The notes below the pieces were generated by a model. It saw only the letters and a program-made list of their open reading frames with translations, ran no database searches and was not told the DNA's origin. A stretch of DNA of 64,000 nt from Mycobacterium sp. UM_CSW (GTDB lineage Bacteria; Actinomycetota; Actinomycetes; Mycobacteriales; Mycobacteriaceae), in assembly GCF_000455205.1 (NCBI RefSeq), contig NZ_AUWQ01000029.1:62001-126000 (forward strand). The letters run 5' to 3'. The position numbers were made by a program, and so were the translations under genes. Position 1 is the first letter of the stretch. The number at the start of each line of letters is the position of its first letter. Shown here one piece after another: positions 1 through 64,000 of the stretch.

Positions 1-665
1 GGCTGCTCGCGGAACTTCTCCAGCGACCCGCCCGCCTCGACGATGCCGCAGATCGCGCTCCAGCTCAGCATGGTCAGGTAGTCGATCAGCTCGTCGGCGG
101 TCATCCGCGGGTCGGAGATCCACGAGTGGGTCGCGAGCTGCACGCCACCGACGATCATGTAGGCCCACGGTTCCACGCCGCCGGTGTCCATCCCGGCCTC
201 CTGCATGCGGCGGCGCAGCATCATTGCCAGCATGCGGGCGATGATTCGCTCGGAGTCGGCGATCACCTTGCTCTTGGTCGGCGAGCTGTTGGCCATCACG
301 AACCGGTACGGCTCCGGTTCGTCGGCAACCGTCTCGACATACACCCGGATGATCTCGCGGGTCAGGTCGAAGCCGTCCAGGTTGGAGGTCAGCGCGCCCG
401 CCATGTTGGGAATCAGCGTCGACTGCGCGAAGCGCATCAGCACCGCGGTGGTCAGGTCGTTCTTGTCGACGAAGTAGCGGTACAGCACGGTCTTGGAGAC
501 CCCGATCTCCGCCGCGATCTCGTCCATGCTCAGGAAGCGGCCGCGCTGCCGGATCGCCACGATCGTGCCGTCCACCAGCTCATTGCGGCGCTCCACCTTG
601 TGTTGGTGCCAGCGCCGCTTGCGACCATCCGTCTTTACGGTCACAGCCCGGATCCGCTCTGCCAC
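1..665 (-). CDS. TetR-family transcriptional regulator (C-terminus cut by window edge)
   Basis: DNA-binding repressor of the TetR family. The N-terminal helix-turn-helix is clear: EIAAEIGVSKTVLYRYF followed by VDKNDLT, about residues 45-67. The rest is an all-helical ligand domain that runs off position 1. I start at GTG 663-665 (V-A-E-R-I-R) with a GAGAAG ribosome site upstream; GTG 642-644 is an alternative seven codons later. A possible -10 (TAGTAT on the minus strand) lies just upstream. It matches Rv0472c in order and in remembered sequence. It diverges from the DUF445 gene, which it may control. Ligand unknown. Confidence 0.88.
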   Translation of the reverse strand, partial: MAERIRAVTVKTDGRKRRWHQHKVERRNELVDGTIVAIRQRGRFLSMDEIAAEIGVSKTVLYRYFVDKNDLTTAVLMRFAQSTLIPNMAGALTSNLDGFDLTREIIRVYVETVADEPEPYRFVMANSSPTKSKVIADSERIIARMLAMMLRRRMQEAGMDTGGVEPWAYMIVGGVQLATHSWISDPRMTADELIDYLTMLSWSAICGIVEAGGSLEKFREQ

Positions 666-798
666 TGTCGCCGCTTCTCACTCATCAGACGCCCCTGATA
701 CTACGGCTTGCCGGGTGCCTTTTGGCGGATGGGCCGCGCGAGCGGGGGCTGTCCAAGCAGGGCAGTAACACTAACCGGCCGCGGCGAGACATGATGGT

Positions 799-2142
799 GT
801 GGTGACACACCGAGCCTCCCCTGGGGGCGGAGCACCGGGCCCGCCCGCAGCGAGGCCGACGTCCCTGGCGGAATCGTTCGCCGGGGCGGATCCGGCGGCC
901 GACGCCGAGCGGCGGGTGGCGCTGCGCCGGATGAAGCTGGTGGCGCTGAGCTTCCTGGTCGGCGCCACCGGCCTGTTCCTGGCCTGCCGGTGGGCGCAGG
1001 CCCATGCCGTCACGGCAACCTGGGTGGGCTACGTCGGTGCGGCCGCGGAGGCCGGGATGGTGGGCGCGCTGGCCGACTGGTTCGCGGTCACCGCCCTGTT
1101 CAAGCACCCGCTGGGCATACCGATTCCGCACACCGCGATCATCAAGCGCAAGAAGGACCAGCTCGGCGAGGGCCTGGGGACCTTCGTGCGGGAGAACTTC
1201 CTGTCGCCGTCCGTCGTCGAGACCAAGTTGCGCGACGCCCAGGTGCCCAGCCGGCTCGGTAAGTGGCTGTCGGAGACCGCCCACGCCGAGCGGGTGGCCG
1301 GCGAGACGGCGACGGTGCTGCGGGTGCTGGTGGAGCTGTTGCGCGACGAGGACGTCCAGCAGGTGATCGACCGGATGATCGTGCGCCGCATCGCCGAACC
1401 GCAGTGGGGCCCGCCGGTGGGCCGGGTGCTGGCGACCCTGCTGGCCGAGAACCGCCAGGAGGCCCTGATCCAACTGCTGGCCGACCGGGCGTTCCAGTGG
1501 TCGCTGAACGCCGGGGAGGTGATCCAGCGCGTCGTCGAGCGTGACTCGCCGAGCTGGTCGCCCCGGTTCATCGACCACCTCGTCGGCGACCGGATCCACC
1601 GCGAGTTGATGGACTTCACCGACAAGGTGCGCCGCAACCCCGACCACGAGTTGCGCCGTTCGGCGACGCGTTTCCTGTTCGAGTTCGCCGACGACCTGCA
1701 GCACGATCCGGAGACCATCGCGCGCGCGGATGCGGTCAAGGAACAGCTGATGGCGCGCGACGAGATCGCCACCGCGGCCGCGACGGCGTGGAAGACGCTG
1801 AAGCGGCTGGTGCTCGAGGGCGTCGATGACCCGTCCAGCACGTTGCGAACCCGCATCGCCGACACCGTGGTCCGGATCGGGGAGTCGCTGCGTGACGACG
1901 CCGACCTGCGCGACAAGGTCGACAGCTGGATCGTGCGGGCCGCCCAGCATCTGGTTTCCGAGTACGGGGTGGAAATCACCGCGATCATCACCGACACGAT
2001 CGAGCGCTGGGACGCGGAGGAGGCCAGCCGGCGCATCGAACTGCACGTGGGCCGCGACCTGCAATTCATCCGGATCAACGGGACGGTCGTCGGGTCCCTG
2101 GCGGGGCTGATCATCTACGCAGTCGCCCAGTTGCTTTTCTAG
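799..2142 (+). CDS. DUF445 family membrane protein (Rv0473-like)
   Basis: Protein of 447 residues with an N-terminal basic stretch, two hydrophobic segments at about residues 46-64 and 76-100 (GYVGAAAEAGMVGALADWF is typical of DUF445), a long charged helical middle and a C-terminal membrane helix (VVGSLAGLIIYAVAQLLF). Both ends are therefore membrane-anchored with a helical domain between. Function of the family is unknown. GTG codons at 799 and 802 are equally possible starts. It stands alone between a divergent TetR gene and the XRE regulator. Confidence 0.85.
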   Translation: MVTHRASPGGGAPGPPAARPTSLAESFAGADPAADAERRVALRRMKLVALSFLVGATGLFLACRWAQAHAVTATWVGYVGAAAEAGMVGALADWFAVTALFKHPLGIPIPHTAIIKRKKDQLGEGLGTFVRENFLSPSVVETKLRDAQVPSRLGKWLSETAHAERVAGETATVLRVLVELLRDEDVQQVIDRMIVRRIAEPQWGPPVGRVLATLLAENRQEALIQLLADRAFQWSLNAGEVIQRVVERDSPSWSPRFIDHLVGDRIHRELMDFTDKVRRNPDHELRRSATRFLFEFADDLQHDPETIARADAVKEQLMARDEIATAAATAWKTLKRLVLEGVDDPSSTLRTRIADTVVRIGESLRDDADLRDKVDSWIVRAAQHLVSEYGVEITAIITDTIERWDAEEASRRIELHVGRDLQFIRINGTVVGSLAGLIIYAVAQLLF

Positions 2143-2153
2143 GGGTGCTAACA

Positions 2154-2187
2154 AGTGCTTGCAAAAGCAAGCACTGGGTCGTAGTCT
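2154..2187 (+). promoter_or_regulatory. Promoter with palindromic operator upstream of the XRE gene
   Basis: A perfect inverted repeat agtgcttgc-aaaa-gcaagcact covers 2154-2175. Inside it lies a good -35 (TTGCAA, 2159-2164), followed after exactly 17 bases by TAGTCT (2182-2187) as -10. A protein bound to the palindrome would block the -35. The adjacent XRE regulator is the obvious candidate, giving autoregulation. Confidence 0.6.
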
Positions 2188-2226
2188 GTTGCCGTAAGCC
2201 AGGCCACCAGACCCGAGGAGTGCTCG

Positions 2227-2646
2227 ATGCCGCAGGAGGAGAAGCTCTCCGCCAAGGTTTCGACGGCGGCCTCCGATATGGCCTCCGACCTCGGCAGCTT
2301 CATCCGCGACCTGCGTGAGAACGCGCAGGTCTCGGTGCGGCAGCTCGCCGAGCGGTCCGGCGTCAGCAACCCGTACCTGAGCCAGGTGGAGCGTGGACTG
2401 CGCAAGCCGTCCGCCGACGTCCTGAGCCAGATCGCGAAGGCGCTGCGGATCTCCGCCGAGGTGCTCTATGTGCGGGCCGGGATCCTCGAGCCCAGCGACA
2501 AGAACCAGGTGCGCGACGCCATCATCACCGACACGGCGATCACCGAGCGCCAGAAGCAGATCCTGCTCGACATCTACGCGTCATTTGCCGAGCAGAACGA
2601 ATCCAATTTCGAGGAGAGTCCGAGCGAACCTGACAGCGACGAGTGA
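2227..2646 (+). CDS. XRE-family transcriptional regulator (Rv0474-like)
   Basis: 139-residue DNA-binding protein. The Xre helix-turn-helix is at about residues 24-80: LRENAQVSVRQLAERSGVSN, then YLSQVERGLRKPSADVLSQI. The C-terminus is acidic (ESPSEPDSDE) and may mediate oligomerisation. It is preceded by a promoter whose -35 sits in a perfect palindrome. The M. tuberculosis counterpart Rv0474 has been described as a copper-responsive regulator; nothing in this sequence proves metal binding (no Cys or His cluster). It lies directly upstream of hbhA. Confidence 0.9.
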   Translation: MPQEEKLSAKVSTAASDMASDLGSFIRDLRENAQVSVRQLAERSGVSNPYLSQVERGLRKPSADVLSQIAKALRISAEVLYVRAGILEPSDKNQVRDAIITDTAITERQKQILLDIYASFAEQNESNFEESPSEPDSDE

Positions 2647-2792
2647 CGCGTTCGCAGTCGCGCTAGTGACACCAACGAGTTGGTGACGCATAGATGCCAG
2701 GGCGCTTGGTTACCCGAAGGGAAGGGGTTTGACGCCAGGCCCATCGAAGTCGCAGTAACCCCAATAAGAAACAAATTATGAAAGGAAACACC

Positions 2793-3386
2793 ATGGCTGA
2801 AAACCCGAACGTCGACGACTTGCGGGCTCCGTTGCTGGCGGCGCTCGGCGCGGCCGACCTGGCGCTCGCCACCGTCAACGACCTGATCACCAACCTGCGT
2901 GAGCGCGCCGAAGAGACCCGCACCGAGACCCGCAGCCGGGTCGAGGAGCGCCGCGCTCGCCTGTCCAAGCTGCAGGAGGACCTGCCCGAGCAGTTCACCG
3001 AGCTGCGCGAGCGCTTCACCTCCGAGGAGCTGCGCAAGGCCGCCGAGGGTTACCTGGAGGCCGCGACCAGCCGTTACAACGAGCTGGTCGACCGCGGCGA
3101 GGCCGCCCTGGAGCGCCTGCGCAGCCAGCGGCCCTTCGAGGACGCGTCGGCGCGTGCCGAGGGCTACGTCGACCAGGCCGTCGAGCTGACCCAGGAGGCG
3201 CTCGGCACCGTCGCGTCGCAGACCCGCGCGGTCGGCGAGCGGGCCGCCAAGCTGGTCGGCATCGACCTGCCCAAGAAGGCCGAGTCGGCCAAGAAGGCCA
3301 CGGCCAAGAAGGCCCCCGCCAAGAAGGCTCCGGCCAAGAAGGCCCCGGCCAAGAAGGCGTCGGCCAAGAAGGTCACCCAGAAGTAA
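2793..3386 (+). CDS. hbhA: Heparin-binding haemagglutinin HbhA
   Basis: Surface adhesin that binds heparan-sulfate glycans on non-phagocytic cells. 197 residues: short N-terminal hydrophobic stretch ([15 protein letters not shown]), a long charged coiled coil to about residue 150, then a C-terminal heparin-binding tail of repeated AKKAPAKKA units ending KKVTQK. In M. tuberculosis the tail lysines are methylated. No signal peptide. Start ATG 2793 (MAENPN) has AAAGGA upstream; an in-frame ATG at 2778 would add five residues and is less likely. The gene is closed by a strong hairpin terminator. Confidence 0.97.
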
Positions 3387-3395
3387 CCAGACGCG

Positions 3396-3437
3396 CGACT
3401 CCGAGTTGTCCCCGGGCAACTCGGAGTCGACGTTTTG
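3396..3437 (+). terminator. Intrinsic-type terminator after hbhA
   Basis: Perfect 13-bp stem cgactccgagttg (3396-3408) / caactcggagtcg (3417-3429), 8-base loop tccccggg, then acgtttt. It starts ten bases after the hbhA stop and ends before the -10 of the next gene. One of the best rho-independent-like terminators in this GC-rich window. Confidence 0.85.
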
Positions 3438-3450
3438 GACGGTGCCCGCA

Positions 3451-3456
3451 TACCCT
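3451..3456 (+). promoter_or_regulatory. -10 element, leaderless start
   Basis: TACCCT (TANNNT) ends six bases before GTG 3463, which places the transcription start on or next to the start codon. No Shine-Dalgarno sequence precedes the gene. Confidence 0.5.
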
Positions 3457-3462
3457 TGATGC

Positions 3463-3750
3463 GTGACCCACGCCGTGAGCATCGTCATGTTCGTCCTGCA
3501 GATCGCCGTCGCGCTGACGGCCGTGTACGCGTTCGTGCACGCAGCGCTGCAACGAACCGACGCCTATACCGCCGCAGACAAGCTGACCAAGCCCGTGTGG
3601 TTGGTGATCCTCGGCGTGGCGGTGGCGCTGTCCTCCGTGCTGAGTTTCGTGTTCGGCGTGCTGGGCATGGCGATCGCCGCCTGCGCCGCCGGGGTGTATC
3701 TGGTCGACGTGCGGCCGAAACTGCTTGAGATTCAGGGCAAGTCGCGCTAG
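3463..3750 (+). CDS. DUF2516-type small membrane protein (Rv0476-like)
   Basis: 95-residue integral membrane protein. An N-terminal membrane helix ([20 protein letters not shown], about 6-25) is followed by a short polar link with DKLTKP, then a hydrophobic region from about 46 to 80 that could hold one or two helices, and a basic tail ([12 protein letters not shown]). This matches the DUF2516 pattern; no function is known. It begins at GTG 3463 and is probably leaderless. The next gene starts four bases after its stop, so the two are likely cotranscribed. Confidence 0.85.
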
Positions 3751-3754
3751 CCGG

Positions 3755-4174
3755 ATGAAGGCCCTGCTGGCCGCGCCGGCGGTGGTGCTGGTCGCGCTGC
3801 TGGGCCCGCCGGCCCCGGCGTCCGTCGCACGTGCCGACGACACCCCCGCGCCCCCGTTCGTCGACCACACCCAGTGGTCCCGTTGGCAGGGCCTGTCCAG
3901 CCTGCGGGTCTTTCCCACACCATCCGGGCGGTTAGCCGCCAGACAACCGGGCACCGCGTCGCAGGCCGACGAGGCGTGGGCCGAGGTGCTCGCGCTGGCG
4001 CCGGACGCCGACACCCCCGGCATGCGCGCGCAGTTCGTCTGCCACTGGCAGCTCGCCGAGTTCGTGCAGCCGGGCAAGACCAGCTGGAACCTCGAGCCCT
4101 GGCGCCCAGTGGTCGACGACGCCGAAATGTTCGCCACCGGCTGCAACCCCGGCGGTCCGGAAGAAGGGTTCTAG
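3755..4174 (+). CDS. Secreted protein, DUF2599-like (Rv0477-like)
   Basis: 139 residues with a classical signal peptide: MKALL, a hydrophobic core and an Ala-rich region ending near SVARADD, so cleavage probably occurs around residue 30. The mature part is small, acidic and Trp-rich, with two cysteines (VCHW and TGCNPGG) that could form a disulfide outside the membrane. A resemblance to the DUF2599 family is from memory. The downstream deoC start codon directly follows its stop, so translation is probably coupled. Confidence 0.78.
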   Translation: MKALLAAPAVVLVALLGPPAPASVARADDTPAPPFVDHTQWSRWQGLSSLRVFPTPSGRLAARQPGTASQADEAWAEVLALAPDADTPGMRAQFVCHWQLAEFVQPGKTSWNLEPWRPVVDDAEMFATGCNPGGPEEGF

Positions 4175-4864
4175 TTGGCGAGGCAACCCACGCGGGCCCA
4201 GCTGGCGGCCCTGATCGACCACACCCTGCTCAAGCCCGAGGCCACCCGCGCCGACGTGGCCGCGCTCGTCGCCGAGGCGGCCGACCTCGGTGTGTACGCC
4301 GTGTGCGTCTCGCCGTCGATGGTCCCGGCCGCGTCGCACGCCGCCGGCTCCGGCGTTCGGGTGGCGGCGGTGGCGGGCTTTCCGTCGGGCAAGCACGTGC
4401 CGGAGGTCAAGGCGCGCGAGGCCGCGCTGGCCGTGCAGGCCGGCGCCGGCGAGATCGACATGGTCATCGACATCGGCGCCGCGCTGGACGGCAACATCGA
4501 TGCCGTGCGACGCGACATCGAGGCGGTGCGGGCCGCTGTGCCCCAGGCCGTGCTCAAGGTCATCGTGGAATCGGCGGTGCTGCTGGCGCGCGCGGGCGGG
4601 GAAACCCTGGCGGACGTGTGCCGCGCAGCCGAGGACGCCGGAGCCGACTTCGTCAAGACCTCGACCGGCTTTCACCCGGCGGGCGGGGCGTCGGTGGACG
4701 CCGTCGCCCTGATGGCCGAGACGGTCGGCGGGCGGCTGGGCGTCAAGGCCAGCGGCGGCATCCGCACGGCCGCCGACGCGCTAGCGATGCTGGATGCCGG
4801 TGCCACCCGGCTCGGCCTGTCGGCCAGCCGGGCGGTGCTCGACGGGCTCGGCGGCGACCCTTAG
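4175..4864 (+). CDS. deoC: Deoxyribose-phosphate aldolase
   Basis: Class I aldolase splitting 2-deoxyribose-5-phosphate to glyceraldehyde-3-phosphate and acetaldehyde in deoxynucleoside catabolism. 229 residues, the usual bacterial length. The Schiff-base lysine is Lys161 in DFVKTSTGF; the second active-site lysine is Lys191 in [10 protein letters not shown]; the acidic residue lies in EIDMVIDIG. The start is TTG 4175, immediately after the preceding stop. Its stop overlaps that of the convergent membrane-protein gene in a shared TTAG. Confidence 0.95.
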
Positions 4865-5901
4865 AGGTTGGCGAAGCAGGGGTCGGTGGTGTTGTCGTTC
4901 GGGATGGTGGCGTTCTGCGTCGAAAAGTGGCTTGTCACACCGGTATCGGTGACCTGCACGCTGTCGGCGTGGATGCCCAGCGGGTAATTCTTGGTGAAGT
5001 TGGCGGTGAAGTCGTCCAGCGTCGACTGCACCGATTCCTTGGGCATGGTGAAGCCCAGCGCGTTGAAGCTGACGATCTGCAGCTGCAGCCCGGTGCCGGA
5101 CACCACCGGCTTGGCGGTGATGTTGTCCAACATGCCCTTCAACTCGACGGTGCCGTCGGCAGGGTGAGTCGTCACGCTGTTGGTGACGAACGGACCCAGG
5201 ACCGGGATCGCGTTCTGCACCGACTGCTTGATCCCGTCACTGGTCCACGTGATGGTGGCGTCCAGCGAGCCGATGGTGCCTTTTGAGTTGGCGTTCGACT
5301 GGAGCCGCACGTCGCGGATGTTGAGGTTGAGCTTCATGCCCTTGGCATCGCGGATGTTGTTGCCGGCCGTCTGGACCGAGATGTTGGTGTAGTGCTTGGT
5401 GGCCTGTTGCCACAGCATCAGCGGCGTCACGCCGAAGGATGCGGTGGCCTGGTCCTTGACCTCACACGCCACCGCCTGGGCGACCTTGGAGTTCGCCTCG
5501 TGGCGGACGTACAGCTCGCCCCCGATCAAAGCGGCGAGCAGGAGCGCGAAAACGATGATCAGGATCAGCGCGATGGACAGCGGGTCGCGAAGGAGGCGTC
5601 GTTTCTTCTTCACCGGTGCCGGCTCTTGGTCGGGGGTGGCCAGCTTCTCCGTCGGGCCCACGGGCGGGGCTGGGGGCGGCGGGTAGGGGGGCCGCGGCGG
5701 GTTCTGATGCGGGACGCTCAGCTGCTCGGTCTGCTGACCGGAAGCGGCCGGCGGCGGGGACTGCTGAGTCGGGCCGCCGGTATTGATGCGTTCGGTCGGA
5801 CGCTCAGTCGGGGGCTGGCCGAAGGGGCCTTGGTTGCCGGGACGGGCCCATGTCGACGGGCCCTCGTTCGGTGGTCCTGGTGGGCCCTGTGGGTTCGTCA
5901 C
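4861..5901 (-). CDS. Pro-rich DUF2993-like membrane protein (Rv0479c-like)
   Basis: 346 residues. Residues 1-95 are a disordered Pro/Gln/Gly-rich cytoplasmic tail, followed by basic KKKRRLLRD, one membrane helix ([20 protein letters not shown], about 107-126) and an extracytoplasmic domain of about 210 residues. That domain resembles the DUF2993 lipid-binding-like fold: repeated beta strands, [13 protein letters not shown] near its start and CFANL at the end, giving two cysteines that may pair. GTG start at 5901 overlaps the nitrilase stop as GTGA, so the two are translationally coupled. Function unknown. Confidence 0.82.
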
Positions 5902-6734
5902 CCAACCGATTCTGCCCTATCCACCTGAGCAAAGTCGGAGCGGTTGCGCAGCACCGCGATGCTGTCCCGGGCCGCGGCGACCCGGTCCACGTCGATGTCG
6001 GCGACCACGAGCTGCGGCCCGTCGCCGGCCGAGGCGACCACCTCGCCCAGCGGCGAGGCGACCAGGCTGCCGCCCACCCCCAGCGGCGCACCCGACCCGG
6101 AATCGGTCAGGGCCGCGCCGGGATCGGCCTGACCGACCGCGGCCACATAGCTCATCGAGTCCAGCGCGCGGGCCCGGGCCAGCAGCGTCCACTGCTCGAG
6201 CTTGCCCGGCCCCGATCCCCAGGACGCGCAGGCGACGATCAGCTGGGCGCCGCGGCGGGCCAGCTCGGTGTAGAGCGCCGGGAACCGGATGTCGTAGCAA
6301 ACGCTCAATCCCACCCGGACGTCGTCGACGTCGACCACCACCGGTTCGTGGCCGGGCGCGACGGTGCGCGACTCGGTGAACCCGAATGCGTCGTACAGGT
6401 GGATCTTGTCGTAGTGGGCGTCGGGCCGGTTGGGGGTGCCCGGCCCGGCCACGATCAGCGTGTTCTTCACCCTGCCGTCGCCGGACGGGGTGAACATGCC
6501 CGCGATGACCGTGATCCCCGACTCGGTCGCGATCGCGCGCACCTCGTTGGCCCAGGGCCCGTCGACGGGCTCGGCGATCGGGGCCAGGGGGACGCCGAAC
6601 CGGCACATGGTCGCCTCCGGGAAGGCCACCAGCGCGGCGCCCGCGTCGGCAGACCGGCGGGTGTTCTCGCGGACCAGCTCGAGGTTCGCCGCGGGATCGC
6701 TGCCACTTTGGATCTGCGCCAGCGCGATTCGCAT
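5898..6734 (-). CDS. Carbon-nitrogen hydrolase, nitrilase superfamily (Rv0480c-like)
   Basis: Cytosolic amidohydrolase of 278 residues with the complete catalytic triad: Glu40 (AFPEATM), Lys110 (YDKIHLYD) and Cys146 (LSVCYDIRFP). The F-G-F-T-E-S segment after the lysine and the short length resemble the Nit1/Nit2 branch, which hydrolyses deaminated glutathione or omega-amides; the physiological substrate here is unproved. ATG 6734 is probably leaderless (TAAGCT seven bases upstream). It overlaps the next gene by four bases. Confidence 0.9.
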   Translation of the reverse strand: MRIALAQIQSGSDPAANLELVRENTRRSADAGAALVAFPEATMCRFGVPLAPIAEPVDGPWANEVRAIATESGITVIAGMFTPSGDGRVKNTLIVAGPGTPNRPDAHYDKIHLYDAFGFTESRTVAPGHEPVVVDVDDVRVGLSVCYDIRFPALYTELARRGAQLIVACASWGSGPGKLEQWTLLARARALDSMSYVAAVGQADPGAALTDSGSGAPLGVGGSLVASPLGEVVASAGDGPQLVVADIDVDRVAAARDSIAVLRNRSDFAQVDRAESVG

Positions 6735-6741
6735 GGGCGCC

Positions 6742-6747
6742 AGCTTA
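6742..6747 (-). promoter_or_regulatory. -10 element of the nitrilase gene
   Basis: On the minus strand TAAGCT ends seven bases before the nitrilase ATG. The same TAAGC core recurs in the 11-base repeats next to it. Confidence 0.45.
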
Positions 6748-6752
6748 GGCCT

Positions 6753-6832
6753 CGGCTTAGGCGCGGTGACGATGCGCGCCGCGTGCGGCGCGAGGAGGAA
6801 GCGGGCGATTCGGCTTAGGCGCGGCTTAGGCG
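6753..6832. repeat. Three copies of an 11-base direct repeat
   Basis: cggcttaggcg occurs at 6753-6763, 6811-6821 and 6822-6832, the last two in tandem. A partial copy (agcttaggc) lies at 6742-6750. The repeats occupy the short space between the nitrilase start and the end of the DUF2505 gene, and the third copy supplies the DUF2505 stop codon. Confidence 0.8.
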
Positions 6833-7350
6833 CTCTGGGCGATCCACTCCGCGGTCAGCCGTTGTTCGCGGCTCACCAGCTCGTCCAGCTGGGCGCCGAT
6901 GAGCCGCTCCACCTTGCCGCCGATGATCGGGATCCGCACCTGGACGGTGATCCGGGAGGTGAGCCGGGCGCCGCCGGTGCCGGCGATCGGTGCCAGTTCC
7001 CCAGTCCCGGACACGTTCGCCGGGGTGTCCAGAATGGTGACCGCGATCGAGCCCGTGGCGGTGCCGTCGACGAGCGGACCCCAGGTTTCCTTGCGCCTGA
7101 TGCAGATGTCGCCCCGGTGCAGCTGCTTGACGACAGCGTGCAGGTTGTGGCTGCGCACCACCTGCAATGTGACCACCTCGACGGTGCCGTCCCGTCCGGA
7201 CTCGCCGCCGACCCGCATCGACTCCAGCCTCGCCTCGTCGACGGGAATGTCGGCCAGCCTGGCCCGCCAGTACCCCTCCTCCTGGAAAGCGCGGTGGACG
7301 TCTTCGACGCTTTCCTCGTACTCGGCCGACAACTCGAATGAATGCGGCAT
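6826..7350 (-). CDS. DUF2505 family protein (Rv0481c-like)
   Basis: 174-residue soluble protein. The pattern of an N-terminal strand-helix (MPHSFELSAEYEESVEDVHRA), central strands and a long C-terminal helix (GGKVERLIGAQLDELVSREQ) is that of a START/SRPBCC-like ligand-binding fold, which DUF2505 proteins are thought to have. No catalytic residues can be named. The gene diverges from murB across only 26 bases and appears leaderless. Its stop lies inside a short repeat. Confidence 0.85.
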   Translation of the reverse strand: MPHSFELSAEYEESVEDVHRAFQEEGYWRARLADIPVDEARLESMRVGGESGRDGTVEVVTLQVVRSHNLHAVVKQLHRGDICIRRKETWGPLVDGTATGSIAVTILDTPANVSGTGELAPIAGTGGARLTSRITVQVRIPIIGGKVERLIGAQLDELVSREQRLTAEWIAQSA

Positions 7351-7358
7351 AGCTGGCC

Positions 7359-7368
7359 AGGCTACCGT
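7359..7368. promoter_or_regulatory. Overlapping divergent -10 elements (DUF2505 gene / murB)
   Basis: The minus-strand TAGCCT (7359-7364) and plus-strand TACCGT (7363-7368) share two bases, and each ends eight bases from its start codon. Both -35 regions therefore lie inside the opposite coding sequence, and two polymerases could not bind at once. Confidence 0.5.
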
Positions 7369-7376
7369 TACGGGCC

Positions 7377-8474
7377 ATGAATTCGAGCGGTGCCGGTTCG
7401 CTCTTCGCCGGCGCGCGTGTCGATGAGGCGGTGCCGCTGGCGCCGTTGACCACCTTGCGGGTCGGGCCGGTCGCGCGACGGCTGATCACCTGCACCAGCA
7501 CCGATCAGGTGGTCGCCGTGCTGCGTCAGTTGGACTCCGAAGCCCGGGCGACGCCGGTGCTGGTGTTTGCTGGCGGGTCCAACCTGGTGATCGCCGACAC
7601 GTTGACCGACCTGACCGCGGTGCGCTTGGCGAACGACGGCATCACGGTGGACGGCAACGTGGTCCGCGCCGAGGCGGGCGCGGTCTGGGACGACGTGGTG
7701 GTCGAGTCCATCGAGCACGGCCTGGGCGGGCTGGAGTGCCTGTCGGGCATCCCCGGGTCGGCCGGCGCCACGCCCGTGCAGAACGTCGGAGCGTACGGGG
7801 CGGAGGTGTCCGACACCATCACCCGGGTGCGGGTGCTGGATCGCGAAAGCGGCGAGGTGCGCTGGGTGCCGGGCGACGAGCTCGGCTTCGGTTACCGCAC
7901 CAGCGTCTTCAAGCAGGCGTCCCATTCGGGCCGCGAAATCCCTTGGGCGGTACTGGAAGTGGAGTTCGTGTTGGACCCGTCGGGCCGCAGCGCGCCGCTG
8001 CGTTACGGCGAGCTGACGGCCGCGCTGAACGCCACCGCCGGCGAGCGCGCCGATCCCCAAGCCGTGCGCGAGGCGGTGCTGATGCTGCGGGCGCGCAAGG
8101 GCATGGTGCTCGACGCGAGCGACCACGACACCTGGAGCGTGGGTTCGTTCTTCACCAACCCCGTGGCGGCTCCGGAGGCCTACGAACGGCTGGCCCGCGA
8201 CGTCGAGGGGCCGGTTCCGCACTACCCGGCGCCGGACGGGGTCAAGCTGGCGGCGGGCTGGCTGGTGGAGCGTGCCGGCTTCGGCAAGGGCTATCCGCAC
8301 GATGAAGCGGCACGTTGCCGACTTTCGACCAAGCACGCGCTTGCTCTGACCAACCGCGGCGGGGCCACCGCAAACGACGTCATCGCGCTGGCCCGCACGG
8401 TGCGTGACGGAGTCCATGCTGTGTTTGGCATCACACTGGAACCGGAGCCTGTCCTGCTCGGCTGCAGGCTGTAG
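7377..8474 (+). CDS. murB: UDP-N-acetylenolpyruvoylglucosamine reductase MurB
   Basis: FAD-dependent, NADPH-using enzyme that reduces UDP-GlcNAc-enolpyruvate to UDP-MurNAc, the second committed step of peptidoglycan synthesis. 365 residues. FAD-binding signatures: [12 protein letters not shown], and [20 protein letters not shown] followed by QNVGAYG. The catalytic serine is in GSFFTNP, and the C-terminal glutamate is in the LEPEPVLLG region. ATG 7377 is probably leaderless. The cell-wall gene lprQ follows in the same direction 82 bases later. Confidence 0.97.
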
Positions 8475-8556
8475 CGGCAAATCCCCCGTGATTGCGCGTC
8501 GGCGCCGAATTGTCGTGGCGCCGTTGGGGTCTATTCTCCCGGTATCTTTAGATGTC

Positions 8557-9885
8557 GTGAGCACATCCAGTACCCCGCCGCCGGTTAACCGGCGCTTGGC
8601 CCTGGCGGCCCTCGGGCTCGGCGTGTTCGCCCCCAGCGTGTTGGCCGCCTGCGCGGGCACCGCGGCCAAGCAAGCCGAGACCAAGAAGGAGCCGCCGGCG
8701 CCTCAGCTGAAGTTCCAGCCGGCGGACGCCGCCTCCGACGTGGTTCCGATCTCGCCGATCAGCGTCCAGGTCAGCGACGGCTGGTTCCAGAAGGTGGCGT
8801 TGACGAACTCGTCGGGCAAGGTGGTCGCAGGATCTTTCAACGCCGACCGCACCGTCTTCACGACCACCGAGCCGCTGGGCTACGACGCGACCTACACCTG
8901 GAGCGGTTCGGCCGTCGGCCACAACGGCAAGGCGATCCCGGTGACCGGCAAGTTCACCACCGTGACGCCGAGCAAGAAGATCGGCGGCGCCTTCCAGTTG
9001 GCCGACGGCCAGACCGTCGGGGTCGCCGCGCCGATCATCATCCAGTTCGACGCGCCGATCAGCGACAAGGCCTCCGTCGAGAAGGCACTCACCGTCACCA
9101 CCACGCCCCCCGTCGAGGGCAGCTGGGCGTGGCTGCCCGACGAGGCGCAGGGGGCGCGCGTGCACTGGCGCCCGCGCGAGTACTACCCGGCGGGCACCAC
9201 GGTCAACGTCGACGCCAAGCTGTACGGGCGGCCGTTCGGTGACGGTGCGTTCGGCGCCGACGACATCTCGCTGCACTTCCAGATCGGCCGCAAGCAGGTC
9301 GTCAAGGCCGAGGTCTCCTCGCACCGCATCCAGGTCGTCACCGACGCCGGCGTCATCATGGACTTCCCATGCAGCTACGGCGAGGCCGACAAGGCGCGCA
9401 ACGTCACCCGCAACGGCATTCACGTGGTCACCGAGAAGTACGCCGACTTCTACATGTCCAACCCGGCGGCGGGCTACTCCAATGCTCACGAGCGCTGGGC
9501 GGTGCGGATCTCCAACAACGGCGAGTTCATCCACGCCAACCCGATGAGCGCGGGCGCGCAGGGCAACAGCAACGTCACCAACGGCTGCATCAACCTGTCG
9601 ACCTCCGACGCCGAGGAGTACTACCGCACCGCGATCTACGGCGACCCCGTCGAGGTGACCGGCAGCTCGATCCAGCTGTCCTACTCCGACGGCGACATCT
9701 GGGACTGGGCCGTGGACTGGGACACCTGGGTGGCGATGTCGGCGCTGCCGCCCCCGACGGCGCACCCGCCGGCCACGCAGATCCCGGTGACCGCGCCGGT
9801 CACCCCGTCGAACGCCCCGACGCTGTCGGGCACGCCCACTTCTTCTCCGACGACCACCACGCCTTCGCCTAGCCCTGGCGGTTAA
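8557..9885 (+). CDS. lprQ: L,D-transpeptidase lipoprotein LprQ (LdtMt5 type)
   Basis: Makes 3-3 crosslinks in peptidoglycan outside the membrane. 442 residues. A lipoprotein signal ([21 protein letters not shown], split here as RRLALAALG plus lipobox LAAC) anchors it. Ig-like domains follow, and then the YkuD catalytic domain with [10 protein letters not shown] and [11 protein letters not shown]. The Cys is present, but the usual SHGC is NGC, as I recall for LdtMt5. The tail is Pro/Thr-rich. I prefer GTG 8557 (TATCTT -10 eight bases upstream); GTG 8515 is an alternative. The 3' end overlaps the convergent SDR gene by 17 bases. Confidence 0.93.
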
Positions 9886-10618
9886 ACCGCGTCGCGCTGG
9901 CCTGGTCGCGCGGCTTCATGACGATCAGGTCGAGGTCGACGTGGGACGGCCGCGAGGCGACGAACCCGATCACCTCGGCGACGTCGGCGGCCGTCAACGG
10001 CGTCAGCCCGGCGTACACCGCGTCCGCGCGCTGTTGGTCGCCGTCGAAACGGACAAGCGAGAACTCGGTTTCGACCGCGCCCGGCGCAATCTCGGTGAGC
10101 CGCACCGGTTTTCCGAGTAGTTCACCGCGCAGCGTTCGGTGCAGCGCGCCCTGGGCGTGTTTGGCCGCGGTGTAGCCGGCGCCGCCGTCGTAGGTCTCCA
10201 GCGCCGCGACCGAGGTGACGGTGACGATCAGGCCGTCGCCGGAGTCGATCAGCTTGGGCAGCAGCGCGCGGGTGACGCGCAGCGTGCCCATCACGTTGGT
10301 CTCCCACATCCACCGCCAGTGCTCCAGGTCGGCCTCGGCGACGGGTTCGAGTCCCCAAGCGCCACCGGCGTTGTTGACCAACACGTCGACGCGTCCGAGC
10401 TTGTCCGCCAGCGCTTGCACCGCGGCATCGTCTGTGACGTCGGCCACAACGCCGGTCCCGCCGATTTCGTCGGCCAGCGCGTTGATCCGATCCGCGCGGC
10501 GCGCCACAGCGACCACGTGAAAGCCAAGGGCCGCAAGGACTTTGGCGGTCGCCTCGCCGATCCCGGAGCTGGCGCCGGTGACCACCGCGACCCGCTGTTG
10601 CCCCCCTACTGCGTTCAT
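9869..10618 (-). CDS. Short-chain dehydrogenase/reductase (Rv0484c-like)
   Basis: NAD(P)-dependent oxidoreductase of 249 residues, the classical SDR size. Cofactor motif [12 protein letters not shown] near residues 14-25, NNAGG, a catalytic Ser in VTSVAAL and Tyr/Lys in YTAAKHA. It belongs to the broad YdfG/serine-3-dehydrogenase-like group; substrate unknown. The ATG at 10618 is probably leaderless, with TAGAGT seven bases upstream. It faces away from the Cys-rich leader ORF and ROK regulator. Confidence 0.9.
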
Positions 10619-10625
10619 CGGAATA

Positions 10626-10631
10626 ACTCTA
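10626..10631 (-). promoter_or_regulatory. -10 element of the SDR gene
   Basis: TAGAGT on the minus strand, seven bases before the SDR ATG. It is back-to-back with the plus-strand -10 at 10642-10647, so this short region fires in both directions. Confidence 0.5.
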
Positions 10632-10641
10632 ATAAACGTGC

Positions 10642-10647
10642 TAAATT
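10642..10647 (+). promoter_or_regulatory. -10 element of the Cys-rich leader ORF
   Basis: TAAATT ends six bases before GTG 10654. This is the spacing expected when transcription starts at the G of the start codon, so the leader ORF would be translated from a leaderless mRNA. Confidence 0.6.
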
Positions 10648-10653
10648 CTCGGA

Positions 10654-10740
10654 GTGCACCTCAGCGCCCTGTTCGACAACACCGCCGCGTGTCTTTGCGC
10701 GGCGAGTGCGTGTTGTTGCCGCGCACTTTGCCGCTCCTGA
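10654..10740 (+). CDS. Cysteine-rich leaderless leader peptide (28 aa), putative attenuator
   Basis: GTG 10654 to TGA 10738-10740 encodes 28 residues with six cysteines at positions 13, 15, 20, 21, 22 and 26, including three consecutive Cys codons (TGT TGT TGC, 10711-10719). It begins VHLSALFDNTAAC. The Cys codons lie on a strong RNA hairpin. Polycysteine leaderless short ORFs acting as cysteine-responsive attenuators have been reported in mycobacteria. Downstream are the ROK regulator and mshA, whose pathway consumes cysteine. Too short for ordinary gene callers. The role is inferred; the codons and geometry are read directly. Confidence 0.65.
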   Translation: MHLSALFDNTAACLCAASACCCRALCRS

Positions 10741-10767
10741 CCTTTCAGGCGTGGCCGAAGCCGGCCA
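10676..10767 (+). promoter_or_regulatory. Leader hairpins between the Cys-rich ORF and the ROK gene
   Basis: Hairpin 1: acaacac+cgccgcg (10676-10689) pairs with cgcggcg (10698-10704) and gtgttgt (10710-10716), 14 base pairs with a five-base bulge. The right arm contains two of the three tandem Cys codons. Hairpin 2: tggccg (10752-10757) with cggcca (10762-10767) and a four-base loop, just before the ROK ribosome site AAAGGA (10781-10786). A stalled or moving ribosome would change which hairpins form. Confidence 0.5.
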
Positions 10768-10791
10768 TTCGAACTCGGACAAAGGAATCTC

Positions 10792-12102
10792 GTGCGCACG
10801 ACGACTCTCACCCACACCCATTCCCCCAGCCGCAAGGCCCCCCTCCGGTTGCACCGCCAGATCCTGCCCCCGGCGCTGCACATCTCCGACTCGGCCGCGG
10901 CTTCGGTATTCCGCGCCGTCCGGTTGCGTGGCCCGGTCGGCCGTGACGTCATCGCCGGCGTCACGTCGCTGAGCATCGCCACCGTTAACCGCCAGGTCAT
11001 CGCGCTGCTCGACGCCGGGCTGTTGCGCGAGCGCGCCGACCTGGCCGTATCCGGCGCCATCGGACGCCCGCGCGTGCCCGTGGAGCTGAACCACGAACCG
11101 TTCGTGACGCTCGGCATCCACATCGGCGCGCGCACCACCAGCATCGTGGCGACCGACCTGTTCGGCCGCACGCTGGACACCGTCGAGACCCCCACGCCGC
11201 TCAGCGCCGCCGGGCCCGCGCTGGCATCGCTGGCCGAGAGCGCCAGCCGGTACCTGAGGCGCTGGCACCGGCGCCGCCCGCTCTGGGTCGGGGTGGCGAT
11301 CGGTGGCACCGTCGACAGCGCCACCGGACACGTCGACCACCCGAGGCTGGGCTGGCGGCAGGCGCCGGTGGGCCCCGTGCTGGCCGACGCGCTCGGACTG
11401 CCGGTCTCGGTGGCCTCGCACGTCGACGCCATGGCCGGCGCCGAGCTGCTGCTCGGCCTGCGGCGATTCGCGCCGAGCTCGCCGACCAGCCTGTACGTCT
11501 ACGCCCGCGAGACCGTCGGCTATGCGCTGGTGATCGGCGGGCGGGTGCACTGCCCAACCAGCGGCCCCGGCACCATCGCCACGCTGCCCGCCCACTCCGA
11601 GTTGCTCGGCGGAGCAGGACAGCTGGAGTCCACCGTCAGCGACGAAGCGGTGCTGGCCGCCGCGCGCCGGCTCAAGATCCTTCCCAGTGTCGCTCCGGCG
11701 ACCCGCATAAACGGGTCCGCGACCGCGATGACCGACCTACTGCGGGTGGCTCGGGCCGGCAATCAGCAGGCCAGGGAGCTGCTGGCGGAGCGGGCCCGGG
11801 TCCTCGGCGAGGCGGTCGCCCTGCTGCGCGACATGCTCAACCCCGACGAGTTGGTGGTCGGTGGGCAGGCCTTCACCGAGTACCCCGAGGCGATGGAGCA
11901 CGTGGAGGCGGCGTTCGCCGAAAACTCGGTCCTGGCGCCGCGCGATATCCGCGTCACCGCCTTCGGCAACCGGGTGCAGGAGGCCGGGGCCGGGACGGTG
12001 TCGCTGGGCGGGCTGTACGCCGACCCGCTCGGCGCGATGCGCCGCGCCGGGGCGCTGGACGCCCGGCTGCGGGACGTCGCCGCCGACGAGACGTCCGCTT
12101 AG
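10792..12102 (+). CDS. ROK-family transcriptional regulator (Rv0485-like)
   Basis: 436 residues: N-terminal winged-helix DNA-binding region (about 35-85, with [20 protein letters not shown]) and a ROK sugar-kinase-like domain from about 100. The usual ROK zinc cluster (CxCGxxGC) is absent: the equivalent place reads [20 protein letters not shown]. The catalytic Asp position reads [10 protein letters not shown]. It is therefore a sensor-repressor rather than a kinase. Rv0485 has been reported to affect a PE/PPE pair in M. tuberculosis. GTG 10792 has AAAGGA upstream, behind a Cys-rich leader. mshA starts 52 bases downstream. Confidence 0.9.
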
Positions 12103-12154
12103 CGCGAACGGCGCGCTTGGGTCGGTTCGCGGCCCGTCCTGTAAAGATGAAGGG

Positions 12155-13486
12155 GTGCGGCACGACGACGTCCCCCGGCTGAACGGCCCGCGCCGGGTCG
12201 CAGTGTTGGCGGTGCACACCTCACCGCTGGCCCAGCCGGGGACCGGCGACGCCGGCGGCATGAACGTCTACGTGCTCCAAACCGCGCTGCACCTGGCCCG
12301 CCGCGGCATCGAGGTGGAGATCTTCACTCGGGCCACCGCGTCGGCCGATCCGCCCGTCGCCCACGTGGCGCCCGGCGTGCTGGTCCGCAACGTGGTGGCG
12401 GGGCCGTTCGAGGGCCTGGACAAGTACGACCTGCCGACCCAGCTGTGCGCGTTCGCGGCCGGGGTGCTGCGCGCCGAGGCGTCGCACGAGCCGGGCTACT
12501 ACGACATCGTGCACTCCCACTACTGGCTGTCCGGGCAGGTCGGCTGGCTGGCCCGGGACCGCTGGGCGGTGCCGCTGGTGCACACCGCGCACACGCTCGC
12601 CGCGGTGAAAAACGCCGCCCTGGCCGACGGGGATGCGCCCGAGCCGCCGCTGCGCACGGTGGGCGAGCAGCAGGTCGTCGACGAGGCCGACCGGCTGATC
12701 GTCAACACCGAAGACGAAGCGCGGCAGTTGATTTCGATTCATCGCGCCGACCCGGCCCGCATCGACGTGGTCCACCCCGGCGTGGATTTGGACGTGTTCC
12801 GCCCGGGTGATCGCCGCGCGGCACGGGCCGCGCTCGACCTCCCGCCCGACGAGGACGTGGTGGCCTTCGTCGGCCGGATCCAGCCGCTGAAGGCGCCGGA
12901 CATCGTGCTGCGCGCCGCCGCGAAATTGCCCGGGGTGCGCATCGTGGTGGCCGGCGGCCCGTCGGGCAGCGGTCTGGCTTCACCGGACGGGCTGGTTCGG
13001 CTGGCCGGCGAACTCGGCATCACCGACCGTGTCACGTTCCTGCCGCCGCAGTCCCGCGTGGACCTCGCGACGTTGTTCCAGGCCGCCAATCTTGTTGCGG
13101 TGCCGAGCTATTCGGAGTCGTTCGGGCTCGTCGCCGTCGAGGCGCAGGCGTGCGGCACCCCGGTTGCCGCCGCCGCGGTCGGCGGCCTGCCGGTGGCCGT
13201 GCGCGACGGGATCTCCGGCGCGCTGGTGTCCGGCCACGACGTCGGCGACTGGGCGGACGCCCTGGATCGGCTGCTGCGCCTGCCCACGCCGCAGGCCGAC
13301 GCGATGGGCCGCGCGGCCGCCGCGCACGCGGCCACCTTCTCCTGGGACAACACCACCGACGCGTTGCTGGCCAGCTATCGGCGCGCGATCGGCGACTTCA
13401 CCGCCCTGCGCCAGCGCCGGTTTCGCGACCGGGCCTCGATGCGCAAGCCCCGGCGGTGGACGACGCGTCGCGGGGTGGACGCGTGA
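12155..13486 (+). CDS. mshA: D-inositol-3-phosphate glycosyltransferase MshA
   Basis: First enzyme of mycothiol synthesis: transfers GlcNAc from UDP-GlcNAc to 1-L-myo-inositol-1-phosphate. A GT4 (GT-B fold) glycosyltransferase of 443 residues. N-terminal signature [19 protein letters not shown], acceptor region [12 protein letters not shown] near residue 120, phosphate-binding [10 protein letters not shown], and donor motif [17 protein letters not shown] near 320. The chosen start GTG 12155 has GAAGG just upstream; a longer open frame further upstream lies inside the ROK gene and is not used. The stop overlaps the next gene as GTGA. Confidence 0.96.
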
Positions 13487-14001
13487 ACACGACTGTGCAG
13501 GCCGTGATCGAGCACACGCTGCGGGCGAGCGGGCTGACCTACTCGGAATTCCCCGGCGCGCACGGCGGTCTGCCGGGCCTGGTGGTGGAGTTGCCCGGCG
13601 AGCGCAAGCTCAAGACCAACACCATCCTGAGCGTCGGCGAGCATTCGGTGCGCGTGGAGGCGTTCGTGTGCCGCAAGCCCGACGAGAACCACGAGGGCGT
13701 TTACCGGTTCCTGCTCAGGCGCAATCGCCGGCTGTACGGGGTCGCTTACACGCTGGACAACGTCGGCGACATCTACCTGGTGGGCCGCATGTCGCTGGCG
13801 TCGGTCGACGCCGACGAGATCGACCGGGTGCTCGGCCAGGTGCTCGAGGCGGTGGACTCGGACTTTAACACGTTGTTGGAGTTGGGTTTTCGCTCGTCGA
13901 TCCAGAAAGAGTGGGAGTGGCGGGTGTCGCGCGGGGAGTCGCTGAAGAACCTGCAGGCGTTCGCACACTTGATTGACGACGACGACTCCGACGACCAATA
14001 G
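13483..14001 (+). CDS. YbjN-domain protein (Rv0487-like)
   Basis: 172-residue cytosolic protein of the YbjN/type III secretion chaperone-like fold: an N-terminal helix ([16 protein letters not shown]), strands around [20 protein letters not shown], then a helix rich in acidic residues ending DDDDSDDQ. Molecular role unknown. It is translationally coupled to mshA by a GTGA overlap, hinting at a link with mycothiol metabolism, but this is context only. In H37Rv, as I recall, lysE follows; here gpm1 comes next after 23 bases. Confidence 0.87.
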
Positions 14002-14024
14002 CGCCGCGTGAGAGACTTTCCGGC

Positions 14025-14774
14025 ATGGGAGACACTGCCACGCTGGTGCTGCTCCGCCACGGCGAGAGCGACTGGAATGCCCTCAACCTGTTCACGGGCT
14101 GGGTCGACGTCGGGCTGACCGAGAAGGGCCGGGCCGAGGCGGTCCGAAGCGGCGAGCTGATGACCGAACACGGTCTGATGCCCGACGTGCTCTACACCTC
14201 GCTGCTGCGCCGCGCGATCACCACCGCGCACCTGGCGCTGGACACCGCCGACCGGCTGTGGATCCCGGTGCGGCGCAGCTGGCGGCTCAACGAACGCCAC
14301 TACGGCGCGCTGCAGGGCCTGAACAAGGCCGAGACCAAGGAGCGCTACGGCGAGGAGCAGTTCATGACCTGGCGGCGCAGCTACGACACGCCGCCGCCGC
14401 CGATCGAGCGGGGCAGCAAGTTCAGCCAGGACACCGACCCCCGCTACGCCAACATCGGCGGCGGCCCGCTGACCGAATGCCTCGCTGACGTGGTGGCCCG
14501 TTTCCTGCCGTACTTCACCGACGTCATCGTCCCCGACCTGCGGACCGGCAAGACGGTGCTGATCGTCGCGCACGGCAACTCGCTGCGCGCCCTGGTCAAA
14601 TACCTCGACGACATGTCCGACGAGGAGATCGTGGGGCTGAACATCCCGACCGGGATTCCGCTTCGCTACGACCTGGACGCCGACATGCGCCCCGTGCTGC
14701 CGGGCGGGACCTACCTGGACCCGGAGGCGGCCGCGGCCGGCGCCGCCGCCGTTGCCAGCCAGGGGCGCGGCTGA
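14025..14774 (+). CDS. gpm1: 2,3-bisphosphoglycerate-dependent phosphoglycerate mutase
   Basis: Glycolytic/gluconeogenic enzyme interconverting 3- and 2-phosphoglycerate. 249 residues, the normal dPGM length. Phosphohistidine motif [10 protein letters not shown] near residue 11, [23 protein letters not shown], catalytic Glu in RHYGALQG context ([18 protein letters not shown] is 18 residues here), and the second His in [11 protein letters not shown]. The fit to the family is complete. It is followed by the senX3-regX3 phosphate-sensing pair after 149 bases. Confidence 0.97.
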
Positions 14775-14897
14775 GCTCCTCCGCGCCCACCAGCAGCTTT
14801 TAAAGGCCCTTTTGCCAAACATCGCGTAAACGGCAGCGGAACACCTGTTGCGTAGGGTGTGACTTGTCCGATTTTGGCCGCGCTCCGCTAGGGCGGC

Positions 14898-14917
14898 GTT
14901 CACCAAATTTGTAGGAT
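14898..14917 (+). promoter_or_regulatory. senX3 promoter with possible RegX3 half-site
   Basis: TAGGAT (14912-14917) ends six bases before GTG 14924, giving a leaderless senX3 mRNA. Just upstream, gttcacc (14898-14904) resembles the PhoB/RegX3 half-site and sits where the -35 would be, suggesting autoactivation under low phosphate. I do not see a clear second half-site. Confidence 0.45.
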
Positions 14918-14923
14918 TTTGTT

Positions 14924-16144
14924 GTGACTGTGTTCTCGGCGCTGTTGCTGGCCGGGGTCTTGTCAGTGCTGGCACTGGCCGTAGGTGTTGCGGCCGGCGT
15001 CCGGCTGGCGCCGCGGGCGGTCGAGCGCCGTCAGCAATCCACCACCGAATGGACGGGCATCACCGTCGCGCAGATGCTGCAACGCATCGTCGCGCTGATG
15101 CCGCTGGGAGCCGCGGTGGTGGATTCGCATCGCGACGTCGTCTATCTCAACGACCGGGCTAGGGAATTGGGGCTGGTTCGTGATCGGCAGCTCGACGACC
15201 AGGCCTGGCAGGCCGCCCAGCAGGCGCTCACCGGCGTCGACGTCGAGTTCGACCTGCGGCCGCCCAAACGCGCCGCGGGCCGCTCGGGGCTTTCGGTGCA
15301 CGGGCAGGCGCGGTTGCTCAGCGAAGAGGACCGCCGGTTCGCGGTGGTGTTCGTGCACGACCAGTCCGACTACGCCCGGATGGAAGCCACCAGGCGCGAT
15401 TTCGTGGCCAACGTCAGCCACGAGCTCAAGACCCCGGTGGGCGCCATGGCGCTGCTCGCCGAGGCCCTGCTGGCCTCCGCGGACGACTCCGAAACCGTTC
15501 GCCGCTTCGCCGAAAAGGTGCTCGTGGAAGCCAACCGGCTGGGGGACATGGTCGCCGAGCTGATCGAGCTGTCCCGGCTGCAGGGCGCCGACCCGTTGCC
15601 CAACGTCACCGACGTCGAGGTGGATACCGTTGTCTCCGAGGCGATTTCACGCCACAAGGTGGCCGCCGAGAACGCCGACATCGAGATTCGCACCGACGCG
15701 CCCAGCGGCCTGCGGGTGCTGGGCGACGAAACCCTGCTGGTGACCGCGCTGGCCAACCTGGTGTCCAACGCGATTGCGTATTCGCCCCCAGGCTCGCCGG
15801 TTTCGATCAGCCGGCGGCGCCGCGGCGACAACATCGAGATCGCCGTGACCGACCGCGGAATCGGGATCGCGCTGGAAGACCAGGAGCGCGTCTTCGAGCG
15901 GTTCTTCCGCGGAGACAAGGCGCGTTCGCGGGCCACCGGCGGCAGCGGCCTGGGACTCGCGATCGTCAAACACGTTGCGGCCAACCACAACGGCAGCATC
16001 GGCGTGTGGAGCAAGCCGGGAACCGGATCGACGTTCACCCTGTCGATTCCGGCCTACCAGGACGGCGACGAGGAACCCGAGCAACCGCGGGGTCGTGAGG
16101 TGCGACCCAACCGGTCACAACGAGAGGAAGAATTGAGTAGATGA
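14924..16144 (+). CDS. senX3: Phosphate-sensing sensor histidine kinase SenX3
   Basis: Membrane-anchored kinase of 406 residues controlling the phosphate-starvation response with RegX3. An N-terminal membrane helix (about 3-25), a PAS domain (about 45-145, [18 protein letters not shown]), then HisKA with the phosphorylated His166 in [14 protein letters not shown]. The HATPase has N box [14 protein letters not shown]1 DRGIGI and G2 [10 protein letters not shown]. Family length is normal. It overlaps regX3 by ATGA, with none of the MIRU-type repeat known at this junction in the M. tuberculosis complex. Confidence 0.97.
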
Positions 16145-16824
16145 CGAGCGTGCTGATCGTGGAGGACGAGGAGTCGCTGGCCGATCCTCTGGCATTCCTC
16201 CTGCGCAAGGAGGGCTTTGAGGCCACGGTCGTGACCGATGGACCCGCAGCACTCGCCGAGTTCGATCGCGGCGGCGCCGACATTGTGCTGCTCGACCTGA
16301 TGCTGCCGGGCATGTCCGGCACCGACGTGTGCAAGCAGCTGCGCGCTCGTTCCAGCGTGCCGGTGATCATGGTGACCGCCCGCGACAGCGAGATCGACAA
16401 GGTCGTCGGCCTCGAGCTGGGCGCGGATGACTATGTCACGAAACCCTATTCGGCGCGCGAACTGATCGCCCGGATCCGCGCGGTACTGCGCCGCGGCGGC
16501 GACGACGACTCCGAGATCAGCGACGGCGTGCTGGAGTCCGGGCCGGTGCGGATGGACGTCGAACGCCACGTCGTCTCCGTCAACGGTGACACGATCACGT
16601 TGCCGCTGAAGGAATTCGACCTGCTCGAATACCTGATGCGCAACAGCGGACGGGTGCTGACCCGCGGCCAGCTGATCGACCGGGTGTGGGGTGCGGATTA
16701 CGTCGGTGACACCAAGACACTCGACGTGCACGTCAAGCGCCTGCGCTCGAAGATCGAGGCCGACCCGGCCAACCCGGTGCACCTGGTCACGGTGCGCGGG
16801 TTGGGATACAAGCTCGAGGGCTAA
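16141..16824 (+). CDS. regX3: Two-component response regulator RegX3
   Basis: OmpR/PhoB-type response regulator of 227 residues activated by SenX3. Receiver domain 1-115: acidic pocket EDEE, phospho-acceptor Asp52 in VLLDLMLPG, Thr in MVTARD and Lys in [10 protein letters not shown]-terminal winged helix about 130-225 with [20 protein letters not shown] and [16 protein letters not shown]. In mycobacteria it controls phosphate uptake genes and, in M. tuberculosis, ESX-5 secretion. The start overlaps senX3 by four bases, ensuring balanced translation. Confidence 0.98.
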
Positions 16825-16853
16825 CGGTCCGCGTCGCCGCTCACCGCCACGAC

Positions 16854-16910
16854 TGTGTATTCAGGGCGGTCGAGTGTGTACTGCGGGCGGGGATTGTGCG
16901 TTCAGGGCGC
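16854..16910. repeat. Three imperfect tgtgnattcagggcg direct repeats
   Basis: tgtgtattcagggcgg (16854-16869), tgtgtactgcgggcgg (16875-16890) and tgtgcgttcagggcgc (16895-16910) follow each other with period 20-21 in the 103-base gap between convergent regX3 and the GMC oxidoreductase. The same tgca(t/c)tcaggg core recurs at 62275-62340, so it appears to be a dispersed intergenic element. Confidence 0.7.
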
Positions 16911-16927
16911 CCAGGCCGCACGCGCAA

Positions 16928-18781
16928 CTAGCGCGCGCCGACGATTTCGTCGGCCACCCCTAGCGCCAGCGCCATGATCGACAGCTGCGGGTTCACCTCC
17001 GGGCAGCTGGGCAGGATCGACGCGTCGGCCACCCAGACGCCGTCCACGCCGCGCAGCCGCCCGGTTTCGTCGACCGGGCACAGCTGCTCGTCGGCGCCCG
17101 CGGCCGCGGTCCCCGTGGGATGGAAGGCCGCCAGGTGCAGGCTTCGCGCGTCACTTCGGCCCAGCGCGTCGCGCAGCGCGGCCAAGGAGGTCACCGTCGG
17201 CGCGCCCGGCAGGCCGGTCAGGACCTCGACGGCGCCCGCGGTGAACAGCAGCCGGCCCATGGCCTCGATCGCAACCATCAGCTTGGCGGCGTCGGTCCGG
17301 GCGAGGTTGTAGCGCACCAGCGTCTCGCCGCGCATCGAGGCCACCGAGCCGACGCCCCGATCGGCCACCATCGCCCCGAACGTCGCGACCTGGGGCGCGC
17401 GGTCCAGCCAGCCGAGCAGCTCGGCGCCGTAGCCGGGATAGACCATCGAGCCCATCCCCGGCGGCGTGGAGGTCGCTTCGATCAGCACGCCGTGGGACTC
17501 GTGGAACTCGTGGACGGCCGCGCTCTGCAGCACCCCGTGCCAGGCGACGACGTCGTCGTCGAACCGCCCGGCCAGCATCATCGCCGGGTGCAGCGCGAGG
17601 TTTCGGCCGAGGCGGGGATGCGCGCCAAAACCGCTGCGCCGCAACAGCCCCGGCGTCTCGGTGGCCCCGGCGGCGACGACGACGGTGTCCGCAAGGACGT
17701 CCAGCGCGGTGCCGTCGGGTCGGCGGGCCCGCACGCCGCGGGCGCGTCCGTGCCGGTGCAGCACCCGCTCGACGCGGGCGTGCGAGATGATCCGCGCCCC
17801 CGCGGCACACGCCTGCGGCAACGCGTTGAGGTGCACGCCGAACTTGGCGTTTCGCGGGCAGCCGATCGCACACTGGCAACAGCCTTCGCAGCCCGGTGCG
17901 TTGCGCGGGATCGGCGCCGCGCGCCAGCCCAGCGTCGTCGCGGCGTCCAGCAGCAGCCGCCCGTTGCGGCCCATGATCTCCAGCGGCACCGGCGCCACCC
18001 GCAGCGTGCGCTCGACGTCGTCGAGGCGCTCGGCCAGCCGGTCCGGATCGGCCAGGTGCAGGCCGAAGTCCGCGCTCCAGCGCCGCACCACGCCGGGCGG
18101 CGGCCGGTAACAGGTGCCCGAGTTCACCACGGTGGTGCCGCCGACCGCCCGACCGATGGGCAGCACCACCGACGGACGTCCGAGCGCGACGGTGGCCCCC
18201 GCGCCGCGGTACAGGCCGGCGTAGCGGTCGATCGGGTGGGTGCTGCGGAACTCCTCGACCGTCCAGCGGCGTCCCTCCTCGAGCACGACGGTGTCGAGGC
18301 CGGCCCGCGCCAGGGTGCGGGCCACCATCGCGCCGCCGGCGCCGGACCCCACGATGACGGCGTCGGCGGCGACGATGGAGGGGCTCTCGGTCGACGGGGT
18401 GATGGTCAACGGCGCATCGGGACGCGCGATGTCATGTCGCTGGGCGCGCGAAAGCAGTTCCGGCGCATAGGTTTCCGCGCCATTGGCGAGCAACACGACC
18501 GCCTTCATGGCCTCGATGGCGGCGCCGGCGTCGGGGCCGAGCGCCGCGACCCGCCGCAGCACCCGGTCCCGTTGGCCGGCGTCGAGCCGCGACAGTGATC
18601 GGCCGCTGGTGAGGTAGCTGGCCGCGGCGACCGAGAGCAGTCCGGCCCGCACGGCCCACCGAGAGGTCGCGGGCAGCCGGTTCAAGTAGCGGTCGACGCG
18701 CTCGGCGAGCTGGGCCGGTGCCGGGCCGCCGGACTCCTCGGGGAGCAGCGCGGCGCCGAACGACGCGGCGAGACGGCTCAT
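16928..18781 (-). CDS. GMC-family FAD oxidoreductase (Rv0492c-like)
   Basis: 617-residue flavoenzyme of the glucose-methanol-choline/cholesterol-oxidase type. A helical N-terminal extension of about 130 residues precedes the FAD motif AVIVGSGAGGAMVARTLARA. Next come GGTTVVNSGTCYRPP and a Cys cluster GCEGCCQCAIGCPRN that could hold an iron-sulfur centre or structural disulfides. The C-terminus has CPEVNPQLSIMALALGVA, including the usual Asn. It probably oxidises an alcohol on a lipid or sterol; the substrate is unknown. ATG at 18781 overlaps the stop of the upstream small gene. Confidence 0.9.
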   Translation of the reverse strand: MSRLAASFGAALLPEESGGPAPAQLAERVDRYLNRLPATSRWAVRAGLLSVAAASYLTSGRSLSRLDAGQRDRVLRRVAALGPDAGAAIEAMKAVVLLANGAETYAPELLSRAQRHDIARPDAPLTITPSTESPSIVAADAVIVGSGAGGAMVARTLARAGLDTVVLEEGRRWTVEEFRSTHPIDRYAGLYRGAGATVALGRPSVVLPIGRAVGGTTVVNSGTCYRPPPGVVRRWSADFGLHLADPDRLAERLDDVERTLRVAPVPLEIMGRNGRLLLDAATTLGWRAAPIPRNAPGCEGCCQCAIGCPRNAKFGVHLNALPQACAAGARIISHARVERVLHRHGRARGVRARRPDGTALDVLADTVVVAAGATETPGLLRRSGFGAHPRLGRNLALHPAMMLAGRFDDDVVAWHGVLQSAAVHEFHESHGVLIEATSTPPGMGSMVYPGYGAELLGWLDRAPQVATFGAMVADRGVGSVASMRGETLVRYNLARTDAAKLMVAIEAMGRLLFTAGAVEVLTGLPGAPTVTSLAALRDALGRSDARSLHLAAFHPTGTAAAGADEQLCPVDETGRLRGVDGVWVADASILPSCPEVNPQLSIMALALGVADEIVGAR

Positions 18782-19107
18782 ATGATTCGCCCGAGCCGGC
18801 GCCCCAACTTGATGAAGAACGGATAGGTGGCGAAGATGGCGCCCGCAGCCGCGTGCAGCGGCCAGCCCGCCCGCGCCGTGTCGACGCCGAAAACGCCGCT
18901 GTTCCACATGAAGTCGCGCCCGTTGCGGGCGCGGAAGGGCCGCCACAGCACTCCGAGGCCGGGCACGTTGTTGTAGAGCCCGAACGAGCCGCCGAAGAAG
19001 ACCCCGAGCGTGGCTGCCTCGGCCAGATCGCGGCGGTCGGAGGGAAGTTGCCGCTCGATGAGCACTCCGGCGGCAACAAGCAGGGGCGGGTCGAGAGCAA
19101 AACTCAC
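18778..19107 (-). CDS. Small membrane-associated protein (Rv0492A-like)
   Basis: 109 residues from GTG 19107. Hydrophobic and glycine-rich stretches (LLVAAGVLIERQL, GVFFGGSFGLYNNVPGLGVL) and a C-terminal segment (AAAGAIFATYPFFIKLGRRL) suggest membrane attachment. No recognised domain. It overlaps both neighbours by four bases (GTGA upstream, ATGA downstream), so its product is made together with the CrtC/AttH-like protein and the GMC oxidoreductase and may act as their partner or membrane anchor. The start choice rests on those overlaps. Confidence 0.75.
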   Translation of the reverse strand: MSFALDPPLLVAAGVLIERQLPSDRRDLAEAATLGVFFGGSFGLYNNVPGLGVLWRPFRARNGRDFMWNSGVFGVDTARAGWPLHAAAGAIFATYPFFIKLGRRLGRII

Positions 19108-20060
19108 GTGGGGATCCTTTCGTTGATCTCCGGTGCGTCGGCGCCGCGCAGCCCGACCTCGGCATGCCCGGTTCCCAGCACCGACCAGTGCCGGTCGTCG
19201 ACCTCGATGTGGATGTCGGCCTGCTCGGTGTTCGTGCACACCGCGCGGCCGCCGTCGGGGTCCGTGTAGCCCAGGCTCACGCACCGCTCGGGGGGTTGGT
19301 CGACCCGGATGAGCACCCGGCGACCGCCGATGCGCCCCTCCAGTTGCCAGTGCCGCACGCCCAGCGTCGTGCGCATCCTCAGTGACGGCAAAGGGCTTGT
19401 GGGCCAATCTTTTCCGTCGATGCGGAAGCGGACGAACGCCATCGGCGCGAGCCTGCGCAACCCCGGTTTGTGGGGGACGGCCGTAACCGCTTCCACGACG
19501 TCGCCGTTGCCGAGGTCGGCGTGAATCCATCCCCAGCGCCGGGCGTTGCCGTGCCCGTAGATGTGGGCGACGCCGCCGCGCCAGCCGTCGACCTGCACCG
19601 CGGCGTCGGCGACCGTCAATGACCCGGCGAACTCGGCGGTCGGCGCCAGGACCACCTGTGCGCCCGGCAACAGCTCGCGCTCCCAGGCCGCGCGCGGGAA
19701 CGTCCACAGCGGCGTGCCGGCGTCCTTCCACGACAGGTCCCACGCGAGCGATCCGGCGCTGCCGGCCAGCCTTTCGTGGGACGCGCGCACCCCGGCGGCG
19801 TCGAACCAGGCAGCTCCCGCCGCGGGTGACGTGGGTTCGGGGCCGAACCGCTCGGTGCGCGGCGTGCCGTCGGGCGGGAACCAGGTCGCCCAGCCGTGGG
19901 CGTAGGGGGCGTCCGCCGCGTGCAGGGGGGCCACCGTCTCGCAGTGGATCCACAGCCCGGCGCGGGTCGCCGGGTCCGACAGGGTGGCGTACCAGACTTC
20001 CAGGCGGCCGGCCTTGCCCCGCCAGCGCGGGGCCGTGGCCGATCGCATCTCGTCGTCCAT
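19104..20060 (-). CDS. Conserved protein, possible AttH/CrtC-like lipocalin fold (Rv0493c-like)
   Basis: 318 residues from ATG 20060, with a good ribosome site (cggaggtgag). The sequence is strand-rich with many Trp/Gly turns: [44 protein letters not shown] and [11 protein letters not shown]. This pattern recalls the tandem-lipocalin AttH / hydroxyneurosporene-hydratase group, but that is only a resemblance. It is first in a three-gene run with four-base overlaps that ends in a GMC oxidoreductase, and it diverges from a FadR-type regulator. A role in modifying a hydrophobic substrate is a reasonable guess. Confidence 0.78.
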
Positions 20061-20120
20061 GTGCTCACCTCCGATTGGGACGCGCCGGTGGGCGTGCTGC
20101 CCCGCGCCCGGTTCGTCCAC

Positions 20121-20138
20121 TATATTGGTTGAGCCAAT
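20121..20138 (+). promoter_or_regulatory. FadR-like operator at the GntR gene start
   Basis: TATATT (20121-20126) is a -10 element, and attgg-ttgag-ccaat (20124-20138) is an inverted repeat that overlaps both it and the ATG. ttggttgagccaa resembles the TGGT-n3-ACCA layout of FadR-subfamily operators with one mismatch. Autorepression is likely, perhaps with control of the divergent operon. Confidence 0.55.
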
Positions 20139-20859
20139 GAACCAGTCAAGTGCGCTGCAGCCGCCGGATCGACAGCGGGTCGACGAACAGATCGCCGCGT
20201 CGATCGCCGACGCCATCCTTGACGGCGCCTTTCCGCCCGGATCCTTGCTGCCTCCCGAGCGGGAGCTGGCCGAGCAGCTCAACGTGAACCGCACGTCACT
20301 GCGGTTGGGCCTGGCCCGTTTGCAGCAGATGGGGCTCATCGAGGCGCGGCACGGCAGCGGCAACGTGGTGCGCGACCCCGAGGCGCTCACCCACCCCGCG
20401 GTGGTGGAAGCGCTGGTTCGCAGGCTCGGCCCGGAGTTCCTGGCCGAACTGCTGGAGATCCGGGCGGCGCTGGGCCCGCTGATCGGCCGGCTGGCCGCGC
20501 AGCGGGGAGCGCCGGAGGATGCCGAGGCGCTGCGCGCCGCGCTGGCGGCGGTGGCCGAGGCCGACGGTCCCGCGGCGCTGCAGGCCGCCGACGTCGCCTA
20601 TTTCCGGGTGCTCATCCACGGCAGCCGCAACCGCGCGCTGGGTTTGATGTATCGCTGGGTCGAGCATGCGTTCGGCGGCCGCGAGCACGAGCTCACCGCC
20701 GCCTACGAGGACGCGGCCCCGGTGGTGGCCGACCTGACGGCGATCACCGACGCGGTGCTGGCTCGCAACGCCGAGGCGGCCGCCGCGGCGGTCGAGGGCT
20801 ACTTAAACGCGAGCGCGCTACGAATGGTGTTGGCGTACAGGAAAACTCACGAGGCCTGA
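20137..20859 (+). CDS. GntR-family regulator, FadR subfamily (Rv0494-like)
   Basis: 240 residues. N-terminal winged helix (about 10-75): [20 protein letters not shown], then [20 protein letters not shown] and HGSGNVV. The C-terminal all-helical FCD-type ligand domain carries Asp/His residues in [14 protein letters not shown]. The M. tuberculosis counterpart Rv0494 is reported to respond to lipid/acyl-CoA signals and starvation. The palindromic operator overlaps its own start codon, and the gene diverges from the GMC oxidoreductase operon. Confidence 0.92.
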
Positions 20860-20872
20860 GCCGGGGCTCGGG

Positions 20873-21658
20873 CTATTCGGCGACCCGGGTGGCCGGGTGC
20901 ACCGCGATGAGCCCTAACTTGCTGCGGCGCTTGCACATTGCCGCCAGCTCGGCGTAGGCCTTGTCCCCGAGAAGCTCCCTGAGCTCGTCGGCCATGCTTT
21001 CCCAGACCTGCTTGGCGCCGACGTGGGCGCCCGGATCGCCGGTGCAATACCAGTGCAGGTCTGCGCCGCCGGAGCCCCAGCCGCGGCGATCGTATTCGGT
21101 GACCCAGGTTTTGAGGATTTCGGTGCCGTCGGGCAGGGTCACCCACTCCTGGCTGCGCCGGATGGGCAGCTGCCAGCAGACGTCGGGCTTCATGGTCAGC
21201 GGCGCCACGCCCAGCTTGAGGGCCTTGGTGTGCAGTGCGCATCCCACGCCGCCGGCGAAGCCCGGCCGATTCAGGAAGATGCAGGCGTCCTTGTGCTTGC
21301 GGGTGCGGTACTGGGGCTGGCCGTCGTGCTCGTCGAGCTCCAGATAACCCTTGCGCCCCAAGCCCTTTTCGCGGAACTGCCAATCGTCGTCGGTCAGCGT
21401 CTTGACCGCATCGTCGAGCCGCGCGCGGTCGTCGTCGTCGGACAAGAACGCGCCGTGCGAGCAGCACCCGTCGTCCGGGCGGCCCTCGACCGTGCCGCGG
21501 CAGGCCGGGGTGCCGAACACACACGTCCAGCGCGACAGCAGCCAGGTCAGGTCGGCCGCGATCAGGTGCTCGGGGTTGTCCGGGTCATAGAACTCCACCC
21601 ATTCACGGGCGAAGTCCAATTCGACCTCTTGACCCGGTTGCGGGTGCGAATTCGTCAT
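20873..21658 (-). CDS. Conserved cysteine-rich protein of unknown function (Rv0495c-like)
   Basis: 261 residues from ATG 21658, which is probably leaderless (TAACGT seven bases upstream). The protein has many conserved-looking Cys and His residues: [58 protein letters not shown] and AAMCKRRSK. The CxnCx8CC spacing suggests metal or Fe-S binding. A longer frame (about 59 more codons) would run across the divergent ppx1 start and is not favoured. Function unknown. Confidence 0.85.
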
Positions 21659-21665
21659 TTGGTCA

Positions 21666-21671
21666 ACGTTA
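21666..21671 (-). promoter_or_regulatory. -10 element, leaderless start of the Rv0495c-like gene
   Basis: TAACGT on the minus strand ends seven bases before ATG 21658. No ribosome site lies between. Confidence 0.45.
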
Positions 21672-21741
21672 GTCCACGATTCCGCCTGGTGACGCCGCTG
21701 ACACACGGCTGCCCTCCGCGGCGCACCCCCTGCAGCCCGAC

Positions 21742-21747
21742 TAGGTT
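21742..21747 (+). promoter_or_regulatory. -10 element, leaderless start of ppx1
   Basis: TAGGTT ends six bases before GTG 21754, leaving no room for a 5' leader. Confidence 0.5.
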
Positions 21748-21753
21748 GTTTCT

Positions 21754-22770
21754 GTGCGGTTAGGTGTGCTCGACGTGGGCAGCAACACAGTCCATCTGTT
21801 GGTGGTTGACGCCCACCGCGGTGGGCATCCGACACCCATGAGTTCGACGAAGGCCACCCTGCGGCTCTCCGAGTCCATCGACAGCTCGGGAAAGATCACC
21901 AAGCGCGGCGCCGACAAGTTGGTCTCGACGATCGAGGAGTTCGCCAAGATCGCGGACAGCTCCGGCTGCGAGGAGTTGATGGCCTTCGCCACATCGGCGG
22001 TCCGCGACGCCGAGAATTCCGACGACGTGCTGTCCCGGGTGCGCAAGGAGGCCGGCGTCGAGCTGGAGGTGCTGCGCGGCGTCGACGAGTCGCGGCTGAC
22101 GTTCCTGGCGGTGCGCCGCTGGTACGGCTGGAGCGCAGGGCGAATCATCAACCTCGACATCGGTGGGGGCTCGCTGGAGTTGTCCAGCGGCGTCGACGAG
22201 GAGCCCGAGGTCGCGCTGTCGTTGCCGCTGGGCGCGGGGCGGTTGACCCGCGAATGGCTGCCCGATGACCCGCCCGGGCGTCGCCGCGTGGCGATGCTGC
22301 GCGACTGGCTGGACGCCGAGCTCGCGGAAGCCTGCGAGACGGTGCTGGACGCGGGCGCCCCCGATCTCGCGGTCGCCACGTCGAAGACGTTTCGTTCGCT
22401 GGCACGGCTCACCGGGGCGGCGCCGTCGGCGGCCGGGCCGCGGGTGAAGCGGACGCTGACAGCAAACGGCCTCAGACAACTCATATCTTTCATCTCTAGG
22501 ATGACGACCGCTGACCGGGCTGAACTGGAAGGAGTGAGCGCCGAGCGGGCACCCCAGATCGTGGCGGGCGCCCTGGTGGCCGAGGCGAGTATGCGAGTGC
22601 TGTCGATCGACGAGGTGGACATTTGCCCGTGGGCGTTGCGGGAGGGTCTCATCTTGCGAAAACTCGACAGCGAGGCCGACGGAACTGCACTCGTCGAGAC
22701 TTCGGTGCGCGATGCTGGAGGTCAGAAAGCTGATCGGAACGCCAACCGATCGAAGGGCGACAAATCATGA
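21754..22770 (+). CDS. ppx1: Exopolyphosphatase Ppx/GppA family
   Basis: Hydrolyses terminal phosphates of inorganic polyphosphate or of (p)ppGpp-related substrates. 338 residues, the short Ppx1 type. ASKHA-fold motifs: phosphate 1 [15 protein letters not shown], phosphate 2 [14 protein letters not shown], and the catalytic-Glu region [12 protein letters not shown]-like ([15 protein letters not shown]). C-terminal adenosine-like region [14 protein letters not shown]. It overlaps the next gene by ATGA. Linked to phosphate storage, and it shares the neighbourhood with senX3-regX3. Confidence 0.94.
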
Positions 22771-23705
22771 GCGGACCGCACTCCGAGACCGAGAGCCCTG
22801 GCACTCGGCCCATCTCGGTGGCCGAACTCCTGGCCAGGAATGGAACGATCGGCGAACCGTCGGTCACCCGGCGGCGCCGCCGTCGGCGCGGCGACAGCGA
22901 CGCGGTCACCGTCGCCGAACTGACCGGCGAGATCCCCGTCATCCGTGACGACGAACTCGAACCTCCAGCCAACGCAACGGTCCAGACCGCCGAGCAGGTC
23001 ACCGAGGAACAGCCCAAAGCCCCGTACTGGTCCGAACCCGAGCCGCGCTGGCCCAAGTCGCCGCCCCAGCCGCAACGGCTGACGGGGCCCGAGCGCAGCG
23101 AATACCCCCGACCCCTGCGGCACGCCGACGTGCCCGCCGACCGGACCGGCCAGTCCGGCGCCGAGGGCATGAGCCCCGACCCGGTCGACCATTACTCCGA
23201 CATCCCGGTGGACGTGATGGACTCCGAGGTGCGCGAGGCCGAGCCGGCGTCCGAGGATTCCGCCTACGTGCGCTCCTACCTGCAGTCGGATTCCACGCTG
23301 TTCGGCGGGCAGACGCTGGCCGACGAGGTCGCCCGGCGCCGCGGCGCCGAGCGGGGCGCGGACGCGCTCGCCGAAGAAGAACGCCACGACGACCACCTGG
23401 GCACCGAGGCCGAGCGCGCGCACGAGGCGCCCGGCAGGCTGCAGACGTTGTGGCGCGGAACGCTGGTCGTGTTGCAGTCGATGCTGGCCGTCGCGTTCGG
23501 CGCCGGGCTGTTCGTCGCGTTCGACGAGCTGTGGCGCTGGAACAGCATCGTGGCTTTGGTGCTTTCGGTGCTGGTCATTCTCGGCCTGGTGGTCGGGGTC
23601 CGGGTGGTCCGCAAGACCGAGGACATCGCCAGCACGCTGATCGCCGTTGCGGTCGGCGCGCTGATCACCCTGGGACCGTTGGCGCTGTCGTTGCAGTCGG
23701 GCTAG
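22767..23705 (+). CDS. Membrane protein with long disordered N-terminus (Rv0497-like)
   Basis: 312 residues. The first 220 are polar and disordered (RRRRRRGD region, many Pro, Glu and Asp). Two C-terminal membrane helices follow: [20 protein letters not shown] (about 233-252) and [20 protein letters not shown] (about 262-281). A third hydrophobic stretch lies at the end. No known domain. Coupled to ppx1 by an ATGA overlap; the sugar-phosphate isomerase gene follows after 16 bases. Function unknown. Confidence 0.83.
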
Positions 23706-23721
23706 GCGGCACCCACCGACA

Positions 23722-24564
23722 GTGCGCCCAGCCATCAAAGTCGGCCTATCGACGGCCTCGGTCTATCCGTTGCGGGCCGAGGCCGCCTTCGAATACGCGG
23801 ACAGGCTGGGGTACGACGGCGTTGAGCTGATGGTCTGGAGCGAATCGGTCAGCCAGGACATCGCCGCGGTCAAGAAGCTGTCCCAGCGCTATCGCGTGCC
23901 GGTGCTGTCCGTGCACGCGCCCTGCCTGCTGATCTCGCAGCGGGTGTGGGGCGCCAACCCGATCCCCAAGCTGGACCGCAGCGTGCGGGCCGCCGAACAG
24001 CTCGGCGCCCAGACCGTCGTCGTGCATCCGCCGTTCCGCTGGCAGCGGCGTTACGCCGAGGGGTTCAGCGACCAGGTCGCGTCGCTGGAGGCGTCCAGCG
24101 ACGTCAAGATCGCCGTGGAGAACATGTTCCCGTTCCGGGCCGACCGGTTCTTCGGCGCCGGCCAGTCGCTGGAACGGATGCGCCGGCGGGGCGGCGGACC
24201 GGGCCCGGCGATCTCGGCGTTCGCGCCGTCCTACGACCCGCTGGACGGCAACCACGCGAACTACACGCTCGACCTGTCCCACACGGCGACCGCGGGCACC
24301 GATTCGCTGGATATGGCCCAGCGGATGGGCGAGGGCCTCACCCACCTGCACCTGTGCGACGGCAGCGGCCTGCCCGCCGACGAGCACCTGGTGCCCGGGC
24401 GCGGCACGCAACCCACCGCCGAGGTGTGCCAGATGCTGGCCGGCGGCCGCTTCGCCGGCCACGTGATCCTGGAGGTGTCGACGTCCAGCGCGCGTTCGGC
24501 GCACGAGCGGGAAGCCATGCTTCTCGAGTCGCTGCAGTTCGCGCGCACCCACCTGATGCGGTGA
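23722..24564 (+). CDS. Xylose-isomerase-like TIM-barrel protein (Rv0498-like)
   Basis: 280-residue sugar-phosphate isomerase/AP-endonuclease-2 family protein. Barrel motifs: GLSTASVYPLRAEAAFEYAD at the first strand, VLSVHAPC, VVHPPFRWQ, the metal-binding Glu in AVENMFPF, the His in LDLSHTATAG, HLHLCDGSG and the last Glu in VILEVSTSS. The conserved acidic/His set argues for a divalent-metal enzyme. Substrate unknown. GTG 23722 follows the membrane-protein gene closely. Confidence 0.88.
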   Translation: MRPAIKVGLSTASVYPLRAEAAFEYADRLGYDGVELMVWSESVSQDIAAVKKLSQRYRVPVLSVHAPCLLISQRVWGANPIPKLDRSVRAAEQLGAQTVVVHPPFRWQRRYAEGFSDQVASLEASSDVKIAVENMFPFRADRFFGAGQSLERMRRRGGGPGPAISAFAPSYDPLDGNHANYTLDLSHTATAGTDSLDMAQRMGEGLTHLHLCDGSGLPADEHLVPGRGTQPTAEVCQMLAGGRFAGHVILEVSTSSARSAHEREAMLLESLQFARTHLMR

Positions 24565-24589
24565 TCCGCGACAGACCACCCAGGAGAAC

Positions 24590-25429
24590 ATGAACGCCTT
24601 ATTCACCACCGCGATGACATTGCGGGAGGCCGGCCCCGGCGTGTACGAGGGCGAGCTGGACAAGCACTGGACCATCGGCCCCAAGGTGCACGGCGGCGCG
24701 ATGCTGGCGCTGTGCGCCAACGCCGCGCGGACCGCGTGCGGCCGGGGCCCCGACGGCCCCGAACGGGCCGTGCAACCGGTGGCCGTGTCCGCGAGCTTCC
24801 TGTGGGCGCCGGACCCGGGGCCGATGCGGCTGCTGACCTCCTTCCGCAAGCGCGGCCGGCGGATCAGCGTCGTCGACGTCGAGCTCATGCAGGGCGAGCG
24901 CACCGCGGTGCACGCCGTGGTCAACCTCGGCCAGCCCGAGCACTATCCCCCCGACGGCTCGCACGCGCCGCTGCTGTCGGCCAACCCGGTGCTGGACCTG
25001 ATGGCACCCGAGCCGCCCGACGACGCCGAGCCGATCGGCCCGGGCCACCCGCTGGCCGGCCTGGTGCACCTGGGCGAGGGCTGCGACGTGCGACCGCTGC
25101 TCTCGACGATGCGGCCCCGCAACGGCCACCCGCCGGTGATCCAGATGTGGGCGCGCCCCCGCGACGTCGCCCCGGACGCGCTGTTCGCGCTGATGTGCGG
25201 GGATCTGTCGGCGCCGGTGACGTTCGCCGTGGACCGCACCGGCTGGGCGCCCACCATCCAGCTGACGGCCTTCCTGCGCGCCCTGCCCGCCGACGGCTGG
25301 CTGCGAATCATCGCCACCTGCGTGGAGATCGGGCACGACTGGTTCGACGAGGACCACATCGTCGTCGACCAGCTCGGCCGCCTGGTGGTGCAGGCGCGCC
25401 AGCTGGCGTTGGTCCCTGCCGCTCGCTAG
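24590..25429 (+). CDS. Hotdog-fold acyl-CoA thioesterase-like protein (Rv0499-like)
   Basis: 279 residues, TesB/acyl-CoA thioesterase-like double hotdog. First half: KHWTIGPKVHGGAMLALCAN, the usual hotdog helix entrance, and strands SASFLWAPDPGPMRLLTSFR. Second half: PVTFAVDRTGWAPTIQLTAF and DEDHIVVDQLGRLVVQARQL. Probably hydrolyses or binds acyl-CoA; the catalytic residues cannot be fixed by eye. ATG 24590 has an AGGAGA ribosome site. It lies between the isomerase-like gene and proC. Confidence 0.85.
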   Translation: MNALFTTAMTLREAGPGVYEGELDKHWTIGPKVHGGAMLALCANAARTACGRGPDGPERAVQPVAVSASFLWAPDPGPMRLLTSFRKRGRRISVVDVELMQGERTAVHAVVNLGQPEHYPPDGSHAPLLSANPVLDLMAPEPPDDAEPIGPGHPLAGLVHLGEGCDVRPLLSTMRPRNGHPPVIQMWARPRDVAPDALFALMCGDLSAPVTFAVDRTGWAPTIQLTAFLRALPADGWLRIIATCVEIGHDWFDEDHIVVDQLGRLVVQARQLALVPAAR

Positions 25430-25456
25430 CGCTCGCTGTCTGGAATGCTTTCTCCC

Positions 25457-26329
25457 ATGGCGAGAATCGCGATCATCGGCGGCGGCAGCATCGGCGAGGC
25501 GCTGCTGTCGGGCCTGCTGCGGGCCGGCCGGCAGGTCAAGGACCTGGTGGTGGCCGAGCGAGTGCCCGAGCGCGCCAAGTACCTGGCGGACACCTATTCG
25601 GTGCGGCTGGCGTCGGTCGCGGAGGCGGTGGACTACGCGACCTTCGTCGTCGTCGCGGTCAAGCCGGCCGACGTCGAGACGGTGCTCGGGGAGTTGGTCC
25701 AGGCGGCCGGCGCGGCCGAGACGGACAGCGCCGAGCAGGTGTTCGTCACCGTCGCCGCCGGCATCACCATCACCTACTTCGAATCCAAGCTGCCGGCCGG
25801 GACGCCGGTGGTCCGCGCGATGCCGAACGCCGCGGCGTTGGTGGGCGCGGGGGTGACCGCGCTGGCCAGGGGCCGCTTCGTCACCGAACCCCAGCTCGAG
25901 GAGGTGTCGGCGCTGTTCGACTCCGTCGGCGGGGTGCTGACCGTTCCGGAATCCCAGATGGATGCCGTGACGGCGCTGTCCGGCTCCGGTCCGGCGTATT
26001 TCTTCCTGATGGTCGAGGCTCTGGTGGACGCGGGCGTCGCGGCGGGTCTGAGCCGCCAGGTCGCCACCGACCTGACCGCGCAGACGATGGCCGGCTCGGC
26101 GGCGATGCTGCTCGAGCGGATGGATGCCGAGCGCGCCATCGAGGGCGAGCCGCCGGGCATGCGGGCGGACGCGTCGGCGGCGCAGCTGCGCGCGACGGTC
26201 ACCTCGCCCGGCGGCACGACCGCCGCTGCGCTGCGCGAACTGGAGCGAGGGGGATTGCGGGTGGCCGTCGACGCCGCCGTCCAGGCCGCGAAAAGGCGCT
26301 CTGAGCAGCTAAGAATTACATCGGAATAA
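25457..26329 (+). CDS. proC: Pyrroline-5-carboxylate reductase
   Basis: Last step of proline synthesis: NAD(P)H-dependent reduction of pyrroline-5-carboxylate. 290 residues. Rossmann motif ARIAIIGGGSIGEALLSGLL at the N-terminus, VVAVKPADVE, RAMPNAAALVGAGVTAL, and the P5CR signature AVTALSGSGPAYFFLMVEAL, then SPGGTTAAALRELERGG. All family blocks are present. I take ATG 25457 (MARIAIIGGG); ATG 25445 would add four residues. Confidence 0.96.
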   Translation: MARIAIIGGGSIGEALLSGLLRAGRQVKDLVVAERVPERAKYLADTYSVRLASVAEAVDYATFVVVAVKPADVETVLGELVQAAGAAETDSAEQVFVTVAAGITITYFESKLPAGTPVVRAMPNAAALVGAGVTALARGRFVTEPQLEEVSALFDSVGGVLTVPESQMDAVTALSGSGPAYFFLMVEALVDAGVAAGLSRQVATDLTAQTMAGSAAMLLERMDAERAIEGEPPGMRADASAAQLRATVTSPGGTTAAALRELERGGLRVAVDAAVQAAKRRSEQLRITSE

Positions 26330-26386
26330 TTTGAGATTTCCGGATTGATTGTCCCTCACCAGTACCATTAACCCCACTAGTCCCGC

Positions 26387-26392
26387 TATTCT
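26387..26392 (+). promoter_or_regulatory. -10 element upstream of the BldC-like leader
   Basis: TATTCT ends nine bases before ATG 26402 of the short leader ORF, so the mRNA would have almost no untranslated leader. Confidence 0.4.
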
Positions 26393-26401
26393 CCTCTTTG
26401 T

Positions 26402-26473
26402 ATGCACGTGTGGGTGCCAGCGGAGGGGAAGCCGCTGGCATTGCGCGAGCCTGACACGATTGGGTTGCGATGA
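26402..26473 (+). CDS. 23-residue leader ORF coupled to the BldC-like gene
   Basis: ATG 26402 to TGA 26471-26473. The peptide begins MHVWVPAEGKPLAL and ends EPDTIGLR. Its stop overlaps the ATG of the HTH gene as ATGA. The codons for residues 5-13 form a perfect 9-bp hairpin (26415-26440). The overlap and the near-leaderless promoter suggest that translation of this ORF delivers ribosomes to the regulator gene. There is no amino-acid bias that would name a signal. Needs ribosome profiling or comparison across species. Confidence 0.45.
   Translation: MHVWVPAEGKPLALREPDTIGLR
26415..26440 (+). promoter_or_regulatory. Perfect 9-bp hairpin inside the leader ORF
   Basis: tgccagcgg (26415-26423), loop aggggaag, ccgctggca (26432-26440). 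No T-run follows, so it is more likely a regulatory stem or RNA-stability element than a terminator for proC. Confidence 0.5.
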
Positions 26474-26727
26474 CGTCTACGAACGGGCCATCGGCGCGAG
26501 ATTCCGCTGCTAAGGGGCGGGACTCCGGTTCCGCTGATGGCCAGCAGGCCAGGACACAGTTTCTTACCGTCGCCGAGGTGGCAGCGCTGATGCGCGTCTC
26601 CAAGATGACCGTCTACCGCCTGGTGCACAACGGCGAGTTGCCGGCGGTCCGGGTGGGCCGGTCCTTCCGCGTGCACGCCAAGGCCGTCCACGACATGCTG
26701 GAGACTTCGTACTTCGACGCCGGCTGA
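26470..26727 (+). CDS. MerR/BldC-like helix-turn-helix protein (Rv0500A-like)
   Basis: 85-residue DNA-binding protein. A disordered N-terminus of about 32 residues precedes an excisionase-type (HTH_17) winged helix: FLTVAEVAALMRVSKMTVYR, then NGELPAVRVGRSFRVHAKAV. This is the BldC-like group of actinobacterial developmental and metabolic regulators, and the label excisionase in databases does not imply a mobile element here. Preceded by a short leader ORF with an ATGA overlap. Confidence 0.9.
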   Translation: MTSTNGPSARDSAAKGRDSGSADGQQARTQFLTVAEVAALMRVSKMTVYRLVHNGELPAVRVGRSFRVHAKAVHDMLETSYFDAG

Positions 26728-26787
26728 CCTGGGGGCCGTCGAGACGTCACGCGGTCGCCGGTTTGGTGTTCGGTGCTGCGGGCCGGG

Positions 26788-26793
26788 TAAAGT
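26788..26793 (+). promoter_or_regulatory. -10 element upstream of the bS22 gene
   Basis: TAAAGT, the best -10 match in the 116-base gap, about 50 bases before ATG 26844. It leaves a leader of roughly 44 bases that ends in a GCGGAG ribosome site. Confidence 0.45.
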
Positions 26794-26843
26794 GGCGGGG
26801 TCTTTTGGTCATGTGAGCAGTCCCCGGTCAGATAGCGGAGTTC

Positions 26844-26945
26844 ATGGGTTCAGTAATCAAGAAGCGGCGCAAGCGAATGTCGAAGAAGAAGCACCGCAAG
26901 CTGCTGCGTCGCACCCGGGTGCAGCGCAGAAAACTCGGCAAGTAA
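26844..26945 (+). CDS. Small ribosomal protein bS22 (33 aa, AURKAIP1/COX24-like)
   Basis: ATG 26844 to TAA 26943-26945 encodes 33 residues: it begins [19 protein letters not shown] and ends RRKLGK. Nearly half the residues are Lys or Arg. As I recall, this is essentially identical to bS22 seen near the decoding centre of the M. smegmatis 30S subunit, and to Rv0500B. The AURKAIP1/COX24 C-terminal family shares the KKRRKRM-KKKHRK-RKR core. A GCGGAG ribosome site precedes it. Easily missed because of its size; the expressed frame is unmistakable. Confidence 0.93.
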
Positions 26946-27005
26946 GCGCCAGCCGGCCCACGTCGACCGTCACGCCGCCTTAACGCCGTCGTCGCGCCAG
27001 CCCGT

Positions 27006-27011
27006 TAGGCT
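27006..27011 (+). promoter_or_regulatory. -10 element, leaderless start of galE2
   Basis: TAGGCT ends six bases before GTG 27018. Confidence 0.5.
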
Positions 27012-27017
27012 GTTTGA

Positions 27018-28133
27018 GTGGATCAGTCGAGCGGGGAAGGTGCCGGCACCAGCGGCACCGTGCACTACCCCAAAGTTGTGCTGGTTACCGGTGCGTGCCG
27101 GTTTCTGGGCGGCTACCTGACCGCGCGGCTTGCCCAGAACCCGTTGATCAAAGGGGTCATCGCGGTGGACGCGATCGCCCCCAGCAAGGACATGCTGCGC
27201 CGCATGGGGCGCGCCGAGTTCGTCCGTGCCGACATTCGCAATCCCTTCATTGCCAAGGTGATTCGCAACGGCGACGTCGACACGGTGGTGCACGCCGCGG
27301 CGGCGTCCTACGCGCCCCGAGCCGGCGGCAGCGCGGCGCTGAAGGAAATCAACGTGATGGGCGCGATGCAACTTTTCGCGGCCTGCCAGAAGGCGCCCTC
27401 GGTGCGCCGCGTGGTGCTGAAGTCGACCTCCGAGGTGTACGGGTCCACGGCGCACGACCCGGTGATGTTCACCGAGGACAGCAGCAGCCGCCGGCCCTTC
27501 CGCGACGGATTCGCCAAGGACAGCCTCGACATCGAGGGCTACGTGCGCGGGCTGGGCCGGCGCCGGCCCGACATCGCGGTGACGATTCTGCGGCTGGCCA
27601 ACATGATCGGCCCCGCGATGGACACGACGCTGTCGCGGTATCTGGCCGGCCCGTTGGTCCCGACGATGTTCGGCCGGGACGCGCGATTGCAGCTGCTGCA
27701 CGAGCAGGACGCGCTGGGCGCGCTGGAGCGCGCCGCGATGGCGGGCAAGGCCGGCACGTTCAACATCGGCGCGGACGGCATCATCATGCTGTCGCAGGCC
27801 ATCCGCCGGGCCGGCCGAATCCCGGTGCCAGTGCCCGGATTTGGGGTATGGGCGCTGGATTCGCTGAGACGGGCTAATCGCTATACCGAAATCACTCGGG
27901 ATCAATTCAATTATCTGAGTTACGGCCGCGTCATGGACACCACGCGAATGCGCACGGAGCTCGGCTTCCAGCCGAAATGGACGACCGCCGAGGCGTTTGA
28001 CGACTACGTCCGCGGCCGTGGCTTGACTCCCATAATCGACCCTGATCGGGTACGCTCCCTGGAGGGTCGCGCCATAGCGTTAGCGCAGCGCTGGGGAAGC
28101 CGAAATGCAATTCCATGGGGTGGGGGCAGGTAG
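27018..28133 (+). CDS. galE2: NAD-dependent epimerase/dehydratase family protein GalE2
   Basis: 371-residue extended SDR. The cofactor loop reads VLVTGACRFLGGYLTARLA, so the usual GxxGxxG is GACRFLGG. Further motifs: ADIRNP, VVHAAAAS and STSEVYGS. The YxxxK catalytic pair is not canonical: the equivalent region is FRDGFAKDSLDIEG, where the Lys is present but the Tyr is not. Classical UDP-galactose epimerase activity is therefore doubtful. The gene name follows Rv0501. Leaderless GTG start; the acyltransferase gene begins five bases after its stop. Confidence 0.85.
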   Translation: MDQSSGEGAGTSGTVHYPKVVLVTGACRFLGGYLTARLAQNPLIKGVIAVDAIAPSKDMLRRMGRAEFVRADIRNPFIAKVIRNGDVDTVVHAAAASYAPRAGGSAALKEINVMGAMQLFAACQKAPSVRRVVLKSTSEVYGSTAHDPVMFTEDSSSRRPFRDGFAKDSLDIEGYVRGLGRRRPDIAVTILRLANMIGPAMDTTLSRYLAGPLVPTMFGRDARLQLLHEQDALGALERAAMAGKAGTFNIGADGIIMLSQAIRRAGRIPVPVPGFGVWALDSLRRANRYTEITRDQFNYLSYGRVMDTTRMRTELGFQPKWTTAEAFDDYVRGRGLTPIIDPDRVRSLEGRAIALAQRWGSRNAIPWGGGR

Positions 28134-28138
28134 GTATC

Positions 28139-29206
28139 GTGGCGGGCGAAACCAGAGCGAACGTCATTCCACTGCATACGAATAGGGGTCGGGTAGCGGC
28201 TCGCCGGAGAGCCGACCAGAGGGCGGACTCGTCCCGTCAACACCCGTCAATGCTCGCCGATCCGCGAGGCCGCGCATCTGCCGAACAAATCGCCGCGGTC
28301 GTCCGCGAAATCGACGAACACCGCCGCGCGGCGAGCGCGACGTCAACCGCCGAGGCGCCGCTCAACGATCTTGCGCAACGGGTCGCCGCGGTCGCCGGCT
28401 TCCTGCGGCAGCGGCTCACCGGCGACTACACCGTCGACGAGTTCGGCTTCGATCCGCACTTCAACAGCGCCATCGTTCGGCCTTTGCTGAGGTTCTTCTT
28501 CCGGTCCTGGTTCCGGGTCGAGGTCAGCGGCATCGAGAACCTGCCGAGCGAGGGCGCCGCGCTGGTGGTGGCCAACCACGCCGGGGTGTTGCCGTTCGAC
28601 GGGCTGATGCTTTCGGTGGCGGTGCACGACGAACATCCGGCGCAGCGGGACCTGCGGCTGCTGGCCGCCGACATGGTGTTCGACCTGCCCGTGGTCGGCG
28701 AAGCCGCCCGCAAGGCGGGCCACACCATGGCCTGCACGACGGACGCGCACCGCCTGCTGGCCGCGGGAGAGCTGACTGCCGTCTTCCCGGAGGGTTACAA
28801 GGGGCTGGGCAAGCGCTTCGAGGACCGCTACCGCCTGCAGCGGTTCGGCCGCGGCGGCTTCGTGACCGCGGCACTCCGTACCAAGGCCCCGATCATCCCG
28901 TGCTCGATCGTCGGGTCCGAAGAGATCTACCCGATGCTCACCGACGTCAAGCTGCTGGCGCGGCTGTTCGGGCTGCCCTATTTCCCGATCACCCCGCTGT
29001 TCCCGTTGGCCGGGCCCGCGGGCCTGGTGCCGCTGCCGTCGAAGTGGCGCATCGCGTTCGGTGAACCGATCCACACGAACGACTACGCCGCCTCCGACGC
29101 CGAGGACCCGATGGTCACCTTCGAGCTGACCGACCAGGTGCGCGAGACGATCCAGCAGACGCTGTACCGGCTGCTCGCCGGCCGCCGCAACATCTTCTTC
29201 GGCTAG
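28139..29206 (+). CDS. Lysophospholipid/glycerol-phosphate-type acyltransferase (Rv0502-like)
   Basis: 355 residues of the PlsC/LPLAT superfamily: acyl-acceptor motif I NHAGVLPFDG (HX4D variant), motif III FPEGYKGLGKRFEDRYRLQR, and motif IV PIIPCSIVGSEEIYPM. A basic N-terminus of about 90 residues precedes the catalytic domain, and the protein probably sits at the inner face of the membrane. GTG 28139 (VAGETRANV) lies five bases after galE2, so the two are an operon. Acceptor and donor are unknown. Confidence 0.88.
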   Translation: MAGETRANVIPLHTNRGRVAARRRADQRADSSRQHPSMLADPRGRASAEQIAAVVREIDEHRRAASATSTAEAPLNDLAQRVAAVAGFLRQRLTGDYTVDEFGFDPHFNSAIVRPLLRFFFRSWFRVEVSGIENLPSEGAALVVANHAGVLPFDGLMLSVAVHDEHPAQRDLRLLAADMVFDLPVVGEAARKAGHTMACTTDAHRLLAAGELTAVFPEGYKGLGKRFEDRYRLQRFGRGGFVTAALRTKAPIIPCSIVGSEEIYPMLTDVKLLARLFGLPYFPITPLFPLAGPAGLVPLPSKWRIAFGEPIHTNDYAASDAEDPMVTFELTDQVRETIQQTLYRLLAGRRNIFFG

Positions 29207-29219
29207 CGCCCGTCGCCGC

Positions 29220-30140
29220 CTACTTGACGAGGGTGAACTGGCAGACGTCCGTGTAGTGGTCGCGGAACAGGTCCGAGCAGCCCCTCAGGTAGTGCATGTA
29301 GATGTCGTAGGTCTCCTGCCCCTTCAGGGCGATGGCCTCTTCTTTGTGTGCCTCGAGCGCATCGGCCCAGGTGTTCAGGGTGGGCACGTAGTTCTTGCCG
29401 ATCCGGTGGTAGCGCTCGACCTTCCAGCCCGCGTTGGACGAGTAGTGGTCGATCTGCGGGATCTGCGGCAGCCGGCCACCCGGGAAGATCTCCGTCAGGA
29501 TGAACCTGATGAAGCGCAGCAGGCTCATCGGCGCTGTCAGGCCGAGCTCCTTGGCCTCCTCGGGGCTGGGCACGATGATCGTGTGCAGCAGCATCCGGCC
29601 GTCGTCGGGCGTCAGGCTGTAGAACTTCTTGAAAAACGTGTCGTAGCGCTCGAATCCGGCGTCACCGGCGCCGTCGGCGAAGTGCTCGAAGGCGCCCAGT
29701 GACACGATGCGGTCCACCGGCTCGTCGAATTCCTCCCAGCCCTGGATGCGCACCTCCTTGCGGCGCGGGCTGTCCATCTCCTCGAACTTGGCCTTGTCGT
29801 GGGCGTACTGGTTTTCGCTCAGCGTCAACCCGATCACGTTGACGTCGTACTCGGCGACCGCGTGGCGCATCGTGGATCCCCAGCCGCAGCCGATGTCGAG
29901 CAGCGTCATGCCGGGCTCGAGGTTGAGCTTGTCCAGCGCGAGCTTGCGCTTGGCGTACTGCGCTTCTTCGAGCGTCTTGGTCAGGTTCTTGGGGTCAGGG
30001 TTCTCGTCGAAATAGGCGCAGCTGTAGGTCATCGACGGGTCAAGCCAAAGCTTGAAGAACTCGTTGGATTTGTCGTAGTGGGATCGGACTGCTTCGACCG
30101 GCGGCTTCAGCTGTGTGCCACGCGATTCATCCTGTGACAT
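29220..30140 (-). CDS. cmaA2: Cyclopropane mycolic acid synthase CmaA2
   Basis: SAM-dependent enzyme that adds (mainly trans) cyclopropane rings to mycolic acids. 306 residues. SAM motif [20 protein letters not shown] at residues 80-99, [50 protein letters not shown] at the end. Agreement with remembered Rv0503c is very high except for a short insertion after residue 44 ([12 protein letters not shown]). The minus-strand hadD gene ends 11 bases upstream, so the two are probably cotranscribed. Confidence 0.95.
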
Positions 30141-30151
30141 GGAAATCGACC

Positions 30152-30667
30152 CTACTTTCCGGCTGATATGGATGCGACTGCGGCGACGGTTTCTTCAGCG
30201 CGCGCGTCTTCGTGTGAGGCTTCCCCCAGCATCGTAACGATGCTAGTGACGACGGGATCACCGTTGGCGTCTGTGACTTCGCTGCGGATCTCGACGACGA
30301 CGGCGCCGTGGGATTCGATCACCGAGTCCAAATAGGTGTCGAAATACAGCCTGTCGTTCGCAAGGATCGGGCGGTGAAACTGAAACTTCTGGTCGCGGTG
30401 CATGACCCGGGCGATGTTGATCGGGATGTCGAACTTGGTGAAGATCTCCAGCTGCACACGGCGTCCCGCAACGGCCAGGAAGGTCAGGGGAGCCACCAGC
30501 GCGTCGTAACCGGCATTCGCCGCGTCCGTCTCGCTGAAGTGCGTCGGGTGGTCGTCCTGCACCGCGGCCGCGAACTCGCGGACCTTCTCGCGTCCGACCT
30601 CGAAGTAGTCCGGTGCCCGGTAATGGCTACCGATCAGGTCTTGGGTGCCTTGGGGGAGTACTGACAT
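30152..30667 (-). CDS. hadD: MaoC-like (R)-hydroxyacyl dehydratase subunit HadD-like
   Basis: 171 residues with the N-terminal MaoC/FAS1-dehydratase hotdog: [50 protein letters not shown] and [20 protein letters not shown]. It lacks a clear catalytic Asp/His hydratase-2 motif, like other structural Had subunits. Rv0504c homologs (HadD) are reported to take part in FAS-II elongation of alpha- and epoxy-mycolates. Its place directly before cmaA2 fits mycolate synthesis. A serB1-type phosphatase gene lies 42 bases upstream. Confidence 0.85.
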
Positions 30668-30709
30668 GCCGCTTGCTCTCCGCTCGATTACATCTAGCGG
30701 CGCAGCCTA

Positions 30710-31621
30710 TCAGCGCGATTGGCGCCGGGATGCCACTGCCGCCAGCGCGCCGCCGGCCGCGCCCAGGGCCAGCGCCGACGGCACCCCGATCCGTGCCGCC
30801 TTGCGAGCGGTCCGGAAGTCGCGGATCTCCCAGCCCCGTTCGCGGGCCAGGGCCCGCAGCCGCGCATCGGGATTGATCGCCACCGCGGTGCCCACCAACG
30901 ACAACATCGGCACGTCGTTGTAGCTGTCCGAATACGCGGTGCAGCGCTTGAGGTTGAGGCCCTCGCGGATCGCCAGCGAGCGCACGGCGTGGGCCTTGCC
31001 GGGGCCGTGCAAGATTTCACCGACCAGCCGGCCGGTGAAGACCCCGTCGACCGATTCGGCGACGGTCCCCAGCGCGCCGGTCAGGCCGAGCCGCCGGGCG
31101 ATGGTCGCCGCGAGCTCGTACGGCGTCGCCGTGATCAGCCACACCTGCTGGCCGGCGTCGAGGTGCATCTGGGTGAGCTCGCGGGTGCCCGGCCAGATCT
31201 TGTCGGCGATGATCTCGTCGTAGATCTCCTCGCCCAGCGCGACCAGCTGCTCGACGGAGCGGCCCTCGATGAAGGTAAGCGCCTTGCGCCGGCCGGCGGC
31301 GACGTCGTTGCTGTTCTCCTTGCCCAGCCACTGAAACTTGGCCTGCGCGTAGATGAATCCGAGCACATCGCGGTAGGTGAAGTAGTTGCGGGCGGCCAAC
31401 CCGCGGCCGAAATGTACGGCCGACGAGCCCTGGACCAGTGTGTTGTCCACGTCGAAGAACGCGGCCGCGGTCAGGTCGATCGGCGGCTGCGGGCGGCCCT
31501 CGTCGGCGGCGCTCGCGGCCTGCAGGTCCTCGAGCGCGCGTTCGGCGCTCGCGTTGTCGACCAGCGCATCCAGGTCGGCGCGGCCGGTGTGCTCGCCGCC
31601 GCCCGACTCAGAGGAAGTCAT
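30710..31621 (-). CDS. serB1: HAD-superfamily phosphatase SerB1-like
   Basis: 303 residues, HAD subfamily IB. Motif [14 protein letters not shown] (nucleophile Asp57, acid/base Asp59), motif [11 protein letters not shown], Lys in HGPGKAHAV, and motif [19 protein letters not shown] disordered N-terminus of about 50 residues and a C-terminal hydrophobic Ala/Gly helix. Often annotated as phosphoserine phosphatase, but this subgroup could also act on lipid phosphates. I use ATG 31621 with GGGAGG upstream; TTG 31627 adds two codons. It heads the hadD-cmaA2 run. Confidence 0.88.
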
Positions 31622-31739
31622 CGCCAAACCTCCCAGATCGCTGTGCCGCCCGCTATCCGGGGGGCGGCCGCTATCAACCCTATCCGGCGGATGTTAGAGG
31701 CGGTTTTCTGCGCCTGAGCTGGATGGGGGCGCGGTCAGG

Positions 31740-32012
31740 TCAGGGCCACATGCCCAAATTCGTTGACATGGCGCCGGTGTAATTGCGGTGGGCGGTCGCC
31801 CCGGCCGCGCGCAGCTGACCCAACGCCTCACGCATCATCGCCTCGCCGCGGGCCCAATGCTGATGTGCCTCGGCGTGAGCCGCCGCGCCTTCCCCGGTCC
31901 AGGCTGCATGCAAACGCTTTGCCCGCGAATCGATTTCGGCGAGCATCTCTTCGGCCTGGCGCTGAAACTCGGTCATTCGCTGGACCGCATCGGCCAACGC
32001 TTCGGGGTCCAC
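31740..32012 (-). CDS. esxE: EsxE-like WXG100 protein
   Basis: ESX (type VII) secretion substrate. GTG 32012 gives 90 residues, the remembered length of EsxE, and has GAGG eight bases upstream; GTG 32030 would add six residues. Two helices around the turn HAAWTGEGAAAHAEA, which carries the WxG motif, and a C-terminus NYTGAMSTNLGMWP close to that of EsxE. It is ten bases downstream of the esxF-like gene, the M. tuberculosis order. There EsxE and EsxF assist the CpnT toxin channel; here no cpnT follows, and the next gene is serB1. Confidence 0.85.
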   Translation of the reverse strand: MDPEALADAVQRMTEFQRQAEEMLAEIDSRAKRLHAAWTGEGAAAHAEAHQHWARGEAMMREALGQLRAAGATAHRNYTGAMSTNLGMWP

Positions 32013-32022
32013 GCGAAACGCC

Positions 32023-32334
32023 TCAGCCACGGTAAACCCCGCGCATCTCCTGGGCGGCCCTCGCCTCGTTCTGCTCGTAAGCGCCGCCGGCCTGGCCCAC
32101 CAGATGCGCCAATATCGCCAGGCCCGCGTGCACCTCGGTGGCGCCCTTATGCCACAGCTCCCATGCCGACCCGTATGCGGTCCCCGACGCCCCACGCCAG
32201 CCGCCCAACATCTGACCCACCTGATCGTCGAGCTGCTCGAGCTGCGCCATCAGATGCTCGGCCGCGCCGCCAACGGAGGCGGCAAACTCCCGCATCACCA
32301 TGGCATCGACGTGGAGCGTCCCCTCAGCGCCCAT
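32023..32334 (-). CDS. esxF: EsxF-like WXG100 protein
   Basis: 103 residues, the remembered EsxF length. A two-helix hairpin with WxG in QMLGGWRGASGTAYGSAWEL. The C-terminal YEQNE fits the general ESX secretion signal YxxxD/E, which is usually on only one partner of a pair. It likely forms a heterodimer with the adjacent esxE product for export. ATG 32334 is leaderless by its promoter (TAGCGT six bases upstream). The pair is far from any ESX machinery gene in this window. Confidence 0.87.
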   Translation of the reverse strand: MGAEGTLHVDAMVMREFAASVGGAAEHLMAQLEQLDDQVGQMLGGWRGASGTAYGSAWELWHKGATEVHAGLAILAHLVGQAGGAYEQNEARAAQEMRGVYRG

Positions 32335-32340
32335 ACCGGC

Positions 32341-32402
32341 ACGCTAGTGAATTTGGGGCGGACCGACAATTCACCCGTAGCGCTCGGCCCCACAATTCAC
32401 TA
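32341..32402. promoter_or_regulatory. Mirror-image divergent promoter region, esxFE / glutaredoxin
   Basis: Minus-strand -10 TAGCGT is at 32341-32346. tagtgaatt (32345-32353) and aattcacta (32394-32402) are perfect 9-base inverted arms, each followed inward by a G/C-run (gggg / cccc). A third acaattcac at 32366-32374 directly repeats 32392-32400. Both outward directions thus read aattcacTAG just before the start codons, which suggests one regulator for both genes. Confidence 0.55.
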
Positions 32403-32417
32403 GGCACACTGGAGCGC

Positions 32418-32675
32418 ATGACCCGGCGACGTGTCGAGCTGCTGACCCGAGACGGCTGCACCCTCTGCGAGCGGGTGCACGCCCGGCTGGCCGAACTGGC
32501 CGGTGAGCTGGATTTCGAACTGACCACCACCGACGTCGACGTCGCGGCGGCGTCGGGCGACCCCGGATTGCGGGCCGAGTTCGGCGACCGCCTGCCGGTG
32601 GTGCTGCTGGACGGGCTCGAGCACAGCTACTGGGAGATCGACGAGCCGCGCCTGAGGGCCGATCTGGCTCGGTAG
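32418..32675 (+). CDS. Glutaredoxin-like protein (Rv0508-like)
   Basis: 85-residue thioredoxin-fold protein. Redox motif CTLC (Cys14, Cys17) in [13 protein letters not shown], and a cis-proline in [11 protein letters not shown]. This is the DUF836/glutaredoxin-2-like family of short disulfide reductases. It precedes hemA by about 100 bases in the same direction; glutamyl-tRNA reductase has a reactive cysteine, so a protective link is imaginable but unproved. It diverges from esxFE across an inverted-repeat promoter. Confidence 0.88.
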
Positions 32676-32709
32676 CCCGGGCGACCATTCATTTGGTAGC
32701 CCAGCTGAT

Positions 32710-32715
32710 TAACGT
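32710..32715 (+). promoter_or_regulatory. -10 element upstream of the hemA leader ORF
   Basis: TAACGT ends five bases before GTG 32721, which gives leaderless geometry for the 19-residue leader ORF. Confidence 0.45.
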
Positions 32716-32720
32716 TTACC

Positions 32721-32780
32721 GTGGACACCAGTTCAGTTACTGGAGGAAGCAAGGGAGCTGGCCAGGTGATGCTGCCGTGA
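32721..32780 (+). CDS. 19-residue leader ORF coupled to hemA
   Basis: GTG 32721 to TGA 32778-32780. The peptide begins [15 protein letters not shown] and ends VMLP. Its stop overlaps the hemA GTG start as GTGA, and a TANNNT hexamer sits five bases upstream of it. Ribosomes finishing this ORF could restart on hemA, the first and rate-setting enzyme of heme synthesis. No unusual amino-acid run. Whether it is translated is untested; the alternative is a plain 56-base untranslated leader. Confidence 0.42.
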
Positions 32781-34147
32781 GCGTCTTGCTCTTCGGGGTT
32801 TCGCACCGCAGTGCGCCGGTCTCCGTCCTGGAACAGCTCAGCATCGACGAGGCCGATCAGGTCAAGATCGTCGATCGGGTGTTGCAGTCGCCGCTGGTGA
32901 CCGAGGCGATGGTGCTCTCGACATGCAACCGCGTCGAGGTATACGCCGTCGTCGACGCGTTCCACGGCGGGTTGGCGGTGGTCGGGCAGGTGCTGTCGGA
33001 ACACTCCGGCATGTCGATGGGTGACCTGACCAAGTACGCCTACGTGCGCTACAGCGAGGCCGCCGTCGAACACCTCTTTGCCGTCGCGAGCGGCCTGGAT
33101 TCGGCGGTGATCGGCGAGCAGCAGGTGCTGGGCCAGGTGCGTCGCGCCTACGCGGCCGCCGAGGCCAACCGCGCCGTCGGCCGGGTGTTGCACGAGCTGG
33201 CCCAGCGGGCGCTGTCGGTGGGTAAGCGGGTGCATTCCGAAACCGCCATCGACGCCGCCGGCGCCTCGGTGGTGTCGGTCGCGCTCGCCATGGCCGAACG
33301 CAGGCTGGGCGGGCTGGCGGGCAAGACCGCCGCGGTCATCGGCGCCGGGGCGATGGGCGCGCTGTCGTCCGCACATCTCACCCGGGCCGGCATCGACCGT
33401 GTTCTGGTGCTCAACCGGTCGGCCTCCCGCGGCCAGCGGCTGGCCCGCAAGATCCGCGAGTCCGGCGTGCAGGCCGAGGCGCTGACCCTCGACCGGCTGG
33501 CCGACGCGCTGGCGGACGCCGACGTCGTGGTCAGCTGCACGGGCGCGGTCAGCCCCGTGGTGTCGCTGGCCGACGTGCACCACGCCCTGGCCACCGCGCG
33601 CCGGGACGAGACCAACCATCCCCTGGTGATCTGCGATCTGGGCATGCCGCGCGACGTCGACCCGGCGGTGGCCGGGCTGCCCGGCGTCTGGGTGGTCGAC
33701 GTCGAGCGCGTCCAACACGAGCCGTCGGCGCACGCCGCGGCCTCCGACGTCGACGCCGCCCGCCACATCGTGGCCGCCGAGGTCGCCAGCTACCTGGCCG
33801 GACAGCGGATGGCGGAGGTCACCCCGACGGTGACGGCGCTGCGCCAGCGCGCCGCCGACGTCGTCGAAGCCGAGCTGCTGCGCCTCGACAACCGGCTGCC
33901 GGGCCTGGAGAGCGCCCATCGCGAGGAGGTGGCCCGCACCGTGCGGCGGGTGGTGGACAAGCTGCTGCACGCGCCGACGGTGCGGATCAAGCAGCTGGCC
34001 AGCTCCCCCGGCGGCGACAGCTACGCCGAGGCCCTGCGTGAACTTTTCGAACTCGACCAGACCGCTGTGGACGCCGTCGCCGCCGGCGAATTGCCCGTGA
34101 TGCCAGGCGGATTCGACGCCGGCATGCCAAAACAGTCCGGCGAGTAG
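32777..34147 (+). CDS. hemA: Glutamyl-tRNA reductase HemA
   Basis: NADPH-dependent reduction of glutamyl-tRNA to glutamate-1-semialdehyde, the entry to C5 heme synthesis. 456 residues from GTG 32777. The nucleophile is Cys50 in [34 protein letters not shown] domain [17 protein letters not shown]; dimerisation domain with [10 protein letters not shown] and [14 protein letters not shown] longer in-frame start at 32693 would add an unconserved 28 residues. It begins the hemA-hemC-hemD-hemB cluster, which turns glutamate into uroporphyrinogen III. Confidence 0.97.
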
Positions 34148-34160
34148 CCGATTGGCGCAC

Positions 34161-35105
34161 GTGATCCGGATAGGCACCCGGGGCAGCCTGTTGGCCACCA
34201 CCCAGGCCGGCGTCGTCAGGGACGCGTTGATCGCCAACGGCCACCCCGCCGAGCTGGTGACCATCGCGACGGCGGGCGACCGGTCTTCGGCGCCGATCGA
34301 GAGCCTGGGCGTGGGCGTCTTCACCACTGCGCTGCGCGAAGCCATCGTCGACGGCCGCGTCGACGCCGCGGTGCACTCGCACAAGGATTTGCCCACCGCC
34401 GACGACCCGAGGTTCACCATCGCGGCGATACCGCCGCGCAACGACCCTCGCGACGCGCTCGTCGCCCGCGACGGGCTGGTGCTGGGAGAGTTGCCGGCGG
34501 GTTCGCTGGTGGGCACGTCGTCGCCGCGCAGGGCCGCACAGCTTAGAGCATTGGGTCTCGGTTTGGAAATCCGCCCCCTACGAGGCAACCTTGATACCAG
34601 GTTGAACAGGGTAAGCAGTGGTGATCTTGACGCGATCGTGGTCGCCCGGGCCGGTCTGGCCCGGCTGGGCCGCCTCGGCGATGTCACCGAGACGCTAGAG
34701 CCGGTGCAGATGTTGCCAGCACCGGCTCAAGGCGCGCTCGCCGTCGAATGCCGCGCCGGCGACCAGTTGGCGGCGGTGCTGGCGGAGTTGGACGACGCCG
34801 ACACGCGTGCGGCGGTCACCGCGGAGCGAGCCTTGCTGGCCGAACTGGAGGCCGGTTGCACAGCACCGGTGGGCGCGATCGCCGAGGTGGTCGAGTCCAT
34901 CGATGAGGACGGCCGGGTCTTCGAAGAGCTGTCGTTGCGCGGCTGTGTGGCGGCGCTCGACGGGTCCGATGTGATCCGGGCGTCCGGAGTCGGCACTCCC
35001 GGTCGGGCCCGAGAGCTGGGGCTCTCGGTCGCCGCGGAGCTGTTCGAGCTGGGCGCGCGGGAGCTGATTGGGGGGGCGCGGCAAGACCCCGCGCGAGGAA
35101 ACTGA
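34161..35105 (+). CDS. hemC: Porphobilinogen deaminase HemC
   Basis: Polymerises four porphobilinogens into hydroxymethylbilane. 314 residues from GTG 34161 (VIRIGTRGS). Substrate-binding [47 protein letters not shown] and the dipyrromethane-cofactor Cys233 in [14 protein letters not shown] 34152 is a weaker upstream start. It is 13 bases downstream of hemA. The C-terminus continues a few residues beyond the remembered H37Rv end. Confidence 0.96.
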
Positions 35106-35127
35106 AGAGAGTCACTTGGGAGCGACA

Positions 35128-36795
35128 ATGACGACGCGAGGGCGTAAGCCGAGACCGGGCCACATCACGTTCGTGGGCTCCGGCCCCGGCGACCCCGGAC
35201 TGTTGACGACGCGGGCCGCCGCGGTGCTGGCGAACGCCGCCCTGGTCTTCACCGACCCCGACGTGCCCGAACCCGTGCTCGCCCTGATCGGCAAGGACCT
35301 GCCGCCGGTCTCCGGGCCGGCGCCGGCGAGCCCGGCCGCCGAAGGCGACAGCCAAGGGGCCGCGGATGATCAGGCCCAGGCGGCGGCGCCCGCGGTGATT
35401 TCCGCCGGACCCGATGTGCGACCGGCACTGGGCGAACCGGCGGAGGTGGCCAAGACGCTGGTCGCCGAGGCTCGTGCCGGCGTCGACGTGGTGCGGCTGG
35501 TGGCCGGCGACCCGCTGACGCTCGACGCCGTCATCACCGAGGTGAACGCCGTCGCGCGCAGCCACCTGCACATCGAGATCGTGCCCGGCCTGGCCGCCAC
35601 CAGCGCCGTCCCGACCTACGCCGGCCTGCCGCTGGGTTCGTCGCACACCGTCGCCGACGTGCGCGGTGACGTGGACTGGGATGCGCTGGCCGCGGCTCCC
35701 GGCCCGCTGATCCTGCAGGCCACCGCGTCGCACCTGGCCGACGCGGCCCGCGCCCTGATCGAGCACGAGCTGGCCGAGGCCACCCCCTGCGTGGTGACCG
35801 CGCAGGGCACCACCTGCCAGCAGCGTTCGGTCGAGACCACGCTGAGCGGTCTGACCGATCCGGCCGTCCTGGGCGGCAGCGACCCGGCCGGCCCGCTGAC
35901 CGGGCCGCTCGTGGTGACCATCGGCAAGACCGTGGCCAGCCGGGCGAAGCTGAACTGGTGGGAAAGCCGCGCGCTGTACGGCTGGACCGTGCTGGTGCCC
36001 CGCACCAAGGACCAGGCCGGCGAGATGAGCGAGCGGCTGACCTCCTACGGCGCGCTGCCGGTCGAGGTGCCGACCATCGCCGTCGAGCCGCCGCGCAGCC
36101 CCGCCCAGATGGAGCGGGCCGTCAAGGGCCTGGTCGACGGGCGCTTCCAGTGGGTGGTGTTCACCTCCACCAACGCGGTGCGCGCGGTGTGGGAGAAGTT
36201 CGGTGAGTTCGGCCTGGACGCCCGCGCGTTCTCCGGCGTGAAGATCGCCTGCGTCGGCGAGTCGACGGCCGACCGGGTGCGCGCCTTCGGGATCAGCCCC
36301 GAGTTGGTGCCGGCCGGCGAGCAGTCCTCGCTCGGTTTGCTCGACGACTTCCCGCCCTACGACAGCATTTTCGACCCGGTGAACCGTGTCCTGCTGCCGC
36401 GGGCCGACATCGCCACCGAGACGCTGGCCGAGGGCCTGCGCGAGCGCGGCTGGGAGATCGAGGACGTGACGGCGTACCGGACGGTGCGCGCCGCGCCCCC
36501 GCCGGCGGCCACCCGCGAGATGATCAAGACGGGCGGGTTCGACGCGGTGTGCTTCACGTCCAGCTCGACGGTGCGCAACCTGGTCGGCATCGCCGGCAAG
36601 CCGCACGCCCGGACGATCATCGCCTGCATCGGGCCCAAGACGGCCGAGACCGCGGCCGAGTTCGGCCTGCGGGTCGACGTCCAGCCCGACACCGCCGCCG
36701 TCGGCCCCCTGGTCGACGCCCTGGCCGAACACGCCGCGCGGTTGCGCGCCGAGGGCGCGCTGCCACCGCCGCGCAAGAAGAGCCGCAGGCGGTAG
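35128..36795 (+). CDS. hemD: Fused uroporphyrin-III C-methyltransferase-like / uroporphyrinogen-III synthase
   Basis: 555 residues with two domains. Residues about 10-260 are a tetrapyrrole methylase: HITFVGSGPGDPGLLTTRAA, LVAGDPLTLD, VPGLAATSAVPTYAGLPLGS. Residues about 280-540 are HemD: LVPRTKDQAGEMSERLTSYG, FTSTNAVRAVWEKF, CVGESTADRVRAFG, FTSSSTVRNLVG. One protein would close hydroxymethylbilane to uroporphyrinogen III and possibly methylate it toward siroheme/cobalamin. The methylase half has an Ala/Pro-rich insertion (about 65-95), so its activity is uncertain. Basic tail KKSRRR. Confidence 0.93.
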   Translation: MTTRGRKPRPGHITFVGSGPGDPGLLTTRAAAVLANAALVFTDPDVPEPVLALIGKDLPPVSGPAPASPAAEGDSQGAADDQAQAAAPAVISAGPDVRPALGEPAEVAKTLVAEARAGVDVVRLVAGDPLTLDAVITEVNAVARSHLHIEIVPGLAATSAVPTYAGLPLGSSHTVADVRGDVDWDALAAAPGPLILQATASHLADAARALIEHELAEATPCVVTAQGTTCQQRSVETTLSGLTDPAVLGGSDPAGPLTGPLVVTIGKTVASRAKLNWWESRALYGWTVLVPRTKDQAGEMSERLTSYGALPVEVPTIAVEPPRSPAQMERAVKGLVDGRFQWVVFTSTNAVRAVWEKFGEFGLDARAFSGVKIACVGESTADRVRAFGISPELVPAGEQSSLGLLDDFPPYDSIFDPVNRVLLPRADIATETLAEGLRERGWEIEDVTAYRTVRAAPPPAATREMIKTGGFDAVCFTSSSTVRNLVGIAGKPHARTIIACIGPKTAETAAEFGLRVDVQPDTAAVGPLVDALAEHAARLRAEGALPPPRKKSRRR

Positions 36796-36898
36796 TGGCG
36801 ATCGCCGCCGGACGCGCGAGAGTCCGTGTTTGTACGCCGACACGCCGTCGGGGCCGGCATTTTGCGGACGCTCGCGGCTGCCTAACCGCACCGCGAGG

Positions 36899-37882
36899 AT
36901 GAGCGCCTACCCGCGGCAGCGTCCGCGCCGGCTCCGCTCGACCCCCGCGTTGCGTCGCCTGGTGGCGCAAACGTCCCTGGAGCCAAGGCATTTGGTGCTG
37001 CCGATGTTCGTCGCCGACGGGATCGACGAACCGCGGCCCATCGCCTCGATGCCGAACGTGGTTCAGCACGACCGGGATTCGCTGCGCGCCGCCGCGGAAG
37101 CCGCCGTCGCCGCGGGGGTGGGCGGGCTGATGCTGTTCGGCGTGCCCCGCGAGCAGGACAAGGACCCGACCGGCTCGGCCGGCACCGACCCCGACGGCAT
37201 CCTCAACGTCGCGCTGCGCGACCTGGCCAAGGACCTCGGCGACGCCACCGTGCTGATGGCCGACACCTGCCTGGACGAGTTCACCGATCACGGGCACTGC
37301 GGGGTGCTGGACGCCAGGGGCCGGGTGGACAACGACGCCACCCTGGCCCGCTACGTCAAACTGGCTGTGGCACAAGCGGAATCGGGCGCCCACGTGGTCG
37401 GGCCGAGCGGGATGATGGACGGCCAGGTGGCCGCGATCCGCGACGGCCTGGACGCCGCGGGCTACGCCGACGTGGTGATCCTGGCCTACGCGGCAAAGTT
37501 CGCCTCGGCGTTCTACGGCCCCTTCCGCGAGGCGGTGAGCTCCAGCCTGTCCGGGGACCGGCGCACCTACCAGCAGGAGTCGGGCAACTTCCGCGAGGCG
37601 CTGCGCGAGATCCGGCTGGACCTCGACGAGGGCGCCGACATCCTGATGGTCAAGCCCGCGATGGGCTACCTGGATGTGGTGTCCGCGGCGGCCTCGATCT
37701 CACCGGTACCGGTGGCCGCCTACCAGGTGTCGGGGGAATACGCGATGATCTGCGCGGCGGCCGCCAACGGCTGGATCGACGAACGCGCCGCCGCGCTGGA
37801 GTCGCTGACGAGCATCCGGCGCGCCGGTGCCGATATCGTGCTCACCTACTGGGCCGCGGACGCGGCGGGGTGGCTTTCGTGA
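36899..37882 (+). CDS. hemB: Delta-aminolevulinic acid dehydratase HemB
   Basis: Condenses two 5-aminolevulinates to porphobilinogen. 327 residues from ATG 36899. LVLPMFVADGIDEPRPIASM, metal region ADTCLDEFTDHGHCGVLD (Cys, Cys present; the third zinc Cys is replaced around D/N), Schiff-base lysines in YAAKFASAFYGPF and MVKPAMGYLD, and GEYAMICAAAANGW. A 103-base gap separates it from hemD. An in-frame ATG at 36830 would add 23 unconserved residues. Confidence 0.96.
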   Translation: MSAYPRQRPRRLRSTPALRRLVAQTSLEPRHLVLPMFVADGIDEPRPIASMPNVVQHDRDSLRAAAEAAVAAGVGGLMLFGVPREQDKDPTGSAGTDPDGILNVALRDLAKDLGDATVLMADTCLDEFTDHGHCGVLDARGRVDNDATLARYVKLAVAQAESGAHVVGPSGMMDGQVAAIRDGLDAAGYADVVILAYAAKFASAFYGPFREAVSSSLSGDRRTYQQESGNFREALREIRLDLDEGADILMVKPAMGYLDVVSAAASISPVPVAAYQVSGEYAMICAAAANGWIDERAAALESLTSIRRAGADIVLTYWAADAAGWLS

Positions 37883-37895
37883 GACGGGGCGCGCT

Positions 37896-38450
37896 TTGAC
37901 ATCGGAGACCAGGGCGGGCGGCGGCGAGCCACAACCGCTGTTCTACGAGCCCGGCGCCAGCTGGTGGTGGGTGGCGCTGGGCCCGGCGTCGGCCGGCGCG
38001 ATGGTCCTGATCGAAATCTGGAGCGGCGCGAAAGTGTCGCTGGTCGTCCCGGCGATCTTTTTGGTGCTGGTGTCGGCGTTCGTGGGGCTGCAGGTGAAAG
38101 CGGCGCGCATCCACGTCTCCGTCGAGCTCACCGAGGACGCACTGCGCCAGGGCACCGAGACCATCCTGGTGCGGGAGATCCTCAAGGTTTACCCGGCGCC
38201 CGAGCATCACCAGGCCTCCGGCAAGGAGCTGGCGAGGTGGCAGTCCGCGCGGGCGCTCGGCGAATTGGTGGGGGTGCCGCGCGGCCGGATCGGGATCGGT
38301 CTCAAGCTCACCAACGATCGCACCGCCCAGGCGTGGGCGCGCCGCCATCGCCACCTCCGGGCGGCGCTGACCCCGCTGGTCCAGGAGCGGGTGGAGCCCG
38401 CCGGATCCGATGTCGCCGACGACGATTTCGAGGGCGGGCCGACGTCGTGA
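37896..38450 (+). CDS. Membrane protein (Rv0513-like)
   Basis: 184 residues from TTG 37896, 13 bases after hemB. Two adjacent membrane helices, WWWVALGPASAGAMVLIEIW (about 25-44) and VSLVVPAIFLVLVSAFVGLQ (about 49-68), then a cytoplasmic strand-rich domain (ARIHVSVELTEDALRQGTET, ILVREILKVYP). The start is the least certain part: no ATG or GTG gives a sensible N-terminus. It overlaps the next membrane gene by GTGA. Function unknown; the heme-operon location is conserved with H37Rv. Confidence 0.78.
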   Translation: MTSETRAGGGEPQPLFYEPGASWWWVALGPASAGAMVLIEIWSGAKVSLVVPAIFLVLVSAFVGLQVKAARIHVSVELTEDALRQGTETILVREILKVYPAPEHHQASGKELARWQSARALGELVGVPRGRIGIGLKLTNDRTAQAWARRHRHLRAALTPLVQERVEPAGSDVADDDFEGGPTS

Positions 38451-38692
38451 CCGCCCGCTTCGGCAGCTTCCGGGCGCTGCTCTTGCTGACCCTGGCCTGC
38501 GCGGCGCTGGCGGGCGCGGGGGTGACCTGGGTGCACGCGCGCCATACGGTCCGCGTCGCGCCCATCGCGGACGGCCAGCCGTTCACCACGTCGCTGGTGT
38601 ACAACCCCCAGCTGCTGTTGCTGGCCCTGGTGCTGGTGACGACCGCGGGTGTGCTGGCGGTGCTGGGCATCGCGCGGCTGCGACGGCGCTAA
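38447..38692 (+). CDS. Small two-helix membrane protein (Rv0514-like)
   Basis: 81 residues, GTG 38447. Helix 1 FRALLLLTLACAALAGAGVTW, split here as FRALLLLTLACAALAG plus AGVTW (about 6-26); an extracytoplasmic loop HARHTVRVAPIADGQPFTTS; helix 2 LLLLALVLVTTAGVLAVLGI (about 55-74); and a basic tail RLRRR. Coupled to the preceding gene by a GTGA overlap. No known family function. Confidence 0.82.
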   Translation: MTARFGSFRALLLLTLACAALAGAGVTWVHARHTVRVAPIADGQPFTTSLVYNPQLLLLALVLVTTAGVLAVLGIARLRRR

Positions 38693-38695
38693 CGG

Positions 38696-39004
38696 TCAAG
38701 GGGAGCGTCTGCTGCGCGTGCCCGTCACGGCCGACCGCGGCAGCCGACCGGCCCGCGAATGGCCGGCGAGCGAGTCGCCGTCGACGACGACGTCGAAAGT
38801 CAGATTCAGCCGCATCGGCTTGGTCACCGACTGCCGCCAGGTCACTCGGTCCCCGTCGATCGAAATGTCCTGCAGCGCAACGATATCGCCCTTGTAGGTC
38901 GCCGTACCGACGGGACCATCGACGGCCTGCCCGAAGGTGTAGGACACCGCCAGAGAGCCGATCGGCGTCTTGATCGTGACGTCCCAATCACCGAACACGC
39001 TCAT
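38696..39004 (-). CDS. Small strand-rich hypothetical protein
   Basis: 102 residues: MSVFGDWDVTIKTPIGSLAV, then YTFGQAVDGPVGTATYKGDI, alternating polar/hydrophobic strands and a basic disordered tail (GRLPRSAVTGTRSRRSP). The pattern suggests a small beta barrel of the kind that binds a hydrophobic ligand, but I recognise no family. Its ATG follows immediately after the stop of the DJ-1/PfpI gene, so both are on one message. It ends three bases from the convergent small membrane gene. Confidence 0.72.
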   Translation of the reverse strand: MSVFGDWDVTIKTPIGSLAVSYTFGQAVDGPVGTATYKGDIVALQDISIDGDRVTWRQSVTKPMRLNLTFDVVVDGDSLAGHSRAGRLPRSAVTGTRSRRSP

Positions 39005-39661
39005 TCACACCTCCACCGGCTCGCGCCCGGCCGGCGTCCACACCGTGCCGCGGCGCTCGTACTCGAACATCTCCTCGACCACCCGCGCGATGCGCGGACC
39101 GTAGGAGCGCTCCAGGAGATACAGCGCCAGATCCAAGCCGGAGGTGACTCCCCCGGCGCTGATCAGGTCGCCGTCATCGACGACCCGCGCCCGCACCGGA
39201 TGCACCCCCGCCGCTTCGAGAAGGTCCATGCCAAGGTGATGGGTGACCGCGCGGCGGCCCTCGATCAGCCCGCTCATCGCCAACACGATCGACCCGCCGC
39301 AGACGGTCGCCACGGTGACCGCGGGATTGTCGAACGCCTCGCGCATCAGGGGTGTCAGTGCGGTCTCGGTCGCCCGGGCCAGCAGCACCGGGATCGTCGC
39401 GACCCCGTCGTCCGGGTCGCCGGCTATCGGCCCGTTCGCGCCCGGAACCACGACGTATCCCGGCTTGCCCGGATCCAGCGGCCCGCCCGCCGTCAGCGCC
39501 AGGCGTCGGGTGCCGCTGACGACCTGCCGCGCGCCCTCGGCCGAAACGAGCTCCACGACGAGGTCCCCGCCAACCGCGTCGCCGCCGGCGGCAAGCACCT
39601 CGAACGGGGCGATGACGTCGAGCGGGTCGAACCCGTCGAACAACACGATCTGCGCATACAC
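39005..39661 (-). CDS. DJ-1/PfpI family protein (isonitrile-hydratase-like)
   Basis: 218 residues. DJ-1/PfpI fold: YAQIVLFDGFDPLDVIAPFE, VVPGANGPI, and the nucleophile-elbow cysteine in VATVCGGSIVLAMSGLIEG, followed by AVTHH and SAGGVTSGLDLALYLLER. The order matches the isonitrile hydratase/GATase1 group rather than the protease subgroup. GTG 39661 is used. It is divergent from a GlxA-type regulator that contains the same domain, and cotranscribed with a small protein of unknown function. Confidence 0.85.
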   Translation of the reverse strand: MYAQIVLFDGFDPLDVIAPFEVLAAGGDAVGGDLVVELVSAEGARQVVSGTRRLALTAGGPLDPGKPGYVVVPGANGPIAGDPDDGVATIPVLLARATETALTPLMREAFDNPAVTVATVCGGSIVLAMSGLIEGRRAVTHHLGMDLLEAAGVHPVRARVVDDGDLISAGGVTSGLDLALYLLERSYGPRIARVVEEMFEYERRGTVWTPAGREPVEV

Positions 39662-39723
39662 CCGTACGAGGTTTGCCGACGCGGGCCTCGCCGACCAGTG
39701 GCCAAACAGCCATATTCCGCCGT

Positions 39724-39729
39724 TATATT
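39724..39729 (+). promoter_or_regulatory. -10 element of the GlxA-type regulator
   Basis: TATATT ends six bases before ATG 39736. The AT-rich ccatattcc / ttatattgcc pair (39711-39732) in the 74-base divergent gap is the probable regulator-binding site. Confidence 0.45.
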
Positions 39730-39735
39730 GCCAAC

Positions 39736-40689
39736 ATGCACCGCGTTGTGGTTGTGGCGCTACCGGACACCGTGGCCTTCGACCTGGCGACCCCCGTCGA
39801 GGTCTTCGGCCGGATTCGCCTATCCGACGGCTCGCCCGGATACGACGTCCGCGTGTGCGGCGCCGAGCCCGTGGTGACTGCGGGCCCGATGCGTATCGCG
39901 ACCGAGCTGGGCATCGACGCGATCGCCGAGGCGGATACCGTCGTCGTGCCCGGCCGCAACGACGTCACGACGCCGCTCCCGGACGACGTCACGGCCGCGC
40001 TGAAAGCCGCGTACGCCAAGGGGATTCGGATCGCCTCTATCTGCAGCGGGGCCTTCACGCTCGCGGCGGCGGGGCTGCTCGACGGCAAGCGGGCGACCAC
40101 GCATTGGGTGGCCGCGGAGCAGTTTCGGGCCGCCTTTCCCGCCGTCACCCTCGATGCCGACGTGCTCTACGTCGACGAGGGGCGGGTGCTGACGTCCGCC
40201 GGCGCGTCGGCGGGCCTGGACCTCTGCCTGCACATGGTCGCCCGCGACTACGGGTCCGCGGTTGCCGCCGAGGCGGCGAGGCTGGCGGTTGCGCCGCTGC
40301 ATCGCAGCGGCGGGCAAGCGCAGTTCATCGTCCGCAATCGCCGCCCTGGCAATACCGAACTCGGCCCGCTGCTGGCATGGATCGAGGAACACGCTCGCGA
40401 GGAGCTCACTCTCGTCGACGTCGCGGCCCAAGCGTCCAGCAGCGTCCGCACCCTCAACCGTCGATTCCAGGCCGAGACGGGTCAGACTCCCATGCAGTGG
40501 GTCACCGGCGTGCGGATCCGCCACGCGCAGGAACTGTTGGAGCGAACGCCCGACAGCATCGAACTCATCGCCCGCCAGGTCGGCTTTCGGTCAGCGTCCA
40601 GCTTTCGCGAACAATTCAGGCGGGTCGCCGGGGTGTCGCCACAGGGTTACCGGAACACGTTCCGGGAGCGGGCCCTCGAGAAGAACTAG
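39736..40689 (+). CDS. GlxA-type AraC-family regulator with DJ-1/PfpI domain
   Basis: 317 residues. N-terminal DJ-1-like domain (1 to about 190): VVVVALPDTVAFDLATPVEV, VVPGRNDVT and ASICSGAFTLAAAGLLDGKR (Cys retained). C-terminal AraC double HTH (about 215-310): LTLVDVAAQASSSVRTLNRR and IELIARQVGFRSASSFREQF. Such regulators usually control a divergent catabolic enzyme gene; here that is the DJ-1/PfpI gene. The stop overlaps the convergent STAS gene in a shared CTAG. Confidence 0.9.
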   Translation: MHRVVVVALPDTVAFDLATPVEVFGRIRLSDGSPGYDVRVCGAEPVVTAGPMRIATELGIDAIAEADTVVVPGRNDVTTPLPDDVTAALKAAYAKGIRIASICSGAFTLAAAGLLDGKRATTHWVAAEQFRAAFPAVTLDADVLYVDEGRVLTSAGASAGLDLCLHMVARDYGSAVAAEAARLAVAPLHRSGGQAQFIVRNRRPGNTELGPLLAWIEEHAREELTLVDVAAQASSSVRTLNRRFQAETGQTPMQWVTGVRIRHAQELLERTPDSIELIARQVGFRSASSFREQFRRVAGVSPQGYRNTFRERALEKN

Positions 40690-41117
40690 GCCGTCTTCTT
40701 GATGAGCGGCAGCACGAGCTGACGGCGGCTGACGATGGCCTCGGCGAGGCTGCGCAGCGCCTCGTGCACCGACCGCGCGATCAGAAAGTCGCCCCGGTCG
40801 CCCAGCAGTCCGGTGATCGCGGGGCTCGCGACCAAGGTCCACTCGACGCCGGCGGCGCGGCAGTCCTCGTCGAACCGGTGCACCAAGGCGACGCCGGCCG
40901 CGGCAAAATGGCTCACGTCGCTCAGGTCGAGCACCACGGGGTTGCTCCCGAGCGTGAATCGCCAAAGGTATTCGCTGACCCGGTCGACGTTGGCGGGGTC
41001 GATGCCGCCGCGGACGGTCACCACAGTCGCCAGGTGACGGCAGTGGGCGCGGATCTGGGCGGCGCCGCAATCGAACGTGCCGTAACCATGCCGAGTCGCG
41101 ACATCGGTGATCGTCAT
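40686..41117 (-). CDS. STAS-domain protein, anti-sigma-factor antagonist-like (Rv0516c-like)
   Basis: 143 residues with one STAS domain: VVTVRGGIDPANVDRVSEYL, VVLDLSDVSHFAAAGVALVH, then a C-terminal basic helix. In anti-anti-sigma factors the phosphorylated Ser lies in DSSG; here the same place is AAAG, so classical serine phosphorylation is not possible. Rv0516c is reported to be phosphorylated by PknD near its N-terminus instead; this protein does have Thr2 and Thr4 (MTITD). It could act in the SigF network. Confidence 0.87.
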   Translation of the reverse strand: MTITDVATRHGYGTFDCGAAQIRAHCRHLATVVTVRGGIDPANVDRVSEYLWRFTLGSNPVVLDLSDVSHFAAAGVALVHRFDEDCRAAGVEWTLVASPAITGLLGDRGDFLIARSVHEALRSLAEAIVSRRQLVLPLIKKTA

Positions 41118-41433
41118 GAGCGCCCCATTCCTTCGAACCTGTCCTCCTAACGGTGCCCGCTAAATCTAAGGAGACCGAAAGCCGGTCCTAACTCTTTGCT
41201 AAGAAGCCACTTTCGGGGGTCCTGGCCTGGGCCGAAGCAACACCGACGGCTTGCGCGGGCCGGCGTCGGCCGCCCGCCGAAACCCGTGCCACGCCACGGC
41301 CCATCACGCGATCGGCGCGCTCGCGCTGTTACGCTTCGAGGGCTGCCGGTTGCCGGTCGGGGGGCTTGACATCGCCCGGTCAGCCGGCACCCAACTGATA
41401 CGAAACAGCGAGAGTCCAGGCGGAAAGAACAAC
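41118..41433. other. 316-base intergenic region between divergent STAS and acyltransferase genes
   Basis: No convincing ORF. On the minus strand a possible STAS promoter reads TTAGGA, 17 bases, TAGATT, followed by GGAATGGGG before the ATG. A short stem gaccg/cggtc lies at 41173-41187. The half next to the acyltransferase is GC-rich and ends in a GGAAAG ribosome site; I see no clear -10 there. Confidence 0.5.
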
Positions 41434-42684
41434 GTGCGCGGCGCAGAGATCCGGGGAGAGATCAAGGCCCTGACGGGACTCCGCATCGTCGCCGCGGTGT
41501 GGGTGGTGCTGTTTCACTTCCGCCCGATGCTGGGCGATGCGTCGCCCGACCTGCGCGACGCCCTCGCGCCCGTGCTCAACTGCGGGGCCCAGGGCGTCGA
41601 CCTCTTCTTCATCCTCAGCGGCTTCGTGCTGACCTGGAACTACCTCGACCGCATGGGCCGCTCGTGGTCGACGCGGGCCACCCTGCACTTCCTGTGGCTG
41701 CGGCTGGCCCGGGTGTGGCCGGTGTACCTGGTCACCATGCACCTGGCCGCGCTGTGGGTGATTTTCACCCTGCACGTCGGGCACGTGCCGTCGCCCGACG
41801 CCGCCCAGCTCACCGCGATCAGCTACGTGCGCCAGATCCTGCTCGTGCAGCTGTGGTTCCAGCCGTTCTTCGACGACTCCAGCTGGGACGGTCCGGCCTG
41901 GTCGATCAGCGCGGAGTGGCTGGCCTACTTGCTCTTCGGCGTGCTGGTGCTGGTGATCCTGCGGATGAAGCAGGCGACCAGGGCGCGCAGCCTGATGGTG
42001 CTGGCGTTCGCGGCGTCGTTGCCACCGGTGGTGATGCTGCTGGCCAGTGGCCACTTCTACACGCCGTGGAGCTGGCTGCCTCGAATCGTGACCCAGTTCG
42101 TCGCGGGCGCCCTGGCCTGTGCCGCCGTGCGCAGGTTGCGGTTGACCAGTCGCGGCCGCCGCGTCGCCGGGTACGTGTCCCTGCTTCTGCTGGCGGCCAT
42201 GGTGGGCGTCCTGTACTGGTTCAGCGCGCACCCGATCCCCGGCGTGGTGGAGAACGACAGCGGCGGGGTGGTCGACATGCTGTTCGTTCCGCTGGTGATC
42301 GCGCTGGCGATCGGCGTGGGGGGCCTGTCGAGGATCCTGTCCACCCGGGTCATGGTGTACGGCGGACAGATCTCGTTCTGCCTGTACATGGTCCACGAGC
42401 TGGTGCACACCGCCTGGGGATGGGCGGTCGAGGAGTTCGAGCTCACGCCGCAGGACAACCCGTGGAAATGGAACGTCGTCGGCCTGCTCGCGATCGCCGT
42501 GGGCATGTCAATCCTGCTGTATCACTTCGTCGAAGAGCCCGCGCGCCGCTGGATGCGCAGGATGGTCGACGTCCGGCCCGCGACCGCGAAGACCGAGCCT
42601 AGCGAACCGGACACCGCGCCGGTCAGTGCCAAGGTTCGTCCGATCGAGGATGCGCGGGAAGCGATTTCGGCGCGCGCGGTGTGA
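41434..42684 (+). CDS. OafA/YrhL-type membrane acyltransferase (Rv0517-like)
   Basis: 416 residues, Acyltransferase-3 family with about ten membrane helices. The N-terminal catalytic signature is IKALTGLRIVAAVWVVLFHF, which contains the conserved His; then GVDLFFILSGFVLTWNYL and the loop Arg in LRLARVWPVYLVTMH. The C-terminus is a soluble, Pro/Glu-rich tail. These proteins O-acylate cell-envelope glycans or lipids. GTG 41434 has a GGAAAG site. An SGNH esterase gene follows, suggesting paired addition and removal of acyl groups. Confidence 0.88.
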   Translation: MRGAEIRGEIKALTGLRIVAAVWVVLFHFRPMLGDASPDLRDALAPVLNCGAQGVDLFFILSGFVLTWNYLDRMGRSWSTRATLHFLWLRLARVWPVYLVTMHLAALWVIFTLHVGHVPSPDAAQLTAISYVRQILLVQLWFQPFFDDSSWDGPAWSISAEWLAYLLFGVLVLVILRMKQATRARSLMVLAFAASLPPVVMLLASGHFYTPWSWLPRIVTQFVAGALACAAVRRLRLTSRGRRVAGYVSLLLLAAMVGVLYWFSAHPIPGVVENDSGGVVDMLFVPLVIALAIGVGGLSRILSTRVMVYGGQISFCLYMVHELVHTAWGWAVEEFELTPQDNPWKWNVVGLLAIAVGMSILLYHFVEEPARRWMRRMVDVRPATAKTEPSEPDTAPVSAKVRPIEDAREAISARAV

Positions 42685-42853
42685 GATTTACCTCGGCGCG
42701 CGGATCCGGTCTCGCCCGGAACCCGTCGATACCATGGCAACAGCGCCCAGCCGCCATTTGCGCGGATTGACGCCCGGTACGCGCCGATTCCTCGTACGAT
42801 TCCGTTGATTCGGATGCGGCGCACGACGATACAGCTTTCGGGGGGAGGTAGCC

Positions 42854-43549
42854 ATGAGTCGCCTGGCCACGCTCATGCTCGGCCTCGCCCTGGTGGCGGG
42901 CATCGTCCTGGCGGGCCCGGCACCGGTTCGGGCCTACCGAACTCTGACCCTGGATTCCCGGCTGAACCACGTGGCCGTCGTCGGCGACTCCTACACCACC
43001 GGAACCGACGAGGGCGGCCTCGGGCCGAATTCGTGGACCGCGCTGGCCTGGCACACGTTGGCCCAGCGCGGCGTGCGGATCGTGCCCGACGTGTCGGCCG
43101 AGGGCAGGGCCGGCTACGGCGTGCCCGGTGACCACGGCAGCATCTTCGAGGACCTGACCGGGAGGGCGGTCAAGCCCGAGGATGCCCTCGTGGTGTTCTT
43201 CGGCTCCCGCAACGACCAGGGCTTCCATCCCGAGGACCCCGAGCTGCTGGCCGGAAAGGTGCGCGACACCTTCGCTCTCGCGCGGCGCCTGTCGCCGTCC
43301 GCCAGGCTGCTGGTGATCGGGCCGCCGTGGCCGACCGCCGACGTGCCCGATTCCGTCCTCGAGATTCGCGACGTGCTCAACGGCGCGGCGCGGGCCGCCG
43401 GCGCGACGTTCGTCGATCCGATCGGTGATCGCTGGTTCGTCGACAGGCCCGACCTGATCGGCCCGGACGGGGTGCACCCCAACGACGCGGGGCATCAGTA
43501 TCTGGCGGACAAGATCGCGCCGCTGATCGGCATGCAGCTGTCTCGATGA
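42854..43549 (+). CDS. Secreted SGNH-hydrolase (Rv0518-like)
   Basis: 231 residues. A signal peptide (ATLMLGLALVAGIVLAGPAP) probably ends near VRA at residue 27. Block I VAVVGDSYTTGTDEG holds the catalytic Ser, block III/oxyanion is FFGSRNDQG, and block V DGVHPNDAGHQYLA holds the Asp and His. All catalytic elements are present. Probably an envelope esterase or acetyl transferase working with the upstream OafA-like protein. GGGGGGAGGT precedes the ATG. Confidence 0.87.
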   Translation: MSRLATLMLGLALVAGIVLAGPAPVRAYRTLTLDSRLNHVAVVGDSYTTGTDEGGLGPNSWTALAWHTLAQRGVRIVPDVSAEGRAGYGVPGDHGSIFEDLTGRAVKPEDALVVFFGSRNDQGFHPEDPELLAGKVRDTFALARRLSPSARLLVIGPPWPTADVPDSVLEIRDVLNGAARAAGATFVDPIGDRWFVDRPDLIGPDGVHPNDAGHQYLADKIAPLIGMQLSR

Positions 43550-43566
43550 CGTCGCGGTGAGCAGCC

Positions 43567-43590
43567 AAAGCCTTAGGCGCGCAAGGCTTT
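43567..43590. terminator. Bidirectional hairpin between convergent genes
   Basis: aaagcctt (43567-43574) and aaggcttt (43583-43590) form an 8-bp stem with an 8-base loop. It sits between the SGNH gene and the convergent small membrane gene, where a shared terminator is expected. Confidence 0.55.
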
Positions 43591-43593
43591 AGG

Positions 43594-43710
43594 CTAATCT
43601 TCCGCGTGGCGCTCGTAGTCCCATTGCTCCAGACGCGTTTGCAACTGCATCAGCCCGACGCCCGCGACGGGCGCGATGGCCGCAATGCAGATCAGCAGCA
43701 GCGGAGTCAT
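43594..43710 (-). CDS. 38-residue single-pass membrane miniprotein
   Basis: ATG 43710 is preceded by an ideal GGAGG site eight bases upstream. One membrane helix (LLLICIAAIAPVAGVGLM, about 4-21) and an amphipathic charged tail ending LEQWDYERHAED. An in-frame ATG at 43755 would add 15 residues but lacks a ribosome site. It lies downstream of the SGNH-acyltransferase on the same strand and could be an accessory subunit. I cannot name a family. Confidence 0.65.
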   Translation of the reverse strand: MTPLLLICIAAIAPVAGVGLMQLQTRLEQWDYERHAED

Positions 43711-43775
43711 CTTGAAAACCTCCAAACACCTTTCACTGATATGACGTTCGTGCATGGCGAGAAGTTCATTACGCG

Positions 43776-45935
43776 TCAGCCGTCCGCCAGGGCGCGGTCC
43801 GCGAGCGCACCGATCACCGGTGTCAGCAGTTGCGCGTATTCGGTCGTGATGTGGTTGTCGTCCCGGAAAACCAGGGTGTTGCCGACGATCGCGGGGCAGC
43901 GGTCGACGGTGCAGAACAGGTCGGTCAGGTCGGCGTACTGCCCGCCGGCCACCGTGGTCGCCGCCCGCTCGGCGCCCATGCCGTCCTCGTCGAGCGCGTC
44001 CGATCGGGCCGGCGCGCACGCGGCGGCGTTGTCGAGGTGACCCGACAGGCAGGCCGGCACCTGCCCGTGCGGATCCGGGGCGGGCCCAAGAACCAGGACG
44101 GCCGCGCCCGTGCTCCGCAACTGTTCGACCGTGCGCCCCAGGGTGTCGATCCAGGCGGGGTCGTATGAGGTGAAACCGAAATCCGCCCCGTAGCGCCGGC
44201 TCATGTCCAGCACGATCAGCCGCGGGCGCTCGGCCTTCAGCCGGTCCATGATCTGGCCGCGCCACTGGACGCATTCGGTGTACTCGCGGCCCAGGTACGG
44301 GCTGGTGATGCGAAGTTCCTGCAGCGGGCACGTCACCTTGGCCAGCGCCTCCAGCCGCCAGTGCCGCTGCTCGGCCACCCGCTGGAAGGCCGGCTCCCAC
44401 ATCGCGGCGTGCGAGTCGCCGACCAGGGCCACCCTCGTCGGCGACGCCAAATCGCCCGTCGCGCAGTCGCTTTGGCCCACGTCGCGCCACGACCGCACGC
44501 ACCCGTTCACGAAGACGGCGGCCTTGTCGGCGGGCGCCTTGGCGAGCGGCGGGTCGAGGTTGGACGGGACGGCGCGCAGCGCCGCGGACGCCGCGACGGC
44601 ATCGCGAACCTGCGCGAAGGCCTGGCGCAGCGCCGCTTCGGTCGCGCTGACGGCGGCGGCGCCGGGTTGGGGCACCGCGACGATGTTGGCCTTCGGCGCC
44701 GCCACCCCGTGACCCGCCGGCACCGGCGTCAACGTCAGCAACAGCACGCACGCGCAGGCCGCCGCCGCGCTGGCGGCGCCCGCCACCGCGAGGCTGGCCT
44801 TCGCCGATTGGCGCAGGGCGGCGGCGAACCGGCCGGGGTCCTCGACCAGATGCAGCGTGATTACGGCCAGGCCCGCCGACACGGCGGTCGCGGTCAGCCG
44901 GGCCGGCAGCCCGGCGGGCTCGCCCAGCAGCGGAGGCATGAGCAACAGCACCGGCCAGTGCCACAGGTACCAGGAGTAGGAGACCCGGCCGATCGCCCGC
45001 ATCGCCGGCTTGCACAGCAGCCGCCCGGCGCCCAGCCCGCCCGTCACACAACCGGCGCCGATCACCAGTGCGGTGCCCAGCACGGGCAGCAGCGCGGCGG
45101 TGCCGGGGTAGGGGGTGCCCGGACCCAGCTGGGTGCAGGTGAGCGCGATCAGCCCCAGGCCGCCCCACCCCGCGATGGACGCGGGCAGCAGTGGCAGCCT
45201 GCGCCACACCGGGATCGACAGGGCGACCAGGCCGCCCGCCGCCAGTTCCCAGGCGCGGGTCGGCAACGAGAAGAACGCGAAGGCGGGCGACATGCGGGTC
45301 CACACCACGCCCGCCGCGAGCGACGCGGCCCCGACCACCGCGAGCACCACCGCATAGGGCGTCGCCCCCTTGCCGGCACCGCCTTTCACGCGGCGGACCA
45401 GCCACGCGGTGCCAATGATGAGCACCGGCCACACCAGATAGAACTGCTCCTCGACGCCCAGCGACCAGTAGTGCTGGAACGGCGAGGGGGCGTCGGAGGA
45501 CAGGTAGTCGGTGCCCTGGCGGGCGAACCGGTAGTTGCCGACGTACAGGGCGCTGGCAATGCCGTCGAGCAAGACGCTGCGCGCCTGCAGGGGTGGGAGC
45601 ACCGCGGCCGCCGCCGCAGCGGTGACGACGCCGACGGTGGCGGCGGCGGGCAGCAGGCGCCGGGCGCGCGCGCCGTAGAAGCTTCCCAGCCGGATGGTGT
45701 CAGTGCTGGTGACCTCGCGCCACAGCAGGCCGGTGATGAGGAAGCCGGAGATGACGAAGAAGACGTCGACACCGATGTAGCCGCCGGTGACGCCCGGGAT
45801 GCCCGCGTGGTAGAGCACGACGGCGATGACCGCGACCGCGCGCAATCCCTCGATGTCGGGCCGGAATCCCTTCCGTGAAGTCCGCCGCTCCACTCGACGT
45901 GGGCCGCTGGCGAGTACTTCCTGCCGGACTGTCAT
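43776..45935 (-). CDS. Two-domain OafA-type acyltransferase with C-terminal SGNH domain
   Basis: 719 residues. Residues about 20-400 are the Acyltransferase-3 membrane domain: FRPDIEGLRAVAVIAVVLYH, GYIGVDVFFVISGFLITGLL, YGARARRLLPAA and HYWSLGVEEQFYLVWPVLI. The C-terminal 250 residues are extracytoplasmic SGNH: VALVGDSHAAMWEPAF (about 505), LDMSRRYG and the terminal DDNHITTEYAQLL with Asp/His. Such fusions O-acetylate peptidoglycan or glycolipids: the membrane half moves the acyl group, the SGNH half places it. The esterase gene ends nine bases upstream, so they are cotranscribed. Confidence 0.9.
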   Translation of the reverse strand: MTVRQEVLASGPRRVERRTSRKGFRPDIEGLRAVAVIAVVLYHAGIPGVTGGYIGVDVFFVISGFLITGLLWREVTSTDTIRLGSFYGARARRLLPAAATVGVVTAAAAAAVLPPLQARSVLLDGIASALYVGNYRFARQGTDYLSSDAPSPFQHYWSLGVEEQFYLVWPVLIIGTAWLVRRVKGGAGKGATPYAVVLAVVGAASLAAGVVWTRMSPAFAFFSLPTRAWELAAGGLVALSIPVWRRLPLLPASIAGWGGLGLIALTCTQLGPGTPYPGTAALLPVLGTALVIGAGCVTGGLGAGRLLCKPAMRAIGRVSYSWYLWHWPVLLLMPPLLGEPAGLPARLTATAVSAGLAVITLHLVEDPGRFAAALRQSAKASLAVAGAASAAAACACVLLLTLTPVPAGHGVAAPKANIVAVPQPGAAAVSATEAALRQAFAQVRDAVAASAALRAVPSNLDPPLAKAPADKAAVFVNGCVRSWRDVGQSDCATGDLASPTRVALVGDSHAAMWEPAFQRVAEQRHWRLEALAKVTCPLQELRITSPYLGREYTECVQWRGQIMDRLKAERPRLIVLDMSRRYGADFGFTSYDPAWIDTLGRTVEQLRSTGAAVLVLGPAPDPHGQVPACLSGHLDNAAACAPARSDALDEDGMGAERAATTVAGGQYADLTDLFCTVDRCPAIVGNTLVFRDDNHITTEYAQLLTPVIGALADRALADG

Positions 45936-45944
45936 GTGCGTGGG

Positions 45945-46805
45945 CTAGGTCGCCATCCAGGTCAGTTCACCGGGCAACTGCGTGCGCCAGTAACCGATGT
46001 CGTGTCCGCCCAGCGAGAAGCTGCCCGCCGGCTTGGTCTTCAGCTGGGCGACGAATTGTCTTGTGGCGAAATAGAAGCGGTCGAAGGTGCCGCAGTCCAC
46101 GCGCAGCGGAATGGAGTTCAGCGCCGGCACACCCAGGACGCTGTTCTGCACCCAGTCGTCGTAGCTGTCGAAGGCTCCCTCCTCGCTGCCGGTGAAGGAG
46201 GTGTACAGCGCCGGGCTGACCGCGCAGATCCCGGCCGTGCGCGCCGGCCCCAGCTTGGCGCCCAGGTGCAGCGCCCCGTAGCCGCCCATCGACCACCCCA
46301 TGAAGGCCACCCGGGAGGTGTCGAAACCCATCGACGACAGCATGGGCAGCAGTTCCTCGAGCACCATCGCGCCGGGATCCTCGCCCGAGGCCCTGCGGTG
46401 CCAGTAACTGTTGGCGCCGCCGTCGACACCCACCACCGCGAACGCCGGCTTGCCTTCCTTGACCAACTGCGCCAGCGCTTTCTCGACACCGCAGTCGAGC
46501 ATCATGTTGGCGTCGCCGTCCTTGCCGTGCAGCGCGATGACCGGACGCAGGGCGCCGGCTTCGGCCTTTTGCCCGGGAGGCAGGGCGATCACCCAGTTGG
46601 TCTTTACGCCGCCGCGGGCCGCCGAGACGAAGGAACCGGTCAGTCTGTTCGGCAGGTTACTGCTGGCGGCCGACGGCTCGTACGGCGCGGGCGCCGCTTG
46701 CGGCTTGATCGGATCCAGCAGGGCGCTCAAGGCGAACACGCCGGCGGCCCCGAGGCTTGCGCCGGCACCCATCCGGAGCACCGCCCGGCGTGTCAGGTCA
46801 GGCAT
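45945..46805 (-). CDS. Exported esterase/lipase (Rv0519c-like)
   Basis: 286 residues. A twin-arginine-like signal (LTRRAVLRMGAGASLGAAGV) is followed by an alpha/beta-hydrolase domain of the esterase D/antigen 85-like type. Nucleophile Ser in FMGWSMGGYGALHLG, oxyanion region ALHGKDGDANM, Asp in RVDCGTFDRF and His in GGHDIGYW. All triad members are identifiable. ATG 46805 is chosen because the signal peptide begins there. First gene of a run with the SGNH-acyltransferase and a miniprotein. Confidence 0.87.
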   Translation of the reverse strand: MPDLTRRAVLRMGAGASLGAAGVFALSALLDPIKPQAAPAPYEPSAASSNLPNRLTGSFVSAARGGVKTNWVIALPPGQKAEAGALRPVIALHGKDGDANMMLDCGVEKALAQLVKEGKPAFAVVGVDGGANSYWHRRASGEDPGAMVLEELLPMLSSMGFDTSRVAFMGWSMGGYGALHLGAKLGPARTAGICAVSPALYTSFTGSEEGAFDSYDDWVQNSVLGVPALNSIPLRVDCGTFDRFYFATRQFVAQLKTKPAGSFSLGGHDIGYWRTQLPGELTWMAT

Positions 46806-46992
46806 GATCGCAATGATGCCGCGCCGAGCCGACATTCCCGGCCGAGCCACGCCGTATTGGAAGCATTGCGTGATCTGGCGTGATCTGTTGGTCACGAAGA
46901 GGAGATCTTTGATGGTCCGTACGCCTGGTGTTGAGGCGCCGTTCACCGGATGGGCCCCGGCTGAAGACCTGGACCCGGTACGCCTCGGCGGC

Positions 46993-48585
46993 ATGGGATT
47001 GCAGCGTTTCGCCGCGGTGCTGGCGGCACTCGTCCTGGTCGCCGCGTGCGGGCATCGACCCACGAGCCCGAGCGCGGAGCCGGCGACCGCCACGCCGATC
47101 CACCACCTGGTGGTGATCTTCGAAGAGAACGTCTCGTTCGACCACTACTTCGGCACGTATCCCCACGCGGCGGGCGTCGACGGCCAACCATTCACCGCCA
47201 AACCCGCCACCCCCGCGGTGGACGGCCTGACCCCAGAGTTGTTGACGCACAATCCCAATTCGGTGCAGCCGATGCGGTTGGGCGGGCCCGGTCAGATCGT
47301 GACCTGCGATCAGGACCACGAATACCAGGCCGAACAACTGGCCTTCAACGGCGGCGCGATGGATCGGTTCGTCGAGCACACCGAGGGCGACCCGTGCCCG
47401 GCGCCGTCCTTCAGCACACCCGGCCTGGTGATGGGCTACTACGACGGCAACACGGTAACCGCGCTGTGGAACTACGCGCAGCACTACTCGATGAGCGACA
47501 ACTTCTACAACACCACTTTCGGCCCGTCGTCGCCCGGCCACATCAACCTGGTCTCGGGCCAAACGCACGGTGTGACAAAGAAATTCATGCCGGGTGGCCA
47601 GCCGTTCCCGCCGCACATGGTCATCGACGACACCGGCAACGGCCAAGGCACCCTGATCAACGACTCGCAACCCTTCGGCGACGACTGCTCGTCACGCGAC
47701 CAGGTGCAGTTCAGCGCCGACAACAAGAACATCGGCGACCTGCTGACCGCGAAGGGCGTCACCTGGGGCTGGTTCCAGGGCGGCTTCCGGCCCACCAACC
47801 GCAGGCCCGACGGCACCGCCGAGTGCGGCGCCACCCACAACATCGGCGAAACCCTCGGCGGGACCGGCAAAACCGGGGCGCTGCCGTTCGGCACCAAGCC
47901 CGACTACGTCCCGCACCACGAGCCGTTCCAGTACTACCCGTCCACCGCCAACCCGCACCACCTGCCGCCGAGCGCGACCGACCAGATCGGGCGCGGCGAC
48001 CAGGCCAACCATCAATACGACCTGTCCGATTTCTGGGCCGCCGCGGACGGCGGTCACCTGCCGGCGGTGAGCTTCCTCAAACCGCCCGCCTACCAAAACG
48101 GGCACGCCGGCTACTCGGATCCGCTCGACGAGCAGCGGTTCCTCGTCGAGACGATCAACCACCTGCAGCGGCTCCCGCAATGGCGCGATACGGCGATCGT
48201 CGTCGCCTATGACGACTCCGACGGCTGGTACGATCACAAACCCTCGCCGATCGTGACCTCCTCGGCCACGCCCGAGGACGCGCTGAACGGTCCGGGCCGA
48301 TGCGGTGATCCCGCCGCCGCGCCCGCCGTGTATCAGGGCCGCTGCGGGTACGGCCCGCGGCTGCCGCTGCTGGTGATATCTCCTTACGCCAGAACGAATT
48401 TCGTGGACCACACGTTGACCGACCAGACGTCGATCCTGCAGTTCATCGAGGACAACTGGAGCACCGGGCGCATCGGCGACCACTCGTTCGACGAGCGCGC
48501 GGGCGCGCTCACCGGGATGCTGGATTTCACCGGTCCCACCCAACCGGCGCTGGCCCTCGACCCCCGTACCGGCAACCCGCAATAG
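46993..48585 (+). CDS. Phospholipase C / acid phosphatase-like lipoprotein
   Basis: 530 residues from ATG 46993, giving a clean lipoprotein signal (RFAAVLAALVLVAACGH, lipobox VAAC). The alternative ATG 46912 has a better ribosome site (GAGGAG) but puts 27 polar residues before the signal. Phosphoesterase-family motifs: VVIFEENVSFDHYFGTYPHA (the PLC/AcpA metal and Thr/Ser region), SPGHINLVSGQ, AIVVAYDDSDGWYDH, and LPLLVISPYARTNFVDH. Many His/Asp metal ligands. It may release phosphate or cleave phospholipids outside the membrane. No close H37Rv counterpart at this position that I recall. Confidence 0.87.
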   Translation: MGLQRFAAVLAALVLVAACGHRPTSPSAEPATATPIHHLVVIFEENVSFDHYFGTYPHAAGVDGQPFTAKPATPAVDGLTPELLTHNPNSVQPMRLGGPGQIVTCDQDHEYQAEQLAFNGGAMDRFVEHTEGDPCPAPSFSTPGLVMGYYDGNTVTALWNYAQHYSMSDNFYNTTFGPSSPGHINLVSGQTHGVTKKFMPGGQPFPPHMVIDDTGNGQGTLINDSQPFGDDCSSRDQVQFSADNKNIGDLLTAKGVTWGWFQGGFRPTNRRPDGTAECGATHNIGETLGGTGKTGALPFGTKPDYVPHHEPFQYYPSTANPHHLPPSATDQIGRGDQANHQYDLSDFWAAADGGHLPAVSFLKPPAYQNGHAGYSDPLDEQRFLVETINHLQRLPQWRDTAIVVAYDDSDGWYDHKPSPIVTSSATPEDALNGPGRCGDPAAAPAVYQGRCGYGPRLPLLVISPYARTNFVDHTLTDQTSILQFIEDNWSTGRIGDHSFDERAGALTGMLDFTGPTQPALALDPRTGNPQ

Positions 48586-48676
48586 CGTCGACCCGGGATC
48601 CAATCTCGCAGTTTTCAACCCTCGCGCGTCCCGCCGATGTCCCGCACCATCGGGGGTTGGACACGAGGGAGGGTGA

Positions 48677-49822
48677 ATGAGCCTGGCGTTTCACTGGTTC
48701 CTGCCGACGTACGGGGATTCGCGAAACTTGGTCGCGGGCGGGCACGGCACCGCGATGCACGGTGACCGGCCCGCGACGTTGCGGTATCTGCACCAGATCT
48801 GCGCGGCGGCCGAGGACAACGGCTTCGAGGCCGTGCTCACGCCGACCGGATTGTGGTGCGAGGACGCGTGGTTGACGACGGCGATGCTGATCGAGGGCAC
48901 CGAGACGCTGAAGTTCCTAGTCGCGTTCCGGCCGGGGCTGCTCAGCCCCACCCTGGCGGCGCAGATGGCCGGGACGTTCCAGCGGCACTCGGGCGGCCGG
49001 CTGCTGCTCAACGTCGTCACCGGCGGCGAACCGCACGAACAGCGCGCCTACGGGGATTTCCTGGACAAGGAATCGCGCTACGCCCGCACCGCCGAGTTCC
49101 TGCACGTGGTGCGGCAACTGTGGACCTCGCGGGAGCCGGTCACCTTCGCCGGGGACCACATCCGCATCGACGGCGCGCAGCTGAACAACCCGCCCGACCC
49201 GATCCCCGCGGTGTTCTTCGGCGGATCGTCGGCCGCCGCAGGGCCGGTCGCGGCCAAGTACTCCGACGTCTACCTCACCTGGGGCGAGCCGCGGGCGGCC
49301 GTCGCCAAGAAGCTCGATTGGATCAGGGGGCGGGCGGCCGATGCGGGGCGAATTCTGCAATACGGCTTGCGGATCCACGTGATCAGCCGCGACACCTCCG
49401 AGCAGGCGTGGGCCGAGGCGGACCGGCTGCTCGCCGCGGTTGACCCCGCCGACGTCGAGCGGGTGCAGGCCAGCCTGGCGCGCAGCGAGTCGGAGGGCCA
49501 GCGCCGCATGCTGGACCTGCACGGCGGCGACAGCGGCCGCCTCGTGGTCGGCCCCAACCTGTGGGCCGGGGTGGGCCTGGTGCGCGGCGGCGCGGGCACC
49601 GCGCTGGTCGGGTCGCACGCCGAGGTGGCCGAACGGCTGGCCGAATACTCGCGGCTGGGCATCAGCCACTTCATCCTGTCGGGCTATCCCCACCTGGAGG
49701 AGGCGTACTGGTTCGGTGAGGGTGTCCTGCCGCTGCTCGAACGAAAGGGCTTGTGGCAGCACCCCAACCGCCAATCACACCCGGCGCCGTCGACGCCGTT
49801 CGCGATCGCGTCCGCGCAGTAG
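48677..49822 (+). CDS. ssuD: FMNH2-dependent alkanesulfonate monooxygenase (SsuD-like)
   Basis: Luciferase-like monooxygenase of 381 residues that releases sulfite from alkanesulfonates using FMNH2 and O2. Family blocks: LAFHWFLPTYGDSRN, FEAVLTPTGLWCEDAW (active-site Cys), KFLVAFRPGLLSPTLAAQMA, LLLNVVTGGEPHEQRAYGDF, PAVFFGGSSAAAGPVAAKYS, and YGLRIHVISRDTSEQAW. The length fits SsuD. GGGAGGGTGA precedes the ATG. A transporter gene starts four bases after its stop, but no SsuABC ABC transporter or SsuE reductase is adjacent. Confidence 0.88.
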   Translation: MSLAFHWFLPTYGDSRNLVAGGHGTAMHGDRPATLRYLHQICAAAEDNGFEAVLTPTGLWCEDAWLTTAMLIEGTETLKFLVAFRPGLLSPTLAAQMAGTFQRHSGGRLLLNVVTGGEPHEQRAYGDFLDKESRYARTAEFLHVVRQLWTSREPVTFAGDHIRIDGAQLNNPPDPIPAVFFGGSSAAAGPVAAKYSDVYLTWGEPRAAVAKKLDWIRGRAADAGRILQYGLRIHVISRDTSEQAWAEADRLLAAVDPADVERVQASLARSESEGQRRMLDLHGGDSGRLVVGPNLWAGVGLVRGGAGTALVGSHAEVAERLAEYSRLGISHFILSGYPHLEEAYWFGEGVLPLLERKGLWQHPNRQSHPAPSTPFAIASAQ

Positions 49823-49825
49823 GCC

Positions 49826-51166
49826 ATGGCAACCACGCTGCCCGACGCGGGCGTCGCCGCGCCGCAAGGTCACCAGGAATCCGACGTCGAACGCCGCCGC
49901 CGGCTGCGCATCGTGGTCGCCGCCAGCCTGCTGGGCACCACCGTGGAGTGGTACGACTTCTTCCTGTACGCCACCGCCGCGGGCCTGGTGTTCAGCAAGG
50001 TGTTCTTCCCCAACGAAACCTCGTTGGTGGGAACGCTTCTGGCGTTCGCGACGTTCGCGGTCGGGTTCGTCATGCGGCCCATCGGTGGCCTGGTGTTCGG
50101 GCACATCGGGGACCGGATCGGTCGCAAGCGCAGCCTGGCGCTGACGATGCTGATCATGGGCGTCGCCACGGCGCTGATCGGCGTCCTGCCGACCGCCGCC
50201 CAGATCGGGGCCTGGGCGCCGCTGCTGCTGCTGACATTGCGCATCCTGCAGGGGTTCGCGCTCGGCGGCGAGTGGGCCGGCGCGGTGCTGCTCGCCGTCG
50301 AGCACAGCCCCGCGGACCGCCGCGGCCGCTTCGGCGCCATTCCGCAGGTCGGCCTGGCGCTCGGATTGGCCTTGGGGACCGGCATTTTCGCGTTTCTGCA
50401 GATCGCGTTGGGCCCCAGCCGCTTCCTGGCCTACGGCTGGCGGATCGGGTTCCTGCTGAGCCTGGTGCTGGTGGCGATCGGCATCGTGGTCCGGTTGCGG
50501 GTGGAGGAGACGCCGGCGTTTCGCGAGCTGGCCGACCTCGAGGCCACGTCCACCGTGCCGATCCGTGAGATCGTCCGCGAACCCCGATCCCGGCGCAACA
50601 CCGTGCTTGGGCTGCTGTCGCGGTGGGCCGAGGGCTCGGCGTTCAACACGTGGGGTGTCTTCGCGATCAGCTACGCCACCGGCGCGTTGGGGTTCAACAA
50701 GGTGTCGGTCCTGGTCGTCGTGACCGTCGCCGCCCTGCTGATGGCGGTGCTGCTGCCGGTGTCGGGAATCCTGACCGACCGGTTCGGGCCGCGGCGGGTG
50801 TATCTGGTTGGCGTGGTGTGCTACGGCCTGTTGGCGTTCCCCGCGTTCGCGCTGTTCGGCACCAGGAACCTGCTGCTGTTCGGGCTGGCGATGGTCGTCG
50901 TGTTCGGTGTCGTGCACGCGCTGTTCTACGGCGCGCAGGGCACGCTGTATTCGGCGCTGTTTCCCACCGCCACCCGCTACACCGGGCTGTCGTTCGTCTA
51001 CCAGTTCTCCGGCGTGTACGCCTCCGGCGTCACCCCGATGATCCTGACCGCGCTGATCGCCGCCGACAGGAAGGCGCCCTGGCTGGCGTGCGGGTATTTG
51101 GTGGCCACGGCCGTCATCAGCGTGATCGCGACGGCCAGGATCCGCGAGCGGGATTTGTACCTCTGA
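49826..51166 (+). CDS. MFS transporter, metabolite:H+ symporter family
   Basis: 446 residues, 12 predicted helices. MHS-family marks: GTTVEWYDFFLYATAAGLVF in helix 1, GGLVFGHIGDRIGRKRSLAL between helices 2 and 3, QGFALGGEWAGAVLL in helix 4, RRGRFGAIPQVG, and the central loop ending in RVEETPAFREL. Relatives carry shikimate, proline/betaine or dicarboxylates. Its gap of three bases to the alkanesulfonate monooxygenase gene makes a sulfonate or related organic acid a candidate substrate; this is context only. Confidence 0.87.
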   Translation: MATTLPDAGVAAPQGHQESDVERRRRLRIVVAASLLGTTVEWYDFFLYATAAGLVFSKVFFPNETSLVGTLLAFATFAVGFVMRPIGGLVFGHIGDRIGRKRSLALTMLIMGVATALIGVLPTAAQIGAWAPLLLLTLRILQGFALGGEWAGAVLLAVEHSPADRRGRFGAIPQVGLALGLALGTGIFAFLQIALGPSRFLAYGWRIGFLLSLVLVAIGIVVRLRVEETPAFRELADLEATSTVPIREIVREPRSRRNTVLGLLSRWAEGSAFNTWGVFAISYATGALGFNKVSVLVVVTVAALLMAVLLPVSGILTDRFGPRRVYLVGVVCYGLLAFPAFALFGTRNLLLFGLAMVVVFGVVHALFYGAQGTLYSALFPTATRYTGLSFVYQFSGVYASGVTPMILTALIAADRKAPWLACGYLVATAVISVIATARIRERDLYL

Positions 51167-51199
51167 GCTGACCGGGCGCACGCCGCGCCTACCCCGCCA

Positions 51200-51257
51200 C
51201 CGAGACTGCGATGAGCGCGTGATTTTCGCAAAATCCGCGATCTGTGCGCAGTCTCGG
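51200..51257. repeat. Nested inverted repeat upstream of the permease gene
   Basis: Outer arms ccgagactgcg (51200-51210) and cgcagtctcgg (51247-51257), perfect over 11 bp. Nested inside is gatttt-cgc-aaaatc (51221-51235). The structure fills the gap between two genes on the same strand. The cgagactgcg core and general design recall short palindromic repeats scattered in mycobacterial genomes. Confidence 0.7.
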
Positions 51258-51291
51258 CGCCGCAACCGGTCGCGGCCCGTCCGCCGATGTG

Positions 51292-52659
51292 ATGTGGTTA
51301 ACCGTGGCCGGCACCACCCAACTGCGCCAAGGGCTATCGCAGCGGCAGCTCAGCATGATCGCCCTGGGCGGCGTGATCGGCGCCGGGTTGTTCGTCGGGT
51401 CGGGCGTGGTGATCAAGGACACCGGGCCCGCCGCGTTCCTGACGTACGCGCTGTGCGGCCTGCTGATCGTGCTGGTGATGCGCATGCTGGGCGAGATGGC
51501 CGCCGCCAACCCGTCGACGGGGTCGTTCGCCGACTACGCGGCGCAGGCCCTGGGCGGCTGGGCGGGGTTCTCGGTGGCCTGGCTGTACTGGTACTTCTGG
51601 GTGATCGTGGTCGGGTTCGAGGCGGTCGCCGGCGGCAAGGTCCTGGGCTATTGGTTCCACGCGCCGCTGTGGCTGCTCTCGCTGTGCCTAATGGTGCTGA
51701 TGACCGCGACGAACCTGTTCTCGGTGTCGTCGTTCGGTGAATTCGAATTCTGGTTCGCCGGAATCAAAGTCGCCACGATCGCGATCTTTCTCGCCGTCGG
51801 CGCGGTGTTCGTACTGGGCCTGCTGCCCGGCCATCACCACGCCGATTTCTCCAACCTCACGGCGCACGGCGGGTTCTTCCCGAAGGGCGTCGCGGCGGTC
51901 TTCGCGGCCATCGTGGTGGTGATTTTCTCCATGGTCGGCGCCGAGATCGTCACCGTCGCCGCCGCCGAGAGCCGCGACCCCGAGCTGGCGGTGCAGCGGG
52001 CGACGAGGTCGGTGGTGGCGCGCATCGGGATCTTCTTCGTCGGCTCGGTCTTCCTGCTCGTGGTGATCCTGCCGTGGAATTCGGTGGAGCTGGGCGCCTC
52101 CCCGTACGTCGCGGCGCTCAAACACATGGGCCTGCGCGGCGCAGATCAGGTGATGAACGCCGTCGTGCTCACCGCGGTGCTGTCCTGCCTGAACTCGGGC
52201 CTGTACACGGCGTCACGGATGCTGTTCGTGCTCGCCGACCGGCGCGAGGCCCCCGCCCGGCTGGTCAGGCTCAGCGGGCGCGGCGTCCCCCACATCGCGA
52301 TCCTCTGCTCGTCGGCGATCGGCTTCGGCTGCGTCCTCATGGCCTGGATCGCGCCCGGCACGGTGTTCCTGTTCCTGCTCAACTCGTCGGGCGCCGTCAT
52401 CCTCTTCGTCTACTGGTTGATCGCGCTGTCGCAGATCGTCCTGCGGCGCCGGACGCCCGAAGAAAAGCTGCGCATCAAGATGTGGCTCTTCCCGGTGCTG
52501 TCGATCCTCACCCTCGCCGGGATCACTGCCGTGCTGGTGCAAATGGCGTTCGACCGCTCGGCGCGCAGCCAGCTCTGGCTCAGCCTGCTGTCGTGGGCGG
52601 TGGTGATCGCGCTGTATTTCGCGGCCCGGGCGCGCGGCCGGGTCAGTCGGTCTTCGTGA
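51292..52659 (+). CDS. gabP: Amino-acid permease, GABA-permease-like (Rv0522-like)
   Basis: 455 residues, APC superfamily with 12 helices. Signature region: LRQGLSQRQLSMIALGGVIG, GLFVGSGVVIKDTGPAAFLT, NPSTGSFADYAAQALGGWAG, FSMVGAEIVTVAAAESRDPE and LNSGLYTASRMLFVLADRRE. Family members take up GABA, proline, phenylalanine or similar. I use ATG 51292; an upstream in-frame GTG (51244) falls inside the inverted repeat. The 3' end overlaps the convergent deazaflavin-type gene by 17 bases. Confidence 0.88.
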   Translation: MWLTVAGTTQLRQGLSQRQLSMIALGGVIGAGLFVGSGVVIKDTGPAAFLTYALCGLLIVLVMRMLGEMAAANPSTGSFADYAAQALGGWAGFSVAWLYWYFWVIVVGFEAVAGGKVLGYWFHAPLWLLSLCLMVLMTATNLFSVSSFGEFEFWFAGIKVATIAIFLAVGAVFVLGLLPGHHHADFSNLTAHGGFFPKGVAAVFAAIVVVIFSMVGAEIVTVAAAESRDPELAVQRATRSVVARIGIFFVGSVFLLVVILPWNSVELGASPYVAALKHMGLRGADQVMNAVVLTAVLSCLNSGLYTASRMLFVLADRREAPARLVRLSGRGVPHIAILCSSAIGFGCVLMAWIAPGTVFLFLLNSSGAVILFVYWLIALSQIVLRRRTPEEKLRIKMWLFPVLSILTLAGITAVLVQMAFDRSARSQLWLSLLSWAVVIALYFAARARGRVSRSS

Positions 52660-53047
52660 ACAACACCGCTTGCTCGAACGGTATACGGGAGAAGATCGGC
52701 CGCGCCCTGCTCGTTACGTGCGTGGCCGCCTCGGCCTTGGTCACCACCTGCGGGTCGGCGATACCGAAGGTTTTGCCGTGGCGGCGCATCCGCCCACCCC
52801 CCGCGGCTTTGAGGTTCTTCAACCAGTCGCGGTCGGGGCCGTAGCTAAGCAGGACCGCCACGCCGGGTTTGCCGTCGACGGTGGCGGTGAACGCGTTCAC
52901 CGGTGTGCGATAAGGCTTTCCGGAGCGGCGGCCGACGTGCTCGATGATGGCGAAGGAAGGCGCCCAGCCCGCCCACATCCGCTGAATTGGGTTGGTGACG
53001 TGCCGATTGAAGCGCGCGAGCCCCTGTGGAAGTTGCATGCCGTCCAT
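52643..53047 (-). CDS. Deazaflavin (F420)-dependent nitroreductase-like protein (Rv0523c-like)
   Basis: 134 residues, split-barrel fold of the DDN/F420H2-dependent quinone reductase family. HVGRRSGKPYRTPVNAFTAT is the family signature near the cofactor, followed by VAVLLSYGPDRDWLKNLKAA and GGRMRRHGKTFGIADP. The N-terminus (RFNRHVTNPIQRMWAGW) may contact the membrane. Function is probably low-potential reduction of a quinone or similar. The start is uncertain between Met1 and Met4 (ATG 53047 or 53038). Confidence 0.85.
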   Translation of the reverse strand: MDGMQLPQGLARFNRHVTNPIQRMWAGWAPSFAIIEHVGRRSGKPYRTPVNAFTATVDGKPGVAVLLSYGPDRDWLKNLKAAGGGRMRRHGKTFGIADPQVVTKAEAATHVTSRARPIFSRIPFEQAVLFTKTD

Positions 53048-53071
53048 CCAACTCGCCCACCCCGCCCGGCA

Positions 53072-53947
53072 TCAAGGCATGCGGCGTGTCGCGGGCAGCA
53101 GCGCGCGCGCCAGCCGGGCCGGGCGGGACGGGGGCGGCCGCCAGGGCTGCTGATCGTGTGCCGGCCATGCGTAACAAGGGGTTTGGCCGTCCAGCAGCCG
53201 TCGCAGGCCGGGGATGGCCAGCTCGCGGGCGGACCAGTCGTAGAGCAGTTCGAGTCGCGGTTGGATGACCCCGACATCGAGCAGGTGCCCTACTCCGTGC
53301 TCGGCCCGCAGGTAGGGCGCGAGGTCCTCGCCGAGCGGGTAGCGATCCGGCAGCACCCGGGAAAGCGACAGGAATATCCCGGTCATGCCCAGGCGCGGGT
53401 CACCGAGCGGCCGGCCGGCGACGGCCAGCCAGCCGAGCGCGAGGCGCGGGGAGGCGACCAGGGCGTGGGCGTAGAGGACCCGCATCAGCACGAGGTTGAT
53501 GAAGAAACGCTCGACGCGGGACTCGCGCGCGGCGAGGTGCAGGTTCTCCAGGTACGCGCTCACGACGCTGACGTTGTGCGCCCGGTACCAGCGTTGGGCG
53601 GAGGGCCGCCGGATGAACTCGAGCGTCGCGGCGACGGCCGGAGAGCTCGGCGCGCCGGGATGGCCGAAGGCCAGGGCGCGCGCCTCCCATCCGTCGTGCA
53701 GTAGGCGCTCGTTCATCGCGCGCCACCAGGGGCTCCCCGGGGACGGCCCGTCGGCCGGGTTGAGCAGTCCGCGCCGCAGCTGCCAACCCATGAAGGCCGA
53801 CGCCGCCTGCCGATACGGTAGGTGTCCGCGGTCCACGCGCGCCGGGACTTCGTAGAGCTCCCGCATCAGCGCGAGGCGGGCGTGCGGATCGTCGCGGACG
53901 CCTTCCACCCGGGCCCGGGCGACCTCGACGGCCGTGTGCCGTGTCAC
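53072..53947 (-). CDS. Helical hypothetical protein
   Basis: 291 residues, mostly alpha-helical and Arg/Leu/Ala-rich. Recognisable stretches are LPYRQAASAFMGWQLRRGLL, WWRAMNERLLHDGWEARALA, HNVSVVSAYLENLHLAARES and RVERFFINLVLMRVLYAHAL. It has no signal peptide and no motif I can assign with confidence; a resemblance to the large helical oxygenase-like MpaB/DUF2236 group was considered but not supported. It lies 24 bases upstream of the deazaflavin-dependent gene on the same strand, so the two may be cotranscribed. Confidence 0.75.
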   Translation of the reverse strand: MTRHTAVEVARARVEGVRDDPHARLALMRELYEVPARVDRGHLPYRQAASAFMGWQLRRGLLNPADGPSPGSPWWRAMNERLLHDGWEARALAFGHPGAPSSPAVAATLEFIRRPSAQRWYRAHNVSVVSAYLENLHLAARESRVERFFINLVLMRVLYAHALVASPRLALGWLAVAGRPLGDPRLGMTGIFLSLSRVLPDRYPLGEDLAPYLRAEHGVGHLLDVGVIQPRLELLYDWSARELAIPGLRRLLDGQTPCYAWPAHDQQPWRPPPSRPARLARALLPATRRMP

Positions 53948-53958
53948 CAGCGCAAGCG

Positions 53959-53964
53959 TAGTGT
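53959..53964 (+). promoter_or_regulatory. -10 element, leaderless start of the coiled-coil gene
   Basis: TAGTGT ends six bases before ATG 53971. The 23-base gap is all that separates this start from the divergent helical-protein gene. Confidence 0.5.
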
Positions 53965-53970
53965 CGCGTC

Positions 53971-54312
53971 ATGGCTGACTCCCCGGGTGACGAGGCCGCC
54001 GAGCGCGCCCAGGAGCTGCTGCGCAGGGAGGCCGAACTCGCCGCCCGCAAAGCCGTCACCGAGGACGACGTGAAGCGCGCCGCCGAGCGCGCCGACCGCG
54101 CCCACGAGCGGGACCAGGCGGCCCGTGAACGCGCGGTGTCGCGCCACTACGAGGCCGGCGCCGCCCACGAACGCGCCGCCGCGGTCGAGGAACTCGCGGT
54201 CGAGGAGGGCCTCGGCGACGTGGCCGCCCACCGGCGCGCGGCGGAGAAGGAACGCGAGGCCGCCCGCCGCGAGCTGCGGGCAGCGCAGCAGGCCGACCAG
54301 CAGGACGCCTGA
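53971..54312 (+). CDS. Charged coiled-coil protein of unknown function
   Basis: 113 residues, almost entirely Ala, Glu, Arg, Asp and His with heptad spacing: [20 protein letters not shown], then [20 protein letters not shown] and [20 protein letters not shown]. Predicted to be one long helix or coiled coil, with no membrane segment and no Cys or Trp. Leaderless promoter geometry and regular codon use support a real gene. It is divergent from the helical protein and 61 bases before hemL. No known family. Confidence 0.75.
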
Positions 54313-54373
54313 TATCGGCGCTCTGCTACACCCTGTAGTTGAACGATCGGCCGAGGCTGGGACACTGGTCGGC

Positions 54374-55717
54374 ATGGCTACCAGTGACCAGGCGACCGCC
54401 CATGCCGCGACCTCGGGAAGCGGCGTGGCGGCGTCGGCGCGGCTGTTCGAGGACGCCTGCGCCGTCATCCCCGGCGGGGTGAACTCCCCGGTGCGCGCGT
54501 TCACCGCGGTGGGCGGCACGCCGCGCTTCATCACCGAGGCGAAGGGCTACTGGCTCACCGACGCCGACGGCAACCGCTACGTCGACCTGGTGTGTTCCTG
54601 GGGCCCGATGATCCTCGGCCACGCCCACCCCGCCGTCGTCGACGCCGTCGCCACGGCCGCCGCCTCGGGCCTGTCGTTCGGGGCGCCGACGCCGGCCGAG
54701 AGCCAGCTGGCCGCCGAGATCATCGGGCGGGTGGCGCCGGTCGAGCGGATCCGGCTGGTGAACTCCGGCACCGAGGCCACGATGAGCGCCGTCCGGCTGG
54801 CCCGAGGGTTCACCGGCAGGGCCAAGATCGTCAAGTTCTCCGGCTGCTACCACGGCCATGTCGACGCGTTGCTCGCAGACGCGGGCTCCGGCGTCGCGAC
54901 GCTAGGTTTGCCGTCCTCGCCCGGGGTGACCGGCGCGGCCGCGGCCGACACAATCGTGTTGCCCTACAACGACATCGACGCCGTCACGGAGACGTTCGCC
55001 CGGTTCGGCGACCAGATCGCCGCCGTGATCACCGAGGCCAGCCCCGGCAACATGGGCGTCGTCCCGCCGGGGCCGGGCTACAACGCGGCGCTGCGCGCGA
55101 TCACCGCCGAGCACGGGGCGCTGCTGATCGTCGACGAGGTAATGACGGGGTTCCGGGTCAGCCGAAGCGGTTGGTACGGAATCGATCCCGTCGCCGCCGA
55201 CCTGTTCACCTTCGGCAAGGTGATGAGCGGCGGGCTGCCGGCCGCAGCGTTCGGCGGACGGGCCGAGGTGATGGAGCGGCTGGCGCCGCTGGGGCCGGTG
55301 TATCAGGCCGGCACCCTGTCGGGAAATCCGGTGGCGGTGGCCGCCGGGCTGGCCACGCTGCGCGCCGCCGACGACGCGGCCTACGCCGCACTGGACGCCA
55401 ACGCCGACCGGCTGGCGGGGCTGCTGTCCGAGGCGCTGACGAACGCCGGTGTGCCGCACCAGGTTCCGCGGGCCGGCAACATGCTCAGCGTGTTCTTCTC
55501 CGAAACGCCGGTGACCGACTTCGCCGCCGCGCGGGCCAGCGAGACCTGGCGTTACCCGCCGTTCTTCCACGCCCTGCTGGACGCGGGCGTCTACCCGCCG
55601 TGCAGCGCCTTCGAGGCCTGGTTCGTCTCGACGGCCCTGGACGACGACGCATTCGACCGGATCTCGGCCGGGCTGGCCCTCGCGGCCCGCGCGGCCGCAC
55701 AGGAGGACAGGCCCTGA
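54374..55717 (+). CDS. hemL: Glutamate-1-semialdehyde 2,1-aminomutase HemL
   Basis: PLP enzyme converting glutamate-1-semialdehyde to 5-aminolevulinate, the step after HemA. 447 residues from ATG 54374. [69 protein letters not shown] lysine Lys282 in [18 protein letters not shown], and [16 protein letters not shown]. Complete. It is placed away from hemACDB, at the head of a cytochrome c maturation cluster. The stop overlaps the next ATG (TGATG). Confidence 0.97.
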
Positions 55718-56325
55718 TGGCCGAACAGACGAAAGTTCACGTGGTGCGCCACGGCGAGGTGCACAACCCCACCGGCGTCCTCTACGGCCGGCTGCCCGGA
55801 TTCCACCTGTCCGAGAGGGGACGGGCGCAGGCCGACGCGGTCGCCGAGGCGCTGGCCGACCGCGACGTCGCCGCCGTCATCGCCTCCCCGCTGCAGCGGG
55901 CGCAGGAGACCGCCGCGCCCATCGCCGCCAAGCACGGCCTGGCCGTGGACACCGACCCCGACCTGATCGAATCGCTCAACTTCTTCGAGGGCCGCCGCGT
56001 CGGCCCGGGCGACGGCGCCTGGCGCGACCCGCGGTTCTGGTGGCGGCTGCGTAACCCGTTCACCCCGTCCTGGGGCGAGCCCTACACCGAGATCGCGGCC
56101 CGGATGACGACCGCGGTGGACAAGGCGCGCGCCCGCGCCACCGGGCAGGAGGTGGTGTGCGTCAGCCACCAGCTGCCGGTGTGGACGCTGCGGCTGCACC
56201 TGAGCGGCAGGCGGCTCTGGCATGACCCGCGACGACGCGAATGCGGGCTCGCCTCGGTGACGACCCTGGTCTACGACGGCGATCGCCTGGTCGACATCGA
56301 GTACTTCCAGCCCGCGGCGCCATGA
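55717..56325 (+). CDS. Histidine phosphatase (phosphoglycerate-mutase-like, Rv0525-like)
   Basis: 202 residues of the histidine phosphatase superfamily. Phospho-His in HVVRHGEVHNPTGVLYGRLP (about residue 12), ASPLQRAQETA, catalytic Glu in LNFFEGRRVG, and the second His in CVSHQLPVW. Broad-specificity phosphatase rather than glycolytic mutase. ATG 55717 overlaps the hemL stop, and its own stop overlaps the thioredoxin-like gene by ATGA, so it is embedded in the hemL-ccs operon. Substrate unknown. Confidence 0.88.
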   Translation: MAEQTKVHVVRHGEVHNPTGVLYGRLPGFHLSERGRAQADAVAEALADRDVAAVIASPLQRAQETAAPIAAKHGLAVDTDPDLIESLNFFEGRRVGPGDGAWRDPRFWWRLRNPFTPSWGEPYTEIAARMTTAVDKARARATGQEVVCVSHQLPVWTLRLHLSGRRLWHDPRRRECGLASVTTLVYDGDRLVDIEYFQPAAP

Positions 56326-56912
56326 GTGTGCGGCGGCTGGCGATGGCCGGGGCGGCGGTGGCCATTTTGCTGGCCGGCTGCACCGGTCGCGACGCCGTGG
56401 CGCAGGGCGGCACCTTCGAATTCGTCTCGCCCGGCGGGAAGACCGACATCTACTACGACCCGCCGTCCAGCCGCGGCCGGCCCGGGCCGCTGTCCGGGCC
56501 GGACCTGGCCGACCCGGCGCACACCCTGTCGCTGGACGACCCGACGTTCGCCGGCCGCGTCGTCGTCGCCAACATCTGGGGGCAGTGGTGCGGTCCGTGC
56601 CGCGCCGAGGTCGCTCAGCTGCAGCAGGTATATGACGCCACCCGCGGCGCCGGGGTCTCCTTCCTGGGCATCGACGTCCGGGACAACAACCGGCAGGCGG
56701 CCCTGGACTTCGTCGACGATCACCACGTCAGCTACGCCTCCATCTACGATCCGGCGATGCGCACCCTGATCGCGTTCGGCGGCCGGTACCCGACCACCGT
56801 GATCCCGTCCACGCTGGTGCTGGACCGCGAGCACCGGGTCGCCGCCGTCTTCCTGCGGGAGCTGCTGGCCCAGGATCTGCAGCCAGTGGTGCAGCGGGTG
56901 GCCGGGCAGTGA
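56322..56912 (+). CDS. TlpA/ResA-like thiol-disulfide lipoprotein (Rv0526-like)
   Basis: 196 residues. Lipoprotein signal AGAAVAILLAGC (lipobox LAGC). Extracytoplasmic thioredoxin fold with active site WGQWCGPCRAEVAQ (Cys90, Cys93), GIDVRDNN, and the cis-Pro region IPSTLVLDREHRVAAVF. It keeps apocytochrome c CxxCH cysteines reduced for heme attachment, fed with electrons by the CcdA encoded next. Four-base overlaps on both sides (ATGA and GTGA). Confidence 0.93.
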   Translation: MSVRRLAMAGAAVAILLAGCTGRDAVAQGGTFEFVSPGGKTDIYYDPPSSRGRPGPLSGPDLADPAHTLSLDDPTFAGRVVVANIWGQWCGPCRAEVAQLQQVYDATRGAGVSFLGIDVRDNNRQAALDFVDDHHVSYASIYDPAMRTLIAFGGRYPTTVIPSTLVLDREHRVAAVFLRELLAQDLQPVVQRVAGQ

Positions 56913-57688
56913 CCGGCTTCGCCCAGATCGCCGCCGCCGGGCCGCTGCTGCTGGCGCTGGGCGTGTGCCTGCTCGCGGGGCTGGTGTCATTCGCCTCGCC
57001 GTGCGTGGTCCCGCTGGTCCCCGGCTACCTGTCCTACCTGGCCGCGGTCGTCGGGGTCGACGAGCAGCCGCCGCCCGGCGCCATCAAGGCACCGCCCGCC
57101 GCCCGGTGGCGGGTCGCGGGCTCCGCCGCGTTGTTCGTCGCCGGGTTCACCACGGTGTTTGTCCTCGGGACCGTCGCCGTCCTCGGCATGACCACCGCGC
57201 TGATCACCAACCAGTTGCTGCTGCAGCGCGTCGGCGGCGTGCTGACCATCGTGATGGGCCTGGTGTTCGTGGGCCTCATCCCTGCGCTGCAGCGCCAGGC
57301 CCGGTTCAGCCCGCGGCAGCTGACCACGGTCGCGGGGGCGCCGGTGCTCGGCGCGGTGTTCGCGCTCGGCTGGACGCCGTGCCTGGGGCCCACGTTGACT
57401 GGGGTGATCACCGTCGCGTCGGCTACCGACGGCGCGAACGTCGCGCGCGGGGTCGCGCTGGTGATCGCCTACTGCCTGGGGCTGGGCATCCCGTTCGTGC
57501 TGCTGGCGTTCGGCTCGGCGGGGGCAGTCGGGGCGCTGGGCTGGCTGCGACGGCACACCCGGGCCATCCAGATCTTCGGCGGCGCGCTGCTGATCGCCGT
57601 CGGCGCCCTGCTGGTGACCGGCGTATGGAATGACTTCGTCTCCTGGCTGCGCGACGCGTTCGTCTCCGACGTGAGGCTGCCGATTTGA
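56909..57688 (+). CDS. ccdA: Cytochrome c biogenesis protein CcdA
   Basis: 259-residue membrane protein with six helices that passes electrons from cytosolic thioredoxin to the extracytoplasmic TlpA-like protein. Redox cysteines in helix 1 (VSFASPCVVPLVPGYLSYL) and helix 4 (ALGWTPCLGPTLTGVITVA), the usual CcdA pair. LAFGSAGAVGALGWLRRH near the end. GTG 56909 overlaps the preceding stop; the stop overlaps the resB ATG by one base. Confidence 0.95.
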   Translation: MTGFAQIAAAGPLLLALGVCLLAGLVSFASPCVVPLVPGYLSYLAAVVGVDEQPPPGAIKAPPAARWRVAGSAALFVAGFTTVFVLGTVAVLGMTTALITNQLLLQRVGGVLTIVMGLVFVGLIPALQRQARFSPRQLTTVAGAPVLGAVFALGWTPCLGPTLTGVITVASATDGANVARGVALVIAYCLGLGIPFVLLAFGSAGAVGALGWLRRHTRAIQIFGGALLIAVGALLVTGVWNDFVSWLRDAFVSDVRLPI

Positions 57689-59370
57689 TGGCGCCCTTGG
57701 ATGCGCGAGCAGACGCAGAATCGCATGAAAAGACACGCGCCAGTGCGATTCTGCGTCTGCTCGCGGCCCTTCGTGCCACGGCCCGCAACACCTGGCGCGC
57801 GCTGACCTCGATGGGCACCGCGCTGGTGCTGCTGTTCCTCCTCGCGCTGGGCGCGATACCCGGCGCGCTGTTGCCGCAGCGCAGCCTCAACGCCGGCAAG
57901 GTCGACGAGTACCTCGCCAGCCACCGCGTGATCGGGCCCTGGCTAAATCGGCTGCAGGCCTTCGACGTGTTCTCCAGCTTCTGGTTCACCGCCATCTACG
58001 TGCTGCTGTTCGTGTCCCTGGTCGGTTGCCTGACCCCACGGATGATCGAGCACGCCCGCAGCCTGCGCGCCACCCCGGTGGCCGCCCCGCGCAACCTGGC
58101 CAGGCTGCCCAAGCATGCCAGCGCCGAAATCGCCGGCGACGCTGCGGATCTCAACGCCCTGGCGAACACGATCGCCGGCCGACTGCGCGGCTGGCGCACG
58201 GCGATCCGGCACGAGGGCGAGGTCGTCGAAGTGTCCGCGGAGAAGGGCTACCTGCGCGAGTTCGGCAACATCGTCTTTCACTTCTCGTTGCTGGGCCTGT
58301 TGGTCGCCGTGGCCGTCGGCAAGCTGTTCGGCTACGAGGGCAACGTCATCGTCATCGCCGACGGCGGCCCCGGCTTCTGCTCGGCCTCGCCGGCGGCGTT
58401 CGACTCGTTCCGCGCCGGCAACACCGTCGACGGCACGTCGCTGCACCCAATCTGCATCCGGGTCAACGACTTTCAGGCGCACTACCTGCCGTCGGGGCAG
58501 GCCGCCTCGTTCGCCGCGGACATCGACTACCAGAACGGCGGCGACCTGGCCGCCAACAGCTGGCGGCACTACCTGCTGGAGGTCAACCACCCGCTGCGCG
58601 TCGGCGGCGATCGGGTGTACCTGCAGGGCCACGGCTACGCGCCCACCTTCACCGTGACCTTCCCGGACGGGCGGACGCGAACGTCGACCGTGCAATGGCG
58701 ACCCGACAACCCGCAGACCCTGCTGTCGTCGGGGGTGGCGCGCATCGACCCGCCCGCCGGCAGCTATCTCAACGCGGCCGAGCGCCGCCAGCACGAGATC
58801 GCCATCCAGGGCCTGCTGGCGCCGACCGAGCAGCTCGAGGGCACCCTGCTGTCGTCGCGGTTCCCGGCGCTGAACGCCCCGGCCGTGGCCGTCGACATCT
58901 ACCGCGGCGACACCGGCCTGGACACCGGGCGGCCGCAGTCGTTGTTCACGCTGGACCCCCGGCTGATCGAGCAGGGGCGGCTGACCAAGGAGAAGCGGGT
59001 CAACCTGCGCGCCGGCCAGGAGGTTCGGCTTGACGCGGGCCCGGCCGCCGGCACCGTTGTCCGCTTCGACGGCGCCGTGCCGTTCGTCAACCTGCAGGTC
59101 TCCCACGACCCCGGCCAGGCCTGGGTGCTCGTCTTCGCGGTCACGATGATGGGCGGGCTGGTGGTGTCGCTGCTGGTGCGCCGCCGCAGGGTGTGGGTCA
59201 GGCTCAGCCCGGCGGCCGGTACGGTGAACGTCGAACTGGGCGGGCTGGCGCGCACCGACAACTCCGGGTGGGGCGACGAGTTCGAGCGGTTGACCGAGCG
59301 GTTGTTGCACGGGCTGGGCGAGCCCGACACCGCCGGGTCCGTAAGGAGTTCTCAGGTGGACGTCAAATGA
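57688..59370 (+). CDS. resB: Cytochrome c biogenesis protein ResB/Ccs1
   Basis: 560 residues, one half of the System II heme lyase. Helices: MGTALVLLFLLALGAIPGAL, FWFTAIYVLLFVSLVGCL, FHFSLLGLLVAVAVGKLFGY and a C-terminal VLVFAVTMMGGLVVSLLVRR. A large extracytoplasmic domain lies before the last helix. The first 26 codons contain a perfect 22-bp inverted repeat, so the N-terminus (DARADAES, then ASAILRLL) looks like a repeat element read as protein. ATG 57688 shares a base with the ccdA stop. Overlaps ccsB by ATGA. Confidence 0.93.
   Translation: MAPLDARADAESHEKTRASAILRLLAALRATARNTWRALTSMGTALVLLFLLALGAIPGALLPQRSLNAGKVDEYLASHRVIGPWLNRLQAFDVFSSFWFTAIYVLLFVSLVGCLTPRMIEHARSLRATPVAAPRNLARLPKHASAEIAGDAADLNALANTIAGRLRGWRTAIRHEGEVVEVSAEKGYLREFGNIVFHFSLLGLLVAVAVGKLFGYEGNVIVIADGGPGFCSASPAAFDSFRAGNTVDGTSLHPICIRVNDFQAHYLPSGQAASFAADIDYQNGGDLAANSWRHYLLEVNHPLRVGGDRVYLQGHGYAPTFTVTFPDGRTRTSTVQWRPDNPQTLLSSGVARIDPPAGSYLNAAERRQHEIAIQGLLAPTEQLEGTLLSSRFPALNAPAVAVDIYRGDTGLDTGRPQSLFTLDPRLIEQGRLTKEKRVNLRAGQEVRLDAGPAAGTVVRFDGAVPFVNLQVSHDPGQAWVLVFAVTMMGGLVVSLLVRRRRVWVRLSPAAGTVNVELGGLARTDNSGWGDEFERLTERLLHGLGEPDTAGSVRSSQVDVK
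57704..57765. repeat. Perfect 22-bp inverted repeat inside the 5' end of resB
   Basis: Arms at 57704-57725 and 57744-57765 are exact reverse complements over 22 bases (core gcgagcagacgcagaatcg), separated by an 18-base loop. It begins 16 bases into resB and stays in frame. The core resembles a short palindromic element often seen between mycobacterial genes; here it has become coding. On RNA it would form a very stable hairpin next to the start codon. Confidence 0.9.
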
Positions 59371-60353
59371 ACACGCTGCACGTCAACGTCACGCTGGCGC
59401 GCTACTCCGACTGGGCGTTCACCTCGGCGATCGTGGCCCTGGTCGTCGCGCTGCTGCTGCTGGCCGTGGAGCTGGCCTACGTCGGCGCCCGGCGCGCCGA
59501 TCAGCGCGCGTCGGTACTGGCCGGCTCGGTCGCGGCCGACAGCTCGGTCCCCGGCATCGTGGAGGACGCCGACGCGCGGCCGTTCGACGAACGCGTCGGG
59601 CGGGCCGGGCTGGCCGTGGTCTACCTCGGCATCGGGCTGCTGCTGGCCTGCATCGTGCTGCGCGGCCTGGCCACCGTGCGGGTGCCGTGGGGCAACATGT
59701 ACGAGTTCATCAACCTGACGTGCTTCTGTGGCCTGGTCGCCGGGGCGATCGTGTTGCGCCGCCCGCAGTATCGCCCGCTGTGGGTCTTCCTGCTGCTGCC
59801 GATCCTGATCCTGCTGACCGTTTCCGGGCGCTGGCTCTACACCAACGCCGCCCCGGTGATGCCCGCGCTGCAGTCCTACTGGTTGCCGATCCACGTGTCG
59901 GTGGTCAGCCTGGGCTCCGGGGTGTTCATGGTCGCGGGCATCGCCAGCATCCTGTTCCTGCTGCGCACGTCGCGGCTCGGTGATCCGCAAAACGAACGGG
60001 CCGACGGCGCGTTGGCCCGGATGGTCCGGCGCCTTCCCGACGCCCAGACCCTGGACCGCGTCGCCTATCGCACCACGATCTTCGCGTTCCCGGTGTTCGG
60101 TTTCGGGGTCATCTTCGGCGCGATCTGGGCCGAAGAGGCCTGGGGCAGGTATTGGGGCTGGGACCCCAAGGAGACGGTTTCGTTCGTCGCGTGGGTGGTA
60201 TACGCGGCCTATCTGCACGCCCGGTCGACGGCCGGATGGCGGGACAGGAAGGCGGCCTGGATCAACGTCGCGGGTTTCGTCGCCATGATCTTCAATTTGT
60301 TCTTCGTTAACCTGGTGACCGTGGGCCTGCATTCGTATGCAGGCGTGGGATGA
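59367..60353 (+). CDS. ccsB: Cytochrome c biogenesis protein CcsB/ResC (CcsA-type)
   Basis: 328 residues, eight predicted helices. It delivers and ligates heme together with ResB. The tryptophan-rich WWD-type heme-handling region is WGRYWGWDPKETVSFVAWVV (about 258-277). Conserved histidines occur in LPIHVSVVSLGSG, AYLHARS and the C-terminal GLHSYAGVG. Start ATG overlaps resB by four bases. Completes the TlpA-CcdA-ResB-CcsB set. Confidence 0.94.
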   Translation: MNTLHVNVTLARYSDWAFTSAIVALVVALLLLAVELAYVGARRADQRASVLAGSVAADSSVPGIVEDADARPFDERVGRAGLAVVYLGIGLLLACIVLRGLATVRVPWGNMYEFINLTCFCGLVAGAIVLRRPQYRPLWVFLLLPILILLTVSGRWLYTNAAPVMPALQSYWLPIHVSVVSLGSGVFMVAGIASILFLLRTSRLGDPQNERADGALARMVRRLPDAQTLDRVAYRTTIFAFPVFGFGVIFGAIWAEEAWGRYWGWDPKETVSFVAWVVYAAYLHARSTAGWRDRKAAWINVAGFVAMIFNLFFVNLVTVGLHSYAGVG

Positions 60354-60397
60354 CAGTCAGCAACCGACCCGAGTAACACACAACAGGGGGAGTGCAC

Positions 60398-61684
60398 GTG
60401 TCCGACCATCCAACCACCGGCGTGGGTGCGCCCGAGCCGACCACGCAGCCGCCCCCCGAAGCGCCGCCACAGCAGCCGGCGGAACCGGGCGACGAGGCGC
60501 CCACCCGCGCCTTCGCCGGATTCCGCACCGAGCGACGGGTCCCCGGACCCGAGCGGCGGCAGGCGGCCGCCCCCACCGCGCCCGGCCCGGCGCCCGGTGG
60601 GATGCCGCCCTGGGATCCCACACCGGTGACCGGGATCCCGCGCGTCGACCCGACCGCGTTCGGGGCCTATTACAACGGGCCATCAGAGGCGCCACCGGCC
60701 GAGGCGCAGGCGCCGCCGTACCGGCCCGAGCACCTACCGCACACGCCGTATCCGGAGCTGTCCACCGGCATGCTCTTGCGCCCGGTCAAACCGCCGCCAT
60801 CCGAGGGTTGGCGGCGGGTGGTCTACGACCTGTCCGGCCACCTGATCAACCTGGGCGAGAGCCCCCGGGCCCAGCGCCACAACAACCTGGTGGCGCAGGT
60901 CAACCGGCCCCTGCGGGGTTGCTACCGGATCGCGCTGCTGTCGCTGAAGGGCGGCGTCGGCAAGACCACGATCACCGCGACGCTGGGGTCGACGTTCGCG
61001 ACCATCCGCGGGGACCGCGTGGTGGCCGTCGACGCCAACCCCGACCGCGGCACGCTCAGCCAGAAGATCCCGCTGGAGACGGCGGCGACGGTGCGCCAAC
61101 TGCTGCACGACGTTGGAGCGATCGAGCGCTACAGCGACGTCCGCCGGTACACCTCGAAGGGCCCGTCCGGCCTGGAGGTGCTGGCGTCGGAAACCGACCC
61201 CGCGATCTCCGACGCGTTCGGCGCCGAGGACTACAGCCGGGTGCTGGAGATCCTGGAGCGGTTCTACGGCCTGGTGCTCACCGACTGCGGCCCCGGGCTG
61301 CTGCACTCGGTGATGTCGTCGGTGCTGGAGAAGGCCGACGTGTTGCTGGTCGTCGCGTCGGGGTCCATCGACGGCGCGCGCAGCGCCTCGGCGACGCTGG
61401 ACTGGCTGGACGCCCACGGGCACGAGGAGCTGGTCCGCAATTCGATCGCGGTCATCAACGCGGTGCGCCCGCGCACCGGCAAGGTCGACATGAACAAGGT
61501 GGTCGACCACTTCTCGCGCCGCTGCCGCGCGGTGCGGCTGATCCCGTTCGACCCGCACCTCGAGGAGGGCGCCGAGATCGACCTGGACCGGCTGCGGCGC
61601 GGCACGCGCGAAGCGCTCACCGAGCTGGCGGCCGTCGTGGCCGACGGGTTCCCCGGTGACCAGCGCAACCCGGGTCTGGTTTAG
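60398..61684 (+). CDS. ParA/MinD-like ATPase with Pro-rich N-terminus (Rv0530-like)
   Basis: 428 residues. The first 130 are a disordered Pro/Ala/Glu-rich region. The deviant Walker A is LSLKGGVGKTTITATLGSTF (about 182-201), followed by VVAVDANPDRGTL, and the switch-like region LTDCGPGLLHSVMSSVLEKA. This layout, Pro-rich plus SIMIBI ATPase, is the one seen in ESX-associated EspI-type proteins, but no ESX genes are adjacent. GTG 60398 follows a G-rich ribosome site; GTG 60392 is two codons earlier. Confidence 0.88.
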   Translation: MSDHPTTGVGAPEPTTQPPPEAPPQQPAEPGDEAPTRAFAGFRTERRVPGPERRQAAAPTAPGPAPGGMPPWDPTPVTGIPRVDPTAFGAYYNGPSEAPPAEAQAPPYRPEHLPHTPYPELSTGMLLRPVKPPPSEGWRRVVYDLSGHLINLGESPRAQRHNNLVAQVNRPLRGCYRIALLSLKGGVGKTTITATLGSTFATIRGDRVVAVDANPDRGTLSQKIPLETAATVRQLLHDVGAIERYSDVRRYTSKGPSGLEVLASETDPAISDAFGAEDYSRVLEILERFYGLVLTDCGPGLLHSVMSSVLEKADVLLVVASGSIDGARSASATLDWLDAHGHEELVRNSIAVINAVRPRTGKVDMNKVVDHFSRRCRAVRLIPFDPHLEEGAEIDLDRLRRGTREALTELAAVVADGFPGDQRNPGLV

Positions 61685-61690
61685 GAGGGA

Positions 61691-61846
61691 CTAGCGGGGG
61701 TTATCCCCGTGGCCTAACCGCCGCAAGAAGTCAGGATCGTCGTCGGGCCCGATGACGCGGGTCTTCGGCCGGGCCTGTGACCGCGCCGCGCGCCAGCCAA
61801 CGTAGATCAGCGTTCCCAGGATCAGAACGAGTAGCAGGTAGAGCAC
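61691..61846 (-). CDS. 51-residue membrane miniprotein (Rv0530A-like)
   Basis: GTG 61846 to TAG 61691-61693. A strong GGAGGAGG ribosome site precedes the GTG. One membrane helix LYLLLVLILGTLIYVGW (about 2-18), then a basic-acidic cytoplasmic tail (RAARSQARPKTRV, PDDDPDFLRRLG). Matches the small gene I remember as Rv0530A. Convergent with the ParA-like gene with a six-base gap. Below the size limit of most gene finders. Confidence 0.85.
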   Translation of the reverse strand: MLYLLLVLILGTLIYVGWRAARSQARPKTRVIGPDDDPDFLRRLGHGDNPR

Positions 61847-61865
61847 TCAACACCTCCTCCGAGCG

Positions 61866-61886
61866 AATATACGCGGGCCGTAGGCT
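61866..61886. promoter_or_regulatory. Divergent -10 elements (miniprotein / DUF4229 gene)
   Basis: Minus-strand TATATT (61866-61871) serves the 51-residue miniprotein. Plus-strand TAGGCT (61881-61886) ends six bases before GTG 61893 for a leaderless start of the DUF4229 gene. Confidence 0.5.
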
Positions 61887-61892
61887 CGGGGT

Positions 61893-62237
61893 GTGCCAGA
61901 TCGGCCCAGCGACAGCAGCACCGACGAGCGCCCGCGCAATCGGGTGGTCGTCGACGTTTTGCTCTATGCCGCAGCGCGGCTGGCGCTGGTCGCGGCGCTG
62001 AGCGGCGCGATCTACGGGGTCGCGCGATTGCTGGGGATCGCCCAGTTCCCCCTCGTGGTCGCGGTGTTGTTCGCTCTGATCATCGCGATGCCATTGGGCA
62101 TCTGGGTGTTCGGCCCGCTGCGCCGCCGCGCTACCGCGTCGCTCGCGATAGCCGGCGAACGCCGACGCCGCGAACGCGAACAGCTGCAGGCCCGGCTGCG
62201 CGGCGAGGAGCCGCCGCGGCCGGAGCCGGACGCTTAG
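61893..62237 (+). CDS. DUF4229 family membrane protein (Rv0531-like)
   Basis: 114 residues. Polar N-terminus, two membrane helices (VLLYAAARLALVAALSGAIY and FPLVVAVLFALIIAMPLGIW, about 22-41 and 51-70), then a charged helix (GERRRREREQLQARLRGEEP) in the cytoplasm. This is the DUF4229 arrangement; function unknown. Followed by a repeat element and the convergent menA. In H37Rv, PE_PGRS6 and fabH would lie here as I recall; neither is present. Confidence 0.85.
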   Translation: MPDRPSDSSTDERPRNRVVVDVLLYAAARLALVAALSGAIYGVARLLGIAQFPLVVAVLFALIIAMPLGIWVFGPLRRRATASLAIAGERRRREREQLQARLRGEEPPRPEPDA

Positions 62238-62247
62238 CCTCCCCTCG

Positions 62248-62340
62248 TTTGCGTGTGCATCGGCGACGTTGCGCGTGCATCCAGGGCGAAAAAATCGCCC
62301 GGATCCCGCCGTCAGCTCACACGCAAAACCCTGAATGCAC
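62248..62340. repeat. Composite inverted-repeat element between DUF4229 gene and menA
   Basis: Two interleaved inverted repeats: tttgcgtgtg (62248-62257) with cacacgcaaa (62318-62327), perfect; and gtgcatccaggg (62275-62286) with ccctgaatgcac (62329-62340), one mismatch. Inside is gggcga-aaaaa-tcgccc (62284-62300), a hairpin with T/A loop. It fills the gap between convergent genes and probably also ends transcription. Same core as 16854-16910. Confidence 0.75.
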
Positions 62341-62342
62341 AC

Positions 62343-63215
62343 TCAGTGCGCGAGGGCCAACGCGCCCGCCACCGCGAACGCCCACACGACCATCGCCAGC
62401 CCGGTGTCCCGCAGCACCGGAATCAGCTCTCGCCCGCCGCGGCCGGAGCGCACCGGGGCGAGCGCGCGCAGGGCCAGCGGCGTCGCGACCAATCCCACGG
62501 CGCACCACGGCGTCGCCGCCATCAGCACCAGCGTCGCGACCCCCGCGGTCGCCATCAGCGCCTGGTAAAGGATCCGGGTGTGGGCATCGCCCAGCCGCAC
62601 CGCCAGGGTGATCTTGCCGGACTGTGCGTCGGTGGGGATGTCGCGCAGGTTGTTGGCCACCAGCACCGACGACGACATCGCCCCGATCGATACCGCCAGC
62701 ACCGCCCCGACCCAGTCCACCCGCAACGCCTGGGTGTACTCGGTGCCCAGCACGGCAACCAGGCCGAAGAACACGAACACCGCGACCTCGCCAAACCCCG
62801 CGTAGCCGTACGGCTTTGAGCCGCCGGTGTACAGCCACGCGCCGGCGATGCAGGCCGCGCCGACCGCGATCAGCCACGGCGCGCTCAGCAGCGCCAGCAC
62901 CAGCCCGGCGACCGCGCCCAGCGACAGGCTCGTCACCGCCGCGGTCAGCACCGCGCGCGGGGCGGCCAGCCGCGAGCCCACCAGCCGGACCGGGCCGGCG
63001 CGCTCGTCGTCGGTGCCGCGGATGCCGTCGGAGTAGTCGTTGGCGTAGTTCACGCCGACGATCAGCGCCAGCGCGACGGCCAGCGCCAGCAGCGCCTTCC
63101 ACCACACCGCGGATCCCAGCCACGCCGCGGCGCCCGTGCCCGCCACCACCGGCGCCACCGCGTTGGGCAGCGTGCGGGGCCGGGCACCCGAGACCCACTG
63201 CGCGAGACTGGCCAC
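62343..63215 (-). CDS. menA: 1,4-dihydroxy-2-naphthoate octaprenyltransferase MenA
   Basis: Membrane prenyltransferase joining a polyprenyl chain to DHNA in menaquinone synthesis. 290 residues from GTG 63215 ([17 protein letters not shown]); ATG 63233 would add six. UbiA-family aspartate motifs: [15 protein letters not shown] (first) and [12 protein letters not shown] (second), with about eight or nine helices between and around them. [10 protein letters not shown] is typical of MenA. Divergent from mtnP over 34 bases. It is the final membrane step supplying the quinone used by the respiratory chain. Confidence 0.96.
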
Positions 63216-63249
63216 CAAGCCATCCTGCCTCATGCACCACAATGGGCGG

Positions 63250-64000
63250 ATGCTCGGAGTCATCGGCGGCAGCGGCTTCTACACGTTCTTCGAGTCCGAC
63301 ACCCGCGACATCGACGTCGACACCCCCTACGGTCCGCCCAGCGCCCCGGTCACGGTGGGCGCCGTCGGCGACCACGAGGTCGCCTTCCTGCCCCGGCACG
63401 GTGCGACCCACCAGTTCTCGGCGCACACCGTGCCGTATCGGGCCAACATGTGGGCGCTGCGCAAGCTGGGCGTGCGGCGGGTTTTCGGCCCCTGCGCGGT
63501 CGGCAGCCTGAACCCCGACAACGGCCCGGGCGCGGTGGTGGTGCCCGACCAGCTGGTGGACCGCACCACCGGCCGCCCCGACACCTACTTCGACTCCGGC
63601 GCCGTCCACGTCGACTTCGCCGACCCGTACTGCCCGACGCTGCGGGCCGCGGCCACGGGCCTGCCCGACGTCGTCGACGGCGGCACCATGGTGGTGATTC
63701 AGGGGCCGCGGTTTTCCACCCGGGCGGAGAGCCGCTGGTTCGCCTCGGCCGGCTTCAGCCTGGTCAACATGACCGGCTATCCGGAGGCCGTGCTGGCGCG
63801 CGAACTCGAAATATGTTACGCGGCAATCGCGTTGGTGACCGACCTGGATGCCGGCGTCCGGGCCGGTGAGGGCGTGAAGGCCGTCGAGGTGTTCGCCCAA
63901 TTCGAGAAGAACATCGGGCCGTTCAAGGAGCTGGTGCGCGCCGCGATCGGCCGGGTCGCCGCCGAGCGCGACTGCACGCACTGCCAGCCGCACACCGGCG
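63250..64000 (+). CDS. mtnP: 5'-methylthioadenosine phosphorylase family protein (3' end outside window)
   Basis: Purine nucleoside/MTA phosphorylase, here 250 residues of an incomplete gene. Phosphate loop [53 protein letters not shown], and the substrate region [20 protein letters not shown] followed by TDLDAG. Salvages adenine from methylthioadenosine left by polyamine or SAM-radical reactions. The counterpart Rv0535 is often named pnp; the NMTGYPE loop fits the MTAP branch. The last visible residues are [10 protein letters not shown]. Confidence 0.92.

Follow-up and report, generated by a model that had tools for sequence, protein, structure and literature searches.

A conserved leaderless-type polycysteine leader that appears to belong to the ROK regulator gene in front of mshA in Mycobacterium

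The window analysed here is a stretch of 64,000 nucleotides from Mycobacterium sp. UM_CSW (contig NZ_AUWQ01000029.1, positions 62,001 to 126,000). On its forward strand a gene for a ROK-family regulator (10792 to 12102, start GTG 10792; PF00480, E 7e-17) is followed by mshA, which encodes D-inositol-3-phosphate glycosyltransferase (12155 to 13486; TIGR03449, E 3e-198, above cut-off). From its place before mshA, the ROK gene is taken to be the ortholog of Rv0485/MSMEG_0932. A divergent gene on the reverse strand (9869 to 10618) encodes an SDR-type oxidoreductase; it matched many SDR models, those shown being below their cut-offs, and its start lies 35 bases from the start of a short leader ORF. 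This leaderless-type ORF (10654 to 10740, forward strand) starts with GTG 10654 and comprises 28 sense codons, six of them for Cys, and a TGA; its product is VHLSALFDNTAACLCAASACCCRALCRS. A -10-like element, TAAATT (10642 to 10647), lies six bases 5' of the GTG, and three of the Cys codons, TGT TGT TGC (10711 to 10719), are contiguous and form the proposed pause site. The ORF ends 51 bases before the ROK gene. A stop-codon stem spans its end, in which GCCGCUCCUGA (10730 to 10740) pairs with UCAGGCGUGGC (10745 to 10755) with one mismatch; a competing hairpin of UGGCC (10752 to 10756) and GGCCA (10763 to 10767) shares 10752 to 10755 with this stem, and the Shine-Dalgarno sequence of the ROK gene, AAAGGA, follows at 10781 to 10786. 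The -10-like element, the ORF with its six Cys codons and the hairpin at 10752 to 10767 before the Shine-Dalgarno sequence had been described in an earlier sequence-only reading of the window, and all were found as described. Rfam models gave nothing above threshold between 10500 and 10900, only two chance-level matches; leader peptides matched no model in NCBIfam (eight peptides) or Pfam (six peptides), and a search of plasmids with the leader DNA gave no match.

The alignment across mycobacteria that had been proposed as a check showed that the Cys codons and their frame are kept. A close set was formed from the window and the best 80 of 282 ROK relatives in named genomes (81 leaders), which by their species names we take to be mainly from slow growers. 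A Cys-rich ORF stood at the same place before ROK in all 80 of these best loci, and the triplet CCC was present in 77 of the 81 leaders. A ROK match was found in 276 of 297 further Mycobacterium genomes, and a far set was drawn from 60 places of lower ROK identity among those listed, not selected by leader and presumably mostly from rapid growers; an ORF with a Cys run was present in 59 of them, the sole miss (L125) being at a contig end. The two sets overlap slightly, since L170 appears to be the same as L080. The window, the 80 close loci and the 59 far loci gave 140 Mycobacterium leaders, all of which have TANNNT 6-8 bases 5' of the start. The starts of the 59 far leaders were chosen using the -10 rule and those of the other 81 were not, so the promoter spacing was freely tested only by the close set, in which 81 of 81 fit. 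The position in front of a same-strand gene was conserved in both Mycobacterium and outgroup loci.

Across the 140 leaders the ORF carries adjacent Cys codons towards its end, the longest run being two codons in 17, three in 89, four in 32 and five in 2. Start codons were GTG in 131 and ATG in 9, and stop codons were TGA in 134, TAA in three and TAG in three. Codons 20 and 21 encode Cys in all 41 leaders of 28 codons, and TGT accounts for 477 of 788 Cys codons in the leaders, compared with 7 of 30 in ten nearby ORFs. Leader length ranges from 14 codons (MYGSCCCRRALCRA, L148) to 37, and the non-Cys part of the peptide varies freely. Among 35 distinct 28-codon Mycobacterium leaders pS was 0.16 and pN 0.13, an overall pN/pS of 0.79, the ratio being about 1.0 over codons 2-12 and 0.54 over codons 19-28; in these 35 leaders, amino-acid conservation beyond the sensing codons was not found.

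The structure to which the sequence-only reading had given the central role, a 14-bp hairpin at 10676 to 10716, consists of two 7-bp stems (10676-10682/10710-10716 and 10683-10689/10698-10704) with a 5-base bulge. Two Cys codons do lie in its right arm, but the minimum-energy fold favours other hairpins: 10683-10691/10696-10704, followed by 10705-10712/10720-10727, whose loop holds most of the Cys run, and by 10730-10740/10745-10755. This fold had a z of -2.95, and 2 of 200 shuffles were as stable. The RNAalifold consensus of 74 close leaders consisted mostly of invariant pairs. The Cys-codon hairpin was represented there by four pairs, nearly all of them either invariant or altered on a single side; both sides had changed in one pair, in 2 of the 74 leaders. 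Across the 140 leaders the stop-codon stem was the more consistent feature.

The last codons of the leader ORF, including the stop, are complementary to a conserved downstream sequence, CAGGYGUGGC, which is near the ORF in most close leaders and about 20-40 bases further on in most far leaders. Over the 140 leaders, the 12-mer that ends the ORF paired better with the downstream leader (mean -17.0 kcal/mol) than other 12-mers did (-9.0 to -13.4 kcal/mol). Against shuffles, its mean z was -2.3 and z fell below -2 in 94 of the 140, with only 40 of the 140 beating all 100 shuffles. Two alignments were selected from the 140 leaders, A2 with 36 far leaders (seven peptide-type far leaders, described below, being excluded) and A3 with 42 mostly close leaders. 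The stop-codon stem was paired in 96.1% of cells in the former and 82.5% in the latter, while slid controls for the whole tested structures gave 32-48%. Its covariation was not significant in either alignment: there were no double changes in the 36 far leaders and one in the 42 mostly close leaders, no better than shuffles. Whole-arm swaps among 48 distinct arm pairs gave a native count of 397 against a swap mean of 397.5, and the native energies were slightly better (-12.70 versus -12.45), with 6 of 100 swaps as low. Apparent compensatory changes in single leaders (e.g. L126, L137 and L154) were considered, and the counts do not support covariation. The competing hairpin was paired in 91.9% of cells in 42 sequences, where its arms are nearly invariant, and a GUCC:GGAC stem with the ROK Shine-Dalgarno sequence was paired in 96.4% of cells in the 36 far leaders; neither set of sequences gave significant covariation for these helices. 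The arms are too conserved for covariation to be significant. As judged from conservation and complementarity, and not from covariation, the end of the ORF can pair with CAGGYGUGGC, and such a stem would account for the retention of the terminal codons in a peptide whose body varies.

Access to the ROK Shine-Dalgarno sequence was modelled for ribosomes at the Cys codons and at the stop, in a model that omits RNA 5' of the ribosome and in three groups of leaders, 11 of the 140 (L112-L119 and L169-L171) lying outside these groups. For the 81 close leaders, access was 0.47, 0.52 and 0.53 with the ribosome stalled at the first, second and third Cys codon, and 0.525 at the stop; a stall at the second Cys codon raised it in 16 leaders and lowered it in 20. 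The corresponding values for the window were 0.31, 0.36 and 0.46 versus 0.45 at the stop. In 41 far leaders a stall raised access modestly (0.29-0.31 versus 0.19; 16 up, 2 down), and in the seven peptide-type leaders it hardly changed (0.38 versus 0.37). As modelled access did not rise in the close leaders or in the window, occlusion of the ribosome site is not claimed for the window species. An intrinsic terminator scan between 10600 and 10900 gave no credible candidate, the single match lying inside the ORF with the Cys codons as its 'T tail'. In the window species, premature termination that uses no intrinsic terminator is no less likely than occlusion.

Conserved at the level of sequence, then, are the ORF, its frame, the Cys run, the promoter spacing and the arms of two predicted hairpins that are mutually exclusive. 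The reading that we favour, and hold to be probable, is that the leader peptide is read from the first base of the mRNA and acts in cis on the ROK gene, a shortage of Cys-tRNA leading by way of a ribosome pause and refolding to more ROK. When charged Cys-tRNA is short, the ribosome would pause in the Cys run, leaving the stop-codon arm free, and the stem 10730-10740/10745-10755 could then form; a ribosome that had reached the stop would cover this arm, and the hairpin at 10752 to 10767 would form instead. Refolding of the downstream RNA would change ROK output, presumably upwards on a pause, through either ribosome access or premature termination of the Rho type, the latter being favoured for this species. 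By analogy with its published relatives, this leader probably responds to cysteine.

ROK orthologs of other genera (about 47-58% identical) are also preceded by a leaderless-type ORF, which there encodes a conserved peptide, VTYVTxALGxRLPLxRxLCC. In an alignment (A1) of seven outgroup peptides and two from Mycobacterium, the ten residues V, T, V, G, R, L, P, R, L and C were invariant. A search with A1 found the peptide in 198 of 301 genomes of the family and 21 of 31 genera, usually with a single match in a genome; no match came from the genome that contains the window or from the Mycobacterium genomes among those listed, and one weak match only was found beyond the family, among 296 genomes of the class (family members included). 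ROK follows all 30 of the best-scoring matches and all 20 lower-scoring matches, in 18 of which the peptide pattern recognised the leader, and it also lies behind five further matches (L247-L250 and L252). Four weak matches without ROK (L254, L255, L260 and L261; E 0.003 or weaker) were not counted, L253 and L259 are one place, with ROK, split in two, and L251 is cut by a contig end. Seven far Mycobacterium leaders (L128, L133-L136, L139 and L140) retain an outgroup-like peptide (VTFVIAGIGSRLPLARELCCRCVCRCA); their stops are TAA in three, TAG in three and TGA in one.

In three genera (L239 in genome G604, L241 in G600 and L243 in G630) the outgroup leader has a second copy, which stands before an SBP_bac_5-type ABC transporter gene at a place without ROK. 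A permease behind the SBP_bac_5 gene was matched by Pfam in G604 only, with similar ORFs seen by eye in G600 and G630. Within the open-access library and terms searched, no literature on the conserved outgroup peptide was found, and both this ROK leader peptide under amino-acid constraint and its second copy before a transporter gene are apparently unpublished. With the transporter as a second target, the outgroup leader peptide offers a test system for the evolution of codon-sensing leaders, and for whether the peptide itself senses.

The conservation of this peptide raises the question of whether the leader is by origin an arrest peptide, in which the nascent chain, and not a shortage of Cys-tRNA, stalls the ribosome, most Mycobacterium having kept only its Cys end. 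Variation in the 18-codon core of the 30 best loci (25 distinct cores) falls mostly on third positions (6, 3 and 15 variable columns of 18 at the three codon positions), with a pS of 0.53, a pN of 0.066 and a pN/pS of 0.13; the contrast with 0.79 in Mycobacterium is inflated, because the 30 outgroup loci were chosen as the best HMM matches. The ten invariant residues, the occurrence of LCR instead of LCC in some outgroup leaders and the retention of the peptide in the seven far Mycobacterium leaders all point the same way. However, the peptide of close Mycobacterium leaders is unconserved while their Cys codons are kept, and the published relatives respond to cysteine, which makes an arrest peptide a doubtful explanation of the mycobacterial leader. 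A related history is suggested tentatively, as a possibility: the mycobacterial polycysteine leader may be a worn-down form of an older, portable peptide, of about 35 residues, leaderless and present in about twenty genera, which would stall itself on thiol or cysteine state and control ROK and, in some genomes, also an oligopeptide-type ABC transporter; most Mycobacterium would have exchanged it for a codon-read Cys run and the stop-codon stem.

The sequence-only reading had proposed that the leader attenuates mycothiol synthesis, with mshA as the selected target. Mycothiol contains cysteine, and mshA lies behind ROK in all 80 close loci, 35-116 bases away by alignment ends. Against this, mshA appears to have a start signal of its own. 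In the window, TGTAAAGAT (12140 to 12148, forward strand) precedes the mshA start, GTG 12155, by six bases, a leaderless spacing (12140 to 12157 with the GTG). The same element, followed after 5-7 bases by GTG and then CG, was present in 69 of the 80 close loci when the pattern was sought anywhere in the locus, and it lay directly before the mshA start in 18 of 20 loci inspected there. Among the remaining 11 close loci, GGTAAAGAT occurs in two, L012 has the element but another base following the GTG, and eight gave no match; by eye, several far loci carry the same or a similar element. From its sequence and spacing, this element is likely to be mshA's own leaderless promoter.

In other genera, moreover, the leader stays before ROK although the distance to mshA is about 0.9 kb in L198 and 2.3 kb in L199, and linkage of the leader to mshA across species was not found: in five loci of two other genera (L200-L204) ROK has the leader in front of it, and the 3-7 kb retrieved downstream of ROK contain no mshA. 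Judging from the ORF list only, the long ORF that comes next after ROK in L200 seems to be on the other strand. ROK paralogs beside an SDR gene in three outgroup genomes (L206, L207 and L208) were scanned for the leader, and it was not found; two of these three have a -10-like element just before an ATG near the gene start. The presence of the leader with ROK where mshA is distant or absent, and its absence from the paralogs, imply that it goes with one ROK lineage and not with mshA. The leader thus appears to belong to the ROK regulator and not to the neighbouring mycothiol gene, which would be at most a side target via readthrough, and selection on mshA is an unlikely explanation of the leader. 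With the leader assigned to the regulator, the supply of cysteine may influence ROK-controlled genes and not mycothiol synthesis directly. According to passages of PMC4128351, the ROK protein controls PE13/PPE18 in M. tuberculosis, and cysteine supply may reach such targets.

That the ORF encodes a small protein acting in trans, e.g. a thiol or metal binder, would be in keeping with its Cys-richness, the ribosome profiling of its M. smegmatis ortholog and the conservation of the peptide outside the genus. It is nevertheless very unlikely, as the peptide is as short as 14 codons with free variation, and the strong matches examined stand before ROK, apart from three that precede transporter genes of a single kind. 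Two ORFs of 10-60 codons bearing CCC were counted in the window, and eight Markov-simulated windows held 0-3 each (mean 1); when a -10 was also required at leaderless spacing, the counts were one in the window and one in the eight simulated windows together. About one short CCC ORF being expected per window, the leader ORF alone could be chance, but its retention at 139 of 140 further Mycobacterium places makes an ORF without function so improbable that it can be set aside. Another short CCC ORF in the window, at 59728 (VAWSPGRSCCAARSIARCGSSCCCRS), has no -10 at leaderless spacing and is at chance level.

The favoured reading, a Cys-codon leader acting in cis on ROK, can be set beside several known systems. 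Arrest peptides of the TnaC type have conserved residues before a conserved end. The outgroup leader is alike in both respects at the level of sequence, while the window's own leader differs in having no conserved body. Attenuators of the trp type have an intrinsic terminator, and a terminator hairpin with a U tract between leader and gene was not found between 10600 and 10900. In polycysteine attenuators, the ribosome site of the next gene is masked by RNA structure and becomes accessible only when the ribosome pauses. Attenuators of this kind, polycysteine leaderless short ORFs of M. smegmatis, were reportedly described by Canestrari et al. 2020. The window's leader shares with them a leaderless start, contiguous Cys codons near the end and a short gap to the gene; it differs in that its gene is a regulator and not a cysteine-metabolic enzyme, and in that occlusion of the ribosome site has no modelling support in close leaders. 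Passages in PMC9031893, PMC13236596 and PMC9094748 describe or build on such ORFs, crediting them to Canestrari et al. 2020, and the first two report cysteine-dependent attenuation by them in M. smegmatis. The sequence-only reading had placed the leader in this published, cysteine-responsive class, and a conserved leaderless-type polycysteine ORF before ROK agrees with that placement.

Cys leader peptides were predicted before cys operons by Seliverstov et al. 2005, where Rho was suggested (PMC1262725). These have Cys runs near the stop and no terminator hairpin, as here; they precede other operons, and that paper makes no mention of ROK. A CRP binding site upstream of Rv0485 has been reported in M. 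tuberculosis, in a passage of PMC4117774. In passages of PMC4128351, the Rv0485 orthologs of M. marinum and M. bovis are given a high ratio of 5'UTR to CDS reads, which fits premature termination in the leader. The sequence-only reading knew of no description of the site, but one is given in the Fig. 7 legend of Shell et al. 2015 (PMC4633059): it names a Cys-rich leaderless uORF upstream of Rv0485/Msmeg_0932, for which attenuation was proposed, with RNA-seq and ribosome profiling covering the M. smegmatis ortholog. That uORF belongs to another Mycobacterium species and is likened to the window's leader from the text and legend of that paper, but it lies at the same place before the same gene, is leaderless and is enriched in Cys, and so is the ortholog. 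The leader in the window thus represents a known kind of element and, through its ortholog, a site already reported.
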